NCBI RefSeq assembly: GCF_009745975.1
Contig: NZ_WHOL01000091.1
Coordinates: 56,173 to 120,172 of the forward strand
Length of the DNA: 64,000 bases
DNA from: Actinokineospora pegani
GTDB taxonomy: Bacteria; Actinomycetota; Actinomycetes; Mycobacteriales; Pseudonocardiaceae
Reading direction: 5' to 3'
A model generated the notes under the pieces. The model ran no database searches. It saw nothing but the letters and a program-made list of their open reading frames with translations, and was not told where the DNA came from. The translations under genes were made by a program, and so were the position numbers. Shown here in pieces: positions 1 to 64,000 of this stretch; within the stretch, counting starts at the first letter, position 1; each line of letters opens with the position of its first letter.

Positions 1-13
1 AGCCGACCCCCGC

Positions 14-226
14 GTGGAGAAGGACATCGCGATGCGCAGCACCACCCAGACCGAACCCCCGAGTACCCAGACCGAACTGCCCACCGACCCCTGCAGCGTC
101 GTGTGGAGCCGCGGCCGCGCCTACGTCCTGGAACCGCCCGTGTGGGTCGGTCTCGACAGCTTCGGACGCGCCTGCCGCCTGGCTCCTGCCGACTTGCAAC
201 GCCAGGGCTGGTCGCGGCACCGCTGA
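14..226 (+). CDS. Small hypothetical protein, possibly 5'-truncated by the window edge
   Basis: This is a frame of about 70 codons with the strong G/C third-position bias of real genes here. It starts at a GTG, with an ATG six codons further in as an alternative. The frame is also open back to the first bases of the window, so the true start may lie outside. The N-terminus is Thr/Pro/Gln-rich, and the C-terminal half has aromatic residues (WSRGRAYVLEPPVWVGLD) that could form a small fold. No family is recognised. It lies about 80 nt upstream of the phosphatidyltransferase gene on the same strand. Confidence 0.4.
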   Translation: MEKDIAMRSTTQTEPPSTQTELPTDPCSVVWSRGRAYVLEPPVWVGLDSFGRACRLAPADLQRQGWSRHR

Positions 227-309
227 GAGCGGCCCCAGGCCCCTGAAGGCCACCCCGGGGACGCCAGGGGCGGCGTGGTGGCCCTGGACCCCGCGAATAC
301 GCTGCGGGC

Positions 310-930
310 ATGTCCGACGCGGCGCCCCCCACCCCGGCCGACCCGGGGGAGGGGCAACCCACCGACCGGGTGTTGACCATCCCCAACGTGCTCAGCATCC
401 TGCGGCTGCTCGGCGTGCCCCTGTTCCTCTGGCTCCTGCTCGGCCCGCGGGCGGACGGTTGGGCCATCGCGGTCCTGATGTTCGCGGGCCTGTCCGACTG
501 GCTCGACGGCAAGATCGCCCGCTGGCTCAACCAGACCAGCAGGCTCGGCATGCTGCTCGACCCCGCCGCCGACCGGCTCTACACCCTGGCCACGATCCTC
601 GCGTTCGTCGTCCGCGACATCGTCCCCTGGTGGGTGGCGGCGGTGCTGATCGCCCGGGACCTCGTGGTCGCCCTGTGCATCGCGCTGCTGCGCCGCGGCG
701 GGTTCGCCCCGCCGGAGGTCACCTACATCGGCAAGGCCGCCACGTTCAACCTGATGTACGCCTTCCCGCTGCTCCTGCTCGCCCAGGGTTCCTCGGACCT
801 GGCCACCATCGCCCGTCCGATCGCGTACGCGATGGCCATCTGGGGCGGCGGCCTGTTCGTGTACTCGGGCCTGCTCTACGTGATCCAGACCCGGATGGCA
901 CTGCGCGGGCCCGTTCGCGCCGCCGGCTAA
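310..930 (+). CDS. CDP-alcohol phosphatidyltransferase (PgsA-like)
   Basis: This is a 206-residue integral membrane enzyme that transfers a phosphatidyl group from CDP-diacylglycerol to an alcohol such as glycerol phosphate. The family signature D-x2-D-G-x2-A-R-x8-G-x3-D-x3-D is intact near residues 61-86 (DWLDGKIAR, then GMLLDPAADR). Several hydrophobic segments surround it. The ATG has no clear Shine-Dalgarno, but TACGCT lies seven bases upstream and would serve as a -10 for a leaderless mRNA. Its place ahead of gcvH and garA matches M. tuberculosis pgsA2 (Rv1822). The exact alcohol substrate cannot be read from the sequence. Confidence 0.9.
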   Translation: MSDAAPPTPADPGEGQPTDRVLTIPNVLSILRLLGVPLFLWLLLGPRADGWAIAVLMFAGLSDWLDGKIARWLNQTSRLGMLLDPAADRLYTLATILAFVVRDIVPWWVAAVLIARDLVVALCIALLRRGGFAPPEVTYIGKAATFNLMYAFPLLLLAQGSSDLATIARPIAYAMAIWGGGLFVYSGLLYVIQTRMALRGPVRAAG

Positions 931-979
931 GCTTCCGCGCGCCCGGCTTGGCGGGCTCGTTTGCGAGAGGCGACCGACG

Positions 980-1360
980 GTGATTCCCGAAGAGCTCCAC
1001 TACACAGAAGAGCACGAGTGGGTGCAGGCGCGGACCGAGACGCTGGTGCGGGTCGGCGTCACCGAGCACGCCCAGCAGCAGTTGGGCGACGTCGTGCGCG
1101 TCCAGTTGCCCGAGGTCGGCGACCAGGTCGACCAGGGCGCGCCGGTCGGCGAGGTCGAGTCGACCACGGGCGTCGCCGAGCTGTTCGCGCCGCTGACCGG
1201 CGAGGTCGTGGCCGTCAACGACGAGGTGGTCCAGCAGCCCGAGCTGGTCAACTCCGACCCCTACGGCGAGGGCTGGCTGCTCGAGATCGCCGTGGACGAC
1301 CCCGACTCCGTCGACGCGCTGCTCGACGCCGAGGCGTACGGACCGCTCACACGCGGTTGA
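980..1360 (+). CDS. gcvH: Glycine cleavage system H protein, lipoyl lysine replaced by Thr
   Basis: At 126 residues this has normal GcvH length and the family features YTEEHEW at the start and VNSDPYGEGWLLEI near the C-terminus. H protein normally carries lipoate on a lysine in the motif ESxKxV and shuttles the aminomethyl group between P, T and L proteins. Here the motif reads GEVESTTGVAELFAP, so the acceptor at residue 63 is Thr (ACG at 1166-1168) instead of Lys (AAG). As written it could not be lipoylated at the canonical site. It sits 155 bp before garA, the same order as Rv1826-Rv1827. Family assignment is certain, but activity as a carrier is doubtful unless the base is a sequencing error or another gcvH exists. 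Confidence 0.93.
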   Translation: MIPEELHYTEEHEWVQARTETLVRVGVTEHAQQQLGDVVRVQLPEVGDQVDQGAPVGEVESTTGVAELFAPLTGEVVAVNDEVVQQPELVNSDPYGEGWLLEIAVDDPDSVDALLDAEAYGPLTRG

Positions 1361-1515
1361 GGTTTCCGTGGGACGATCTTGAGTACACCCGGCGCGCACT
1401 CGGCCGGTCGCGGGACCCGATCCCCCCGGGCAGCGGGGGACCACCGTCCGGGGCGCTAGTCGCGCACGGTACGTTGGAACCAGTTAAGCGAAGTGACCAG
1501 CAAGGGAGAGCTCAG

Positions 1516-1971
1516 GTGAGCACGAACGACGGGCCCGGCGTCCCGCCGGAGCAGTCTCCGGAGCGGACTTCGGTCTTCCGGGCCGACTTCCTGGCCGACC
1601 CTGAGGCTCCGGCCCAGGCGCCTGCCCCCGAGCCCGCTGTCGCGGGCGTCGACGCGCTGCCTGCCGGGTCCGCCCTGCTGGTGGTCAAGCGCGGCCCCAA
1701 CGCGGGCTCGAGGTTCCTGCTCGACCGCGACACCACCAGCGCGGGCAGGCACCCCGACAGCGACATCTTCCTCGACGACGTGACCGTGTCGCGCCGCCAC
1801 GCGGAGTTCCGCCGCGAGGGGGGCGAGTTCGTGGTGATCGACGTGGGCAGCCTCAACGGCACCTACGTCAACCGCGAGCCGGTCGACCAGGCCGTGCTGG
1901 CCGGGGGCGACGAGGTGCAGATCGGCAAGTTCCGGCTGGTGTTCCTGACCGGCCCCGGCGCCGGGGCGTAG
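1516..1971 (+). CDS. garA: FHA-domain regulator GarA/OdhI homolog
   Basis: This 151-residue protein ends in one forkhead-associated domain (about residues 55-140) with the phosphothreonine-binding signatures GRHPDSDIFLDD, VSRRHAEF and SLNGTYVN. GarA/OdhI bind and inhibit 2-oxoglutarate dehydrogenase (KGD) and control glutamate enzymes. Ser/Thr kinases switch them off by phosphorylating the N-terminal ETTS motif. Here that motif reads ERTSVFRADFL at residues 16-26. The Thr used by PknB-type kinases (T18) is present, but the preceding Thr, the PknG site, is Arg. The GTG start has AGGGAGAG upstream. The neighbours gcvH and merR repeat the mycobacterial order. Confidence 0.93.
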   Translation: MSTNDGPGVPPEQSPERTSVFRADFLADPEAPAQAPAPEPAVAGVDALPAGSALLVVKRGPNAGSRFLLDRDTTSAGRHPDSDIFLDDVTVSRRHAEFRREGGEFVVIDVGSLNGTYVNREPVDQAVLAGGDEVQIGKFRLVFLTGPGAGA

Positions 1972-1991
1972 TCGCCACGGCTGGGGAAGCG

Positions 1992-2657
1992 ATGGCCGGG
2001 GGCGGACGGCCGGACCGGGACGGGGCGAGCATCGGAGCGGTGCTCGAGGCGCTGCGCCCCGACTTCCCGGACGTGACCATCTCCAAGATCCGGTTCCTGG
2101 AATCGGAGGGGTTGGTCACCCCCGAGCGCACCCCGTCCGGCTATCGCCGCTTCACTGACTCCGACGTCGACCGCCTGCGGTACGTCCTGTCGGCGCAGCG
2201 CGACCAGTACCTGCCGCTCAAGGTCATCCGCGAACGCCTCGACCGGGGCGCCCCGCGGCGGCCCGCGGTCGTGGCCCTGGTCGAGCCCGCGCCCACCAAC
2301 GGCCTCCTGACCAGGGCCGAGGTCGCCGAACGGGCGGAGGTGTCCGCGGAGTTCATGCGCGAACTCGAGGAGTACGCCCTGCTGCGACCCGGCTCCGACG
2401 GCCGGTTCGACGCCGCGGCGGTGGCCATCGCCCAGACCGTGTCCGCGCTGGCCGGGCACGGCATCGAACCCCGCCACCTGCGCGCCCACCGGGCCGCGGC
2501 CGATCGCGCCGTCGGCTTGGTCGAGCAGGTCGTGGCCCCGATGCGCAAGCAGCGCGACCCCGCCGCGGGCAAGCGCGCCGCCGAGGTGGCCGACGAGCTC
2601 GCGGAGCTGTCCGTGGGCCTGCACGCGCTGCTCGTGCGGACGGGTCTGCGCGGCTGA
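1992..2657 (+). CDS. MerR-family transcriptional regulator (Rv1828-like)
   Basis: This 221-residue regulator has an N-terminal winged-helix MerR domain: SIGAVLEALRPDFPDVTISKIRFLE, then the wing GLVTPERTPSGYRRF, in residues 10-60. The C-terminal part is helical and lacks the cysteine loop of metal-sensing MerR proteins. Position and sequence match M. tuberculosis Rv1828, which follows garA. The start is 21 bp after the garA stop with GGGGAAG as a plausible ribosome site, so the two are probably co-transcribed. The ligand and regulon are unknown. Confidence 0.88.
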   Translation: MAGGGRPDRDGASIGAVLEALRPDFPDVTISKIRFLESEGLVTPERTPSGYRRFTDSDVDRLRYVLSAQRDQYLPLKVIRERLDRGAPRRPAVVALVEPAPTNGLLTRAEVAERAEVSAEFMRELEEYALLRPGSDGRFDAAAVAIAQTVSALAGHGIEPRHLRAHRAAADRAVGLVEQVVAPMRKQRDPAAGKRAAEVADELAELSVGLHALLVRTGLRG

Positions 2658-2796
2658 CCGGCGGGAAGAAAGTGGGCAGACTTGTGGAATGGATCGGCAC
2701 TGGGTCCGGATGGCGGGTAGCGTCGAAGCCGGGGATCGGCAATCCTCGACGGATGCGGGACGCCGATGCCCCAGCGAGCGGAGGGAGGCGAACCCG

Positions 2797-3270
2797 ATGA
2801 GCGAGATGCGCGTCGTGGGTGTGCGGGTGGAGTTGCCCCAGAACCAGCCCATCCTGTTGCTGCGTGAGGCCGAGGGGGAGCGATACCTCCCCATCTGGAT
2901 CGGCTCGGTCGAGGCCACGGCGATAGCCCTGGAGCAGCAGGGGGTGCGGCCCGCGCGGCCGCTGACCCACGACCTGCTCAAGGACGTGATCGGGGCGCTC
3001 GGCCGCGAGCTGGAGCAGGTCCGCATCACCGACCTGCGGGAGGGGACGTTCTTCGCCGAGCTGGTCTTCGACGGCGACATCCGGGTCTCCGCCCGACCCA
3101 GCGACTCGGTGGCACTGGCCCTGCGGATCGGGGTGCCCATCCACGCCGAGGACTCCGTCCTGCAAGAGGCGGGGCTGATCATCCCCGACGAGCAGGAGGA
3201 CGAGGTCGAGAAGTTCCGCGAGTTCCTCGACTCGATCTCCCCGGAGGACTTCCGCGGAGCCGACACCTAG
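2797..3270 (+). CDS. DUF151 / bifunctional-nuclease-domain protein (Rv1829-like)
   Basis: This 157-residue single-domain protein of the BFN (DUF151) family carries typical blocks such as LPIWIGSVEATAI, LTHDLLKDVI and ARPSDSVALALRI. Plant members have nuclease activity, and bacterial members are uncharacterised conserved proteins of this locus. The start chosen is the ATG in AACCCGATGAGCGAGATG, with GGAGG ten bases upstream. The frame is open further upstream, but that stretch is not conserved-looking. It lies between the two MerR genes as in M. tuberculosis. Confidence 0.85.
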   Translation: MSEMRVVGVRVELPQNQPILLLREAEGERYLPIWIGSVEATAIALEQQGVRPARPLTHDLLKDVIGALGRELEQVRITDLREGTFFAELVFDGDIRVSARPSDSVALALRIGVPIHAEDSVLQEAGLIIPDEQEDEVEKFREFLDSISPEDFRGADT

Positions 3271-3457
3271 ACCGCCCTTCCCCCGCGCGTCGCGTTGACC
3301 TCCCCACGCGCCCGACTTACCGTCATTGACGAGCCCGACATCCAGCGGTGGGACCAGGTGCCCCACCGCCGTGACCGGTGCTCGACCGACGGTCCCCAAG
3401 GTGGAACGGGCGGTCTCGTTCGCCGGCCGACGACGGCCGGACGGAGGGGAGGCAGGC

Positions 3458-4015
3458 GTGTTCGAGCAGGGTCAGGACTCCGCTGAGCAGGGAGAGCTGT
3501 TCCCGGACTCCTCCCTCCCGGATGAGCTCGTCGGCTACCGCGGCCCAGCCGCGTGCCAGATCGCGGGAATCACCTACCGGCAGTTGGACTACTGGGCGCG
3601 GACCAGCCTGGTCGTGCCCACGGTCCGCAGCGCCGCGGGGTCGGGCTCGCAGCGGTTGTACTCGTTCAAGGACGTGCTGGTCCTCAAGGTGGTCAAGCGC
3701 CTCCTGGACACGGGCGTGTCACTGCAGAACATCCGGGTCGCGGTGGACCACCTGCGCAAACGCGGGGTTCGGGACCTCGCCCGGATCACTCTGTTCAGCG
3801 ATGGCACGACGGTCTACGAGTGCACGTCGCCGGAGGAGGTCGTGGACCTGCTGCAGGGCGGGCAGGGCGTCTTCGGGATCGCGGTGGCGGGGGCCATCCG
3901 GGAGATCAGCGGGACGATCCACGAGTTCCCGGCCGAGCGGGCGGATGGACTTGAGGTGGACCACGCCTCGGATGACGAGCTGACTCAACGGCGGAACGCT
4001 CGGAACGCGGGCTGA
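3458..4015 (+). CDS. MerR-family transcriptional regulator (Rv1830-like)
   Basis: This 185-residue protein has a MerR helix-turn-helix: YRGPAACQIAGITYRQLDYWAR, then a wing with SGSQRLYSFKDVLVLKVVKRL, at residues 25-80. The C-terminal half has a compact domain (ITLFSDGTTVYECTSPEEVVDLL). It closes the conserved garA-merR-DUF151-merR block and corresponds to Rv1830. The GTG start follows GGGGAGGCAG. An upstream in-frame ATG at 3326 would add 44 residues of low-complexity sequence and is less likely. The 187-bp gap before it suggests its own promoter. Confidence 0.86.
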   Translation: MFEQGQDSAEQGELFPDSSLPDELVGYRGPAACQIAGITYRQLDYWARTSLVVPTVRSAAGSGSQRLYSFKDVLVLKVVKRLLDTGVSLQNIRVAVDHLRKRGVRDLARITLFSDGTTVYECTSPEEVVDLLQGGQGVFGIAVAGAIREISGTIHEFPAERADGLEVDHASDDELTQRRNARNAG

Positions 4016-4127
4016 GAGGGTTCGCTCGTTCGGGTGGTTTTTGGGATGAGCTGGGCTGGCGCGGCGTGAGGCTCCAAAAGTGATGCTGAAATGGCGTGGC
4101 TTGCTGTAAAGGTGCAGGTCAGTAAGT

Positions 4128-4388
4128 GTCCTCCCCGCGCAGGCGGGGCTGTTCCCCGCTCGAAACACAGCGCTACGAGCGTCACGAGGTCCTCCCCGCG
4201 CAGGCGGGGCTGTTCCCCGCTGGCTATCCAGCATCGACCTTGATTTCCGGTCCTCCCCGCGCAAGCGGGGCTGTTCCGGGCGAGGAAACGCCTCTCAAGG
4301 CCAACGACCAGTCTTCCCCGCGCAAGCGAGGCTGTTCCCCCGGTGAGCATCGGTGCGAAGTCTTCCCTGTGCGAACGGGGCTGGGTGG
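4128..4388. CRISPR. Short, decaying CRISPR array (type I-E-like repeats), no cas genes
   Basis: Five copies of a 29-nt repeat start at 4128, 4189, 4250, 4311 and 4360. The repeat begins GTCCTCCCCGCGC, has a palindromic core of CCCCGC and GCGGGG separated by a short loop, and ends CTGTTCCC. The first four units are exactly 61 nt apart (29 + 32 spacer), typical of type I-E. Repeats 1 and 2 are identical, while 3, 4 and 5 accumulate substitutions, and the last spacer is only 20 nt. Decay on the right puts the leader on the left; 4016-4127 is AT-richer than its surroundings. No cas gene occurs in the window. Confidence 0.88.
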
Positions 4389-4396
4389 AAGGCGGC

Positions 4397-5188
4397 TCAG
4401 GCGTTGGGGAGGGTGTAGGGGGTGGTGGACGTGATCTTCTGGAAGCCCATCCTGGTCAGGATGGGGCGGCTGGGCGGCATGGCGTCCACGTGGAGCCAGC
4501 GGACTCCCCGGTCCAGGGCCAGGGCGGCGCGGTGGGAGACCAGGGCTCGGTAGATCCCCCGGGAGCGCCATTCCGGCACCGTCCCCCCTCCCCACAGGCT
4601 CGCCCACGGCCTGCCGGGGTAGTACTCGCTGCGGGCGGCGCTGACCGGGGTGCCATCCGCTTCGGCCACCAGCACGTCCAAGCGGTCGGGGGCCGTTTCC
4701 AGGGCGTCCAGGAGGCGGTCGCCGAGCCAGGTGAAGGGGGCGTGGAAGGCGGCCTCGTGGACGGCCACCACCTTGGCGATCCCCGCCTCGTCCGTGACCG
4801 GGGTCAGGGTGATGCCGGGGGGCGGGGGGACGGGGGCGATGGCGGCGGTTTCGGCGACCATGACCCATTCGACCTCGCCGGGGCGCAGGCCCGCGGCCAC
4901 CAGGTACTCGGGGAGCGCCAAGAAGGCGTCGTGGTGGTAGTGCTTCCACTCACAGTCGCCCGGCAGGGTTTTGAAGAGGGCCACCTCCTCGGTGACGACG
5001 GACTCGGCCGTGTGCTCGTCGACCTGGCACCAGACCACGCCGGACCAGCCGCGGTCGCGGGGGTCTACGTGCCTGGTCACGTACGGGGTCTGGACGACGG
5101 TGGCGTGGTCGTCGAGGGCGGGCATGTCGCGGCGCAGGTCGCGGTCTAGTGCGGCTAGCACGGCGCTGTGGTCCATGGGCCGGTCCAT
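4397..5188 (-). CDS. GNAT-family N-acetyltransferase
   Basis: This protein is about 263 residues with a C-terminal GNAT fold. The acetyl-CoA loop region reads [21 protein letters not shown], preceded by [16 protein letters not shown], and the protein ends in the usual [13 protein letters not shown] strand. The substrate cannot be deduced. Two ATGs four codons apart (5188 and 5176) are both possible. Longer frames would run into the glycine riboswitch region and are rejected. It is divergent from gcvP, so the 5189-5260 stretch must hold two promoters. The 3' end abuts the CRISPR array. Confidence 0.8.
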
Positions 5189-5271
5189 GGACCCAGTCGA
5201 CCATGGCCGGGCCAGGGTGCGCGACGCGATTACTCCAGGGGTTCGCGGGTTAGACTCGGCGGGACGTCGCA

Positions 5272-5492
5272 GAACCCGCGCGGGAGAGTCCGGACGGCCG
5301 ACAGGCCGGGTCGGCGCCGAAGGAGCAAATCCTCCCCGGAACCTCTCAGGCCAACGGACCGCGTGGGTGAGGCGCCTCTGGAAAGCGGGCTCCCCGGCGA
5401 CCACCGGGTGGCCCCGCCGAAGGTGCAAGCCCGCGCCGAGCGGGTGAAGCTCTCAGGCGCCCGGATCGCCGGGCACGGACAGAGGGGGAGGG
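5272..5492 (+). promoter_or_regulatory. Tandem glycine riboswitch upstream of gcvP
   Basis: Two consecutive glycine aptamers precede gcvP. The first runs from GCGGGAGAGTCCGG through GCCGAAGGAGCAA to CCTCTCAGGCCAACGGACCG (about 5278-5362). The second runs from GCCTCTGGAAAGC through CCGCCGAAGGTGCAAGCCC to CTCTCAGGCGCC and GGACAGAGGGGGAG (about 5374-5490). These are the conserved purine-rich and CTCAGGC/GGACAGAG motifs of the class. Glycine binding normally turns on the downstream cleavage operon. About 55 nt remain to the gcvP start, where the GGAGG ribosome site at 5533-5537 could be the expression platform. Confidence 0.93.
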
Positions 5493-5545
5493 CCAGGGCA
5501 TCGCCGCCCGCACCGGCCCGACCCCGAAATCCGGAGGTAGCCCGC

Positions 5546-8419
<2,874 letters not shown>

Positions 8420-8443
8420 GGTCCACCTGGGACTGTCCCGACC

Positions 8444-8476
8444 GAACGGCGCCGACCCCCGCGGTCGGCGCCGTTC
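8444..8476. terminator. Bidirectional hairpin terminator between gcvP and the S1-like gene
   Basis: A perfect 14-bp inverted repeat, GAACGGCGCCGACC and GGTCGGCGCCGTTC, is separated by a 5-nt loop and lies between two convergent genes. There is no T-run, as is usual in high-GC actinobacteria. Confidence 0.85.
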
Positions 8477-8482
8477 GACGTC

Positions 8483-8674
8483 CTAGACCAGCTCCAGGCT
8501 GAACTTCTCGCCGCCGGCGTCGACGTTGATCACCCGGACCTCGACGACTGAGCCGACCTCGACGGTCTGCCCGTACAGCAGGCCGTGGGCGCCTCCGGGG
8601 TGCTCGACGAACGAGCCGAAGGGCGCGTTGCTGACGACCGTGCCCGTGAAAGTGCTGTCCTTTTTGGGAAGCAT
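8483..8674 (-). CDS. Small single S1-like RNA-binding domain protein
   Basis: This 63-residue protein consists almost only of one OB-fold S1 domain: FTGTVVSNAPFGSFVEH, GLLYGQ, then VGSVVEVRVINVDAGGEKFSLEL. Such mini S1 proteins bind RNA, but the role is unknown. The ATG at 8674 is preceded by AAGGAGGTGA, a full complement of the 16S anti-Shine-Dalgarno, which predicts strong translation. An in-frame GTG four codons earlier overlaps that ribosome site and is unlikely. It is convergent with gcvP and shares the terminator hairpin at 8444-8476. Confidence 0.8.
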   Translation of the reverse strand: MLPKKDSTFTGTVVSNAPFGSFVEHPGGAHGLLYGQTVEVGSVVEVRVINVDAGGEKFSLELV

Positions 8675-8900
8675 GTGTGGTTTCACCTCCTTCCTCCCGC
8701 GAGTCCGTCAGGACGTCCAGCGGGGGCGGAGGGGCCCGGATCAGGTCCGGGCCGGGCAACCGTTCTGTGCGCGGCACGTGGCCGACCCGGCAGTCATGAG
8801 GAGAGCCTAGCGGGGGATGGGTCACACGTGGAAGGTTTGAGCCGGTTGTGATTGTTGGTAGTACCGGAAGAGCAGCGAACAATCGGAGGATGCACAGTCC

Positions 8901-9743
8901 ATGGCAGCCGCACCCCGCGCGACAGTTCCTACGGTGGCCCTCAACGACGGCTCCGTCATCCCGCAGCTCGGCTTCGGGGTGTGGCAGGTCCCGGAGGACG
9001 AGGTCACCGCGGCCGTCGCCACCGCCCTGGCGGCCGGTTACCGGTCGATCGACACCGCTGCCATCTACGGCAACGAGAAGGGCACCGGCGAGGCCATCGC
9101 CGCCTCGGGCATTCCGCGCGACGAACTCTTCGTCACCACCAAGCTGTGGAACTCCGCGCAGGGCTACGACTCGACCCTGCGCGCGTTCGACGAGAGCATG
9201 GCCAAACTCGGCCTCGACCAGCTCGACCTGTACCTGATCCACTGGGCCTCGCCCCGGCGGGACAAGTACGTCGAGACGTTCAAGGCCTTCGAGAAGCTGC
9301 GGGCCGATGGCCGGGTGCGCGCCATCGGCGTGTCCAACTTCCACATCCCGCACCTCGAGCGCCTGCTCGACGAGACCGATGTGGTGCCCGCGGTGAACCA
9401 GATCGAGCTGCACCCGAACCTGCCGCAGGCCGAGCTGCGCGCCTTCCACGCCGAGCACGGCATCGCGACCGAGGCCTGGAGCCCACTGGCCTCCGGCGGC
9501 CTGCTCGGCGACGAGACGCTGGGCGCGCTGGCCGACAAGCACGGCAAGTCGCCCGCCCAGGTGATCCTGCGCTGGCACCTGCAACTGGGCACCATCGCCA
9601 TCCCCAAGTCGGTCACCCCCGAGCGCATCCGCGCCAACATCGACGTCTTCGACTTCGAACTGGACGCGGACGACCTCAAGGCCATCGCGGGCCTGGAGAA
9701 CGGCGAGCGCACCGGCCCCAACCCGGACGAGTACGAAGACTGA
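8901..9743 (+). CDS. Aldo/keto reductase (2,5-diketo-D-gluconate reductase-like)
   Basis: This 280-residue protein is a TIM-barrel NADPH-dependent carbonyl reductase. The family catalytic residues are visible: Asp and Tyr in SIDTAAIYGNEKG, Lys in VTTKLWNS, and His in LYLIHWAS. The cofactor end carries IPKSVTPERIRANIDVFDFEL. It starts with MAAAPRATVPTVALNDGSVIPQLG, and CGGAGG lies about ten bases upstream. It is a stand-alone gene whose natural substrate is not predictable. It converges on the RNase H gene with a hairpin between them. Confidence 0.93.
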   Translation: MAAAPRATVPTVALNDGSVIPQLGFGVWQVPEDEVTAAVATALAAGYRSIDTAAIYGNEKGTGEAIAASGIPRDELFVTTKLWNSAQGYDSTLRAFDESMAKLGLDQLDLYLIHWASPRRDKYVETFKAFEKLRADGRVRAIGVSNFHIPHLERLLDETDVVPAVNQIELHPNLPQAELRAFHAEHGIATEAWSPLASGGLLGDETLGALADKHGKSPAQVILRWHLQLGTIAIPKSVTPERIRANIDVFDFELDADDLKAIAGLENGERTGPNPDEYED

Positions 9744-9767
9744 GCGCCCGGTCCCCCCGATCTCGGG

Positions 9768-9792
9768 CCCCGTCCTGCGACCCAGGGCGGGG
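9768..9792. terminator. Hairpin between aldo/keto reductase and RNase H genes
   Basis: CCCCGTCCT and AGGGCGGGG pair with one G-U wobble around a 7-nt loop in the gap between convergent genes, so it is a probable terminator for both. Confidence 0.55.
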
Positions 9793-9801
9793 TTCGTGCT
9801 G

Positions 9802-10479
9802 TCAGCGGTGGTAGTCGCACCGCCCGCCCCCGGTCGCGATGGCGCACGGCCGGCCGTCGCGCTTGGTCACACCGCACTGGACGGCGGGGTCGTGCACGTG
9901 GCACAGCCCCGAAGGGCGCGGTGTCACCGGACAGGGCGTGCCCTTCTTCGTGACCGCCTTGCACGAGCCCTCGCCGATCGGTCCCGGCACCCGTTCGCGC
10001 TCGGGCTTGGCGGGTTTCCCGACCACCGGCACCCCGGCCGCCCGCAAGGACTGCTGGAGACCCCGCAGCGCCAGCCGGTCGGCCCGCTCGTTCTCCGGGT
10101 GTCCACTGTGCCCCTTGACCCAGTGCCACTCCACCTCGGCGACCCGCACCAGCTCGTCGAGCCGCTTCCACAGGTCGACGTTCTTCACCGGTGTGTTGGT
10201 CGAGGTCATCCACCCCCGCTTGCGCCACCCCGCCACCCACTGCGTGATCCCGTTGCGCACGTAGGTGCTGTCGGTGTAGATCGCCACCGGCACCTGCCGC
10301 GTCAACGACTCCAGCGCCCGGATGGGCGCGGTCAGCTCCATCCGGTTGTTGGTCGTCTCACTCGCCTCGCCACCGCACAGCTCCCGCTCGTGTCCGTTGT
10401 AGCGCAGCACAGCGCCCCAGCCGCCCGGGCCGGGATTGGGCACGCACGCCCCGTCGGTGTAGATCTCCACCAAGCTCAC
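9802..10479 (-). CDS. rnhA: Ribonuclease HI with C-terminal tandem Cys/His motifs
   Basis: The N-terminal about 150 residues are classic RNase HI, which cleaves RNA in RNA-DNA hybrids. The acidic active site is complete: Asp in [14 protein letters not shown], Glu in [12 protein letters not shown], Asp in AIYTDSTYV and Asp in NERADRLAL, plus WVKGHSGH. A tail of about 75 residues follows and ends in two units of the form C-x9-C-x8/9-C-x2-H ([12 protein letters not shown] to CHVH, and [12 protein letters not shown] to CDYH), probably small zinc-binding folds. The GTG at [10 protein letters not shown] is taken as the start; an upstream start would add 15 odd residues. Confidence 0.9.
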
Positions 10480-10555
10480 GCCGCAGCACGCTACCCGGGC
10501 GGCGCCGTTCGGCGGGGAAACCATCCACAGGCCCCCGCCGAGGACGGCCGCGACA

Positions 10556-10605
10556 CCGGTACCGGTATGATATGGCCGGTATAGTTATTGGTCATTTCGA
10601 GGAAG
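10556..10605 (+). promoter_or_regulatory. Promoter/operator region of the methionine aminopeptidase gene
   Basis: Direct repeats CCGGTATGAT (10562-10571) and CCGGTATAGT (10576-10585) lie 14 bp apart, preceded by a partial CCGGTA at 10556. The second overlaps a TATAGT -10 hexamer. AGGAAGG at 10599-10605 is the ribosome site. The repeat geometry suggests a regulator sitting on the promoter; which one is unknown. Confidence 0.45.
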
Positions 10606-10611
10606 GCCCGC

Positions 10612-11388
10612 ATGATCGAGATCCTGAACCCCACCGACCTGCCCCGAGCGAGGCAGGCGGGAGCCCTGGTCGCCGACATCCTGCAGGCGCTCAAGAGCCG
10701 CAGCGCGGTGGGCACCAACCTCCTGGACATCGACAAGTGGGCCGAGTCGATGATCGTCGAGGCCGGGGCGCTGTCCTGCTACGTCGACTACGCGCCCTCC
10801 TTCGGGCGCGGGCCGTTCGGCCACTACATCTGCACGTCGGTCAACGACGCCGTGCTCCACGGGCTGCCCCACGACTACGCGCTCGCCGACGGCGACCTGG
10901 TGTCCCTCGACCTCGCGGTCTCCCTCGGCGGGGTCGTCGCGGACTCCGCCATCAGCTTCATCGTGGGCGACTCCGAGCCCCCGGAGAGCGTCGCGATGAT
11001 CAGCGCGACCGAACGCGCGCTGCGCGCGGGGATCGCCGCTGCCGGGCCCGGGGCCCGCGTCGGCGACATCTCGCACGCCATCGGCTCGGTCCTGTCCGAG
11101 GCGGGGTACGCGATCAACACCGAGTTCGGCGGCCACGGCGTCGGGTCGACGATGCACCAGGACCCGCACATCTCCAACACCGGACGGCCCGGTCGCGGGT
11201 ACAAACTGCGCCCCGGGCTGCTGCTGGCACTGGAGCCGTGGGTCATGGCGGACACCGCCGAGCTCGTCACCGACGAGGACGGGTGGACGCTGCGCAGCGC
11301 GACGGGCTGCCGGACCGCGCACAGCGAGCACACGATCGCCATCACCGGCGACGGAGCCGAGATCCTCACCTTGCCGAAGCAGGCCTAG
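10612..11388 (+). CDS. map: Type I methionine aminopeptidase (M24 family)
   Basis: This 258-residue pita-bread metallopeptidase removes N-terminal Met. The five metal ligands are in place: two Asp in SLDLAVSLGGVVADSA, His in GGHGVGSTMHQDPH, Glu in LLALEPWVM, and Glu in the final IAITGDGAEIL segment. VNDAVLHGLP carries the substrate His. The N-terminus is short, without the zinc-finger extension of some actinobacterial enzymes. The ATG at 10612 is chosen because AGGAAGG sits seven bases upstream; a TTG eight codons earlier overlaps the promoter. Its stop codon TAG is the left half of the CTAG flank of a MITE. It is probably a second copy beside the housekeeping map. Confidence 0.88.
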   Translation: MIEILNPTDLPRARQAGALVADILQALKSRSAVGTNLLDIDKWAESMIVEAGALSCYVDYAPSFGRGPFGHYICTSVNDAVLHGLPHDYALADGDLVSLDLAVSLGGVVADSAISFIVGDSEPPESVAMISATERALRAGIAAAGPGARVGDISHAIGSVLSEAGYAINTEFGGHGVGSTMHQDPHISNTGRPGRGYKLRPGLLLALEPWVMADTAELVTDEDGWTLRSATGCRTAHSEHTIAITGDGAEILTLPKQA

Positions 11389-11476
11389 GCCGTATTTCGA
11401 AAGCCGCTGTCCGCGATAGCCGCGCCAGGGACCACACCGATCACGTCTCTCATCGAACGGACTCCCGAAACACGGC
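11389..11476. mobile_element. MITE copy 1 (88 bp) flanked by CTAG duplications
   Basis: The left end GCCGTATTTCGAAAG and right end CCGAAACACGGC form terminal inverted repeats of about 12-15 bp. CTAG flanks both sides (11385-11388 and 11477-11480), the target type of IS5-family elements. The interior AAAGCCGCTG, GCGATAGCCGCGCC and TCTCATCGAAC is shared with the copy at 46119-46210. There is no coding capacity. The two CTAG flanks supply the TAG stop codons of the convergent genes on either side. Confidence 0.85.
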
Positions 11477-12373
11477 CTAGCCCAGCAGCCTCCGGCAGAG
11501 ATCGATCAACCGGGCGCGCAGGGGAGCGCCGCGCTCGGCGAAGGCCGCCTGGCGGCGGGCGTACTCGGCGCGGCCTTCGGGGGTCTCGATGGGCACCGGG
11601 TCGTACCCCAGCTCGGACAGGTCGTACGGGCTGGCGCGCATGTCGAGGGCGCGGATGTCCATGGCCAACTCGAAGCAGTCCGCCACCAGCTCCGACGGGG
11701 TGTACGGGTCGAGTTTGTAGGCCCACTTGAACAAGTCCATGCCCGCGTGCAGGCAGCCCGGCTGCTCCATGCCGGTCTGGCCCTCGCGGGACGGCGACAG
11801 GGTGTTCAGCGGGCGGGCGGGGGGCGTGAAGAAGCGGAACGCGTCGTAGTGGCCGCAGGCGATGCGCTGGGACTCCACGACCGCGTCCGTCCCCGCCTGT
11901 CCCAGGCGCAGGGGCCAGGCGACGTGGCGGATCTGCTCGGCGGGCTGGCGGTAGACCATGGCCCACTCGTGCAGGCCGAAGCAGGACAGGCGGGGCGGCC
12001 GCGACGCCGTGGCCTGCAGGAGGTCGCGGACGAAGACGGCGGTGCGGCGGCGGTTGTCCGGCAGCACCGGGTCGACGGTGACGCCCGCGTCGGTGGTGGT
12101 GTAGTGCTTCCAGCGCAGGTATTCGGCGGCCGACGGGCCCTGTAGCGCGACGCCGACGCCGGGGTGCCAGCGCTCCAGGTGGGCCGGGCGGTGGCTGTAG
12201 TAGGTGAACAGGAAGTCCAGCACGGGGTGCTTCTCGCCCAGCGCGCGGCGGCGCACGTGCGGCCCGGTCCACTGGCGGACCCGCCGCTCGTGCGCCGCGC
12301 GGCGCTCGTGCCAATGCGGTTCGGCGAGCGGCTCAGCCACTGCCGCCGACGTGCGTTCCGTCTCGGACGACAC
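11477..12373 (-). CDS. Conserved actinobacterial protein (annotated elsewhere as 3-methyladenine DNA glycosylase)
   Basis: This 298-residue soluble protein has a distinctive signature HPVLDFLFTYYSHRPAHLERWHPG and CFGLHEWAMVY, plus HAGMDLFKWAYKLDPYTPSELV. Homologues across actinobacteria commonly carry the label 3-methyladenine DNA glycosylase, but no established glycosylase motif is visible, so the function is unproven. The GTG at 12373 has GGAGGAG seven bases upstream and overlaps the 3' end of the CBS-protein gene by 41 bp, implying translational coupling. Its TAG stop is formed by the right CTAG flank of the adjacent MITE. Confidence 0.7.
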   Translation of the reverse strand: MSSETERTSAAVAEPLAEPHWHERRAAHERRVRQWTGPHVRRRALGEKHPVLDFLFTYYSHRPAHLERWHPGVGVALQGPSAAEYLRWKHYTTTDAGVTVDPVLPDNRRRTAVFVRDLLQATASRPPRLSCFGLHEWAMVYRQPAEQIRHVAWPLRLGQAGTDAVVESQRIACGHYDAFRFFTPPARPLNTLSPSREGQTGMEQPGCLHAGMDLFKWAYKLDPYTPSELVADCFELAMDIRALDMRASPYDLSELGYDPVPIETPEGRAEYARRQAAFAERGAPLRARLIDLCRRLLG

Positions 12374-13382
12374 CGACGTACTCCTCCAACAGGTCCTCCA
12401 ACGCCACTACACCCAGCACCGTACGGTCCGCCGACACGGCCTTGGCGAGGTGGCTGTGCGCGCGGCGCAGGGCGGTCAGCGCCTCGTCCACGCGCGAGTC
12501 GGCGGGCAGCTCCGGCAGGCCGCGCACCCGGGACCACGGCATCCGCGTGCCGGGGTCGGCGTCGACCAGGTCGAGGACGTCCTTGACGTGCACGTACCCG
12601 TTGAGGGTGCCGTCGGCCATGCGGACCGGGAAGCGGGAGAACCCGGTCTCGGCCACCGCCGCCTCCACCGCGCCCACGGTGGGCGGGTGCGGGATGGTCT
12701 TGAGCTCGTCCATCGGCACCAGCACCTCGGCGACGGTGCGCTCGGCCGAGCTCAGGGTGTTGGTCAGGCGGCGGTGCTCGGAGTCGTCGAGCAGGCCCTC
12801 GGCCCGCGACTCGGCGATCATCGTGGCCAGCTCGTCGGAGGTGTAGGCGGTGTCCAGCTCATCCTTGGGCACGACCCCGAACCGGCGCAGGACAGCGGTG
12901 GACGCCCTGGTGAACAGCGCCAGCAGCGGCCGGACGAGTTTGCAGTAGGCGAAGTGCAGCGGCACCAGCGCCATCGCGGTGCGCTCCGGGCCCGCGATGG
13001 CCAGGTTCTTCGGCACCATCTCGCCGATCACCGTGTGCAGGGCGGTCACCATCCCCAGGGCGATCGCGAACGCCACCCCGTGCACGACCGCGGCGGGCAG
13101 CCCGAGGGCGGCGAACGGGACCTCGATCAGGTGCGCGATCGTCGGCTCCGCCAGCGCGCCCAGACCCAGCGAGCACACGGTGATGCCCAACTGCGCCCCC
13201 GCGATCAGCAACGGCAGCTCCCGCGACGCGTCGATGACCAACTGCGCGCGGGCCGCGCCCTCGCGGGCCAGCGCCTCCAACCGGTCGCGACGGGCGGTGA
13301 TGATGGCGAATTCAGAACCTACAAAAAAGGCATTCCCCAACAGCAGGAGCAGTGTGGCCAGGAGGGCGAGGGCGTCGCTCAC
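12333..13382 (-). CDS. CNNM/CBS-domain membrane protein (hemolysin C family), second of pair
   Basis: This 349-residue protein has an N-terminal CNNM (DUF21) membrane domain with about four helices (ALALLATLLLLLGNAFFVGSEFAI, MVPKNLAIAGPERTA), followed by a CBS pair ending GVVALEDLLEEYVGVV. The C-terminal CorC/HlyC domain seen in its neighbour is missing. The family is linked to Mg2+ or Co2+ efflux. Its GTG start overlaps the stop of the upstream paralogue in a GTGA, so the pair is one operon and may form a heterodimer. Confidence 0.88.
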   Translation of the reverse strand: MSDALALLATLLLLLGNAFFVGSEFAIITARRDRLEALAREGAARAQLVIDASRELPLLIAGAQLGITVCSLGLGALAEPTIAHLIEVPFAALGLPAAVVHGVAFAIALGMVTALHTVIGEMVPKNLAIAGPERTAMALVPLHFAYCKLVRPLLALFTRASTAVLRRFGVVPKDELDTAYTSDELATMIAESRAEGLLDDSEHRRLTNTLSSAERTVAEVLVPMDELKTIPHPPTVGAVEAAVAETGFSRFPVRMADGTLNGYVHVKDVLDLVDADPGTRMPWSRVRGLPELPADSRVDEALTALRRAHSHLAKAVSADRTVLGVVALEDLLEEYVGVVRDGTHVGGSG

Positions 13383-14707
13383 GCGGTCGCCTCCTGGCGG
13401 GGCAGGCGGGCCACGCGCAGTTCGGCGATGCGGTGGCGGTCCATCCGCATCACCGTGATGCGCCAGCCGTCGAGGCGGATCTCGTCGTTGACCTCCGGGA
13501 TGCGGCCCAGCTCGCTGAGCACGAGTCCGGCGACGGTCTCGTACTCGCCCCGCGGCATGCGGAGACCGGTCGCGTCGGCGAGTTCGTCGTCGCGCAGCAG
13601 GCCGGAGACCATCCAGCTCTCGCGGCCCAGCGGGCGCACCGGGCTGACCTCGCCGCGGTCGTGCTCGTCGCGCACGTCGCCGACGATCTCCTCGACCAGG
13701 TCCTCCAGGGTGACCAGGCCCGCGGTGCCGCCGTACTCGTCGACGACCACGGCCACCTGCAGGCCGGAGCCGCGCAGCCGCTCCAGCAGCACGTCGCCGT
13801 CGAGGGTCTCCGGGACGGTGGGCACCGGCCGGGCCAGCGAGCCCACGCGCGTGGTCTGCCGGACCGCCGCGGGCACGCTGAACACCTGCTTGACGTGCAC
13901 CACGCCGCGGATCTCGTCGAGGTCGCCGCCGTGCACCGGGAAGCGCGAGTGGCCGGTGGCCCTGGCCAACGAGACCAGGTCGGCCACGGTGGCGTCGGCG
14001 CGCAGCGCGCGCACCCGCACCCGCGGGGTCATCAGCTCGCCGGCGGTGCGGTCGCCGAAGCGCAGCGACCGGCTCAGCAGCGCCGCCGTGCCGGTGTCCA
14101 GGGTGCCCGAGGCCTCGCTGGAGCGGACCAGGCCGCCCAGCTCCTGCACCGAGCGGGCCGACCGCAGCTCCTCCTGCGGCTCGACGCCCATCCGCCGCAC
14201 GACCCAGTTCGCCGACCCGTTGAGCCCGTTGATCAGCCACCGGAACACCGACGAGAACACCGCCTGCGCCCCGGCCACCGCCCGCGCGGTCGGCAGCGGC
14301 TTGGCGATGGCCAGGTTCTTGGGCACCAGCTCGCCGAACACCACCGACAGCGCCGTGGCCACCAGCAGCGCGATCACGATCGCCACCGGCTCCGCGCCCG
14401 CCTCGGGCAGGCCGACCAGGGTCAGCGGCCCCTCGATGAGCGCGGCGATGGCAGGCTCGGCGATGTAGCCGGTGACCAGGGTGGTGATCGTGATGCCCAG
14501 TTGTGCGCCGGAGAGCTGGAAGCTCAACGTCCGGTGCGCCTTGGCGATCGCCACCGCGCGCCGGTCGCCCACCTGCTCGACGTGGCTGTCGACCTGCGTG
14601 CGCTCCAGGGTGGTGAGGGAGAACTCGGCTGCCACGAACAGCGCCGTGCCCAGGGTGAGCGCGCCGACGGCCAGCAGCCCCGCCACGCTCAGCAGAGTCT
14701 CGATCAC
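13379..14707 (-). CDS. CNNM/CBS/CorC-domain membrane protein, first of pair
   Basis: This 442-residue protein has the full hemolysin C architecture: CNNM membrane domain at about 1-180 (FVAAEFSLTTLERTQ, GELVPKNLAIAKPLP), CBS pair at about 200-335 with GELMTPRVRVRAL and VVDEYGGTAGLVTLEDLVEEIVG, and a C-terminal CorC/HlyC transporter-associated domain. It is probably a divalent-cation (Mg2+) exporter or sensor at the plasma membrane. It is the promoter-proximal gene of the pair and is preceded by a leader of about 150 nt. Confidence 0.9.
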   Translation of the reverse strand: MIETLLSVAGLLAVGALTLGTALFVAAEFSLTTLERTQVDSHVEQVGDRRAVAIAKAHRTLSFQLSGAQLGITITTLVTGYIAEPAIAALIEGPLTLVGLPEAGAEPVAIVIALLVATALSVVFGELVPKNLAIAKPLPTARAVAGAQAVFSSVFRWLINGLNGSANWVVRRMGVEPQEELRSARSVQELGGLVRSSEASGTLDTGTAALLSRSLRFGDRTAGELMTPRVRVRALRADATVADLVSLARATGHSRFPVHGGDLDEIRGVVHVKQVFSVPAAVRQTTRVGSLARPVPTVPETLDGDVLLERLRGSGLQVAVVVDEYGGTAGLVTLEDLVEEIVGDVRDEHDRGEVSPVRPLGRESWMVSGLLRDDELADATGLRMPRGEYETVAGLVLSELGRIPEVNDEIRLDGWRITVMRMDRHRIAELRVARLPRQEATA

Positions 14708-14866
14708 CGGGCCGCTCGCGCGGTGATCGCGCCGGTATGGTCGCCGGGGTCGTCTCCCGGCCCGCTGCCGCGACCTGGGGACTGGGAGGACTTGCGCACG
14801 GGAGGTGTGCCTCTCGGTGTGATGAGGTGCTGTTCGTGGGGACAGGGCTGTGACCCACCCAGTTTA
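14708..14866 (-). promoter_or_regulatory. Promoter and long structured-looking leader of the CNNM operon
   Basis: On the minus strand TAAACT (14866-14861) is a good -10. Transcription from about 14854 would give a leader of roughly 147 nt. The leader contains an inverted-repeat pair GGTCGCGG / CCGGCGACC and GC-rich segments. No known riboswitch class was matched. Confidence 0.35.
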
Positions 14867-14908
14867 AGCCCTGTTCGGCGGAGATCGACCCCTTGTGGCC
14901 CCGCCGGG

Positions 14909-15454
14909 TCACGGCCGCCAGTGCGGATCGCGGCCCATGAGCGCCACCAGCCGGTCGGTGGGGCTGGCGTCGCGGTCGGTGGCGACGGCGTCGGCGAAGA
15001 TCCAGCCCCGCCACGCCTCGATCTGCTCGGTGAACTCGGTGATCAACGCCTCGGCGACGGCTGCGTCGACCGCGGGGTCGGCGCCGGTGGCCTTGGCCAT
15101 GTCCCAGCCGTGCACGGCCAGGTCGAGGGTCATCTGCCACCGGTAGTCGCGGGCGGGGGCCTCGCCGGAGGACAGGTGGACCGGCATGTCGTCCGAGGTG
15201 GCGGCCCAAGCCGCCGCCGCGGCGGTGTTGGCCCGCTCCCAGGCGGCTATCGGGTCGTCGCCGAGCACGTCGCCGTCGTAGCGGTTGCCCACGTCGTCGG
15301 TCGTCTCGCCGTTGAGCAGGTGCGGGACCCAGAGCTGCTCGGAGACCAGGTGGTTGAGCAGGTCGCGGGCCGTCCACCTGGCGCACGGAGTGGGCGCGGA
15401 CCAGTCGGTGGCGGTGTGGACGACGCGGTCGAAGAAGGCGCGTGCGGAGTCCAT
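14909..15454 (-). CDS. TIGR03086-type DinB-like protein (mycothiol-dependent enzyme fold)
   Basis: This 181-residue helical protein carries the family motif SAPTPCARWTARDLLNHLV, with the metal-binding His, and further His in YRWQMTLDLAVHGWDMAKATG. The fold is that of DinB/mycothiol-dependent maleylpyruvate isomerase N-domains, often thiol-dependent detoxification enzymes; the substrate is unknown. The ATG gives the usual N-terminus. A GTG seven codons earlier (15475) overlaps the stop of the small upstream gene as GTGA and may be the true coupled start. Confidence 0.78.
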   Translation of the reverse strand: MDSARAFFDRVVHTATDWSAPTPCARWTARDLLNHLVSEQLWVPHLLNGETTDDVGNRYDGDVLGDDPIAAWERANTAAAAAWAATSDDMPVHLSSGEAPARDYRWQMTLDLAVHGWDMAKATGADPAVDAAVAEALITEFTEQIEAWRGWIFADAVATDRDASPTDRLVALMGRDPHWRP

Positions 15455-15471
15455 GTGCTTGCTGGGCTGTG

Positions 15472-15675
15472 TCACCGTTCCCAGTCCAGCACCCGGGGCC
15501 GGGACCTGCCACTCAGCGCGCCCACGGCGACCAGGCTGGAGTGGTCGCCGCTGGTCAGCGGCAGCGCGCGGTTTCCGGTGCGGTGCATGACAAGCAGGAC
15601 GAATGCGACACCGGCCCTCTCGTCGGCCGCTCGCGCGGTCGTCGCGGCGACCAGGCGCCTGGCCGTGTCCCTCAG
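15472..15675 (-). CDS. Small unrecognised gene between acnR and the DinB-like gene, CTG start
   Basis: A 67-codon frame fills the gap between acnR and the DinB-like gene with strongly G/C-biased third positions, the mark of real coding sequence here. It reads RDTARRLVAATTARAADER, then VAFVLLVMHRTGNRALPLT, and ends RPRVLDWER. It lacks ATG or GTG near its beginning. The only junction start is CTG in CTGA, overlapping the acnR stop; otherwise translation would begin at an internal ATG (15588, 38 residues). Its own stop overlaps a GTG of the next gene as GTGA. The product is unknown. Confidence 0.5.
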   Translation of the reverse strand: MRDTARRLVAATTARAADERAGVAFVLLVMHRTGNRALPLTSGDHSSLVAVGALSGRSRPRVLDWER

Positions 15676-16259
15676 AAGCCGCGGCGGTGGCGCCTGACCG
15701 TTTCCTCGACAAGGTCCAGGACCGGGTCCATGTCGTCGGCGGGCAGGCCCATCGCCAGGTGCGAGACCAAGCCCTCCAGGACCAGCTCCAGGAAGGAGGT
15801 CAGGACGTCCACGTCGATGTCGTCGCGCAGGTTGCCCGCCTCGCGCTGGCGCAGGAGGCGTTCCCTGGTCGCCTTGGTGAGCTGTTCGGAGCGCGCGGCC
15901 CAGCGGGCGCGGAACTCCGGGTCGGTGCGCAGGCGGCGGGAGACCTCCAGGCGGGTACCCAGCCAGTCCGCGGGGTGGTCGCCCTCGGCGGGCGGGGCGA
16001 TCAGCTCCCGCATCACCTGCACCAGGCCCTGTTCGGCGACGATGTCGGTCATCCGCAGCACGTCGTCCTCGGCCAGGGCGAGGAACAGCGACTCCTTGTC
16101 GCGGAAGTGATGGAAGATCGCCCCCCGGGACAGTCCGGTAGCCTCCTCCAACCTGCGCACGGTGGCGCCCTCGTATCCGTGGCGCGCGAAGCACGAGCGC
16201 GCGCCGTCGAGGATCTGGCGCTTGCGCGCGTCGAGATGGTCCTGGCTCACCCTGGGCAC
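15672..16259 (-). CDS. acnR: TetR-family repressor, AcnR homolog
   Basis: This 195-residue TetR regulator has the N-terminal helix-turn-helix RKRQILDGARSCFARHGYEGATVRRLEEATGLSRGAIFHHF split across residues 12-55. That segment and DWLGTRLEVSRRLRTDPEFRARW closely resemble corynebacterial and mycobacterial AcnR, the repressor of aconitase. In those genera acnR lies next to acn; here acnA is about 12 kb away on the same strand. The GTG start has no clear ribosome site, so the mRNA may be leaderless. A TACGTACG-type palindrome lies about 40 bp upstream. Confidence 0.85.
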   Translation of the reverse strand: MPRVSQDHLDARKRQILDGARSCFARHGYEGATVRRLEEATGLSRGAIFHHFRDKESLFLALAEDDVLRMTDIVAEQGLVQVMRELIAPPAEGDHPADWLGTRLEVSRRLRTDPEFRARWAARSEQLTKATRERLLRQREAGNLRDDIDVDVLTSFLELVLEGLVSHLAMGLPADDMDPVLDLVEETVRRHRRGF

Positions 16260-16296
16260 CCGGGCATGGTCTCAGCATCGCCGGACGCTGGCAATC

Positions 16297-16306
16297 CGTA
16301 CGTACG
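16297..16306. promoter_or_regulatory. Palindrome CGTACGTACG upstream of acnR
   Basis: A 10-bp perfect palindrome lies in the 159-bp divergent gap between acnR and egtA, 38 bp from the acnR start. The position suits an autoregulatory operator or a site controlling egtA. Confidence 0.4.
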
Positions 16307-16418
16307 TTTTGGGAGACGCGCCACCCAGGCGGCGCAATCGGCCACCTGCGTGTGTCTGTGCCCGCGTGTAGCGTCGAACGGGCGTGTCGCGACCTCTCTT
16401 CCGTTGCGGCGAAAGGGG

Positions 16419-17654
16419 ATGATCAACCTGACTGCCGTCCAGCGCCCAGGCGCGGTGGAACCGGACCAACGCCGGTTCCGGGCCCGCGTCGAGGCCGAGG
16501 CGTACGTCGCCTCGGTCTGCTTCAAGCACGGGCCCCCGAGACTCGTCGGAGTCGAACTCGAATGGACCGTCCACCACCACGACGACCCCCGGCGACGCCT
16601 CGACCGCCACCACCTCGCCGACGCCCTCGGGCCCCACGCGCCGCCGACACTGGCCGCGGACAGCCCCCATCTCCCTCTCCCATCCGGCTCGTCGTTGACC
16701 GTCGAGCCCGGTGGCCAGGTCGAGATCTCCTCCCTCCCCTCCCCCTCGCTCGGTTCGCTGGTCGACTCCGTCACCACGGACACCGAGCACCTCACCACCC
16801 TGCTCGCCGAGGCCGGGCTGGCGCTGGGCCCCGGGGGGCTGGACCCGCACCGCAGCCCGCGCCGGGTCCTCGACACCCCCCGCTACACCGCGATGGAGCG
16901 GGCCTTCGCCCGCGTCGGCGACGCCGGGATCACGATGATGTGCGCCACGGCGGGACTGCAGGTCTGCCTCGACTCGGGCGAGCGGGCGGACGTGGCGACC
17001 CGGTTCGCCGCGGTCACCTCGCTCGGGCCGGTGTTCGTCGCGCTGTTCGGCAACTCCCCGGCCCCCGGCTGGCACTCCGCCCGCACCAAGGCGGTGCAGG
17101 CGGTGGACCCCTGCCGGTCCAAGCCGCTGCCGATCACCGACGACCCCGCCGCGGACTGGGCGCGCCGGGTGCTGGACACGCCGCTGCTGTTCGTACGGCG
17201 CGACAGCGACGACTGGAGCGCCCCGGGCGGGGTGACCTTCGCCGACTGGATCGCGGGCGCGTTGCCCGAGCCACCCACCCACGACGACCTCGACTACCAC
17301 CTGACCAGCATGTTCCCCCCGGTGCGCCCACACGGCTACCTCGAGGTGCGCTACCTCGACGCCCAGCACGGGGCCGACTGGGCCGTGCCCGCCGCACTGC
17401 TCACCGCGCTCATGGCCGACCCGGCCACCGTCGACCGGGTCGTGGAGCTGTGCGCGCCCGCCGCCGACCGCTGGGTGCGGGCCGCGCGCCTCGGCCTGGC
17501 CGACCCGGCCACCAGGGCGGCGGCCCACCGGGTGCTGGACCTGGGTCTGCCCGCCGTCGCGGGCCTGGACCTGCCCCCACCGACCGCCGAGGCGGTCACC
17601 ACCGCCCTCACCCGACTCGCTGACCGCACCGCACTGCCCGGGAGGCAGCAGTGA
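16419..17654 (+). CDS. egtA: Glutamate-cysteine ligase EgtA (ergothioneine pathway)
   Basis: This 411-residue member of the GCS2 glutamate-cysteine ligase family makes gamma-glutamylcysteine, the sulfur donor for ergothioneine. Typical segments are VGVELEWTVHHHDD with the metal-binding Glu, EPGGQVEISSLP, MMCATAGLQVCLD and YLEVRYLDAQ. The ATG in GGGGATGATC follows AAAGGGG closely; no better start is seen. It is the first gene of egtABCD and is coupled to egtB through a GTGA overlap. Confidence 0.9.
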   Translation: MINLTAVQRPGAVEPDQRRFRARVEAEAYVASVCFKHGPPRLVGVELEWTVHHHDDPRRRLDRHHLADALGPHAPPTLAADSPHLPLPSGSSLTVEPGGQVEISSLPSPSLGSLVDSVTTDTEHLTTLLAEAGLALGPGGLDPHRSPRRVLDTPRYTAMERAFARVGDAGITMMCATAGLQVCLDSGERADVATRFAAVTSLGPVFVALFGNSPAPGWHSARTKAVQAVDPCRSKPLPITDDPAADWARRVLDTPLLFVRRDSDDWSAPGGVTFADWIAGALPEPPTHDDLDYHLTSMFPPVRPHGYLEVRYLDAQHGADWAVPAALLTALMADPATVDRVVELCAPAADRWVRAARLGLADPATRAAAHRVLDLGLPAVAGLDLPPPTAEAVTTALTRLADRTALPGRQQ

Positions 17655-18982
17655 CCAGCACCGACAACCGCTCCACCGACCGACTCCGCGACCACGTGGC
17701 CGAGCAGTTGCGCCGCTCCCGCGAGCGCAGCACCGCGCTGGCCGACGCCGTCGACGAACACGACCTCACCCGCCAGCACTCCCCGCTGATGTCGCCGCTG
17801 GTGTGGGACTACGCCCACATCGGCAACCAGGAGGAGCTCTGGCTGGTGCGCGACGTGGGCGGCCGCGAGCCGGTCCGCGACGACATCGACAACATCTACG
17901 ACGCCTTCCAGCACTCCCGCGCCTCCCGGCCGGGACTGCCGCTGCTCACCCCCGCCGAGGCCCGCGGCTACGTGCGCGAGGTGCGCGACAAGGTGCTCGA
18001 CGTCCTGGACACCACCCCGCTGGAGGGCGACCGGCTGGTCGCCGACGGGTTCGCCTTCGGCATGATCGTCCAGCACGAGCAGCAGCACGCCGAGACCATG
18101 CTGGCCACCCACCAGCTCCGCGTGGGCGCCCCGGTGCTGCACGCCCCCGCGCCGCCGCCCGCCACCGCCCCGCCCCGGGCCAAGGAGGTCCTGGTCCCCG
18201 GCGGGGAGTTCACCATGGGCACCTCGGCCGAGCCCTGGGCGCTGGACAACGAGCGGCCCGCGTTCCGCACCCACGTGGACGCCTTCTTCATCGAGACCGC
18301 CCCGGTCACCAACGGCGAGTACCTGGCCTTCGTCGACGCGGGCGGCTACGACGACCCCCGCTGGTGGACCGACGAGGGCTGGGCGCACCGCCAGGCCGCC
18401 CGCCTGGTCGCGCCCCAGTTCTGGGAGCGCGGCCCCGAGGGCTGGCAGCGCACGCGCTTCGGCGTCGTGGAGCCGGTCGCGCTCGACGAGCCGGTGGTGC
18501 ACGTGTGCTTCCACGAGGCCAAGGCCTACGCGGCCTGGGCGGGCAAGCGCCTGCCGACCGAGGCCGAGTGGGAGAAGGCCGCCCGCCACGACCCGGACGG
18601 TGACCGCTCCCGCCGCTACCCCTGGGGCGACAACGACCCCGGTCCCGAACACGCCAACCTCGGGCAGCGCCACCTGCGCCCCGCCCCGGTCGGCGCGTAC
18701 CCGGCGGGGGAGTCGGCCCTGGGCGTCGCGCAGCTCCTGGGCGACGTGTGGGAGTGGTGCGACTCGGACTTCGTGCCCTACCCGGGTTTCGCGTCCTTCC
18801 CGTACAAGGAGTACTCGGAGGTCTTCTTCCGCGGCGACTACAAGATGCTGCGCGGCGGGTCGTTCGGCACCGACGCCTCGGCCGTGCGCGCCACCTTCCG
18901 CAACTGGGACCACCCGGTCCGCAGGCAGATCTTCTCCGGCCTGCGGCTGGCCCGCGACGCCGCGCCGCACGAGACGCGCTGA
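17651..18982 (+). CDS. egtB: Ergothioneine sulfoxide synthase EgtB
   Basis: This 443-residue non-heme iron enzyme joins gamma-glutamylcysteine to hercynine with O2. The N-terminal DinB-like domain supplies the iron His triad: His in WDYAHIGNQEE and the pair in HEQQHAETM. The C-terminal formylglycine-generating-enzyme-like domain (EFTMGTSAEPW, KRLPTEAEWEKAARH, GDVWEWCDSDF, MLRGGSFGTDA) completes the fold. The GTG start overlaps the egtA stop by 4 nt. Confidence 0.96.
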   Translation: MTSTDNRSTDRLRDHVAEQLRRSRERSTALADAVDEHDLTRQHSPLMSPLVWDYAHIGNQEELWLVRDVGGREPVRDDIDNIYDAFQHSRASRPGLPLLTPAEARGYVREVRDKVLDVLDTTPLEGDRLVADGFAFGMIVQHEQQHAETMLATHQLRVGAPVLHAPAPPPATAPPRAKEVLVPGGEFTMGTSAEPWALDNERPAFRTHVDAFFIETAPVTNGEYLAFVDAGGYDDPRWWTDEGWAHRQAARLVAPQFWERGPEGWQRTRFGVVEPVALDEPVVHVCFHEAKAYAAWAGKRLPTEAEWEKAARHDPDGDRSRRYPWGDNDPGPEHANLGQRHLRPAPVGAYPAGESALGVAQLLGDVWEWCDSDFVPYPGFASFPYKEYSEVFFRGDYKMLRGGSFGTDASAVRATFRNWDHPVRRQIFSGLRLARDAAPHETR

Positions 18983-18985
18983 GGG

Positions 18986-19729
18986 GTGTGCCGCCACCTG
19001 GGGTACCTGGGCCCCGCCGTGCCCGTCGCCGGGCTCGTCGGCGGCCCGCGCGGGCTGCTGACCCAGACCTGGGCCCCCGCCGACATGCGCGGCGGGGGCA
19101 CGGTCAACGCCGACGGGTTCGGCGTCGGCTGGTACCCCGCCCCGGGCGCCGACCCGGTCCGGTACCGGCGCGCGGTCCCGATGTGGGCCGACGCCTCGTT
19201 CGCCTCCCTCGCCGGGGCGGTGACCAGCACGGCGGTGCTGGTCGCCGCCCGCTCCGCGACGGTGGGCATGCCGGTCGTGGAGACCGCGTGCGCGCCGTTC
19301 GCGGAGGGGCGCTGGCTGTTCAGCCACAACGGCGTCGTGCGCGGCTGGCCGGACAGCGTCGCCGACCTGGCCTCGACACTGCCCACCACCGACCTGATGA
19401 CCCTCGACGCCCCCACCGACAGCGCCGTGCTGTGGGCCCTGGTGCGCCACCGACTGCGCACGGGGGCGGCGCCGGGTGACGCCCTCGCCGAGGTCGTGCT
19501 CGCGGTCGCCGACCGGGCGCCCGACTCCCGGCTCAACCTGATGCTCACCGACGGCACCACGCTGGCGGCCACCACCTGGTGGCACTCGCTGTCGGTGCTC
19601 GCCGGACCGGACAGCGTCGTCCTGGCCTCCGAGCCGTGGGACGACGACCCCCTGTGGACCCCCGTGGACGACCGGCGGCTCGTGGTCGCCACGGCCGGGA
19701 CGACCCCCAGCGCCACCGCGCTGGGATGA
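18986..19729 (+). CDS. egtC: Gamma-glutamyl-hercynylcysteine sulfoxide hydrolase EgtC
   Basis: This 247-residue Ntn-type glutamine amidotransferase-like hydrolase removes the glutamate from the EgtB product. The GTG start is fixed because the second codon must be the nucleophilic Cys, exposed after Met removal: the protein begins MCRHLGYLG. Later motifs include NADGFGVGWY, the glutamine-amidotransferase class II pattern, and FSHNGVVRGW. It starts 3 bp after egtB. Confidence 0.95.
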   Translation: MCRHLGYLGPAVPVAGLVGGPRGLLTQTWAPADMRGGGTVNADGFGVGWYPAPGADPVRYRRAVPMWADASFASLAGAVTSTAVLVAARSATVGMPVVETACAPFAEGRWLFSHNGVVRGWPDSVADLASTLPTTDLMTLDAPTDSAVLWALVRHRLRTGAAPGDALAEVVLAVADRAPDSRLNLMLTDGTTLAATTWWHSLSVLAGPDSVVLASEPWDDDPLWTPVDDRRLVVATAGTTPSATALG

Positions 19730-19742
19730 CCGAGGAGAACCC

Positions 19743-20714
19743 TTGCCAGATCCCAGGATCGACGTCCACCTCCCGCCCGACCACGCCGCCACCGCCCTAG
19801 CCACCGATGCCCGCACCGGGCTCACCTCCACCCCGAAGACCCTGCCCCCCAAGTGGTTCTACGACGCCCGGGGCAGCGAGCTGTTCGACGAGATCACCGC
19901 CCTTGACGAGTACTACCCGACCCGCTCCGAGCGGGCCATCCTCCAGGCGCGCGCCGCCGACATCGCCGCCGCCACCGGCGCGAACACGTTGGTGGAGCTC
20001 GGGTCCGGCTCGTCGGAGAAGACCCGCCTGCTGCTCGACGCCCTGCGCGACGCGGGCACCCTGGAGCAGATCGTCACCCTCGACGTCTCCGAGACGGCCT
20101 TGCGCGCCGCCGCGGCGGACCTGGCGGCTGAGTACCCGGCCGCCCGCGTCGAGGGCGCGGTCGGCGACTTCACCGAACACCTGCCGCTGCTCCCCGGCGA
20201 TCCCACCCGCCTGGTGGCGTTCCTCGGCGGCACCATCGGCAACTTCCTGCCCGCCGAACGGGACCTGTTCCTCCGCGCCGTCCGCGACATGCTCAAGCCG
20301 GGGGAGTGGTTGCTGCTCGGCACCGACCTGGTCAAGGACCGCGCGACTCTGGAGGCCGCCTACGACGACGCCCGGGGTGTCACCGCCGAGTTCAACCGCA
20401 ACGTCCTGCACGTCCTGAACAGGGAACTGGGCGCCTCCTTCGACATTGACGCCTTCGCCCACGTATCGCACTGGGACGATGAGCACGAGTGGGTCGAGAT
20501 GCGCCTGCGGGCGCTGTCGGCACAGACGGTGCGGGTGCCCGCGCTGGACCTGACCGTGGAGTTCGCCGAGGGCGAGCAGATGCGCACGGAGATCTCGGCG
20601 AAGTTCCGGCGTGCCGGCGTGGAGCGGGAGTTGGAGGCCGCCGGGTTCACGCTGTCGCAGTGGTGGACGGACCCGGAGGGTCGCTACGCGCTGTCGCTCT
20701 CCCACGCGGAGTAG
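19743..20714 (+). CDS. egtD: L-histidine N-alpha-methyltransferase EgtD
   Basis: This 323-residue SAM-dependent enzyme trimethylates histidine to hercynine. The SAM site is LVELGSGSSEKTRLLL, followed by TLDVSETAL and VAFLGGTIGNFLP. The family opening PKWFYDARGSELFDEIT and the late motif TEISAKFRR are intact. The start is a rare TTG with GAGGAG nine bases upstream; no ATG or GTG is available. It is the last gene of the operon. No egtE (lyase) follows, so the final step must be encoded elsewhere or done by another PLP enzyme. Confidence 0.95.
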   Translation: MPDPRIDVHLPPDHAATALATDARTGLTSTPKTLPPKWFYDARGSELFDEITALDEYYPTRSERAILQARAADIAAATGANTLVELGSGSSEKTRLLLDALRDAGTLEQIVTLDVSETALRAAAADLAAEYPAARVEGAVGDFTEHLPLLPGDPTRLVAFLGGTIGNFLPAERDLFLRAVRDMLKPGEWLLLGTDLVKDRATLEAAYDDARGVTAEFNRNVLHVLNRELGASFDIDAFAHVSHWDDEHEWVEMRLRALSAQTVRVPALDLTVEFAEGEQMRTEISAKFRRAGVERELEAAGFTLSQWWTDPEGRYALSLSHAE

Positions 20715-20730
20715 GACCGCCACGGGCGAG

Positions 20731-20784
20731 TGCTGGACCGAGTTCATCTGACTTCTCCTCAAGTCGGGTTGGCTCGGTCCAGCA
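20731..20784. terminator. Long hairpin between egtD and the convergent VWA gene
   Basis: TGCTGGACCGAG (20731-20742) pairs perfectly with CTCGGTCCAGCA (20773-20784). A smaller GACTT/AAGTC stem sits inside the loop. The position between convergent genes fits a bidirectional terminator. Confidence 0.75.
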
Positions 20785-20822
20785 TCGTCCCGGCGCGACA
20801 GGGGATCCAGACCCGCGTCGGA

Positions 20823-20857
20823 TCTGTGGATGAATCCGGCGCTTGTGGACAACTCGG
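20823..20857 (-). repeat. DnaA-box-like repeat module, copy 1
   Basis: Read on the minus strand this 35-nt block has CCGAGTTGTCCACAA followed after four bases by GGATTCATCCACAGA. It contains two DnaA-box-like 9-mers in direct orientation and is nearly identical to 39212-39247 (two substitutions and one indel). Confidence 0.7.
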
Positions 20858-20893
20858 CGGCGCCCACCTCACCGCGCGGGGTTCTCTCGCGCG

Positions 20894-22228
20894 TCAAGTG
20901 GGAAGGAGCTTGCCCACCAGGGTGGTGAGCTGGCGGGTGTTGCGGCATTCGTGCATGGGGACCACGGTCGCGTACCGGTCCGCCTCGGAATCCCCTGTGG
21001 ACCACAGGGCGGTGCGCTCCGGGTTGAGCCAGTGGGCGTGCCGGGCCGGGGCCAGCAAGTCCCGCAGCACCGCCAGCTCGGGGTCGGCGCCGTTGGTGCG
21101 CGCGTCGCCCAGGATCAGGACCGAGGTGCGCGGGCCGATGGCGTCGGCGTGGTGCGCGGCGAAGTGGCGGAAGGCGCGGCCGTAATCGCTGTGGCCGTCC
21201 CAGGTGGACAGGGTGGCCTCGCTGTGGACGCGGGCACCGAGGCTGTCCGGGTTCGCGGCGCCGGTGTGCACCAAGTGGGTGATCTCGTCGACCGTGTCGA
21301 TGAAGCCGAAGACGCGGATCTTGCTGAACTGGTCGCGCAGGGCCTGCACGAGCAGCATGGTGAAGTTGGCGAAGCCCGCCACCGAGCCGGACAGGTCGCA
21401 GACCAGGACGATCTCCGGGCGGGCCGGGCTGCGCCTGCGGTGGGCGAGGTGGATGGGCACGCCGCCGGTCGACAGGGATCGGCGCAGGGTGCGGCGGATG
21501 TCGATGTGGCCCCGGTTGGCGCGGCGCCTGCGGGCGGCCAGGCGGGTCGCGAGCTTGCGCGCGAGGGGCTGCACGGCCCTGCGCAGTTCGGCGAGCTGCT
21601 TGCGGTTGGCGACCAGGAAGTCCACCCGGTCCGCCGAGGGGGCCACGGCGTGTTCGAGCACCCGTTGCCTGCCGCGCGCCTCGGCCGTGCGCCTGCGGGC
21701 CTCGGTGCGCACCGCCTCCCGGAACGACTCGACCCGGCGGCGCACCTCGTCGCGTTCCAGCCGGTCGGTGAAACCGCCGCCCCCGCCACCGGACTCGGCC
21801 AGCACGCGCGCGACCAGGGTCTGCGGGCGGACCCGCTCCAGCGCCTCGTACGCCGAGAACCCGCCGCCGTACCGGCCGAAGGCCTCGACGGCGATGCCCG
21901 CGAGCCTGCCCACCGCGTCCCCGTCGTCGTCAGCGAGGGCGGCCACCAGTTCGTCGCGCAGGCGGTCGAGGTCCCAGTCCTGGTCGCGGGCCAGCTCCGG
22001 GGATCCCACACCCAGCGGGAAGCACACGTCGAAGACCGCGTCGAACACCGGGCGCTGGCCCTCGCCGCGCAGCAGCGCCGCCGCCAGACCGGCGCGCAGC
22101 CGCTCCCGGTCGGCCAGGCCGAGCACCCCGGCCACCGCGGCGGCGTCGACCGTCTCGCTCGACCCGACGGCCACGCCGTGCCCGCGCAGCGCGGAGACCA
22201 GCTCCACCAGCCGCGAGGGCAGGCTCAC
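20894..22228 (-). CDS. VWA-domain protein (CoxE-like), partner of the adjacent MoxR ATPase
   Basis: This 444-residue protein has an N-terminal helical region and a C-terminal CoxE-type von Willebrand A domain. The MIDAS-like motif is VLVCDLSGSVAGF, later SVLILGDARTNG. The basic stretch RRRRANRGHIDIRRTLR precedes the VWA domain, as in CoxE proteins. Together with the upstream AAA ATPase it resembles CoxD/CoxE chaperone pairs that mature metal enzymes or remodel complexes; no CO dehydrogenase genes are nearby. The GTG start overlaps the ATPase stop as GTGA. Confidence 0.85.
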   Translation of the reverse strand: MSLPSRLVELVSALRGHGVAVGSSETVDAAAVAGVLGLADRERLRAGLAAALLRGEGQRPVFDAVFDVCFPLGVGSPELARDQDWDLDRLRDELVAALADDDGDAVGRLAGIAVEAFGRYGGGFSAYEALERVRPQTLVARVLAESGGGGGGFTDRLERDEVRRRVESFREAVRTEARRRTAEARGRQRVLEHAVAPSADRVDFLVANRKQLAELRRAVQPLARKLATRLAARRRRANRGHIDIRRTLRRSLSTGGVPIHLAHRRRSPARPEIVLVCDLSGSVAGFANFTMLLVQALRDQFSKIRVFGFIDTVDEITHLVHTGAANPDSLGARVHSEATLSTWDGHSDYGRAFRHFAAHHADAIGPRTSVLILGDARTNGADPELAVLRDLLAPARHAHWLNPERTALWSTGDSEADRYATVVPMHECRNTRQLTTLVGKLLPT

Positions 22229-23103
22229 CGGCCCGCCTCGGACAGGTTCAGCCGGTCGCGAACACGGGTCACGTCGTCCTGGTGCTTGACGATCACGCCG
22301 AGGCTCTGCCGCACCAGGTCGTCGTCGAGGGTGTCCGCGCCCAGCGCCAGCAGGGTGCGCGCCCAGTCGACGGTCTCGGCGACCGACGGGGCCTTGCGCA
22401 GCTCCATCGCCCGCAGCGCGCCGACCACCCGCACGAGTGACGCGGCCAGCGCCTCGTCGACCCCGGGCACCTTCGTCCGCACGATCCGCTGTTCCAGCTC
22501 GGCGTCGGGGAAGTCGATGTGCAGGAACAGGCAGCGCCGCCGCAGCGCGTCGGACAGGTCGCGCGTGGCGTTGGAGGTCAGCACGGTGAACGGCTTGCGC
22601 TTGGCCACGATCGTGCCCAGCTCCGGGACGGTGACCTGGAAGTCGCCGAGGACCTCCAGCAACAGGCCCTCCACCTCGACGTCGGCCTTGTCCACCTCGT
22701 CCACCAGCAGCACCGTCGGCTCGTCGCCGGTGATCGCGGTCAGCAGCGGGCGGGCGAGCAGGAACTCCTCGGTGAATATGTCCGCGCGCGCGGCCTCCCA
22801 GCCCTCGTCGCGGCCCGCGGTGATGCGCAGTAGCTGCTTGGCGTGGTTCCACTCGTAGAGCGCCCGCGCCTCGTCGACGCCCTCGTAGCACTGCAACCGC
22901 ACCAGCCGCGACCCCGTGGCCGCCGACACCGCCCGCGCCAGCTCCGTCTTGCCGACCCCGGCCGGGCCCTCCACCAGCAGCGGCCTGCCCAGCCGGTCGG
23001 CCAGGAACACCGTGGTGGCCACGGCCGCCGAGGCCAGGTAACCCCGCGCGGCCAACCGGTCGACGACGTCGTCGACCGAGGCGAAGAATCCGCTTTCCGT
23101 CAC
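22225..23103 (-). CDS. MoxR-family AAA ATPase (CoxD-like)
   Basis: This 292-residue AAA+ ATPase has Walker A GPAGVGKTE at about residues 45-53, Walker B VLLVDEVDKAD, sensor 1 VLTSNATRDLSDALRRRC and the MoxR feature LRRRCLFLHIDFP. MoxR ATPases act as chaperones with a VWA partner, here the next gene, coupled by a GTGA overlap. The start is an ATG-type start facing the divergent phosphoesterase gene, leaving a 67-bp shared promoter gap. Confidence 0.9.
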   Translation of the reverse strand: MTESGFFASVDDVVDRLAARGYLASAAVATTVFLADRLGRPLLVEGPAGVGKTELARAVSAATGSRLVRLQCYEGVDEARALYEWNHAKQLLRITAGRDEGWEAARADIFTEEFLLARPLLTAITGDEPTVLLVDEVDKADVEVEGLLLEVLGDFQVTVPELGTIVAKRKPFTVLTSNATRDLSDALRRRCLFLHIDFPDAELEQRIVRTKVPGVDEALAASLVRVVGALRAMELRKAPSVAETVDWARTLLALGADTLDDDLVRQSLGVIVKHQDDVTRVRDRLNLSEAGR

Positions 23104-23170
23104 ACCGTCACCGTACGGTAGGCCCCGTTCCGCGCGGGTATCGTGCGGATATCGAGGAAGGAGCGGTCCG

Positions 23171-24385
23171 ATGTCCGGTCCGGTTCACCACACAGAACCC
23201 ACAGCCGCGCTCAGCGCGGAGCTCGCCGACGTCCCCGCCCCGCCTTCGGGTCCGCGGCGGGTGTCGTTCGCCGTCATCGGCGTGATCGCGGTGGCGCTGC
23301 TGTTCGGCGTGCCCTGGTGGCTGCTGGTCGTCAACGGCCAGGCGTGGCCCGGGTGGCTGGTCGCCGCGGCGACGGTGGTGCTGGCGGGGATGGCGGTTGC
23401 CTTCCCGGTGCTCATGGTGCGCGGCCACACCCGCGGCAGCGACCGCGCGTCCCTGATCGCGGACACGACCCTCGGCGTGATCTGGGTCGTGTTCACCTGG
23501 AGCATCATCGGCTCGCTGGTGAGCCTGGCGCTCGCGTTGGCCGGTGTGGACAACCCCGGTCGGGCCAGGTGGGTGACGCTCGCGATCCTCGTCGTGTCGG
23601 CGACCCTGTTGGCGTACGGGCACTTCGAGGCGATGCGCGTGCCCAGGGTGCGGCGCACGGAAGTGCGCGTCCCCCGGCTCGGGGCCGGTTTGGACGGTCT
23701 GCGGCTCGTGCTCCTCGCTGACACGCACTACGGCCCCATCGACCGGGCGCGGTGGTCGGAGAAGACCGTGGCCGCCGTGAACGCCCTCGAACCGGATGTG
23801 GTCGCCCACGCGGGCGACATCGCCGACGGTCGGGTGGCCGAACGCGAACCGCAGTCGCGCCACCTCGGCGACGTCCGCGCCACGCTGGCCCGCGTGTATG
23901 TGACGGGCAACCACGAGTACTACAGCCAGGCCCAGGAGTGGCTCGACCACATGGCCGACCTCGGCTGGGAGGCACTGCACAACCGGCACGTCGTCATCGA
24001 GCGCGACGGCTCCCGCATGGTCGTGGCGGGCACTGACGACCGCACCGCGCACGGCTCGGGTCTGCCCGGCCACGCCGCGGACGTCCCCCAGGCCCTCGCG
24101 GGCGCCGACCCCGACCTGCCGGTGCTCCTGCTGGCCCACCAGCCCAAGCAGGTCGGCGAGGCCGTGGCCGCGGGGGTGGACCTCCAGGTCTCCGGCCACA
24201 CCCACGGCGGCCAGATCTGGCCGTTCCACTGGCTGGTGCGCACCGACCAACCGTGGTTGCAGGGGCTGACCCGGCTCAACGACCGCACGGCGCTCTACAC
24301 GACCCGGGGCGCGGGCTTCTGGGGGCCGCCGTTCCGCGTGTTCGCGCCCTCGGAGATCTCCCTGCTGGTGTTGCGCGCCGGCTGA
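23171..24385 (+). CDS. Membrane-anchored metallophosphoesterase
   Basis: This 404-residue protein has four predicted N-terminal transmembrane helices (starting VSFAVIGVIAVALLFGVPWW) and a C-terminal calcineurin-like phosphoesterase domain. The metal-binding motifs are in order: LADTHYGPID, HAGDIADG, TGNHEYY, VLLLAHQP and SGHTHGGQ. This layout is common for YkuE-like enzymes. The substrate, possibly a lipid-linked or nucleotide phosphate, is unknown. CGAGGAAGGAGCGG upstream of the ATG is a good ribosome site. Confidence 0.92.
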   Translation: MSGPVHHTEPTAALSAELADVPAPPSGPRRVSFAVIGVIAVALLFGVPWWLLVVNGQAWPGWLVAAATVVLAGMAVAFPVLMVRGHTRGSDRASLIADTTLGVIWVVFTWSIIGSLVSLALALAGVDNPGRARWVTLAILVVSATLLAYGHFEAMRVPRVRRTEVRVPRLGAGLDGLRLVLLADTHYGPIDRARWSEKTVAAVNALEPDVVAHAGDIADGRVAEREPQSRHLGDVRATLARVYVTGNHEYYSQAQEWLDHMADLGWEALHNRHVVIERDGSRMVVAGTDDRTAHGSGLPGHAADVPQALAGADPDLPVLLLAHQPKQVGEAVAAGVDLQVSGHTHGGQIWPFHWLVRTDQPWLQGLTRLNDRTALYTTRGAGFWGPPFRVFAPSEISLLVLRAG

Positions 24386-24593
24386 GAGGTCGGGTGAGCC
24401 CAACTGGGGGCCAAGTCGAGATCAGGTTGCGCCGGACAACATGCCGGGCGCCCAAGGTGGCCCGCGCTTGGGTGCTGACGTCTCGCGCGTGATGACTGCC
24501 CTTTCGCCCCCGTTCCCCGTTGGTGGTTGTGCTGTTCAGTGAGCGGTTGGTAAATCTTGTCCGCACTGTTCGGCCGGGGAGCGGAGGCGCGGG

Positions 24594-25352
24594 ATGGGGT
24601 TCGGGAAGCGCAAGGCGGGATTCGTCGTGGCGGTGGCCGCGGTGGTCGGGATCGCGGTGCCCGGTGTGGCGTGGGCCGACCCGCCCACGGCGCTGCCGGG
24701 GAGCGCGGCGGCCGAGGACGCCCGGTGGCAGCCCGCGTTCGACTACGACGGGGACGGGTGCTACCCCACCCCGGCCATCGGGCCGAACGGCGTGGTGGCG
24801 CCGGGGCTGAACAACTCGGGCGCGCTCAACGGCAACTGCCGCGACCAGTCCGACTTGGACAACACCAACTCGTACTCGCGCTCCAAGTGCAACAACGGCT
24901 GGTGCGCGTACCTCTACGACCTGTACTTCGAGAAGGACCAGGCCGTGCCCGGCCTCGACTGCTGCGGGCACCGGCACGACATCGAGCACGTGGTCGTGTG
25001 GGTGCAGGACAACCAGGCGAAGTTCGTCTCCACCTCGGCGCACGGCAACTACTCCACCCGCGGCCGCGACTCGGTCTCCTGGGAGGGCGAGCACCCCAAG
25101 ATCGTCTACCACAAGGACGGCGTGGGCACGCACTGCTTCCGCCTGGCCAGCGCCAGTGAGGCCCCGGAGAACCACTACGGCGCCTGGCAGTACCCGGACC
25201 TGGTGAGCTGGGACCACTTCCCCGGCGGCATCCGCGACACCCTGGTCAACGCCGACTTCGGCAGCGCGAGCCTGGGGATCAAGGACTCCGCGTTCAACGA
25301 CAACCTGAACAAGGCCAAGCCCAGCGGCATCGCCTTCAACCCCTACGCCTGA
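24594..25352 (+). CDS. Secreted NLP (NPP1-type necrosis-inducing) family protein
   Basis: This 252-residue protein has a signal peptide (GFVVAVAAVVGIAVPGVAWA, cleavage near residue 29) and the NLP core. The diagnostic heptapeptide GHRHDWE appears as GHRHDIE within CCGHRHDIEHVVVWVQ, so the Trp is Ile. His, Asp and Glu of the metal site are kept. Paired Cys residues (CNNGWC, CC) suggest disulfides. In plant pathogens NLPs are cytolysins, while in soil actinomycetes the role is unknown. GGAGG lies seven bases before the ATG; the 208-bp upstream gap contains a TTGGTA/TAAATC-like promoter. Confidence 0.88.
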   Translation: MGFGKRKAGFVVAVAAVVGIAVPGVAWADPPTALPGSAAAEDARWQPAFDYDGDGCYPTPAIGPNGVVAPGLNNSGALNGNCRDQSDLDNTNSYSRSKCNNGWCAYLYDLYFEKDQAVPGLDCCGHRHDIEHVVVWVQDNQAKFVSTSAHGNYSTRGRDSVSWEGEHPKIVYHKDGVGTHCFRLASASEAPENHYGAWQYPDLVSWDHFPGGIRDTLVNADFGSASLGIKDSAFNDNLNKAKPSGIAFNPYA

Positions 25353-25390
25353 CCCGCCCGGCCGCGCGCCCGGGGGCTATGGTCCAGGCC

Positions 25391-25894
25391 ATGACCATCC
25401 AGATCCCGCCCCCGGGCGAGTACCGCATCGACCCGGCCGCCAGCACGGTGGCGTTCCGCACCAAGCACTTCTTCGGCCTCGGAGCGGTCAAGGGCACCTT
25501 CACCATCGCCGAGGGTGACATCACCGTCGCCGACCCGCCGACCGCATCAACCGTTCGAGTGGTCATCGTCGCCGACAGCATCAACACGGCGAACCCGACC
25601 CGCGACAAGATGGTGGTCTCCAAGACCTACCTGGACGCCGCCAACCACCCGACGATCACCTTCGTCGCCGATTCCGTGAGCCCGCCCGCGGTGCAGGGCG
25701 ACCTCGCGGTCCGCGGCTCCAGCGCCTCGGTGACGCTGACGGTCGAGTCCGCCGTGACCGATGGGGAGAACCTGACCCTGAACGCCACCACCGAGATCGA
25801 CCGCTACGACTTCGGGGTCAAGGCCATGCCCGGCATGACCGGCCGCAAGCTGGCCTTCACACTCGACGTGGTCGCCCGAAAGGTCAGCGGCTGA
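25391..25894 (+). CDS. YceI-family lipocalin-like protein
   Basis: This 167-residue protein has the YceI beta-barrel pattern: GEYRIDPAASTVAFRTKHFFG at the start, VKGTFTIAEGDI, DAANHPTITF and FTLDVVARKVSG at the end. The family binds amphiphilic or isoprenoid molecules; this copy has no signal peptide and is likely cytosolic. ATG at 25391 is preferred; another ATG four codons upstream (25379) is possible and neither has a strong ribosome site. The last 11 bp overlap the convergent DUF397 gene. Confidence 0.88.
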   Translation: MTIQIPPPGEYRIDPAASTVAFRTKHFFGLGAVKGTFTIAEGDITVADPPTASTVRVVIVADSINTANPTRDKMVVSKTYLDAANHPTITFVADSVSPPAVQGDLAVRGSSASVTLTVESAVTDGENLTLNATTEIDRYDFGVKAMPGMTGRKLAFTLDVVARKVSG

Positions 25895-26039
25895 GCTTGG
25901 TGATCAGCTCTCGCACGGCGGCGCGGGGCAGGGGCAGCGTGACGATCGGCTGCTTGCTGTCCCGCACGGCCGCGAGGTCCTGCCGCAGCTCGACGCAGTT
26001 GCCGGTGCTGCCGGAACGGGACGACTTGCGCCACTCCAT
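25884..26039 (-). CDS. DUF397 small protein, partner of the XRE regulator
   Basis: This 51-residue protein reads MEWRKSSRSGSTGNCVEL at the start and carries the family tail VRDSKQ, LPRAAVRELITKL. DUF397 proteins occur next to XRE/DUF5753 regulators in actinomycetes and act with them, in a toxin-antitoxin-like or developmental switch role (BldB/WhiJ-type systems). The ATG lies 2 bp after the stop of the XRE gene, so they are co-translated. Its 3' end overlaps the convergent yceI by 11 bp. It is easy to miss because it is short. Confidence 0.88.
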   Translation of the reverse strand: MEWRKSSRSGSTGNCVELRQDLAAVRDSKQPIVTLPLPRAAVRELITKLSR

Positions 26040-26041
26040 GA

Positions 26042-26872
26042 TCACAACCTCTCTCGTAGTCGCTTGACCATGCTGCGGCTTTCCGCGCTGGAAAGCGCTC
26101 GCTGATCGAGCATCGAGCGCATTTTCTCATAGCCGTGCACCTCGGAATCGTGCAGATACACACCGCTTCCGTACAGCTCCACGTAGAGCACCGGGGTCGT
26201 GTCGGGGAAGTCCAGCAGCATCCAGGAGTGCAGCAGCACCCGGTGTGGCACGTGTTCTCGCACGATCCTGATGCCGAGGCCTCGGTTGGTGGCTGCCTCC
26301 AAGTGACTCAGTTGCTCTTTGAGGGCGTCGACGCCACCGAAGGGCCTGCGGAGGGCGCTCTCGTGGATGAAGGCCACATAGTCGACCGTGGGCACGACCT
26401 GTTGCCGTCGGAGTCGAGCGAGCCACCGCATCTCGATGTCCTGCGGCTCGACGCCGTCATCCGCCATGATGCCCGCGGCGTACTGCTCGGTTTGCAGCAG
26501 ACCTGGGACGACGGTGAGGGACCAGTCTGTGATCCCGCTCGCCGAGGCTTCGTAGCTGGCGAGGGTGCCCACGTCGGGCAGCACCCCGGGCAGCGGACGC
26601 GACCACCACCCGGCCAGGGCGCCGACCCGTGCGCTGGCGATCAACTCCTCGCGCTGGGCGGTCGGCACGCCGTAGATGGCCAGGACCGTCGCCACGTCCT
26701 CGCTGGTGATGTGCCGTTTGCCGTTCTCCGTCCGGCTCAGCGTCGCCGCCGACCAGCCGATCGCGCGGGCGGCGGCTTCCAGGCTCAGCGTGGTCTGCTC
26801 CACCCGAACGGCTTTGAGCTGCGCGCCGATAGTCCTGTCGCGCGCTTGAGGGCTCTTCCTCTGACCGGACAC
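26042..26872 (-). CDS. XRE-type regulator with DUF5753 (Scr1 family)
   Basis: This 276-residue protein has an N-terminal helix-turn-helix (IGAQLKAVRVEQ, then AARAIGWSAATLSRTENGKR), followed by the DUF5753 ligand-like domain with ITDWSLTVVPGLLQTEQYA and FIHESALRRPFGG. It is paired with the DUF397 gene downstream, the standard actinomycete module. The GTG at 26872 is selected because GGAAAGGA sits five bases upstream; a start ten codons earlier would include that site. Likely autoregulated; targets unknown. Confidence 0.9.
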   Translation of the reverse strand: MSGQRKSPQARDRTIGAQLKAVRVEQTTLSLEAAARAIGWSAATLSRTENGKRHITSEDVATVLAIYGVPTAQREELIASARVGALAGWWSRPLPGVLPDVGTLASYEASASGITDWSLTVVPGLLQTEQYAAGIMADDGVEPQDIEMRWLARLRRQQVVPTVDYVAFIHESALRRPFGGVDALKEQLSHLEAATNRGLGIRIVREHVPHRVLLHSWMLLDFPDTTPVLYVELYGSGVYLHDSEVHGYEKMRSMLDQRALSSAESRSMVKRLRERL

Positions 26873-27016
26873 GGGATTCCTTTCCACCCCGGCAAGGAAC
26901 ACGCGCCCTCAACACGGGGAATCTACAGTGTGGGACCCACGCACACCGCAGACTTCACATCCCCCTCAGAATAGGAGACCCTGAAACACCCGTACAACAA
27001 GGGGTCTACGAAGGAC

Positions 27017-27856
27017 TCAACCCAGCACCGTCCGGATTACGTGCCGGGCATTGCCCGCCATCGCCGGGTTCGTCGTCCGGTAATACGGCAGTGCCACCAT
27101 CGCCTGCGACAGTGTCCGTGCCCGCCCGCGGGCCCAGGTCGCGTCGTCCACGCCGAGCGCCTCGCGGAACACCTCCCGGGCGTCGGCGGGCAGCAGGTTC
27201 CACGCCGGGAACAGGTCGCAGGCCGGATCACCGATGCCCGCGCAGCCAAAATCGATCACGCCGGTCAGCCTGCCGTCCTCGACCAGGAGGTTGCCGGGCA
27301 TCAGGTCCGCGTGCAGCCACACCGGCGGCCCGTCCCACTCCGGCGCGTCCTCCCACACGGCGAGCGCGGCGTCGCAGTCGACAGCCTCCTCCGGGACCGT
27401 GCGCAACTCCTCGATCGCCGACCGGGTCGCCGCGTCGAGTGCGGCCAGTGGCCCACCGCGGTGGGCTGGGGGAGCGCCGGGCAGCGTCACCTCCCGCATC
27501 GCCGCTACGAACGCGGCCAAGTCCTCGGCCAGTGGCGCGCCCGGGGTTCCCGCCTCGGGGTTCTCGCCGGGTAACCACCGGTACACCGACCACCGCGACG
27601 GCCAGCCCTCGGCGGGCTCCCCGGCCCCGAGCACCTGCGGGATGGCGGTGGGCAGCAGGGGCGCGAGCCGCGGCAACCAGCGCCGTTCACGCGGTACATC
27701 CCCGTCGTCGGCCAGTGGCAGCCGCACGACCATGTCCGCGCCCAGCCGGTACATCGCGTTGACCGTGCCGCCGGAGGGCAAGCGCCGCATCGGGAGCCCG
27801 GCCCAGTGCGGGAACTGCTCGGCTATCAACCGCCGCACGAGGTCTTCGGTGCTCAT
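27017..27856 (-). CDS. Aminoglycoside phosphotransferase-family kinase
   Basis: This 279-residue protein has an APH/choline-kinase fold. The nucleotide-binding lobe has NAMYRLGADMVVRLPLA. The catalytic loop VWLHADLMPGNLLVEDG carries the Brenner motif HxDxxxxN, and the metal-binding IDFGCAGIGDPACDL follows. Such proteins phosphorylate antibiotics or small molecules; this subgroup (GGTVNAMYRLG) is usually uncharacterised, so resistance should not be assumed. The ATG start is 73 bp from the acnA stop. Confidence 0.88.
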   Translation of the reverse strand: MSTEDLVRRLIAEQFPHWAGLPMRRLPSGGTVNAMYRLGADMVVRLPLADDGDVPRERRWLPRLAPLLPTAIPQVLGAGEPAEGWPSRWSVYRWLPGENPEAGTPGAPLAEDLAAFVAAMREVTLPGAPPAHRGGPLAALDAATRSAIEELRTVPEEAVDCDAALAVWEDAPEWDGPPVWLHADLMPGNLLVEDGRLTGVIDFGCAGIGDPACDLFPAWNLLPADAREVFREALGVDDATWARGRARTLSQAMVALPYYRTTNPAMAGNARHVIRTVLG

Positions 27857-27880
27857 CGGGTTCCATCCGACTCGAGAGCA

Positions 27881-27915
27881 GAGCGGGGCCGGTCCACAAA
27901 GGACCGACCCCGCTC
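27881..27915. terminator. Terminator downstream of acnA
   Basis: GAGCGGGGCCGGTCC and GGACCGACCCCGCTC form a 15-bp stem with one mismatch and a 5-nt ACAAA loop just past the acnA stop. Confidence 0.85.
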
Positions 27916-27929
27916 CTTGGCCCAGCAGG

Positions 27930-30761
<2,832 letters not shown>

Positions 30762-30849
30762 GTCCAACTCCAGTGGCGGCGCATGTCAGTTCGGCTTGTG
30801 AGTCTGGCCTACCCGGTCGGGGTGCGTCCCAGTGCCTCACGCTTGCAAA

Positions 30850-30865
30850 CAGTACGCTTGTCCTA
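30850..30865. promoter_or_regulatory. Putative AcnR operator in the acnA promoter
   Basis: CAGTACGCTTGTCCTA agrees at 13 of 16 positions with the corynebacterial AcnR site as I remember it (CAGAACGCTTGTACTG). It lies 89-104 bp upstream of the acnA start, in the divergent gap with the VOC gene. The second half-site is degenerate. Confidence 0.55.
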
Positions 30866-30901
30866 TTTCGGGTTCAAGAGGACATGCCACCGGAGGGGAA
30901 T

Positions 30902-31255
30902 GTGATCCATCACGTCCAGGTCGCCTGCCCGGTCGACGGGGAGGCCGCCGCGCGGGCCTTCTACGCCGGTTTGTTGGGGTGGGCGGAGCTGCCGAAGCCG
31001 CCGCTGCTGGCCGCGCGGGGCGGGTGTTGGTTCGCCGTGCCGGGTGGGGGAGAGGTGCATGTGGGGGTCGAGCAGGACTTCCGGCCCGCGCTCAAGGCGC
31101 ATCCGGCGTTCGTGGTCGACGTGGGCGCGTTGGCGGGGGCGCTGGAGGCCGCGGGGTGGCCGGTGACCTGGGCCGATCCGGCGGAGATCCCTGGTCGGGC
31201 TCGATTCCACACCGTTGACGGGTCGGGGAACCGAGTGGAGTTCTTGGACGGGTGA
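30902..31255 (+). CDS. Glyoxalase/VOC-superfamily protein
   Basis: This 117-residue VOC-fold protein opens VIHHVQVACPVDGEAAARAFYAGLLGW and closes RFHTVDGSGNRVEFLDG, with the metal-ligand-type His and Glu at the expected ends. It may be a dioxygenase or binding protein; the substrate is unknown. The GTG at 30902 has GGAGG five bases upstream. An ATG six codons earlier (30884) is less likely because the ribosome site lies inside that extension. It is divergent from acnA. Confidence 0.85.
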   Translation: MIHHVQVACPVDGEAAARAFYAGLLGWAELPKPPLLAARGGCWFAVPGGGEVHVGVEQDFRPALKAHPAFVVDVGALAGALEAAGWPVTWADPAEIPGRARFHTVDGSGNRVEFLDG

Positions 31256-31494
31256 GGGTGACGCCTTCGCGCGGGTCGGGCGGCCTGGGAGCCTGCTTCG
31301 GGCGGCTGGGGGAGTTATCCACAGGCAAGATCGACTTTGGGGGGTGGTGGGGGCTGGGCCGGTAGAATGGGCACCGGGACGCCCCCAGTGGTGTGGCGGG
31401 GTGTGTTGACGTGCGCGGGGTGGGGTGTCACAAGGTGGGGTGTGTTCTTGGGGAGCAGGGTGAGTGGCGGGTTGGGTGGGGGCTGACCGCTGAC
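31256..31494. other. Gene-free G-rich interval, possible remnant or small RNA
   Basis: No coding frame is supported. The plus strand has a DnaA-box-like GTTATCCACAGG near 31315, a TAGAAT hexamer near 31362 and long G-rich tracts, and ends at a strong terminator. It could be a transcribed small RNA or the promoter remnant of a lost gene; neither is proven. Confidence 0.3.
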
Positions 31495-31538
31495 GCACGG
31501 CGGCCCGGCACCCCGCGCCGGGTGCCGGGCCGCCGTGC
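31495..31538. terminator. Very strong terminator hairpin
   Basis: An 18-bp perfect inverted repeat, GCACGGCGGCCCGGCACC and GGTGCCGGGCCGCCGTGC, has an 8-nt loop. It sits 18 bp past the stop of the minus-strand gene at 31556. Confidence 0.9.
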
Positions 31539-31555
31539 CCGCGGTCGGGTGGCTG

Positions 31556-33034
31556 CTACTCGTCGGCCAGCTCGATCAGCGCCTTGATGTCCTCGGGCTG
31601 GAGGCTCTTGAGGGCGGTGACCTCGATGTCGGTCAGCGACCGGATGGGGCTGACGTACCACTTTCCGTCGACCTGGGTGGTGACCACGCCGGTGTTGGCC
31701 ATCATGCCCTTGACCAGGTTGGTCACCGCGCGCTCGGCCTCCGGGGACATGCCGGAGCCGCCCAGCTCGGTGGCCAGGTCGTCGGCGCACATCTGTTCCT
31801 TGTCGCCCTCGACCTCGACGGCGTAGCACTCGCCGTCCTTGGTGACGCGCAGCCGCTCGCCGCTGTCGTCGTCGCGGAGGGTCACCTCCTTGAGGATGAC
31901 CTTCGTCGCCTTGTCGACGTCCTGGGTCTCGGTGGACAGGTCCAGGAGGGTCACGCCGCTGGCGGCGTCGTCGCCGACCTCCTCGATGATGGCCGGGCCC
32001 ACGTCGTAGAGCACGCCCATCTCGTCGGGGGGCAGGTGGCCGATGGCCCCGGCCAGGTCGCCTGCCAGGCCCGCCTCGACCAGGCCGCGCACCGCGCCCT
32101 CGGGGTCGGAGCCGCCGACCTTGGGCAGCGGGGTGGTGGGCCAGTCCCGCTTCTCCTCGGCCAGCGCGTAGTCGGCGAAGGTGTAGAGCAGGCTCGGGTA
32201 CCACTCGCCGTCGACCTGGACCGTGGCGATCCGCACCGGCTCGCCGCCGTTGCTCTTGGCGACCTCCTCGGCGATGTCGATCGTCTCGGTCTCCTTGCCG
32301 CCGGGCACGCCGTCGGGGAAGGCGATGTCGAGGAATTCCTGGGTGAACGGCAGCTTCGCCGCGTCCGAGGTGAGGGTGATCTTGCCGCTGGTCAGCTTGG
32401 TGATGGTCAGGTGGTCGTTGACCCGCTCCGCGCCCGACTCGTCGAACACCAGGTTCTCGGTGGTCAGCTCCATGCCGCTGATCTTGTTCGGGTCGACGTC
32501 GGAGCGGTACACCTCGAGCCGCTGCAGCTCCTTGGTCGTCTCCGAGTTCAGCGTCGTCATCAGGTCGCGCTCGGCCGGGGCCAGCTCGGTGAGCAGCCCG
32601 GCGACGTCGCCCTTGGTCAGCGCGTCCACCAGGCCGGTGGCGGCCGCGGTGGGCGAGTCGGACCCGGCCTGCGCCTCGCCCCGGTTCAGCGCCCAGACGG
32701 TCACGCCCGCGCCCGCGGCGACCGCGAACACCGCCGCGACCACGCCGATGACCAGGCCCTTGCGCTTGCGGCCCCCGGGCTGCTCGGGCGGCAGCGGGTA
32801 GCCGCCCTGGTCCCACTGGCCGGTCGGCCCGTAGCCCTGGCCCGGGTACTGCTGGCTCTGATACTGCTGACCCTGGTACTGCTGGCCTGGGTACTGCTGC
32901 CCCTGGTACTGCTGCTGCGGGAACCCGCCGGACTGCGGGAACTGCTGGTCCTGCGCCGGGTGTTGCTGCGGGTACTGCTGCTGGTGCGGGTCATTCGGCT
33001 GCCACTGGCCACCAGGCCCCGGCGGATAGGTCAC
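31556..33034 (-). CDS. Membrane-anchored protein with Q/Y-rich N-terminus and NTF2-like (DUF4878-type) repeats
   Basis: This 492-residue protein has a disordered cytosolic N-terminus of about 80 residues made of GQQY-type pentapeptides, then one transmembrane helix (KGLVIGVVAAVFAVAAGAGVTVWAL), then an extracytoplasmic part with repeated segments like ATGLVDALTKGDVAGLLTEL and AVRGLVEAGLAGDLAGAIGHL, resembling DUF4878/NTF2-like folds. No enzymatic motif is visible. It may be a cell-envelope protein. The GTG start follows AGGGGAGACC and overlaps the upstream membrane-protein stop by 4 nt. Confidence 0.82.
   Translation of the reverse strand: MTYPPGPGGQWQPNDPHQQQYPQQHPAQDQQFPQSGGFPQQQYQGQQYPGQQYQGQQYQSQQYPGQGYGPTGQWDQGGYPLPPEQPGGRKRKGLVIGVVAAVFAVAAGAGVTVWALNRGEAQAGSDSPTAAATGLVDALTKGDVAGLLTELAPAERDLMTTLNSETTKELQRLEVYRSDVDPNKISGMELTTENLVFDESGAERVNDHLTITKLTSGKITLTSDAAKLPFTQEFLDIAFPDGVPGGKETETIDIAEEVAKSNGGEPVRIATVQVDGEWYPSLLYTFADYALAEEKRDWPTTPLPKVGGSDPEGAVRGLVEAGLAGDLAGAIGHLPPDEMGVLYDVGPAIIEEVGDDAASGVTLLDLSTETQDVDKATKVILKEVTLRDDDSGERLRVTKDGECYAVEVEGDKEQMCADDLATELGGSGMSPEAERAVTNLVKGMMANTGVVTTQVDGKWYVSPIRSLTDIEVTALKSLQPEDIKALIELADE
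32847..32921. repeat. 15-bp minisatellite encoding GQQY-type pentapeptides
   Basis: Five units beginning TACTGCTG occur at 32847, 32862, 32877, 32892 and 32907, exactly 15 bp apart. On the coding (minus) strand each unit gives a five-residue Q-Q-Y unit. Copy number could vary by slippage without breaking the frame. Confidence 0.85.
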
Positions 33035-33498
33035 GGTCTCCCCTTCGCTCTTTCTCGGGCACTGCGGCGCCCGCTCACCAGGACGCCGACCGCGCCCACC
33101 GCGGCCAGCGTCGCACCGATCGCGGTTGTGGTCGGCCCCGCCGTCGCGATGCCGACGGGGGTGTCCCCGTTGCCCGCTTCGACGACGGCGACCCCCGCGA
33201 CGGTTCCGCTGATTATCGTCACGAACAGGCAAATCGTTGCGGCCGTCCGGCGCAGACCCAGCGCGTACGCGGCGACGCAGAGCGTGACCGCCGGAACGAT
33301 GCCGAACCAGGCGCCGGGCAACCAGGTCAAGCCGGTGCCCGCTAGCGCGCCGAGTGTCCGGATGACACCGAGGAACTCGAAGCTGTCGCGCAGCACCGAG
33401 CCCGAGCGCAGCCAGGGCAGGAACAGGCCGAGCGCCGTGGCGGCGAGGCCGAGCGCCGCGGTGGCCGTCCACCCCGCTCCGGGTCGTCTGAACCGCAT
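33031..33498 (-). CDS. Small multi-pass membrane protein
   Basis: This 155-residue protein has about four hydrophobic helices (WTATAALGLAATALGLFLPWL, WFGIVPAVTLCVAAYALGL, ATICLFVTIISGTVAGVAV, AIGATLAAVGAVGVLVSG). No family is recognised. The C-terminus is basic. The ATG at MRFRRPG is the best start; the ribosome site is weak. It is coupled to the downstream Q/Y-rich gene by a GTGA overlap, so the two products may work together in the envelope. Confidence 0.7.
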   Translation of the reverse strand: MRFRRPGAGWTATAALGLAATALGLFLPWLRSGSVLRDSFEFLGVIRTLGALAGTGLTWLPGAWFGIVPAVTLCVAAYALGLRRTAATICLFVTIISGTVAGVAVVEAGNGDTPVGIATAGPTTTAIGATLAAVGAVGVLVSGRRSARERAKGRP

Positions 33499-33764
33499 CC
33501 GGCCATGCTCGCAGTCGGTGTGCGGCCCGTTGTGGTCGCCCTCGTTCAGGTGACCGAATGCCGCGCGATCCGAGGTCGCGTGATCGCCGATCACACCCAG
33601 AGTGAGAGGCGTGCGACAAGTTGCCCCCGTTACGGAAGTTTCGCAAGTTGCGGCTGGTGTGCTTGGTGTCTGTTTGGCACAGTCAGGGGCGGCGGTCTCG
33701 TGTGGACCGACAGGTCGAACCGCCCGTCGGGCCGGGTTCGTGGAGCGCTGGAAGGTGGTGCGCC

Positions 33765-35105
33765 GTGCGGGGATGGCGGATGTCGAAGATCGGTTTCTTC
33801 GCCACCTCGGTGGCGTTGTGCGCGGTCGTCTCGACCGCGACCACCGCGGCGGCCGTGCCACCGCCACCGCCCAACCCCAGCGACTCCGAGATCGAGGGCG
33901 GCCGTGCCGAGGTCAACGCCAAGGCGGGCCAGGTCGGCGAGCTGACCAGCAGGCTCGCCCAGGCGGAGGCCCGGCTGACCCGGCTGCAGGCCGAGGTCGA
34001 GGCGAAGATGGAGGACGCCAACAAGGCCCGCGTCGACCAGGAGACGGCCGAGCGGGCCGCGGCCGAGGCGGAGTCGGCGGCCCGGGCCGCCGACCGCGAG
34101 GCGGCGGCGGCGGGCAAGGCCATCGAGACCGCGCGCGGCCAGCTCGACCAGTTCGCCGCGGGCAGCTACAAGCAGGGCAGCACGGTCGGGTCGATCTCCG
34201 CCTACCTGGGCGCCTCGAGCCCCGAGGACCTGCTCGCCCGCGCCCAGCTCCTCAACGCCGTGTCCGGCAGCAGGCTCGACGCCCTCGACGGCATGGAGCG
34301 CGCCCGCACGGTCAAGGCCAACAAGGACTCCCAGGCGCGCGCCGCGCTCGAGCTGGCCAACGCGAAGGAGCAGCAGGCCCGCCAGGCCAGGGCCGCCGCC
34401 GACACCGCCACCGAGACCGCACGCCAGGCCCGCTCGTCGCAGGCCTCGCGGTCCCAGGAGCTGCAGGCGGCCAAGGCCGACTACGAGCAGCAGCTCACCG
34501 CCGCCCAAGCCCGCGTCGGCGGGTTGGAGGGCCAGCGCGAGAAGTACCAGCAGTGGCTGGCGGCCAAGGAACGCGAGGACGCCGTCAAGGCCGCCGCCGC
34601 CGCTGCCGCCGCCGCTCAGCAGGGCGCCACCGCCCCTCAGCCGGGCGGTGGCGGCGGTGACTCGGCAGGCCCCGCCCCGGTGGGCTCGGCCCGGCGCGTG
34701 ATCGACCGGGCCCTCTCACAACTGGGCGTCCCGTACGCCTGGGGCGGCGGCAACGCCAATGGGCCCACGCGCGGCATCCGCGACGGCGGTGTGGCCGACT
34801 CCTACGGTGATTTCCAGAAGGTCGGCTTCGACTGCTCGGGCCTGATGATCTACGCGTTCGCCGGGGTGGGGATCAGCCTGCCGCACTACAGCGGGTACCA
34901 GGCCACGGCCGGGCGCCGGGTCCCGTTGAGCCAGAAGGCGCCGGGGGACATGCTGTTCTGGGCCAGTGGCGGTGGGCGTATCCACCACGTGGCGCTGTAC
35001 ATGGGGAACGGGCAGATGGTCGAGGCCCCGTACTCGGGGTCGCGGGTGCGGATCGCCCCGGTCCGGTACGGCGGCATCGTCCCCTACGCCACCCGCCTGC
35101 TCTAG
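33765..35105 (+). CDS. Secreted NlpC/P60 peptidoglycan hydrolase (RipA-like)
   Basis: This 446-residue protein has a signal peptide (IGFFATSVALCAVVSTATTAAA), a long alpha-helical coiled-coil domain (about 50-310, rich in Ala, Glu, Gln) and a C-terminal NlpC/P60 endopeptidase. The catalytic Cys is in GFDCSGLMIYAF and His in GGRIHHVALYMG, with a third polar residue further on. RipA-type enzymes cleave peptidoglycan cross-bridges at division, with the coiled coil keeping them inactive. GTG at 33765 has GAAGG nine bases upstream; ATG at 33780 is nearly as good. The position after acnA matches Rv1477. Confidence 0.9.
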   Translation: MRGWRMSKIGFFATSVALCAVVSTATTAAAVPPPPPNPSDSEIEGGRAEVNAKAGQVGELTSRLAQAEARLTRLQAEVEAKMEDANKARVDQETAERAAAEAESAARAADREAAAAGKAIETARGQLDQFAAGSYKQGSTVGSISAYLGASSPEDLLARAQLLNAVSGSRLDALDGMERARTVKANKDSQARAALELANAKEQQARQARAAADTATETARQARSSQASRSQELQAAKADYEQQLTAAQARVGGLEGQREKYQQWLAAKEREDAVKAAAAAAAAAQQGATAPQPGGGGGDSAGPAPVGSARRVIDRALSQLGVPYAWGGGNANGPTRGIRDGGVADSYGDFQKVGFDCSGLMIYAFAGVGISLPHYSGYQATAGRRVPLSQKAPGDMLFWASGGGRIHHVALYMGNGQMVEAPYSGSRVRIAPVRYGGIVPYATRLL

Positions 35106-35178
35106 GGCATGGAAGTGGCTGGTGACACACGGACCGCGAGGCGGTCGACACCAGGATCGTGACCGCTAACGTCGTGGT

Positions 35179-35931
35179 GTGACCGTCCTCTTCCCGCCCC
35201 GGCTGACAGCGAGTGCCGAGGCCATCCTGGCCGCCGCCGCGCGCCGGGGGCTGCGGACGGTGCGCTTGCCGTCGTTCGAGCTGCCCGCGGGGCTGACCGC
35301 GCAGCACCTGCACGCGGGGCCGAGCTTCGCGGACGCGGTGGGTGCGCCGTTGGGCATCGCCCTGCTGGAGGCCCCGGCGGACTGGCTGGCTCGATTGCCG
35401 GGGGAGTTCACCCGGCGCGCAGTGCGGTTCATGCCGATCCGGGAGGCGTGGGCGCTGCGGTACCCGGTGTTCGCCAAGTCGCCCAACGACAAGGGCATTC
35501 GGGCGATGATCTACAGCGATGGGTCCAGGCTCCCCGGGGCGGACGCCGTCGACCCCGACACGCCGGTGCTGGTGTCCGACGTGACGCGGTTCGACGCCGA
35601 GGTGCGGTTGCACGTCCTGGACAACGCCGTGGTCGCCGCCAGTCGGTACGCCCGAGACGGCCGCCGCGATCTGGGGCCCGCTCCCACCGACGCCCTGGCG
35701 TTCGCCGCCGATCTGCTCTCCGCCGTCGGGAGCACGCTGCCCAGCGCTGTCGTGGTCGACATCGGCGTGGTCGACGGCGGGTGGGCGGTCATCGAGGCGA
35801 ACGCGGCGTGGGCGAGTGGGATCTACGTCGCCGATCCGGACACCGCCCTCGATGTCGTTCTGCGGGCGGCCCGGCCGGTCGCTGGGCTCAGTGAGCGTGA
35901 CCGCCGGTTCACCCGTCAGCCGGTCGAGTAG
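35179..35931 (+). CDS. ATP-grasp domain protein (DUF4343-like)
   Basis: This 250-residue protein matches ATP-grasp-like proteins of the DUF4343 type: FAKSPNDKGIRAMIYSDG, the acidic VSDVTRFDAEVRLHVL, and VVVDIGVVDGGWAVIEANAAWASGIY, where Glu and Asn suit Mg-ATP coordination. Members are predicted carboxylate-amine ligases. No partner enzyme is evident. Its last 16 bp overlap the 3' end of the convergent macro-KAP gene. Confidence 0.75.
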   Translation: MTVLFPPRLTASAEAILAAAARRGLRTVRLPSFELPAGLTAQHLHAGPSFADAVGAPLGIALLEAPADWLARLPGEFTRRAVRFMPIREAWALRYPVFAKSPNDKGIRAMIYSDGSRLPGADAVDPDTPVLVSDVTRFDAEVRLHVLDNAVVAASRYARDGRRDLGPAPTDALAFAADLLSAVGSTLPSAVVVDIGVVDGGWAVIEANAAWASGIYVADPDTALDVVLRAARPVAGLSERDRRFTRQPVE

Positions 35932-38363
35932 CGGAAGCGGCCGATCGCCTGCGCCCAGGTGGCGATCTTCTCCGGGGTCGGGGTCGACTCCGGGATGATG
36001 CTGTTGTCGGCGAGCAGGGCGTTCCAGGTGCGCAGCGGCTCCTGGGTGAGGTCGTGGAAGACGGCGGCCGGGTTCGGGGCCGCGACCACGAGGCCGATCA
36101 GGATGATGACGAGCTCGTGGTCGCGGTCGAGGAACTCCGAGGCCGTGCTCAGCTCGCGGGTGGCGCGGATCATGCGGTAGATGTTGACCAGGCGCTTGGC
36201 CGCGCGTGGGGTGTCGACCAGGCCGCTGACGCGGTCGAGGGCTCGTAGTTCGCGGGTTGTCAGGCCGTGGTGGGGCGCGGGGTCGGCGGGGCGGTGGACG
36301 GCGGTGTCCAGGGGTGAGCCGCGTTCGACCGTCGTGGCCTCGGCCGTGGTGGCGGGGACGGGGTGCGCGGCCGTGGGGGCGATGTCGACCAGGGATCGGA
36401 GCATTTCGCCGACCTGGGCCCTGGGCATGGCGGGCAGGGCGAAGGGGATGGTGATGACCTTCTCCAGGTACCTCTCCGCCGAGCCGTCGCGGACCGAGTC
36501 GCGGTGGCGGGCGTCGACTGAGCGTTGCAGCCATCCGGGGTCGACGCCCAGGACGACGACGAACAGGTCCATGGCCAGCAGCAGGTGCACGGCCTCCAGC
36601 ACCTCGACCACCTGGTGGGCGTCGCAGCGGTCCAGGTCGTCGATGTAGAGGACGATCCGCTCCACCGGCTTGTCGTCGGGCCCGGCGTCGTCCCGCCAGT
36701 CGCGCAGCAGGGACACGAGGTCCTCGAAGTCCTCGCGGAGCTGCGTGACCGTGCCGAGCCGACGCGTGTACAGGTCGCCGCGCGCCCGCGTGCCGACGAA
36801 CTCGCCCCAGCGCCGGGAGGGGGCCAGGCCTTCCAGCTCCGCGCGCAGACCGGCGAGCCGCGTCACGGCCGCGTCCGCACCCGCCACCGCGGCGGCCTCG
36901 CGGTCCTCGGCCTCGCGCAGCCGGTGCAACGCCTCGCCCACGAGCACGTCGGCCTGCGCGTCCAGGCTGCCGCGGATCTCCTCGCCCAGTTCGCGCAACC
37001 GGACCGCCCCGCGGTGCGCGCGCTCCATCCATGCCGCGCCGACCGCCCCCAGCACGAGCGCCACGGGTCCGCCGACCGCCGCCGTCCAGCTCCAAGCCGC
37101 CGTCAACGCAACCGAGACCACCAGGACGAGCGCCGCCGCCGCCAGCGCCATGGCCCCGTGCCGCGTCCTGGGCAGCTCGCGCAGCTTGGCCGTCTCGCCC
37201 GCCAGGCCGCTGAGCTCCCGGACGATGATCGTCGCGTCCTCGGGCACGCCCAGCTTGTCCGCCAGGTCCGGGACCTCCGCCTTGGCCCGCTCGGAGTCGC
37301 GGACGGCCCGCACCAGGTCCCGCACACCCGTCCTGGTCGAGGCGCGGGCGCGCCGCACCTCGGAGCGCAGCCGGTCCAGCTCCTTGCCCGCCTCCGCGCG
37401 CTCCTGCTCCAGGGTGCTCACGTCATCGCCGTGCCGCTCGATCAGCTCGCGCAACCGCTCCCGCTGCCGGGCGGGCCCCGGCTCCTCGACGGCGAGACCG
37501 CGGAACACGACGTCGGCGATGCTGGCCCACAGGTCGGTGTCGGCGTAGTGCCAGGCGTTGAACGAGATGTGCCGCACCTGGCCGCACAGCCGCGGCGCCC
37601 CGGAGGCGGCGAGGTCCTCGATGTGCTTGCGCAGCAGCCCGAGGAAGAACGACTTGCCCGACCCCCACTGCCCGAACACGCCGATGGACAGCGGGGTCGT
37701 CGTCTCGCGGTCGACGATGACACCGGCCAGCATCCGCGCGAAGGGGGAGACCCCGAGCTTGTCCCGCTCGGCGGGGATCGGCTGGGTCACGTCCACCAGG
37801 TCGGTCAGCGCGCCGCCGGACAGCTCCGCCGGCGGGGCACCCGCCCGCAGCTCGGTGGACACGTCGGCGCTGTCGTCGAAGACGATCACGCGCCGCAGCT
37901 CGGACGTGTCCAGGGCCCGGAGCCGGGCGCCGAGGTGGACCGCGATCTCGTGCTTCGACATCCCCAGGGAACCGCCGCCGATCAGCGGGAGGGCCACGGT
38001 GTCGCACCGCGTCGCCGCTGCTTCGAGGGCTGAGGCGGTCGCGGTCCAGACCGAGGACAAGGAGGCCTCCCTGTCCTCGCCGTGCGGGGAGGTGAGGATG
38101 ACGTGCCGCACGCGGGCGTCGAGGTGCCGGGGGAGTTCGACGCCGGTCGTGCTGGTCGGGGTGATCTGGTCGAAGGGGAGCCCGTGCAGCGGGCCGTCGA
38201 GCTCGGGGAGGTGGCGGAGCAGCGCTCGCGCGAGGGTGCCGAGCGTGTCGCCGACTGGGACAACGAGGGCGTCGACGTCGAGGTCCCACGGCTTCGCGGT
38301 GATGGCGAAGAGCACTTCGGTGCCGTTGAAGTCGCCGATGGCCACGAGCGCGGGGCTGATCAT
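35916..38363 (-). CDS. Macro-like domain fused to a membrane KAP-family P-loop NTPase
   Basis: This 815-residue protein has three parts. Residues 1-170 look like a macro (ADP-ribose-binding) domain: DALVVPVGDTLG, VRHVILTSPHG, and VALPLIGGGSLGMSKHEIAVHLG. Residues 215-815 form a KAP NTPase with Walker A FGQWGSGKS (about 231-238), the KAP motif FNAWHYADTDLWASI, a coiled coil, two adjacent transmembrane helices (about 403-447) inserted between Walker A and B, and Walker B RIVLYIDDLDRCDAHQVVEVLEAV cut at about 570-590. KAP ATPases are membrane signalling or defence NTPases. The ATG at 38363 is the only sensible start. It has no operon partners and may be a single-gene immune or stress device. Confidence 0.82.
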   Translation of the reverse strand: MISPALVAIGDFNGTEVLFAITAKPWDLDVDALVVPVGDTLGTLARALLRHLPELDGPLHGLPFDQITPTSTTGVELPRHLDARVRHVILTSPHGEDREASLSSVWTATASALEAAATRCDTVALPLIGGGSLGMSKHEIAVHLGARLRALDTSELRRVIVFDDSADVSTELRAGAPPAELSGGALTDLVDVTQPIPAERDKLGVSPFARMLAGVIVDRETTTPLSIGVFGQWGSGKSFFLGLLRKHIEDLAASGAPRLCGQVRHISFNAWHYADTDLWASIADVVFRGLAVEEPGPARQRERLRELIERHGDDVSTLEQERAEAGKELDRLRSEVRRARASTRTGVRDLVRAVRDSERAKAEVPDLADKLGVPEDATIIVRELSGLAGETAKLRELPRTRHGAMALAAAALVLVVSVALTAAWSWTAAVGGPVALVLGAVGAAWMERAHRGAVRLRELGEEIRGSLDAQADVLVGEALHRLREAEDREAAAVAGADAAVTRLAGLRAELEGLAPSRRWGEFVGTRARGDLYTRRLGTVTQLREDFEDLVSLLRDWRDDAGPDDKPVERIVLYIDDLDRCDAHQVVEVLEAVHLLLAMDLFVVVLGVDPGWLQRSVDARHRDSVRDGSAERYLEKVITIPFALPAMPRAQVGEMLRSLVDIAPTAAHPVPATTAEATTVERGSPLDTAVHRPADPAPHHGLTTRELRALDRVSGLVDTPRAAKRLVNIYRMIRATRELSTASEFLDRDHELVIILIGLVVAAPNPAAVFHDLTQEPLRTWNALLADNSIIPESTPTPEKIATWAQAIGRFRYSTG

Positions 38364-38707
38364 GTGAACGGACCTTAGTGCCACAGCGGCGGCCTGGGGC
38401 ACCTGACGCGTCGTGGCCTCGGCGGGCTCGGGTGTGGTGATCCCGCGCCGATCGCTACTCGTCGCCGCGGGTGGTGCGGGAGCGGGCTTCGACGTGGAAG
38501 CGTTCGCGGCGGTGCGCGGTGTCCGCCTACGGCGTGCACATCGTCTCCGACCAGGTGACCGATGTGCCCAACGCATAACGCGCACTGGCGTGAACGGGGC
38601 TTCCGGCAACCTGCGTCGACGCGGCCGCCGCCGTCTGTTCACACGCTCCACATCGGTCTCACACGCGGTGTGTTCGCCTCAACCCGCCGCGTGGGCAAGG
38701 AAGTTCA
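38364..38707. other. Gene-poor interval with a coding-like remnant
   Basis: There is no complete gene. A plus-strand frame ending at a TAA near 38578 reads AYGVHIVSDQVTDVPNA with biased codons and may be the 3' scrap of a lost gene. The rest is unassigned and includes the promoter of the macro-KAP gene. Confidence 0.3.
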
Positions 38708-39145
38708 GTGGTAGGTGACGCCGCGCAGGTGTCGGTCTTGCCTGTCCCAGGCATTCCCGACACGATGGTCGCGGGCACCTCCGGGACGCTGACGTTCTAC
38801 CAGGAAGTGTTCGGCGGCGACCTGGTGCTCAACACCTTCGCCGACAACGGCGCGGCCGACGAGCCGTTCGCCGACCTGATCATGCACAACATGCTCACCA
38901 CCGAGGCCGGCTACACCCTGATGGCCTCGGACACCCCGCCGGGGATGGAGTTCACGCCGGGCACCAACATCACCATCAGCCTCAGCGGCGACGACGCCGA
39001 GGACCTGCGCGGCTACTGGGAGCGGCTCGCCGAGGGCGGGACCGTGGCCGTGCCGCTGGAGCGCCAGGTCTGGGGCGACGAGTTCGGCCAGCTCACCGAC
39101 CGGTTCGGCACCCCGTGGATGGTCAACATCTCGACGGCGGGCTGA
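38708..39145 (+). CDS. PhnB-like VOC-superfamily protein with atypical N-terminus
   Basis: This 145-residue protein has the PhnB-like pattern LTFYQEVFGGDLVLNTFADNG, DLIMHNMLTTEAGYTLMASD and FGQLTDRFGTPWMVNIS. The family usually opens with a strand like LNPYLxFxGNA before the FY motif. Here the first 27 residues (MVGDAAQVSVLPVPGIP) do not match it, so the 5' end may be rearranged or the gene decaying. It starts at a GTG; an ATG at 38765 would give an even shorter protein. Confidence 0.65.
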   Translation: MVGDAAQVSVLPVPGIPDTMVAGTSGTLTFYQEVFGGDLVLNTFADNGAADEPFADLIMHNMLTTEAGYTLMASDTPPGMEFTPGTNITISLSGDDAEDLRGYWERLAEGGTVAVPLERQVWGDEFGQLTDRFGTPWMVNISTAG

Positions 39146-39211
39146 TCTTCCTCCCCCGGTCGTGTCGAAGGGCTCCCGGCCGGGAGACGACGATGCCATT
39201 CGTTGTTGCGC

Positions 39212-39247
39212 CCGAGTTGTCCACAACCCCCGGAATTCATCCACAGA
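39212..39247 (+). repeat. DnaA-box-like repeat module, copy 2
   Basis: CCGAGTTGTCCACAA and, five bases later, GGAATTCATCCACAGA lie in the intergenic region before the PEP-utilising gene. It is near-identical to the reverse complement of 20823-20857. Confidence 0.7.
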
Positions 39248-39334
39248 AAGGGAAAGCGGGAACCCGAAGCGGATGTGACACCCGATCCGGGGTAACCCCA
39301 CCACTTCGCACCGATCCACGGGCACACTGTTGGC

Positions 39335-41656
39335 ATGGGGGAAACACCACTCACCACGCCGCTCTCGCACGCCACCGACCACGCCGAAGCGGGCGGCAAA
39401 GCCCGTTCGCTCGCCGCTCTGCTCCGGCACGGCTTCCCCGTCCCGGACGGGTTCGTCGTCACCACCTCCGCCTATCGCCGCCGCGGCGACCCGGAGACCG
39501 CCGCCGCGATCGCACAGGCCGCCCGGGGGCTGACCGGGCCGGTGGCCGTCCGCTCGTCGGCCACCGCCGAGGACCTCCCCGGCCTGTCCTTCGCGGGTCA
39601 GCACGACACGGTCCTCGGCGTCGAGGGGCCGGAGGCGATCCTCGCGGCGGTCCGGAAGTGCTGGGATTCGCTCGACTCGGAACGAGCCCGCGCTTATCGG
39701 GAGCGAACGGGGATCGCGCACGCCGAGATGGCCGTGGTCGTCCAGCGCCTGGTACCCGCCGAGGCCGCGGGTGTGCTGTTCACCGTCGACCCGGTCACCG
39801 GGGTCGAGGCGATGGTGATCAACGCGGGGTGGGGGCTGGGTGAAACGGTGGTCGACGGGACGGTCACGCCGGACACCTATGTCCTGGGGCCGCAGGCGCG
39901 GCGGGAGGTCGGGGACAAGGCTGTCCGGACGGTGTTGACCGCTACCGGTACGGCTGTGCAGCCGGTGCCAGAGGCGATGCGGCGGGAGCAGGTCCTCGAC
40001 GAGGGGCAGATCCAACGGCTGGCGGCGTTGGGGGACAGAGCGCACCGGGTGTTCGGACCGTCCGATGTGGAATGGGTGTGGGACGGGTCGGAGTTCGCTG
40101 TCGTCCAGGTGCGGCCGGTCACCGGGCAGGCGGCCGAGGCGCGGGAGTGGAACGACACCGTGCGGGGCGACTACCTGTGGACCTGCGTCAACCTCGGCGA
40201 GGCGGTGCCCAGCGTGATGACGCCCGCGACCTGGTCGGCGGTGTCCGCGCTCGCGCCGCCGCCGCTGGCCGGGCACCGGATGACCGGGATCGTCGGCGGG
40301 CGCTTCTACCTCAACGTCAGCGCCGCGATCGCCGTCGGGCGGGCCCTCGGCCTGGGGGCCCTGGTGCGCAAGGGGATGCGGCAGACGATGGGCGAGCTGC
40401 CCGACGACATCCCGCGGTTGCCGCTGTCCCGGTTCGAGGCGGTCAAGGGTGCACTGCGGGTCGCCCGGAAGATGCTCGGTGCGGCGACGCGGTACCGGCG
40501 CACGATCTCCCGGTTGGTGGCGGGCAACGCCCGTCGCTGCGCTGACCTGCGGGAAGCGATCACCTCGGCCGCCACGCCCGCCGCGCTGGCCGCCCTCTGG
40601 CGCTCTGACCTGCACGACCTGCTGCACACCGACTGCCGCACCTTCGACACCGGCGCGCGCCAGGGCGGGCCGGGCAGGCTGCACGCCAGGGTCCGCGCGC
40701 TCGTCGGCGAGCGCGACGCCGCCACGCTGGTCACCGGACTGCACGACGACAGCGCGCGGCTGGACAGCCTCGGGCCGGTGCTCGGCCTGGCCCGGGTCCG
40801 GCGGGGCGAGCTGGACCGGGCCGAGTACGCCCGCGTCTGGGGCCACCGCTGCGCCGACGAGTTCGAGCTGTCCGCGCCGCGCCCGGCCGAGGACCCCGCC
40901 TGGCTCGACCGGGAACTGGCGCACGCCGACGGCGACCCCGACGAGCTGCTGCGCGCCCAGCGCCAGGCCCGCGAGCGGGCGTGGGCCCGCCACCCGCACC
41001 TGCGCGCCAAGCTGCGCGCGCCCCTGGCCAGGGCCGCCGCCGCGGCCAGGGAACGGGAACGGGCGCGTTCGGAGGTGGTGCGCTGCTTCGCGGTCCTGCG
41101 CGCCTTCTGGCTGCGCGCGGGTGAGTTGACCGGGCACGGCGACGACGTGTTCTTCCTGCCCGAGGCCGAGTTGCTGCGCGTCCTCGACGGGGACCAGGGC
41201 CCGGTGGCCGCCGTCCCCGGCAGACGGGTCGCCTACGAGCGCTACCGGGCGCTGCCGCCGTACCCGCCGGTGATCCGCGGCCGGTTCGACCCGGTGTCCT
41301 GGGCGGCGGGGAGGGGCGCGCCGGCAGGCGGGGCGGCCGGCATCACCGGTTTCCCCGGCGCGGCCGGGGTGGTCGAGGGGGCCGTGCGGGTGTTATCCAC
41401 TGTGGAGGAGGGGGTGGCGTTGCAAGCGGGGGAGGTGTTGGTGACGACGGTGACCAACATCGGCTGGACGCCGCTGTTCCCGCGCGCGGCCGCCGTGGTC
41501 ACCGACATCGGCGCCCCGCTGTCGCACGCCGCCATCGTCGCCCGTGAGCTGGGCGTCCCCGCCGTGGTCGGCTGCGGGGACGCCGTCGCCCGGCTGCGCA
41601 CCGGGACCAGGGTGCGCGTCGACGGCGCGGCCGGGACCGTGACGGTGCTCGGGTGA
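39335..41656 (+). CDS. PEP-utilising phosphotransferase (rifampin phosphotransferase / PEP synthase-like)
   Basis: This 773-residue protein has an N-terminal PPDK-type ATP-grasp domain (EAGGKARSLAALLRHGFPVPDGF, VAVRSSATAEDLPGLSFAGQ, AAGVLFTVDPVTG, GLGETVVDGTV), a helical central domain, and a C-terminal swivelling His domain with the phospho-acceptor His in TDIGAPLSHAAIVARELGVPA. The layout matches rifampin phosphotransferases more than true PEP synthases, since it lacks a PEP-binding TIM barrel. It is shorter than typical RPH (about 865 residues), with a reduced segment between GFVVTTSAY and VAVRSS. The substrate is unproven. It is coupled to mobA by a 4-nt overlap. Confidence 0.82.
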   Translation: MGETPLTTPLSHATDHAEAGGKARSLAALLRHGFPVPDGFVVTTSAYRRRGDPETAAAIAQAARGLTGPVAVRSSATAEDLPGLSFAGQHDTVLGVEGPEAILAAVRKCWDSLDSERARAYRERTGIAHAEMAVVVQRLVPAEAAGVLFTVDPVTGVEAMVINAGWGLGETVVDGTVTPDTYVLGPQARREVGDKAVRTVLTATGTAVQPVPEAMRREQVLDEGQIQRLAALGDRAHRVFGPSDVEWVWDGSEFAVVQVRPVTGQAAEAREWNDTVRGDYLWTCVNLGEAVPSVMTPATWSAVSALAPPPLAGHRMTGIVGGRFYLNVSAAIAVGRALGLGALVRKGMRQTMGELPDDIPRLPLSRFEAVKGALRVARKMLGAATRYRRTISRLVAGNARRCADLREAITSAATPAALAALWRSDLHDLLHTDCRTFDTGARQGGPGRLHARVRALVGERDAATLVTGLHDDSARLDSLGPVLGLARVRRGELDRAEYARVWGHRCADEFELSAPRPAEDPAWLDRELAHADGDPDELLRAQRQARERAWARHPHLRAKLRAPLARAAAAARERERARSEVVRCFAVLRAFWLRAGELTGHGDDVFFLPEAELLRVLDGDQGPVAAVPGRRVAYERYRALPPYPPVIRGRFDPVSWAAGRGAPAGGAAGITGFPGAAGVVEGAVRVLSTVEEGVALQAGEVLVTTVTNIGWTPLFPRAAAVVTDIGAPLSHAAIVARELGVPAVVGCGDAVARLRTGTRVRVDGAAGTVTVLG

Positions 41657-42201
41657 GGGCCGGGATCGTCGTCGCCGGGGGAGCGGGGCGCAGGCTCGGC
41701 GGGGTCGACAAACCCGCGCTCGTCGTCGGCGGGCGGACCCTGCTCGACCGCGCGCTGGACGCGCTGGGTGAGGTGCGGACTGTCGTCGTCGGACCCGAGC
41801 GGGCGACCAGCAGGCCGGTGGAGTGGACGCGGGAGGACCCCGCCGGGACGGGGCCGGTGGCCGCGGTGCGCGCCGGGGTCGAACGGTTGTCCGATCTGTC
41901 CGATGAGGCCGTTGTGGTGCTCCTGGCCGCGGACCTGCCCGCCGTCACGCCCACCGTGGTGCGCCGGGTGGCCGACGCGGTGGGGGAGTCCGGGGCGGTG
42001 CTGGTCGACGCGGCAGGTCGGGAGCAGTGGCTCCTCAGCGCGTGGCGGCTGGGCGCGCTGCGCCGGGCGGTGCCGGTCGAAGCGGCAGGCCTGGCGCTCC
42101 GGCGGGTGCTCGCCGGGCTCGCGCCGGTCGCTGTGGACGACGTGGACGGGGCCGCCGGGGACATCGACACGCCGGACGACCTGACCCGCCTCGATGGGTA
42201 G
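41653..42201 (+). CDS. mobA: Molybdenum cofactor guanylyltransferase MobA-like
   Basis: This 182-residue nucleotidyltransferase opens with the signature VVAGGAGRRLGGVDKPALVVGG, then VVLLAADLPAVTPTVV for the metal-binding Asp, and ends DIDTPDDLTRL. MobA attaches GMP to molybdopterin. The GTG start overlaps the stop of the PEP-utilising gene. There are no other Moco genes nearby, so a related NTP-transferase role remains possible. Confidence 0.8.
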   Translation: MRAGIVVAGGAGRRLGGVDKPALVVGGRTLLDRALDALGEVRTVVVGPERATSRPVEWTREDPAGTGPVAAVRAGVERLSDLSDEAVVVLLAADLPAVTPTVVRRVADAVGESGAVLVDAAGREQWLLSAWRLGALRRAVPVEAAGLALRRVLAGLAPVAVDDVDGAAGDIDTPDDLTRLDG

Positions 42202-42273
42202 TTCACAGGCTTCTCACCGGCCATCGGGTTTGCTGGGCCCCGGTGGAATGACCCTGTTGCAAGGAGGATGCCG

Positions 42274-43326
42274 GTGACCGAGCCCGGTCAGGCCGAGGTC
42301 CAGAACGAGGCGGCGACGCCTGCTCGGGACGCCCAGTTGCTCGAGCGGACCGTGTTCGAGGTCAAGCGCGTCATCGTCGGCCAGGACCGGCTGGTCGAGC
42401 GGATGCTCGTCGGCCTCCTGGCCAAGGGCCACCTGCTGCTCGAGGGCGTGCCCGGCGTGGCCAAGACCCTCGCGGTGGAGACCTTCGCCCGCGTCGTGGG
42501 CGGCTCGTTCTCGCGCGTGCAGTTCACCCCCGACCTGGTGCCCGCCGACATCCTCGGCACCCGCATCTACCGGCAGGGCCAGGAGCGCTTCGACGTCGAA
42601 CTGGGCCCGGTGGTGGCCAACTTCGTCCTCGCCGACGAGATCAACCGCGCCCCGGCCAAGGTCCAGTCCGCGATGCTGGAGGTCATGGCCGAGCGGCACG
42701 TGTCCATCGGCGGGCAGACCTTCCCGATGCCCGACCCGTTCCTGGTGCTGGCCACCCAGAACCCCATCGAGAACGAGGGCGTCTACCCGCTGCCCGAGGC
42801 GCAGCGCGACCGCTTCCTGTTCAAGATCCTCGTCGAGTACCCGACGGTCGAGGAGGAGCGCGAGATCGTCTACCGGATGGGCGTCACGCCGCCGCAGCCG
42901 CAGCAGGTGCTCAGCCCCGAGGAGCTCAGCAGGCTGCAGGGCGTCGCCTCCACGGTGTTCGTGCACCACGCGCTGGTCGACTACACCGTCCGGCTCGTGC
43001 TGGCCACCCGCAGCCCGGCCGAGCACGGCCTGTCCGACGTCGCCGGGTGGATCGCCTACGGCGCGTCCCCGCGCGCCAGCCTGGGCATCGTCGCCGCCTC
43101 GCGCGCGCTGGCGCTGGTCCGCGGCCGCGACTACGTGCTGCCCCAGGACGTCGTCGACGTGGTCCCCGACGTGCTGCGCCACCGCCTCGTGCTGTCCTAC
43201 GACGCCCTGGCCGACGGCGTGCCCGTCGAGCACATGGTGTCGCGCGTGCTGCAGACCGTGCCGCTGCCGCAGGTGTCCGCCCGGCCGTCGAACGGCGCCC
43301 CCGCAGGGGTGGCGGGCAGGTCGTGA
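42274..43326 (+). CDS. moxR: MoxR-family AAA ATPase
   Basis: This 350-residue MoxR ATPase has Walker A LEGVPGVAKT, Walker B VLADEINRAPAKVQSAMLE, sensor 1 VLATQNPIENEG and the arginine-finger region LPEAQRDRFLFKI. It corresponds to Rv1479 (moxR1), following ripA in mycobacteria and probably acting as a chaperone for envelope or stress functions with the next two genes. GTG at 42274 is preferred because AAGGAGG ends six bases upstream; an ATG two codons earlier touches that site. Confidence 0.95.
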   Translation: MTEPGQAEVQNEAATPARDAQLLERTVFEVKRVIVGQDRLVERMLVGLLAKGHLLLEGVPGVAKTLAVETFARVVGGSFSRVQFTPDLVPADILGTRIYRQGQERFDVELGPVVANFVLADEINRAPAKVQSAMLEVMAERHVSIGGQTFPMPDPFLVLATQNPIENEGVYPLPEAQRDRFLFKILVEYPTVEEEREIVYRMGVTPPQPQQVLSPEELSRLQGVASTVFVHHALVDYTVRLVLATRSPAEHGLSDVAGWIAYGASPRASLGIVAASRALALVRGRDYVLPQDVVDVVPDVLRHRLVLSYDALADGVPVEHMVSRVLQTVPLPQVSARPSNGAPAGVAGRS

Positions 43327-44275
43327 CCAACCCGCAGGACACCGGTCCGGAGGGCAAGCGTCCTGACTGGGCGCCCCCGGTGCTGCGGGGCGACCGGATG
43401 GAGGCGGGCCTGCGGCTGCTGGAGATCGACGTCCGGCGCAGGCTCGACGGCCTGTTGCAGGGCAACCACCTCGGCCTGGTCCCCGGCCCCGGCTCCGAGC
43501 CGGGCGAGGCCCGCCCGTACGCGCCCGGCGACGACGTGCGCCGGATGGACTGGGCCGTCACCGCGCGCACCACGACCCCGCACATCCGCGAGACCGTGGC
43601 CGACCGCGAGCTGGAGACCTGGCTGGTCGTCGACCTGTCGGCCAGCCTGGACTTCGGCACCGCCGCCTGCGAGAAGCGCGACCTGGCCGTGGCCACCGTC
43701 GCCGCCATCGCGCACCTGACCCGCGGCGGCGGCAACCGGATCGGCGCGCTCATCTCCACCGGCGCGGACCTGATCCGCGTCCCCGCCCGCGGCGGTCTCG
43801 CGCACGCCCGCGGTCTGGTCCGCAAGGTCGCCCAGACCCCGCGCGCCACCGAGGGGGTGCGCGGCGACCTGGCCTCGGCCATCGAGCAGCTGCGCAGGCC
43901 CCCGCGCCGCCGCGGCCTGGCCGTGGTCGTCTCCGACTTCCTCGGCGACACCGGCTGGCAGCGGCCGCTGCGCGCGCTGTCGCTGCGCCACGAGCTGGTC
44001 TCGGTCGAGATCGTCGACCCGCGTGACGTGGAGCTGCCCGACGTCGGCACCGTCGTGCTCGCCGACCCCGAGACCGGTCGCCAGCGCGAGGTCACCGCCT
44101 CGGCGCTGCTGCGCAAGGAGTTCGCCGCGGCCGCCGCCGAGCACCGCGACGCCGTGGCCACCGGCATCCGCCGCGCGGGCAGCGGCCACCTCGTGCTGCG
44201 CACCGACTCGGACTGGATCGCCGACACGGTGCGCTTCGTCGTCTCCCGCAAGCGCCGGTGGTCCGGGGGTGCCGC

Positions 44276-44279
<4 letters not shown>
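43323..44279 (+). CDS. DUF58 domain protein
   Basis: This 318-residue protein carries the DUF58 signature ARPYAPGDDVRRMDWAVTAR, then WLVVDLSASLDFGT and GLAVVVSDFLGD, which resemble a degenerate VWA fold. It is soluble and encoded between moxR and a VWA membrane gene with GTGA overlaps at both ends, the typical MoxR-DUF58-VWA operon (Rv1479-1481). It probably bridges the ATPase and its client. Confidence 0.92.
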
Positions 44280-46118
<1,839 letters not shown>

Positions 46119-46210
46119 GCCGTGTTGCGAAAGCCGCTGTTCGCGATAGCCGCGCCGGACGCGGCCCCTGGCGGTCACGACTCTCATCGAACCGACTTCC
46201 GAAACACGAC
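46119..46210. mobile_element. MITE copy 2 (92 bp) between fabG and inhA, flanked by CTAG
   Basis: The ends GCCGTGTTGCGAAAG and CCGAAACACGAC are imperfect inverted repeats. CTAG flanks both sides (46115-46118 and 46211-46214). The sequence shares AAAGCCGCTGT, CGCGATAGCCGCGCC and CTCTCATCGAAC with the 88-bp copy at 11389-11476 and differs mainly in the middle. It has no coding capacity. Confidence 0.85.
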
Positions 46211-46318
46211 CTAGGCCACTTCCCGGCGCCGTCCCCGGCTCCGCGGCGGGACGGCGGCACGGCAGGGCGGCGAGTGACAGGCACTCCCGTTGGAATCGCA
46301 CTCAGGAGGAACCCCGGC

Positions 46319-47086
46319 ATGACCGGTCTGCTCGAAGGCAAGCGGCTGCTGATCACCGGCGTGATCACCGACTCGTCCATCGCGTTCCACGTCGCCAAGG
46401 CGGCCCAGGAGCAGGGCGCCGAGGTCGTGCTCACCGGGTTCGGCCGGATGAGCCTGGTCACGCGCATCGCCAAGCGGCTGCCCAAGCCCGCCCCGGTGAT
46501 CGAGCTGGACGTGCAGGACACCGAGCAGCTCGACAGCCTGGCCGACCGGGTCCGCGAGCACGTGGACGGCCTCGACGGCGTCGTGCACGCCATCGGCTTC
46601 GCCCCGCAGTCCTGCCTCGGCGCGCCGTTCCTCGACGCCCCCTGGTCGGACGTGGCCGTGGCGCTGGAGGTCTCCGCCTACTCGCTCAAGTCGCTGGCCG
46701 TGGCCGCGCTGCCGCTGCTGTCGCCCGGCTCGTCGATCGTCGGCCTGGACTTCGACGCCCGGGTCGCCTGGCCCGCCTACAACTGGATGGGCGTGGCCAA
46801 GGCCGCATTCGAGTCCACCAACCGCTACCTGGCCCGCGAGCTGGGCCCCCGGGGCGTGCGGGTCAACCTCGTGGCCGCCGGGCCGGTGCGCACGATGGCC
46901 GCCAAGTCCATCCCCGGCTTCTCCGAGCTGGAGGACGCCTGGGGCGACCGCGCCCCGCTGGGCTGGGACGTCAACGACGCCACCCCGGTCGCCAAGTCGG
47001 TGTGCGCGCTGCTGTCGGACTGGCTGCCCGCCACCACCGGCTCGATGGTCTGGGTCGACGGCGGCGTGCACGCCACGGGCATGTGA
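46319..47086 (+). CDS. inhA: Enoyl-ACP reductase InhA
   Basis: This 255-residue protein has the InhA-type SDR features: [20 protein letters not shown] at the cofactor site, [21 protein letters not shown], the catalytic Tyr and Lys in [16 protein letters not shown], and [17 protein letters not shown] in the substrate loop. It is the NADH enoyl reductase of FAS-II in mycolata. AGGAGG precedes the ATG. The gap to fabG is 200 bp and includes a MITE, unlike the tight mycobacterial operon, so it may have its own promoter. It is about 14 residues shorter than M. tuberculosis InhA. Confidence 0.95.
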
Positions 47087-47100
47087 GCTGAGATCTGAGC

Positions 47101-48129
47101 ATGACCGACGCACTGCTCTGGCTCTCCTTCGGCGGCCCCGAGGGCCCGGCCGAGGTCCGCCCGTTCCTGGAGAACGTCACCCGGGGTCGCGGCGTGCCCC
47201 CGGAACGCCTGGACGAGGTGGAACAGCACTACCAGCACTTCGGCGGCGTCTCCCCGATCAACCGGCTCAACCGCGAGGCCATGGACGCGGTGCGCGCCGA
47301 GCTGGCCGCGGCCGGGATCGACCTGCCGGTGTACTTCGGCAACCGCAACTGGCACCCGATGGTGGAGGACACCCTCGCCACGATGGCCGCCGACGGCGTC
47401 ACCACGGCGCTGGTCTTCCCGACCAGCGCCTACGGCGGCTACTCGGCTTGCAGGCAGTACGACGAGGACATCGCCCGCGCCCGCGCCGCGTTCGGCGCGG
47501 GCGCCCCCGACCTGGTCAAGCTGCGCCACTTCTTCGACCACCCGCTGTTCGTCACCGCCTTCGCCGACGCGGTCCGCGCCGCCGCCGAGGGCCTTCCCGG
47601 GGACTACCGGCTGGTCTTCACCGCCCACTCGGTCCCCGAGTCGGCCGACCGCGCCGCGGGCCCGCCGGAGGAGGGCGGCCGCCGCTACTCCCGCCAGGTC
47701 ACGGAGGCCGCCCGTCTCGTCGCCGCCGAGGTCGGCCGCCCCGACCACGACGTGGTGTGGCAGTCGCGCTCCGGGCCGCCGCAGATCCCCTGGCTCGCCC
47801 CGGACATCGTCGACCACATCGAGGCCCTGCACGCCGAGGGCGTCCCCGGTGTCCTGGTGTGCCCGGTCGGGTTCGTCAGCGACCACCTGGAGGTCGTCTG
47901 GGACCTGGACACCGAGGCCAAGGAGCGGGCGGACGAGCTGGGCATGGCCTTCGCCCGGGCCGCGACGCCGAATGGCGATCCCCGGTTCGCCGCGTTGGTC
48001 GTCGAGTTGGTCCAGGAGCACCTCGCCGGCGCCGCGGTCCGCAAGCTCTCGGACTTCCCCAAGGCGGGGTGCACGCTCAACGGCGCCCCGTGCGCGGTGG
48101 CGTGTTGCGAACCCGCCCGCCGCCGGTAG
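47101..48129 (+). CDS. hemH: Ferrochelatase (coproporphyrin III type) with [2Fe-2S] cysteines
   Basis: This 342-residue enzyme inserts iron into the porphyrin ring for heme. Motifs include [12 protein letters not shown], the metal-site His in YFGNRNWHP and [14 protein letters not shown], and Glu in the helix [11 protein letters not shown]. The C-terminal cysteines in [13 protein letters not shown] plus the Cys in [10 protein letters not shown] fit the [2Fe-2S] cluster of actinobacterial ferrochelatases. It follows inhA by 14 bp as in mycobacteria (Rv1485). Confidence 0.95.
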
Positions 48130-48133
48130 CGCC

Positions 48134-49963
48134 TCACAGGTTGCTGAAGGCGCTGACGAACACGTCCGAGATGTCCGTGGGTGAGGTCTTGGCGTCGAAC
48201 CACAGGGCCTTGGAGTTGACCGCGATCTGGCGCAGTGTGTCCACGTCGGCGCCCTTGCCGTAGGGGATGGTGAAGATGCGGACGCTGGTCTCGGATTGCT
48301 GGGCGTCCACCGTGGCGAGCATGCGGTCCCTGCCTGCCGGGTCGTCGGGGAAGTTGGCGCCGTCGGTCAGCAGGACGATGGCGTTGATGGAGCGGGCGTC
48401 GATCTCGTCGGTCATCTTGCGGTGGGCCTCGATGACGGTGCGGTAGAGGTCGGTGTTGCCCTTGGCCACCAGGCCGTCGACCGCCTGGTCGAGGCGGTCG
48501 GCGACGTCGCGGACGGGGGTCATGGGCAGGACCTCGGTGTGGCCGGGGGAGGAGAACGACCACAGGGCGACGCTGTCGGCGTCGCCGAGGAGCTGGGCCG
48601 CTTCCTTGACCGCGGGCTTGAGCAGTTCGATCTTGGACTTGTCGCTGGCGGGGGAGGCGGTGGTGCCGTCGTCGACGGCGGGTTCGTTCATGGAGCCGGA
48701 CACGTCCAGCACGATCAGCACCCTGGCGGGCTTGCGGGTCTCCTCCCAGCCCTTGACCATGCGCTGCAGGACGGCGGGCGTGGGTGGGGGCAGCGGGGTC
48801 AGCGCCTGGTTCGGCGACAGGCCCAGGGTGCGGCCGAGCTGCTCGGTTGGCTGCCCGGCCCGGCCCTCGGCGTCGACCGGGGGGCGGAAACCGGCGTCGG
48901 ACAGGCGGGCCCGCTGGTCCTCCTCGAGCAGGAAGGCGCGGAAGTCGTCGGCGGCCTCGCGCTGCTCCAGGGTGGCGCCGCCGAGCACGATGAACGGGTG
49001 GTCGAACACCACCGTGCCGTCCTTGGGGTAGATGGCGGTCAGCGGCCGGTTCGGCTTCTCCGAGGGGTTGGCCAGCTTGGCCGGGTCGCCGTCGGGAACG
49101 CCCAGGTTGTACAGGTGCACCAACTGCTCCTGCATCACGATGGCGCTGACGAACGGCTTCTCGGGGTTCTTGCGGTCCTCCTCGTAGATCTGCACCGCGT
49201 ACTTGGCCGCGTCGTCGCCGTAGCTGCCGACGGAGCTCTCCACGTCGTGCACGAACGCGCTCACCCTCGGGTCGGACACCGTCGCGTCGGTCGGTTCGCC
49301 ACCGGTCACCGCCAGCGACGCGGCGTGGTAGGTCGCCACCGTCGCGCCCAGGCCGGAGCTGGAGAACAGCGGGTTGTCCCGGCCGAGCACGAACTCGCCC
49401 CACTCCGGGTGCCCGTGGGCCGCCCAGCCGCCGGGGGCCTTGGACAGCTCGATCAGGTCGCTCCACCCCGGCTGCGGCGCGCGCTCGAGCAGCACGTCGG
49501 CCATCGGCTGCGGCATCGCCAGGACCACCGCGCTGGAGGCGATGGACGGCGGGACGTCGTCGACGGAGATGGACGGCTTGCCCGGCTCGGCCACCACCCG
49601 CAGCCACAGCGAGGTGCTGGGCAGCCACACCTGCGGCTGGGGCGCGCCCGCCTCGTCGGCGTCCCACCGGGTGGACAGCATGGTCGCGGCGGTGCCGGAG
49701 GTCAGGCCGTGCACGCTGACCTCGACGCACCGGCCCGCGCGGGTCGAGCGGCCGGAGCCGTTGTAGGCCGTCGCCATGTCGGCGATCAACTGGTCCTTCT
49801 CGGTCGAGGCGCTGACCTCGAACTCGACGCACGGCCCGGTGGCCGACGGGCGGTCGGTGAGCCGGTCGACCGTGATCACGGCGACCACCAGCGCGAGCAC
49901 GCCCAGCACGGCGCCGACCACCAGACCGGCCTTGCCGCGCCTCGTCCGCGTTGGTTGCGCCAC
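48134..49963 (-). CDS. Secreted/anchored solute-binding-like protein with C-terminal VWA domain
   Basis: This 609-residue protein has an N-terminal signal anchor (GLVVGAVLGVLALVVAVITV), then a bacterial extracellular solute-binding-like domain of about 330 residues (FEVSASTEKDQLIADMATAYN), then a VWA domain with MIDAS motif VLIVLDVSGSMNEP and IVLLTDGANFP. This SBP-VWA fusion is common in actinobacteria but its ligand is unknown. It is convergent with hemH, with only 4 bp between the stop codons. Confidence 0.88.
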   Translation of the reverse strand: MAQPTRTRRGKAGLVVGAVLGVLALVVAVITVDRLTDRPSATGPCVEFEVSASTEKDQLIADMATAYNGSGRSTRAGRCVEVSVHGLTSGTAATMLSTRWDADEAGAPQPQVWLPSTSLWLRVVAEPGKPSISVDDVPPSIASSAVVLAMPQPMADVLLERAPQPGWSDLIELSKAPGGWAAHGHPEWGEFVLGRDNPLFSSSGLGATVATYHAASLAVTGGEPTDATVSDPRVSAFVHDVESSVGSYGDDAAKYAVQIYEEDRKNPEKPFVSAIVMQEQLVHLYNLGVPDGDPAKLANPSEKPNRPLTAIYPKDGTVVFDHPFIVLGGATLEQREAADDFRAFLLEEDQRARLSDAGFRPPVDAEGRAGQPTEQLGRTLGLSPNQALTPLPPPTPAVLQRMVKGWEETRKPARVLIVLDVSGSMNEPAVDDGTTASPASDKSKIELLKPAVKEAAQLLGDADSVALWSFSSPGHTEVLPMTPVRDVADRLDQAVDGLVAKGNTDLYRTVIEAHRKMTDEIDARSINAIVLLTDGANFPDDPAGRDRMLATVDAQQSETSVRIFTIPYGKGADVDTLRQIAVNSKALWFDAKTSPTDISDVFVSAFSNL

Positions 49964-50082
49964 CGGTGCGTCCCTCCGTCCAGCCGGGCCACCCGCTCGT
50001 GAGCCCGGTCGGACATTGTCGCACCGACGATCTTCGGTTGTCCCGGTGTTTCGCCCTTCTGGCGGCCGAATGGCCTACGGGG

Positions 50083-50886
50083 CTAGGAGGACTCGGAGCT
50101 GGGCTGGTGCTCGGAGAAGACCCGCACGGCCTCGTCGACCGCGGCCAGCCGGGCGACCCGGACCGCGTCGTTGAGCGGGCGCAGCGCCTCGGCGCGGCGG
50201 CGGGCCGAGGAGGACGACAGGGCGCCGCCCGGGGCGTGCTCGCCCGCGAGGTCGAGGATGGCGGAGACCTCGTTCGCCCGTTGCAGCACCCGCAGCGCCC
50301 GGGGCGGGGTGCCCTCGGGCCACGGGGCGGTGGAGCGGTGCGCGACCCGGGCGGTGATCTCCTCGCGGACGCCGGAGCGCTGCTTGGCCACCCCCAGCTC
50401 GGTCAGCACGCCCGCGGCCACGCGCATGGCGCCGGTCAGCTCGTGCTCGGCCTCGCCCAGCGGCAGGTGCTCGGCGGCCGGGGCCTCGCCGATGTCGAAG
50501 GCGGTCCAGCGCAGCACGCCGTCGGCGATCTTCTCGGGCACCAGCCCCACCGCGGCGCCGTGCAGCACCACGGCCTCGCCGGAGTGCAGGGCGGTGCCCG
50601 CGAACTCGCTGCGGCCGCCCAGGCCGCGCACGTCGCCGGGCACCGGCAGGACCACCCGGCCCCCGGTCACCCCGCTCCGGCGCAGCGCCGCGAGCAGGGC
50701 GGCGACCTGCCCGCCCGCCTCGCCGCGCACCGGGATCTCCAGGGCCTGCCCGGTGGCCGCGTCACCCGCGACCACGTCGTGCAGCTCCGCCCAGTGACCC
50801 AGGGCGTCCAGGACGTCGTCAGCGGCGGCGGACCCGTTCAGCCAGGCCGAAACCCAGACCGCGAATGTCGCACTCGGAGTTGACAC
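50083..50886 (-). CDS. Conserved hypothetical protein (Rv1486c position)
   Basis: This 267-residue soluble protein without signal or membrane segments opens SATFAVWVSAWLNGSAAADDVLDAL and has a mid-part GGRVVLPVPGDVRGLGG. The N-terminal pattern and the order ferrochelatase / VWA / this gene suggest the mycobacterial Rv1486c family, whose function is unknown. An Ala-rich helical C-terminus ends SSESS. The start lies 120 bp downstream of the preceding gene on the same strand. Confidence 0.75.
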   Translation of the reverse strand: MSTPSATFAVWVSAWLNGSAAADDVLDALGHWAELHDVVAGDAATGQALEIPVRGEAGGQVAALLAALRRSGVTGGRVVLPVPGDVRGLGGRSEFAGTALHSGEAVVLHGAAVGLVPEKIADGVLRWTAFDIGEAPAAEHLPLGEAEHELTGAMRVAAGVLTELGVAKQRSGVREEITARVAHRSTAPWPEGTPPRALRVLQRANEVSAILDLAGEHAPGGALSSSSARRRAEALRPLNDAVRVARLAAVDEAVRVFSEHQPSSESS

Positions 50887-50934
50887 GGGAGCCGAGGGTA
50901 CGCGATCGCCTGCCGCCGGGTCGGGGGCGGGGGA

Positions 50935-51411
50935 TCAGCGCGCCCGCGGCTCGCCCAGCGCGGTGGTGAGCCACCCTCGGAACGCGTCGATGTCCTCGGT
51001 GGAGTCGAACGCGCGGCCCGGCACCGGGTGGAAGTCCACCTGCCCGTCGAACAGCACGAAGCAGCGGTCGGTCTCGGCCCAGCGGTCCAGGTCGGCGAAC
51101 ACCACGTCGGTGGCCGCGGTGCCGTCGGCGAGCATCAGCCGCACCGACCGGGCACTGGCCTCGGCGGTCATCTCCTTGCCCGCCACCGGGTCCCGGCGGA
51201 ACGCCAGCCACACCACCGCCCTGGGCACCGCCGCGACGACCGCGGCGAGCACCACGCCGAGCACCGCGGGCCAGAGCAGGCCGAACCACAGCAGCGCCGC
51301 CGAGAACACCAGCAGGAGCAGGGCGTACCAGCGCACCCGCCGCAGCAGCGGTATCGCGATCAGCAGGCCGTCGGCCCAGTCGGCGGCGGCCGGTTCCCAA
51401 CGCAGGCGCAT
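50935..51411 (-). CDS. YcxB-like membrane protein
   Basis: This 158-residue protein has two adjacent transmembrane helices (WYALLLLVFSAALLWFGLLWP and LGVVLAAVVAAVPRAVVWLAF) followed by a cytosolic strand-rich part with SVRLMLADGTAATDVVFADLDRWAE and the VPGRAF ending typical of YcxB-like (PF14317) proteins. The function is unknown. ATG at MRLRWEPA is preferred over a start 26 residues upstream. Confidence 0.72.
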   Translation of the reverse strand: MRLRWEPAAADWADGLLIAIPLLRRVRWYALLLLVFSAALLWFGLLWPAVLGVVLAAVVAAVPRAVVWLAFRRDPVAGKEMTAEASARSVRLMLADGTAATDVVFADLDRWAETDRCFVLFDGQVDFHPVPGRAFDSTEDIDAFRGWLTTALGEPRAR

Positions 51412-51585
51412 GCCCGGCAACCTATCCGAGACCCGGAGCGGGTCGTGCCGGGCCCGTGCGCCTGGGCCCGCCGCCGGGACCAGCGCCACACGATGCGCCG
51501 TGAGACCCGCAGGTCACCAGACACCGCGCGCGGTTGGAGCGCACTCCACGTCGACCCAGCGCCGGATCGTGCGTAGCGTTCAAGC

Positions 51586-52998
51586 GTGACCGTTGTGAAC
51601 ACGCCTCCCGCAGACCTGCCCCGCACCGCCGGAGCGCTGCGCGAGCAGGGGCACGCGCCCAAGGGCGTGAAGACCGAGATCCGCGACAACCTGCTGGTCG
51701 CGCTGCGCGCGGGCCGCGACCCGTGGCCCGGCATCCTCGGGTTCGGCAAGACCGTGCTGCCGCAGCTCGAGCGCGCCCTGCTGGCCGGGCACGACGTGGT
51801 GCTGCTCGGCGAGCGCGGGCAGGGCAAGACCCGCCTGGCGCGCACCCTGGCCGGGCTGCTGGACGAGTGGACGCCGGTGATCGAGGGCTCCGAGCTGGGC
51901 GAGCACCCGCTGGAGCCGATCACCCCGGCCTCGATCCGGCGCGCCGCCGAGCTGGGCGACGACCTGCCGGTGGCCTGGCGGCACCGGTCCGAGCGCTACA
52001 CCGAGAAACTGGCCACACCGGACACCTCCGTCGGCGACCTGGTCGGCGACGTCGACCCGGTGAAGGTGGCCGAGGGCCGCGCGCTGGGCGACCCGGAGAC
52101 GATCCACTTCGGACTCGTCCCGCGCGCCCACCGCGGCGTCGTGGCGATCAACGAGCTGCCCGACCTCGCCGAGCGCATCCAGGTAGCGCTGCTCAACGTC
52201 ATGGAGGAGCGCGACATCCAGATTCGCGGGTACACCCTGCGGCTGCCGCTGGACGTGCTCATGGTCGCCACCGCCAACCCCGAGGACTACACCAACCGCG
52301 GGCGCATCATCACCCCGCTCAAGGACCGCTTCGGCGCCGAGGTCCGCACCCACTACCCGACCAGCCTCGCCGCCGAGGTGCAGGTCATCCGGCAGGAGGC
52401 CCGCCTCGTCGCCGAGGTCGGCGACCCGCTGCTCGAGGCGCTCGCCCGGTTCGTGCGCAACCTGCGCGACTCCTCGGCCGTCGACCAGCGCTCCGGGGTC
52501 TCGGCGCGGTTCGCCGTCGCCGCGGCGGAGACCGTCGCCGCCGCCGCGCTGCGCCGCTCCGCGCTGATCGGCGAGGAGCCCGCCGTGGCCCGCCCGATCG
52601 ACCTCGACGCGGTGCCCGCCGTGCTGCGCGGCAAGCTCGAGTTCGAGTCCGGCGAGGAGGGCCGCGAGCAGGAGCACCTCGTGCACCTGCTGCGCCGCGC
52701 GGTGTCCGAGACCGCCCGCGACCGGTTCGCCGGGCTCGACCTGCGCCCGCTCGTCGACGCCGTGGTCGACGGCAACCTGGTGGCCACCGGCGAGCGCGTG
52801 CCGGGCAGCGAGGTCCTCGCCGCGCTGCCGGAGCTGCCGGTGCTGCACGAGGTGGCCGTCCGGCTCGACGTCTCACCGACCGATCCACCGGGGCGCGTCG
52901 CCGCCGCGATCGAGCTGGCGCTGGAGTACCTGTACCTGGGCCGCAAGCTGGCCAAGGACTCCGAGGGCGCCGGGGGAGCGGCGGTGTACGGCCCGTGA
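51586..52998 (+). CDS. Mg-chelatase ChlI-like AAA ATPase (Rv0958-like)
   Basis: This 470-residue AAA+ ATPase has Walker A LLGERGQGKT, Walker B VVAINELPDLAERIQVALLNVMEE and sensor motif MVATANPEDYTNRGRI, all typical of magnesium-chelatase I subunits. With the next gene (VWA) it forms a ChlI/ChlD-like pair found in many bacteria without chlorophyll (Rv0958/Rv0959); the client is unknown. The GTG start and stop overlap the partner by 4 nt. Confidence 0.9.
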   Translation: MTVVNTPPADLPRTAGALREQGHAPKGVKTEIRDNLLVALRAGRDPWPGILGFGKTVLPQLERALLAGHDVVLLGERGQGKTRLARTLAGLLDEWTPVIEGSELGEHPLEPITPASIRRAAELGDDLPVAWRHRSERYTEKLATPDTSVGDLVGDVDPVKVAEGRALGDPETIHFGLVPRAHRGVVAINELPDLAERIQVALLNVMEERDIQIRGYTLRLPLDVLMVATANPEDYTNRGRIITPLKDRFGAEVRTHYPTSLAAEVQVIRQEARLVAEVGDPLLEALARFVRNLRDSSAVDQRSGVSARFAVAAAETVAAAALRRSALIGEEPAVARPIDLDAVPAVLRGKLEFESGEEGREQEHLVHLLRRAVSETARDRFAGLDLRPLVDAVVDGNLVATGERVPGSEVLAALPELPVLHEVAVRLDVSPTDPPGRVAAAIELALEYLYLGRKLAKDSEGAGGAAVYGP

Positions 52999-54956
52999 CA
53001 GCCGACTTCTCCGGCCGCTGGGAGTACCGCCCGTACCACGACGGCCCCGACCCGCTGGCCCCGCCGGTGGACCTGCGCGACGCGCTGGCGGCCATCGGCC
53101 AGGACGTGATGGGCGGGTCGTCGCCGCGCTCGGCGCTGGAGGAGCTGCTGCGCCGCGGCACCGACCGCACCCAGGGCCTCGACGACCTGACCAGGCGGCT
53201 GTGGGAGCGGCGCTCGCGCATCCAGCGCCGCAACAACCTCGACGGCACCCTCGCCGAGGTCAGGCAGCTCCTCGACCGCGCGCTGGCGGCGGAGAAGCGG
53301 GCCCTGTTCCCCGACCCGTCCGACGACGCCCGGTTCCGCGAGGCCCAGCTCGACGCGCTGCCCACCGGCACCGCCGCGGCGGTCAACGAGCTGGCCACCT
53401 ACGACTGGCAGTCCCCGGAGGCCGCCGAGGCATACCAGCAGATCCGGGACAAGCTCGGCCAGGAGCTGATGGAGTCCCGGTTCCAGGGCATGAAACAGGC
53501 GCTGGAGCAGACGACGCCGCAGGACCTCGAGCGGGTGCGGGCGATGATGGCCGACCTGAACGACCTGCTGCTGGCGCACCTGCGCGGCGACGACACCCAG
53601 GAGCGGTTCCAGGCGTTCATGCGCGCGCACGGGGAGTTCTTCCCGGAGAACCCGCGCACGGTCGAGGAGCTGGTCGACGCGCTGGCCGCCCGCGCCGCCG
53701 CCGCGCAGCGGATGATGAACTCGATGAGCGCCGAGCAGCGCGCGGAGCTGTCCGAGCTGATGGGCAACGCCTTCGGCGACCCTGGGCTGGCCGAGCAGGT
53801 GTCCACACTGGACGCCAACCTGCGCGCGCTGCGCCCGGGCGAGGACTGGTCCGGATCGGCCCGGATGCGCGGGGAGAACCCGCTGGGCATGGGCGAGGGC
53901 GCGCAGGCCATGCAGGACCTCGGCGAGCTCGACGCGCTGGCCGAGCAGCTCTCGCAGTCCTACCCCGGCGCCCGGCTCGAGGACATCGACCTCGACGCGC
54001 TGCGGCGCCAGCTCGGCGACGAGGCCGGTGTCGACGCCCGTCGCCTGGCTGAGCTGGAACGCGAGCTCAACCGCGCAGGCCTGATCGAACGCGCCGCGGA
54101 CGGGTCGCTGCGCCTGTCGCCCAAGGCCCTGCGCAAGCTGGGCGAGTCGGCCCTGTCGGACGTGCTCACCGCCATGCGCTCGACCAGGGGCGAGCGCGAC
54201 ACCGCCCGCGCGGGCGCGGCGGGCGAGCCGACCGGGGGCACCCGCCCCTGGGAGTTCGGCGACACCGAGCCCTGGGACGTGCCCAGGACCCTGCGCAACG
54301 CCGTGCTGCGCGGCGGGTCCTCGGACGGGCGGGTCCGCGTCGAGGTCTCCGACGTCGAGGTCGTGGAGACCGAGCAGCGCGCCAGGGCGGTGGTGGCGCT
54401 GTGCGTCGACACGTCGTGGTCGATGGTCCAGGAGGACCGCTGGCTGCCGATGAAGCGCACCGCGCTGGCCCTGCACCAGCTCATCAGCACCCGCTTCCGC
54501 TCCGACGAACTACAGCTCGTCACCTTCGGCCGCCAGGCCGCGTCGGTCGACATCGGTGAGCTCACGGCCCTGGAGGGCGCGTGGGAGCAGGGCACCAACC
54601 TGCACCACGCCCTCCTGCTCGCGGGCCGCCACCTGCGCCGCCACCCCGGCGCCGAGCCGGTGGTCCTGGTCGTCACCGACGGCGAGCCCACCGCCCACCT
54701 CGAACCAGACGGCGAGGCGGTCTTCCAGTACCCGACCACCGAGCGAACCCTCCGCAAGACCCTCACCGAGGTCGACTCCCTGGCCAAGCTCGGCGCCTCG
54801 GTGACCGTGTTCATGCTCGGCGACGACCCGAGCCTGGCCGACTTCGTCGACGTGGTCGCGAAGAGGGGCGGCGGCAAGGTCGTCAACCCGGACCTGGACG
54901 GCCTGGGCGCCGCGGTGGTGGGCGGCTACCTCCGCACCCGCCGCGGCACGGCCTAG
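52995..54956 (+). CDS. VWA-domain partner of the ChlI-like ATPase (Rv0959-like)
   Basis: This 653-residue protein is a long helical, Glu/Arg/Leu-rich region (about 1-430) followed by a C-terminal VWA domain with MIDAS motif ALCVDTSWSMVQEDR, the Thr in GTNLHHAL and Asp in VLVVTDGEPTAHL. The helical part contains repeated ELDALAEQLSQSYPGA-like segments. It probably acts as the substrate-binding subunit for the upstream ATPase. Its TAG stop is shared within a CTAG with the convergent TIR gene. Confidence 0.9.
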   Translation: MTADFSGRWEYRPYHDGPDPLAPPVDLRDALAAIGQDVMGGSSPRSALEELLRRGTDRTQGLDDLTRRLWERRSRIQRRNNLDGTLAEVRQLLDRALAAEKRALFPDPSDDARFREAQLDALPTGTAAAVNELATYDWQSPEAAEAYQQIRDKLGQELMESRFQGMKQALEQTTPQDLERVRAMMADLNDLLLAHLRGDDTQERFQAFMRAHGEFFPENPRTVEELVDALAARAAAAQRMMNSMSAEQRAELSELMGNAFGDPGLAEQVSTLDANLRALRPGEDWSGSARMRGENPLGMGEGAQAMQDLGELDALAEQLSQSYPGARLEDIDLDALRRQLGDEAGVDARRLAELERELNRAGLIERAADGSLRLSPKALRKLGESALSDVLTAMRSTRGERDTARAGAAGEPTGGTRPWEFGDTEPWDVPRTLRNAVLRGGSSDGRVRVEVSDVEVVETEQRARAVVALCVDTSWSMVQEDRWLPMKRTALALHQLISTRFRSDELQLVTFGRQAASVDIGELTALEGAWEQGTNLHHALLLAGRHLRRHPGAEPVVLVVTDGEPTAHLEPDGEAVFQYPTTERTLRKTLTEVDSLAKLGASVTVFMLGDDPSLADFVDVVAKRGGGKVVNPDLDGLGAAVVGGYLRTRRGTA

Positions 54957-56116
54957 CCGCAGACCCGCCACTCGCCGCTCTCCAGGACGAACGGGAGCGT
55001 GCGCCGGTCGACGGCGCCGGTGGCCTCGTTCGTCGTCAGCACGGTGAAGGTCGGCGGGTCCGCCTCATCGTCCACGCTCTCCAGGGTGAGGCGGTAGCCG
55101 CCGCCCAGGAAGCTGGATTCGGCGTGCGGCCGAACCCGCTCACACGCCACGTCGCTCAAGGCGGCGACGTCGCGCACGTTCACGGCGTCGACGAACGTGC
55201 GGGCGACGGACGCCGGGGTGGGGCCCGGGCCGCTGAACCACAGCCAGCCCGCCGCCACCGCCGCCACGCACGCCACCGCCGCCCCGGACACCCACAACCA
55301 CCGGCGGCGTCCCCGGACCGGTCGACGCGGCGGGGTGTCGACCAGGTGCGGGCGCCTCGGGCTGCCCGACCACGTGGCCTCCGGCGGCGGCACCCGGCGC
55401 TCGCTGAACTCGCGGCCCTCGTGGCGGACCAGGGTCGTCCACTCCGCCCCGTCCCAGTAGCGGCGCTCCACCCGGTGCTCCGGGTCCGGCTGCCAGCCCG
55501 GCGCCAGCAGGCGCTCCAACTCGCCCGCCACCGGGCGCGGGACGTCCTGGCGGTCGCGCAGCAGCACCAGCAGCGCCCACACCCGGGCCCGGTCCGGGTC
55601 CTCGCGTAGGCGGGCGCGCAGTTCGTGGAAGACCGTGCGCAGTTCGGGCTCGGTCAGGGCGGTGTCGAGGATGCGTTCGCGGTAGGGCTCCAGGTAGGGG
55701 ACCGGGGGGTCGGGGGGCAGGGGGGTGGGCAGCGGCGGGGTCGACGGCAGGGAGCGCAGGGCCACGCGGAGCTTGACCACCCGATCGGCGCCCAGGTCCG
55801 CCGGGTCGAAGACGGGGGCGTCGGCCACCTCGGGGGGTGCGTCCGCCGGGCGGGCGGGCACCAGCAGCACGGGTCGGCGCAGGGCCAGCGCCTGGCGCAA
55901 TTGGGCCAGGCAGCCGGGGCTGCGGGCCGAGTCGGGGGACAGCACGAGCACGAACACCTCGGTGTTGCGCAGTCGGTGCAGGACACCGGGCCACCAGTCG
56001 GGGCCGACGGGCTCGCCGCGGTCCACGGCGACCTGCCTGCCCAGTTGGGCCAGGTCCGCGCGCAGACGCGCGGCGGCCTCGCGGTCCGCGGCCGCGTGGC
56101 TGACGAACACGTGCAT
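54953..56116 (-). CDS. Membrane TIR-domain protein (TIR-DUF2510-TM-NTF2-like), catalytic Glu replaced
   Basis: This 387-residue protein has a TIR domain at 1-120 (MHVFVSHAAADREAAARL, EVFVLVLSPDSARSPGC), a helical linker, a DUF2510-like motif GWQPDPEHRVERRYWDG at about 207-223, one transmembrane helix at 273-294, and a small extracytoplasmic NTF2-like domain (ASVARTFVDAVNVRDVAAL). NADase TIRs use a Glu in WCxxEL; here that position is Gln72 in GCLAQLRQ, so it may bind rather than hydrolyse NAD. Convergent with the ChlI/VWA pair, sharing a CTAG stop. Confidence 0.85.
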   Translation of the reverse strand: MHVFVSHAAADREAAARLRADLAQLGRQVAVDRGEPVGPDWWPGVLHRLRNTEVFVLVLSPDSARSPGCLAQLRQALALRRPVLLVPARPADAPPEVADAPVFDPADLGADRVVKLRVALRSLPSTPPLPTPLPPDPPVPYLEPYRERILDTALTEPELRTVFHELRARLREDPDRARVWALLVLLRDRQDVPRPVAGELERLLAPGWQPDPEHRVERRYWDGAEWTTLVRHEGREFSERRVPPPEATWSGSPRRPHLVDTPPRRPVRGRRRWLWVSGAAVACVAAVAAGWLWFSGPGPTPASVARTFVDAVNVRDVAALSDVACERVRPHAESSFLGGGYRLTLESVDDEADPPTFTVLTTNEATGAVDRRTLPFVLESGEWRVCG

Positions 56117-56499
56117 CGTTGATCCACTCCGCGATCAGCGGCCCAGCGGGGTGCGGGGGCCTGGCGGGGGCGGCGGACGGGGCCCGGTCCCGGGTCGGCC
56201 GCCGTCGGTGTCGCATACCCGCCACACACCATTGTCCACGCGGGCCGGTGTGCTCAACCCCTGTCGGCGAGCCGTGTCGAAGAACGCACCGGGCCACGCT
56301 AGGGCCGGGGCACCCGCCTCGACAGGGACCAAGGACCCTGTCCGGCTGGGCGCACGCGCCGGGAGCGGCGAAGACGAGAACGGCTCGACATGCGCGGCGG
56401 TGGTCCGCGCACCGCTGGTTGACCACGGCGTCCGGTGTCGTTCGCACCATCCACCTCGGGCCGTGCGCGTTAGAGTCGTGGCGAGGCTGGGAGGTCGGT
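56117..56499. other. 383-bp divergent intergenic region
   Basis: No convincing gene is present. On the minus strand TTGAGC and GACAAT, 15 bp apart near 56230-56260, could drive the TIR gene. On the plus strand TAGAGT at 56471 could be the -10 for the small gene at 56500. A minus-strand proline-rich frame here lacks codon bias and is not called. Confidence 0.35.
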
Positions 56500-56727
56500 G
56501 TGGACGGAGCGCGCGACGGCGCCGTGGACGAGCTGCGGGAGCGGTACGACGAGCCGCTGCCGGAGTCGGTCGAGGCGCTGCCCGCCGACGACGCGCGCGA
56601 CCTCGCCGCCGCCATGAGCGAGTCGCGGCGGCGGCTGCGCCGGGAACTGAGCGAGTCCACCGACGCCTCGCTGGCGCAGCTTCCCGGGGCCCTGCGCGCG
56701 CTGATCAAGCGGGTGCTGGGCCTGTGA
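56500..56727 (+). CDS. Small hypothetical helical protein
   Basis: This 75-residue, highly charged protein (DELRERYDEPLPESVEAL, ESRRRLRRELSEST, LIKRVLGL) is predicted to be mostly helical. The GTG start has GGGAGG about six bases upstream. It overlaps the next gene by GTGA, so the two are translationally coupled and probably form one functional unit. No family is recognised. Confidence 0.7.
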   Translation: MDGARDGAVDELRERYDEPLPESVEALPADDARDLAAAMSESRRRLRRELSESTDASLAQLPGALRALIKRVLGL

Positions 56728-57500
56728 CCACCCGCATCGAGGTCGCCAAGCTGGCCAGGGTGCTCGGCGAGGACCCGGCGCGCTTCGACTACCTGCTGCC
56801 GCTGCCGCCCGAGGACGTCCGCGTGCTGCGCGAGCGGGCCACCGAGCGCCTCTTCAGCGAGAACCGGGCGGCCTACGAGCGGATCGCGGCGGCCAGCAGG
56901 CTCGTGCCCAACGCCATCACGGCCGCCATCGCCCAGCGCACCTTCGGTCCGCTGATGTGCGCGCGGGTCGCCGGGGTCCTCGACGCCGACCGCGCCCTGG
57001 ACCTGGCGGGCAGGCTGAGCGTGGGCTTCCTCGCCGACGTCGCCGCCCAGCTCGACCCGCGCAAGGCCGGGCCGGTCATGGGCAGGCTGCCGCTGGAGAC
57101 CGTCGTCGCGGTCGGCCGCGAGCTGGTCCGCCGCGGCGACTACCTCACCATGGGCCGGTTCGTCGACGACGCCCCCGACCACACCCTGCGCGCCGTGGTC
57201 ACCGCCCTGTCCGAGGAGACCCTGCTGCGGGTCGCCCTGCACAGCGACACCCACGACCGCTTCCCCGCCCTGTTCGCCCTGGTCGCCGACGACCGCGTCC
57301 CCGCCTTCCTCGCCGCCACCACGACCCCCGACCTCACCGAGGACGTCCTCCCGCTGCTGACCCACCTGGACGCCGACGGCCTCGACCGCCTCGCCGCCGC
57401 CGCGGACGAACTCTCCACTGTGGACAGGAAGCGCCTCCGGACGGCCTTCGCGCGCACCGGGGTGGCACTGGCCCCCCTCTCCGGGGCGCTGGGCGGCTAG
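56724..57500 (+). CDS. Hypothetical helical-repeat protein (MgtE-N-like)
   Basis: This 258-residue all-helical protein has repeating units such as ARVAGVLDADRALDLAGRL, FLADVAAQLDPRKAG and VMGRLPLETVVAVG, resembling the superhelical N-domain of MgtE magnesium channels but without any membrane part. It may sense or scaffold. It is coupled to the 75-residue gene upstream. Its TAG stop lies in a CTAG shared with the convergent J-domain gene. Confidence 0.75.
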   Translation: MTTRIEVAKLARVLGEDPARFDYLLPLPPEDVRVLRERATERLFSENRAAYERIAAASRLVPNAITAAIAQRTFGPLMCARVAGVLDADRALDLAGRLSVGFLADVAAQLDPRKAGPVMGRLPLETVVAVGRELVRRGDYLTMGRFVDDAPDHTLRAVVTALSEETLLRVALHSDTHDRFPALFALVADDRVPAFLAATTTPDLTEDVLPLLTHLDADGLDRLAAAADELSTVDRKRLRTAFARTGVALAPLSGALGG

Positions 57501-58609
57501 ACCGCGGCGGCGCGCGACACCCGGTCGCGCAGGACCCGCAGGGTGTGCGGGTCCATGACGCCGCAGCCCTCGGCCAGCCACCCGCCCATGCCCCGCACGA
57601 ACCCCTCGGCCAGCAGCGGGTGCACCCCGCCCACCGGGGTCTCGTCCACGGTCAGCTCCGCGTCGCTGCTCGGGTAGACGAGCAACGCGCCGCGGACCTC
57701 GACGCCGGGCAGCATCTCCGCGAACGTCGCCACGGTCTCGGCCAGCGACGTCTGCCCGCCGCGGAACGGGTGGCCGTTGCGCCACAGCGCTCCGTCGTCG
57801 TCGAGCTCGTAGTGGCCGGGCAGCCACAGCTTGGACTCGACCAGGACCAGGCGGTGTCCACAGAGGATGGCGTGGTCGACGTCGGCGAACACCGAATCGG
57901 GCCGGGACAGGCCGTGGAAGACCTTGGCGCCGGGCAGCCTGCCGGGGTAGCGGGCGATCAGCTCGGCGGTCAGCCGCTCGGCCACCGGCTCGGTGTCCGG
58001 CACGCCGAACTCGGCGCGGTCGCCGAACTCGGCCAGCGCCGCCGCCCTGGCCCTGGCCGCCCGCAGGTACGCCCTGCCCAGCCGCAGCGCGGTCAGCGCC
58101 ACCGCGGCCACCAGCGCCAGCCAGCCCAGCAGCACCACCGGCGACATCGACCCCACGGCCAGCAGCGGGGAGGCGAGCAGCAGCGCGCCGAGCACGGTCG
58201 CCGCCCCGGGGGCGTGGCCGGGGCCGTCGCTCGGCCCGATCACCGCCTGGTGGCGGGTCAGGTGCCACCACGGCAGCGAGGCCGGGGGCACGGTGCAGCG
58301 CGGGGGGACGAACCCCGGGTCGTGGCGCGTCCTGGGCCGCGGGCGGGCGGCGCCGCGCGCCCGGGCGGGAGGACGGGGGTCGGGCACCGCCGGGGTGTTC
58401 CCGCCCCGGTCGTACTCGGCCCGGCGGGCCGGGTCGGACAACGTCTCGTAAGCGGTCTTGAGCAGGCGGAACGTGCCCGCCGTGCCGCCCGCGTCCGGGT
58501 GCAGCACCTTGGCCAGCGCCCGGAACGCCGACCTGACCTCCGCCCGGCCCGCGTCGCGGCGCACGCCGAGAAGCTCGTAGTAGTCGACGTCGTCCACGCG
58601 GGTGATCAT
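57497..58609 (-). CDS. J-domain protein fused to a membrane segment and NERD nuclease-related domain
   Basis: This 370-residue protein has an N-terminal DnaJ J-domain (YYELLGVRRDAGRAEVRSAF) with an intact HPD at 37-39 for Hsp70 stimulation, then a Pro/Arg linker, a hydrophobic hairpin (ATVLGALLLASPLLAVG, VVLLGWLALVAAVALTAL) and a C-terminal NERD domain whose core DSVFADVDHAILCGHRLVLVE continues SKLW. NERD domains are predicted nucleases. The ATG at 58609 is chosen; an upstream start adds 22 basic residues. Its TAG stop shares CTAG with the convergent gene. Confidence 0.85.
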   Translation of the reverse strand: MITRVDDVDYYELLGVRRDAGRAEVRSAFRALAKVLHPDAGGTAGTFRLLKTAYETLSDPARRAEYDRGGNTPAVPDPRPPARARGAARPRPRTRHDPGFVPPRCTVPPASLPWWHLTRHQAVIGPSDGPGHAPGAATVLGALLLASPLLAVGSMSPVVLLGWLALVAAVALTALRLGRAYLRAARARAAALAEFGDRAEFGVPDTEPVAERLTAELIARYPGRLPGAKVFHGLSRPDSVFADVDHAILCGHRLVLVESKLWLPGHYELDDDGALWRNGHPFRGGQTSLAETVATFAEMLPGVEVRGALLVYPSSDAELTVDETPVGGVHPLLAEGFVRGMGGWLAEGCGVMDPHTLRVLRDRVSRAAAV

Positions 58610-58694
58610 CCCAGACCACCCGCCCCGGGCCCGGCCGGGCCCGGGGCGTTTCGGCTGTCGACTGTGGACTTTCAACCGATCGGGGAACCCGGGG

Positions 58695-59177
58695 TCAGAA
58701 CCCGCTGCAGTGCGCCCCCGCGAACTGCCCGGACGCCTTCGCCGTCTTGGCCTGCGCGCCGTCGACCTGGACGCCGCAGGTCACCTCGCCGCCGTCCATG
58801 CCGGTGGTGACCATGAGGCTCCCGCCGGAGAGGATGCCGCGGTCGACCTCGAGGGTCTTCGTCCAGGGCAGCGCCACGCCGTTCTCGGTGTTGGTCGACC
58901 AGGACCCCGCCGAGTAGCTGGTGTAGGTCACCGACGCGTCCTTGGCGGTCCCGCTGACCGTGTAGACGACGGTGGAGCTCTCCGGGGCGGCCGGCCCCGG
59001 GGCGGCCTCGCCGCCCGCGGGCTGCGCCGCGCCCGCCGGGTCCTGCTGGGCGGCGGGCTCGTCCCCGTCCGCCACACCCGCGACGACGGCGATGGCGGCG
59101 ACGGCGCCGAGCACCCACGGCCACTTCTTCGACTTCGGTCGCGCGGGTGCGGCGGCGGGGGGCGGGGTGTGGGTCAT
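58695..59177 (-). CDS. MmpS-family-like secreted/anchored protein
   Basis: This 160-residue protein has a Pro-rich cytosolic start, one transmembrane helix (WPWVLGAVAAIAVVAGVA) and an outer beta-sandwich VVYTVSGTAKDASVTYT, LPWTKTLEV, GEVTCGVQVDGAQAK, matching MmpS accessory proteins. Two Cys could form a disulfide. In mycobacteria MmpS assists MmpL exporters; no mmpL is adjacent here. ATG at MTHTPPPAA is preferred to a start 30 residues upstream. Confidence 0.82.
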   Translation of the reverse strand: MTHTPPPAAAPARPKSKKWPWVLGAVAAIAVVAGVADGDEPAAQQDPAGAAQPAGGEAAPGPAAPESSTVVYTVSGTAKDASVTYTSYSAGSWSTNTENGVALPWTKTLEVDRGILSGGSLMVTTGMDGGEVTCGVQVDGAQAKTAKASGQFAGAHCSGF

Positions 59178-59340
59178 GACAGGCTCCGGGGTCGGTGGTG
59201 CGAGGTTCTCGCCCGGCCTGTCGTGCGCCGCCTGGACCCGGTTACCCGGTGCGGCGCGGTTGTCCATGTTCTGTCGTGTCCGGACTGTCGCGCCCGGACG
59301 GCGTGCCCGGCCGCGCGGGGCGGCCCGGGCACGCCGGGGC

Positions 59341-60350
59341 TCAGCTCGTGACGTCCTTGAGCCGGAAGCGCCGCGCGGCCAGCAGCCCGAAGACCGCCGC
59401 GTAGACCACCGCGGAGAACGCGCCCTCGGTCATGTTCGTCCAGTCGATGTCGGTCGAGATCAGGTCGGACCAGGCGAACGAGAAGTGCGTCGGCAGGTAG
59501 TCGCGCAGGCCGCCCAGCGCGGTGATCTGGTCGAGGATCTGCGACAGGATCGACACCAGCACCGCGCCGCCGACCGCGCCGAGGGGCGCGTCGGTGACCA
59601 CCGACAGGAACAGCGCCAGCGCCGCGACCCACAGCAGGTTCACCGCGATGTAGCCGACCGAGCCCGCCATGGCCAGCAGCGAGTCGCCGAACGGGATCGC
59701 GTCGCCGGTCGGGCTCACCGCCTCGCCGGTGCCGTAGAAGACCATCCCCACCAGCAGGGCCACCAGCGGCAGCAGCACCAGCGCCAGCAGCGACAGGATC
59801 GCCGACGCCATCGCCTTCTGCCGCAGCAGCCGGTGCCGGGGGACCGGCATCGACAGCAGGTACTTCAAGCTCGACCAGCTCGCCTCCGAGGCGATCGTGT
59901 CGCCGAAGAACAGCGCCACGATCATCGGCAGCAGGAAGCTGCCCGCCGCGAACAGCACGAAGGTCACGAAGTTCGGCGCGCTGGCCGTGGCCAGGTCGAC
60001 GAACCCGCCGGAGCGGCGGTTGCCCGCGTCCTGCCCGAACTCGAACGCCGCCCACAGGATGAACGGCAGCAGCACCAGGAACCCGAGCAGGAGCTGGGTC
60101 CGGCGGCGGCGGAGCTGGCGCACCAGCTCCACCCGCAGCGGCAGGGTCCTCGTCACGCTGAAGCCCTCGACCGACCCGTCCGCGTCGAACCCGGTGTGCT
60201 CGCCCGCCGCCGCCCGCTCCAGGCCGTCGATGGCCCCCGGGTCGGTGTAGACGGTCGTCACCGACTCGCCGGGGGCGGTCCCGGCGACCTTGTAGCTGCC
60301 GCCCGAGGCCGTGCGGCCGTGGTCGGACCGCTGGCCCCGCTCGTCGTCGC

Positions 60351-60354
<4 letters not shown>
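59341..60354 (-). CDS. ABC-2-type transporter permease
   Basis: This 337-residue protein has an N-terminal hydrophilic stretch of about 90 residues, then six hydrophobic helices (LLLGFLVLLPFILWAAF; FVTFVLFAAGSFLLPMIVALFF; LLALVLLPLVALLVGMVFYG; others) with GDTIASEASWSSLKYLLSMPV between helices, a typical ABC-2 permease layout. The GTG start overlaps the stop of the ATPase fusion gene by 4 nt, so the two form one exporter. The substrate is unknown. Confidence 0.88.
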
Positions 60355-63263
<2,909 letters not shown>

Positions 63264-63443
63264 GTCACGGACGGTATCCGCCGGAACCTGAGAGCCTTCC
63301 CAGCGGGGTGGGCGGGTGCCCCGGATGGCGGTGTCGCGTCCCGGTGGCGGCTGCTCCGGCGCGTGCGAGTGTGACCAAGGTCCGATCGACCCGGCTGGCT
63401 TACCGACGATCACGCGTGGACAATTCCGGACAGCTAGTCAACG

Positions 63444-63555
63444 CGGAGGGGAGTATTCCTTTCGCGCCGTTCCCGTCAGCACGGTCTCCCGCGGGGGGCC
63501 CGGGGGCGGCGGTCCGTGCGCCGCCACCAGGCGGGACGGGTGGAAGAGACCTCCG
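63444..63555 (+). promoter_or_regulatory. yybP-ykoY (Mn2+) riboswitch upstream of terC
   Basis: Stem P1 is CGGAGG (63444-63449) pairing with CCTCCG (63550-63555). Inside are the class motifs GGGGAGTA near the 5' side and CCGTCAGCACGG, then GAAGAGACCTCC at the 3' side. Size (about 112 nt) and position 38 nt before a TerC-family start fit manganese-sensing yybP-ykoY elements. Confidence 0.8.
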
Positions 63556-63592
63556 GGGTCGGCCCATGCCCGAAACCGGAGGAAACTGTCCC

Positions 63593-64000
63593 ATGCTCGT
63601 ACCCCTGTGGGTGTGGCTCGCCACTCTCGGCGGCCTGCTCGTCCTCCTCGCGATCGACCTGGTGATCGTCGACCGCAAACCGCACGAGGTCACCGTCGGG
63701 GAGGCGGGCCGCTGGGTCGCCTTCTACGTCGCCTGCGCCGTCGCCTTCGGGGTGGGGGTGTGGCTGTTCGCGGGCGGCACCTACGCGGGCGAGTTCTTCG
63801 CCGGCTACATCACCGAGTACTCGCTGTCGGTGGACAACCTGTTCATCTTCATGGTGATCATGTCCGCGTTCGCCGTGCCCAAGGTCCACCAGCACAAGGT
63901 GCTGCTCGTCGGCATCGTGCTCGCGCTGGTCATGCGCGGCATCTTCATCGCCGTCGGCGCGGTCGCGATCAACGAGTTCAGTTGGATCTTCTACCTCTTC
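63593..64000 (+). CDS. TerC/Alx-family membrane protein, partial (cut by window end)
   Basis: The first 136 codons are present and the frame is still open at 64000. The start MLVPLWVWLATLGGLLVLLA is a transmembrane helix. Acidic residues IDLVIVDRKP and the motif YITEYSLSVDNLFIFMVIM are the TerC hallmark for metal binding. Alx/TerC proteins export manganese. The ATG follows GGAGGAAA by nine bases and lies just after a yybP-ykoY riboswitch, strongly supporting a manganese role. Confidence 0.92.
   Translation, partial: MLVPLWVWLATLGGLLVLLAIDLVIVDRKPHEVTVGEAGRWVAFYVACAVAFGVGVWLFAGGTYAGEFFAGYITEYSLSVDNLFIFMVIMSAFAVPKVHQHKVLLVGIVLALVMRGIFIAVGAVAINEFSWIFYLF

Follow-up and report, generated by a model that had tools for sequence, protein, structure and literature searches.

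A lipoyl lysine defines a working H-protein of the glycine cleavage system, yet proteins without this residue pass the curated score by which NCBI names GcvH. One such protein is encoded in the window, that is, in the whole stretch of 64,000 nucleotides analyzed here, which comes from the genome designated below as G000 (other G numbers denote comparison genomes). The question raised by this locus is whether the missing lysine is an error of the sequence, the mark of a gene on its way to deletion, or a property of a protein that is still kept for some other task.

The gcvH gene beside garA and its lipoyl loop

The gene is located at positions 980-1360 of the forward strand (GTG start, stop codon at 1358-1360) and encodes a protein of 126 amino acids. 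The sequence agagg (966-970, forward strand), noticed by eye 9 nt 5' of the start codon, is a possible ribosome-binding site, as judged by the consensus. Downstream, on the same strand, lies garA/odhI (1516-1971; NF041660, 222.4 bits, cut-off 200), encoding an FHA protein. The gcvH product scores 143.4 bits against the NCBIfam gcvH model TIGR00527 (cut-off 115.85) and 134.2 bits against Pfam GCV_H (PF01597, cut-off 22.2). Its lipoyl loop, residues 60-66 (1157-1177, forward strand), reads ESTTGVA (in an extended reading, GEVESTTGVAELF), where relatives have ESTKSVS almost invariably, all seven columns being at least 99% invariant in 225 distinct garA-linked copies; these copies were selected for Lys63, and the unselected lysine counts are those of the sets of 161 and 80 copies described below. 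Both direct reading and alignment give ACG (Thr) for codon 63 (1166-1168), the position of the lipoyl lysine. The next three codons are GGC GTC GCC (Gly Val Ala, 1169-1177), with Gly at codon 64 (1169-1171) and Ala at codon 66 (1175-1177), both of which encode Ser in all 225 Lys-bearing garA-linked copies. The nearest relative, G004, has AAG TCC GTC TCC here, which amounts to four nucleotide differences within 1166-1177. As Ser64 and Ser66, invariant in the 225 relatives, are changed together with the lysine, the replacement is not a single-base error.

The entire protein contains no lysine; judging by its sequence, lipoylation is impossible at the canonical site, and no other lysine is there to take its place. 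Aminomethyl carriage with GcvP, GcvT, and Lpd requires lipoate on the H-protein; by this established chemistry, a protein with no lipoyl attachment site would be unable to serve glycine cleavage as a shuttle of aminomethyl groups. The gene does not qualify as a pseudogene, its frame being open from end to end and 25 of the 28 invariant residues being retained. Profile score and predicted fold (see below) are those of a GcvH, and Thr63 takes the place of the acceptor lysine of the ESxK motif.

The initial annotation of this DNA had already given the motif as ESTTGVAELF and placed Thr63 (ACG) at 1166-1168, named garA as the neighbor, and concluded that lipoylation at the canonical site was impossible, in agreement with our reading; the loss of Ser64 and Ser66 and the total absence of lysine are additions to it. 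Its further statement that all other GcvH features are intact holds for the invariant columns outside the loop, 21 of 21 being retained, but not for Ser64 and Ser66.

Other gcvH copies and glycine cleavage genes

Searched with Pfam GCV_H, the genome (6.44 Mb, 128 contigs, 99.4% complete) yielded three gcvH genes. The other two, located on other contigs, have kept the lysine: one (L001, ESTKSVSELF) belongs to a gcvT-gcvH-glyA operon, and one (L002, ESVKAVSEIY) is a lone gene on contig C64. The window gene is thus not the sole gcvH of the genome, and the initial annotation, which had suggested a backup copy and a search for it by the ESxK motif, was right on this point. The P-protein gene gcvP is found in the window as a stop-free open frame (5603-8392, forward strand, the bounds being those of the profile match converted to the window; TIGR00461, 1381 bits, cut-off 859.2). 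It is the only gcvP match in the genome, and each of the 16 genus genomes likewise gave a single gcvP match; for gcvT and lipB, one gene each scored above the cut-off in G000. The gcvT-gcvH-glyA operon with a Lys-bearing gcvH is present in 16 of 16 genus genomes. A set of P, T, and H is thus present in G000 without the window protein.

A third, lone Lys-bearing gcvH was seen in two of the 16 genus genomes, G000 (L002) and its sister G004 (L033, contig C18); the two share 51% identity.

Distribution of the garA-linked gcvH in the genus and the family

All 16 genomes of the genus have garA with a phosphatidyltransferase gene upstream, and in 12 of them a gcvH gene lies between the two. In the other four (G001, G007, G012, and G015) these conserved neighbors are close together, with no gcvH between them. 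Nine of the 12 copies carry Lys63, and three are full-length open frames lacking it, with the loops ESTTGVAELF (G000), DADD-TADLY (G002), and AADGATAEVV (G006). The garA-linked protein of G006, too, contains no lysine at all. The TIGR00527 scores of the other two lysine-less copies are 125.1 and 127.7 bits (cut-off 115.85). All three lysine-less proteins lie above the curated cut-offs of TIGR00527 and PF01597, and such models would name them GcvH.

In a tree of four flanking proteins, G000 is the sister of the Lys-bearing G004 (support 85/81) and G002 is the sister of G006 (86/92), the starred branches separating this pair from G000. The genus as a whole stands next to Saccharothrix, Umezawaea, and Lentzea in this tree, a position in keeping with Actinokineospora. 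Judging by the positions of the three copies on this tree, the lysine has been lost at least twice, once in G000 and once in the G002/G006 pair. For the pair, one loss before the split is the simpler and likely reading, and the two end branches would then be post-loss. Derived loop residues common to G002 and G006 are Ala61 and Ala66 in both alignments, plus Asp62 or Thr65 depending on the placement of the gap in G002; since Ala66 arose in G000 as well, it says little for a common loss. No new motif is common to the two lysine-less lineages. The initial annotation held that AAG in close relatives would overturn the loss. Lysine does occur in nine of the 12 garA-linked copies of the genus, which answers that test to the letter, but the loss stands: three codons are affected, and another lineage (G002, G006) has lost the lysine independently, with a different loop.

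For the family, 200 genomes were sampled, 10 from the genus and 190 others. The best gcvH match could be read in 124 of the 190, and all 124 had the lysine, 121 of them being seen beside garA. The remaining 66 genomes were approached via garA: one had no garA match, and in the 65 inspected we found a Lys-bearing gcvH beside garA in 40, a relic in two, and no gcvH match within about 1.5 kb of garA in 23 (23 of the 190 non-genus genomes). Outside the genus, then, the lysine is present wherever the loop of a garA-linked copy was readable (161 of 161), which rules out its loss as a family-wide trait. A named set of relatives, the best 80 among the matches listed and sharing some genomes with the set of 190, had Lys63 in 80 of 80, with garA near in 75. 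Among the family genomes examined, a full-length lysine-less garA-side copy was found in this genus only.

The two relics belong to one other genus (g20; genomes G071 and G167) and are in-frame sequences of 92 and 57 amino acids (L273, about 1106-1384, and L302, respectively). They keep the GTG start and the N-terminus DLRHTRERE and lack the lipoyl lysine; with 14 and 5 of the 28 invariant residues left, they are in advanced decay. As the sequences stand, loss of the garA-side gcvH is recurrent in the family, and the gene would be dispensable somewhere in it. The g20 relics are followed by a small open frame (MSIFQRLFGWLG...), which runs in frame into garA.

Position of the changes and predicted structure

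In the alignment of the 225 Lys-bearing copies, 28 columns reach an invariance of at least 99%, seven of them in the loop (60-66) and 21 elsewhere, column 126 having been dropped as an alignment-end artefact. The window protein departs from the invariant residue at three of the seven loop columns (63, 64, and 66) and at none of the 21 others; G002 departs at seven of seven and three of 21 (E13, L35, and V39), and G006 also at seven of seven and three of 21 (E13, A31, and E58). With Lys63 taken as given, this concentration in the loop has P = 0.043 for G000 and P = 0.00028 for each of G002 and G006, the last two values not being independent. E13 would correspond to Glu14 of the pea protein, the residue credited with holding the lipoyl arm in its loaded state. 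Outside the loop, 13 unique replacements were counted in G000 vs. four in its sister G004 (16 vs. four in all).

The H-protein fold of the window protein is predicted to be intact. An AlphaFold2 model, for which 35 named Lys-bearing relatives were aligned, has a mean pLDDT of 96.0, a value that shows compatibility with the fold and is no proof of stability; residue 63 is part of the turn that connects strands 55-61 and 65-69. The closest solved structures are the H-proteins of M. tuberculosis, T. thermophilus, and E. coli, with TM scores by query length of 0.93 to 3hgb and 0.96 to 3ift, and the best 22 structure matches are all H-proteins or GcvH-L.

Selection on the altered genes

Selection was analyzed with the GY94 codon model (F3x4, fixed species tree, code written for the analysis). 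With the loop removed, omega was 0.08 for the background, 0.07 for the G000 branch, and 0.15 when the end branches leading to G002 and G006 were pooled; omega = 1 was rejected for G000 (p = 1.3e-6) and for the two end branches (p = 8.1e-9), and equality with the background was not (p = 0.72 and 0.065, respectively). When the two end branches are considered one at a time, omega = 1 is rejected with p = 1.9e-5 for G006 but only with p = 0.02 for G002; the bound obtained for G002 by itself is loose, as omega = 0.6 is not rejected either (p = 0.058). In the codon fit of the G000 branch, omega = 0.15 was not rejected and 0.25 was. With the loop included, the lysine-less branches differ from the background (likelihood ratio test, p = 0.0042). 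As parsimony counts were less favorable than these fits, a second codon model, MG94, was also fitted. Outside the loop, the counts of synonymous and replacement changes were 7 and 8 in G000 vs. 12 and 3 in G004, and 12 and 14 in G006 vs. 5 and 3 in G009 (G011 serving as the third). MG94, which fitted better, gave omegas about twofold higher with the loop removed, namely 0.15 for the background, 0.17 for G000, and 0.27 for the G002/G006 end branches (p = 0.079 for the difference of the latter from the background), and neutrality was still rejected (p = 0.0014 for G000 and 3.1e-5 for the end branches jointly). Fits to trios with a free omega per branch reached boundary values on some branches and were left out.

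Control genes were run with GY94 only. For pgsA, omega was 0.28 on the G000 branch, with omega = 1 not rejected (p = 0.12) and a likelihood ratio test p of 0.002; garA gave p = 0.0047 (omega of 0.059 on the G002/G006 branches vs. 0.022), and the bifunctional nuclease gene gave p = 0.53. Branch differences are therefore not peculiar to gcvH, since pgsA and garA show them too, and an omega estimated for individual branches of one short gene should be read with caution. On these models, neutral evolution of gcvH outside the loop is rejected, with signs of some relaxation. The low omega of G000 may mostly predate the loss within that branch. If the lysine was lost before G002 and G006 diverged, the codon fits support continued selection on the remainder of the protein, with a stronger case for G006 than for G002, the loss in G000 being undated within its branch; all in all, the tests lean to retention, not decisively.

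Possible role of the lysine-less protein

The altered protein may serve a cofactor-free task or be on its way out. Its predicted intact fold and the rejection of neutrality outside the loop suggest that it is probably still kept; the g20 relics, which have lost much of the invariant sequence, offer a contrast. In the reading that we prefer, and to which we would give an even chance, glycine cleavage is served by the operon copy, and the protein encoded beside garA is a "pseudo-carrier" without lipoate that persists for the sake of binding. The loss of the lysine would be tolerated because the canonical operon GcvH can supply glycine cleavage, the Lys-bearing operon protein, together with the third, lone copy, presumably serving a system with a single GcvP. 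The lysine-less protein would then be kept for binding rather than chemistry, its likeliest role being that of a non-productive partner docked on GcvP or GcvT, which could tune or stabilize the system; a tie to the neighboring GarA may also exist. In a more far-reaching and rather unlikely version, a superfluous H-protein encoded beside garA would on two occasions in this genus have become a regulator without lipoate, which would bind GcvP/GcvT or a GarA-controlled lipoyl-dependent complex through its intact H-protein surface, with little more than the loop erased.

The chief and close rival for the window gene is slow decay, which we hold to be a serious possibility, somewhat short of an even chance: the operon gcvH would have taken over, the redundant garA-side copy would have lost its active site first, and deletion would lie ahead, the remaining conservation being a lag. 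The four genus genomes with no gcvH between the conserved neighbors, the 23 other family genomes with none matched beside garA, and the two with shrunken relics are in line with it, as are the greater amino-acid change in G000 than in its sister and the weak bound on the G002 end branch alone; the range of omega allowed by the codon fit of G000 is compatible with a recent loss, and decay in an early phase, after a recent loss of function, would fit the window gene. However, neutral change would hit the invariant sites evenly, whereas the observed changes are concentrated in the loop; moreover, the G002/G006 end branches, likely post-loss, jointly reject omega = 1, and none of the three lysine-less genes is truncated or interrupted. 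The otherwise intact H-protein sequence and predicted fold might suggest that the protein still works as a lipoyl carrier by way of a different lysine; this is rejected with near certainty, the proteins of G000 and G006 having no lysine to modify, unless lipoate were attached to some other residue or to the N-terminus. An artefact of sequencing or assembly at codon 63 could equally be suspected in a draft genome of 128 contigs, with one genome per species and AAG in the nearest relatives, but it has hardly any probability left in view of the four differences from G004 in 12 bases over three codons, the intact frame, and the second lysine-less lineage.

In pseudoenzymes, a catalytic residue is lost and the fold and sequence are otherwise kept; here, in contrast, the lost residue is the cofactor attachment site of a carrier, and a non-catalytic function is putative. 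The window protein resembles GcvH (TIGR00527, PF01597; 3ift and 3hgb of M. tuberculosis, 3a7l and 3ab9 of E. coli) in score, length class, predicted fold, and the position next to garA that is shared by most of the relatives compared, but has neither the lipoyl lysine nor Ser64, Ser66, or any lysine. LbpA lipoate-binding proteins of sulfur oxidizers are related to GcvH but act elsewhere than in glycine cleavage; their lipoyl lysine is strictly conserved, according to PMC6067878, and the window protein has none. Additional H-protein roles presented in portions of PMC9990993, PMC7868403, and PMC6067878 all involve lipoate. GcvH-L (S. pyogenes, 5a35) is an H-like protein with a name distinct from that of classic GcvH, but shares 22% identity with the window protein; the NCBIfam family not_gcvH (TIGR03077) is likewise H-like and named apart, but the window protein scores 67 bits against it, below the cut-off of 144.05. 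No H-protein without the lipoyl lysine appeared in the titles or abstract starts among the open-access literature matches listed, which is a weak negative. On its sequence features, the window protein is best classified as a GcvH paralogue whose function is uncertain, and not as a working GcvH. The genus provides a natural experiment at one locus, with a Lys-bearing copy in nine genomes, a lysine-less gene in three, and no gene in four, on the background of a Lys-bearing operon gcvH in all 16, and the locus makes it testable whether an H-protein has a function apart from lipoate.

Neighboring genes and a repeat array

The gene upstream of gcvH (310-930, forward strand) encodes a CDP-alcohol phosphatidyltransferase, matching the cardiolipin synthase ClsA model (NF053678, 269.2 bits, cut-off 240); its omega is raised on the G000 branch (0.28, omega = 1 not rejected). 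Farther downstream, between a MerR-type gene and gcvP, positions 4127-4383 contain a direct repeat of about 28 nt (GTCCTCCCCGCGCAGGCGGGGCTGTTCC) in four good copies, spaced at 61 nt, and a degenerate fifth; this array looks like a small CRISPR array, presumably of a type I-E-like kind.
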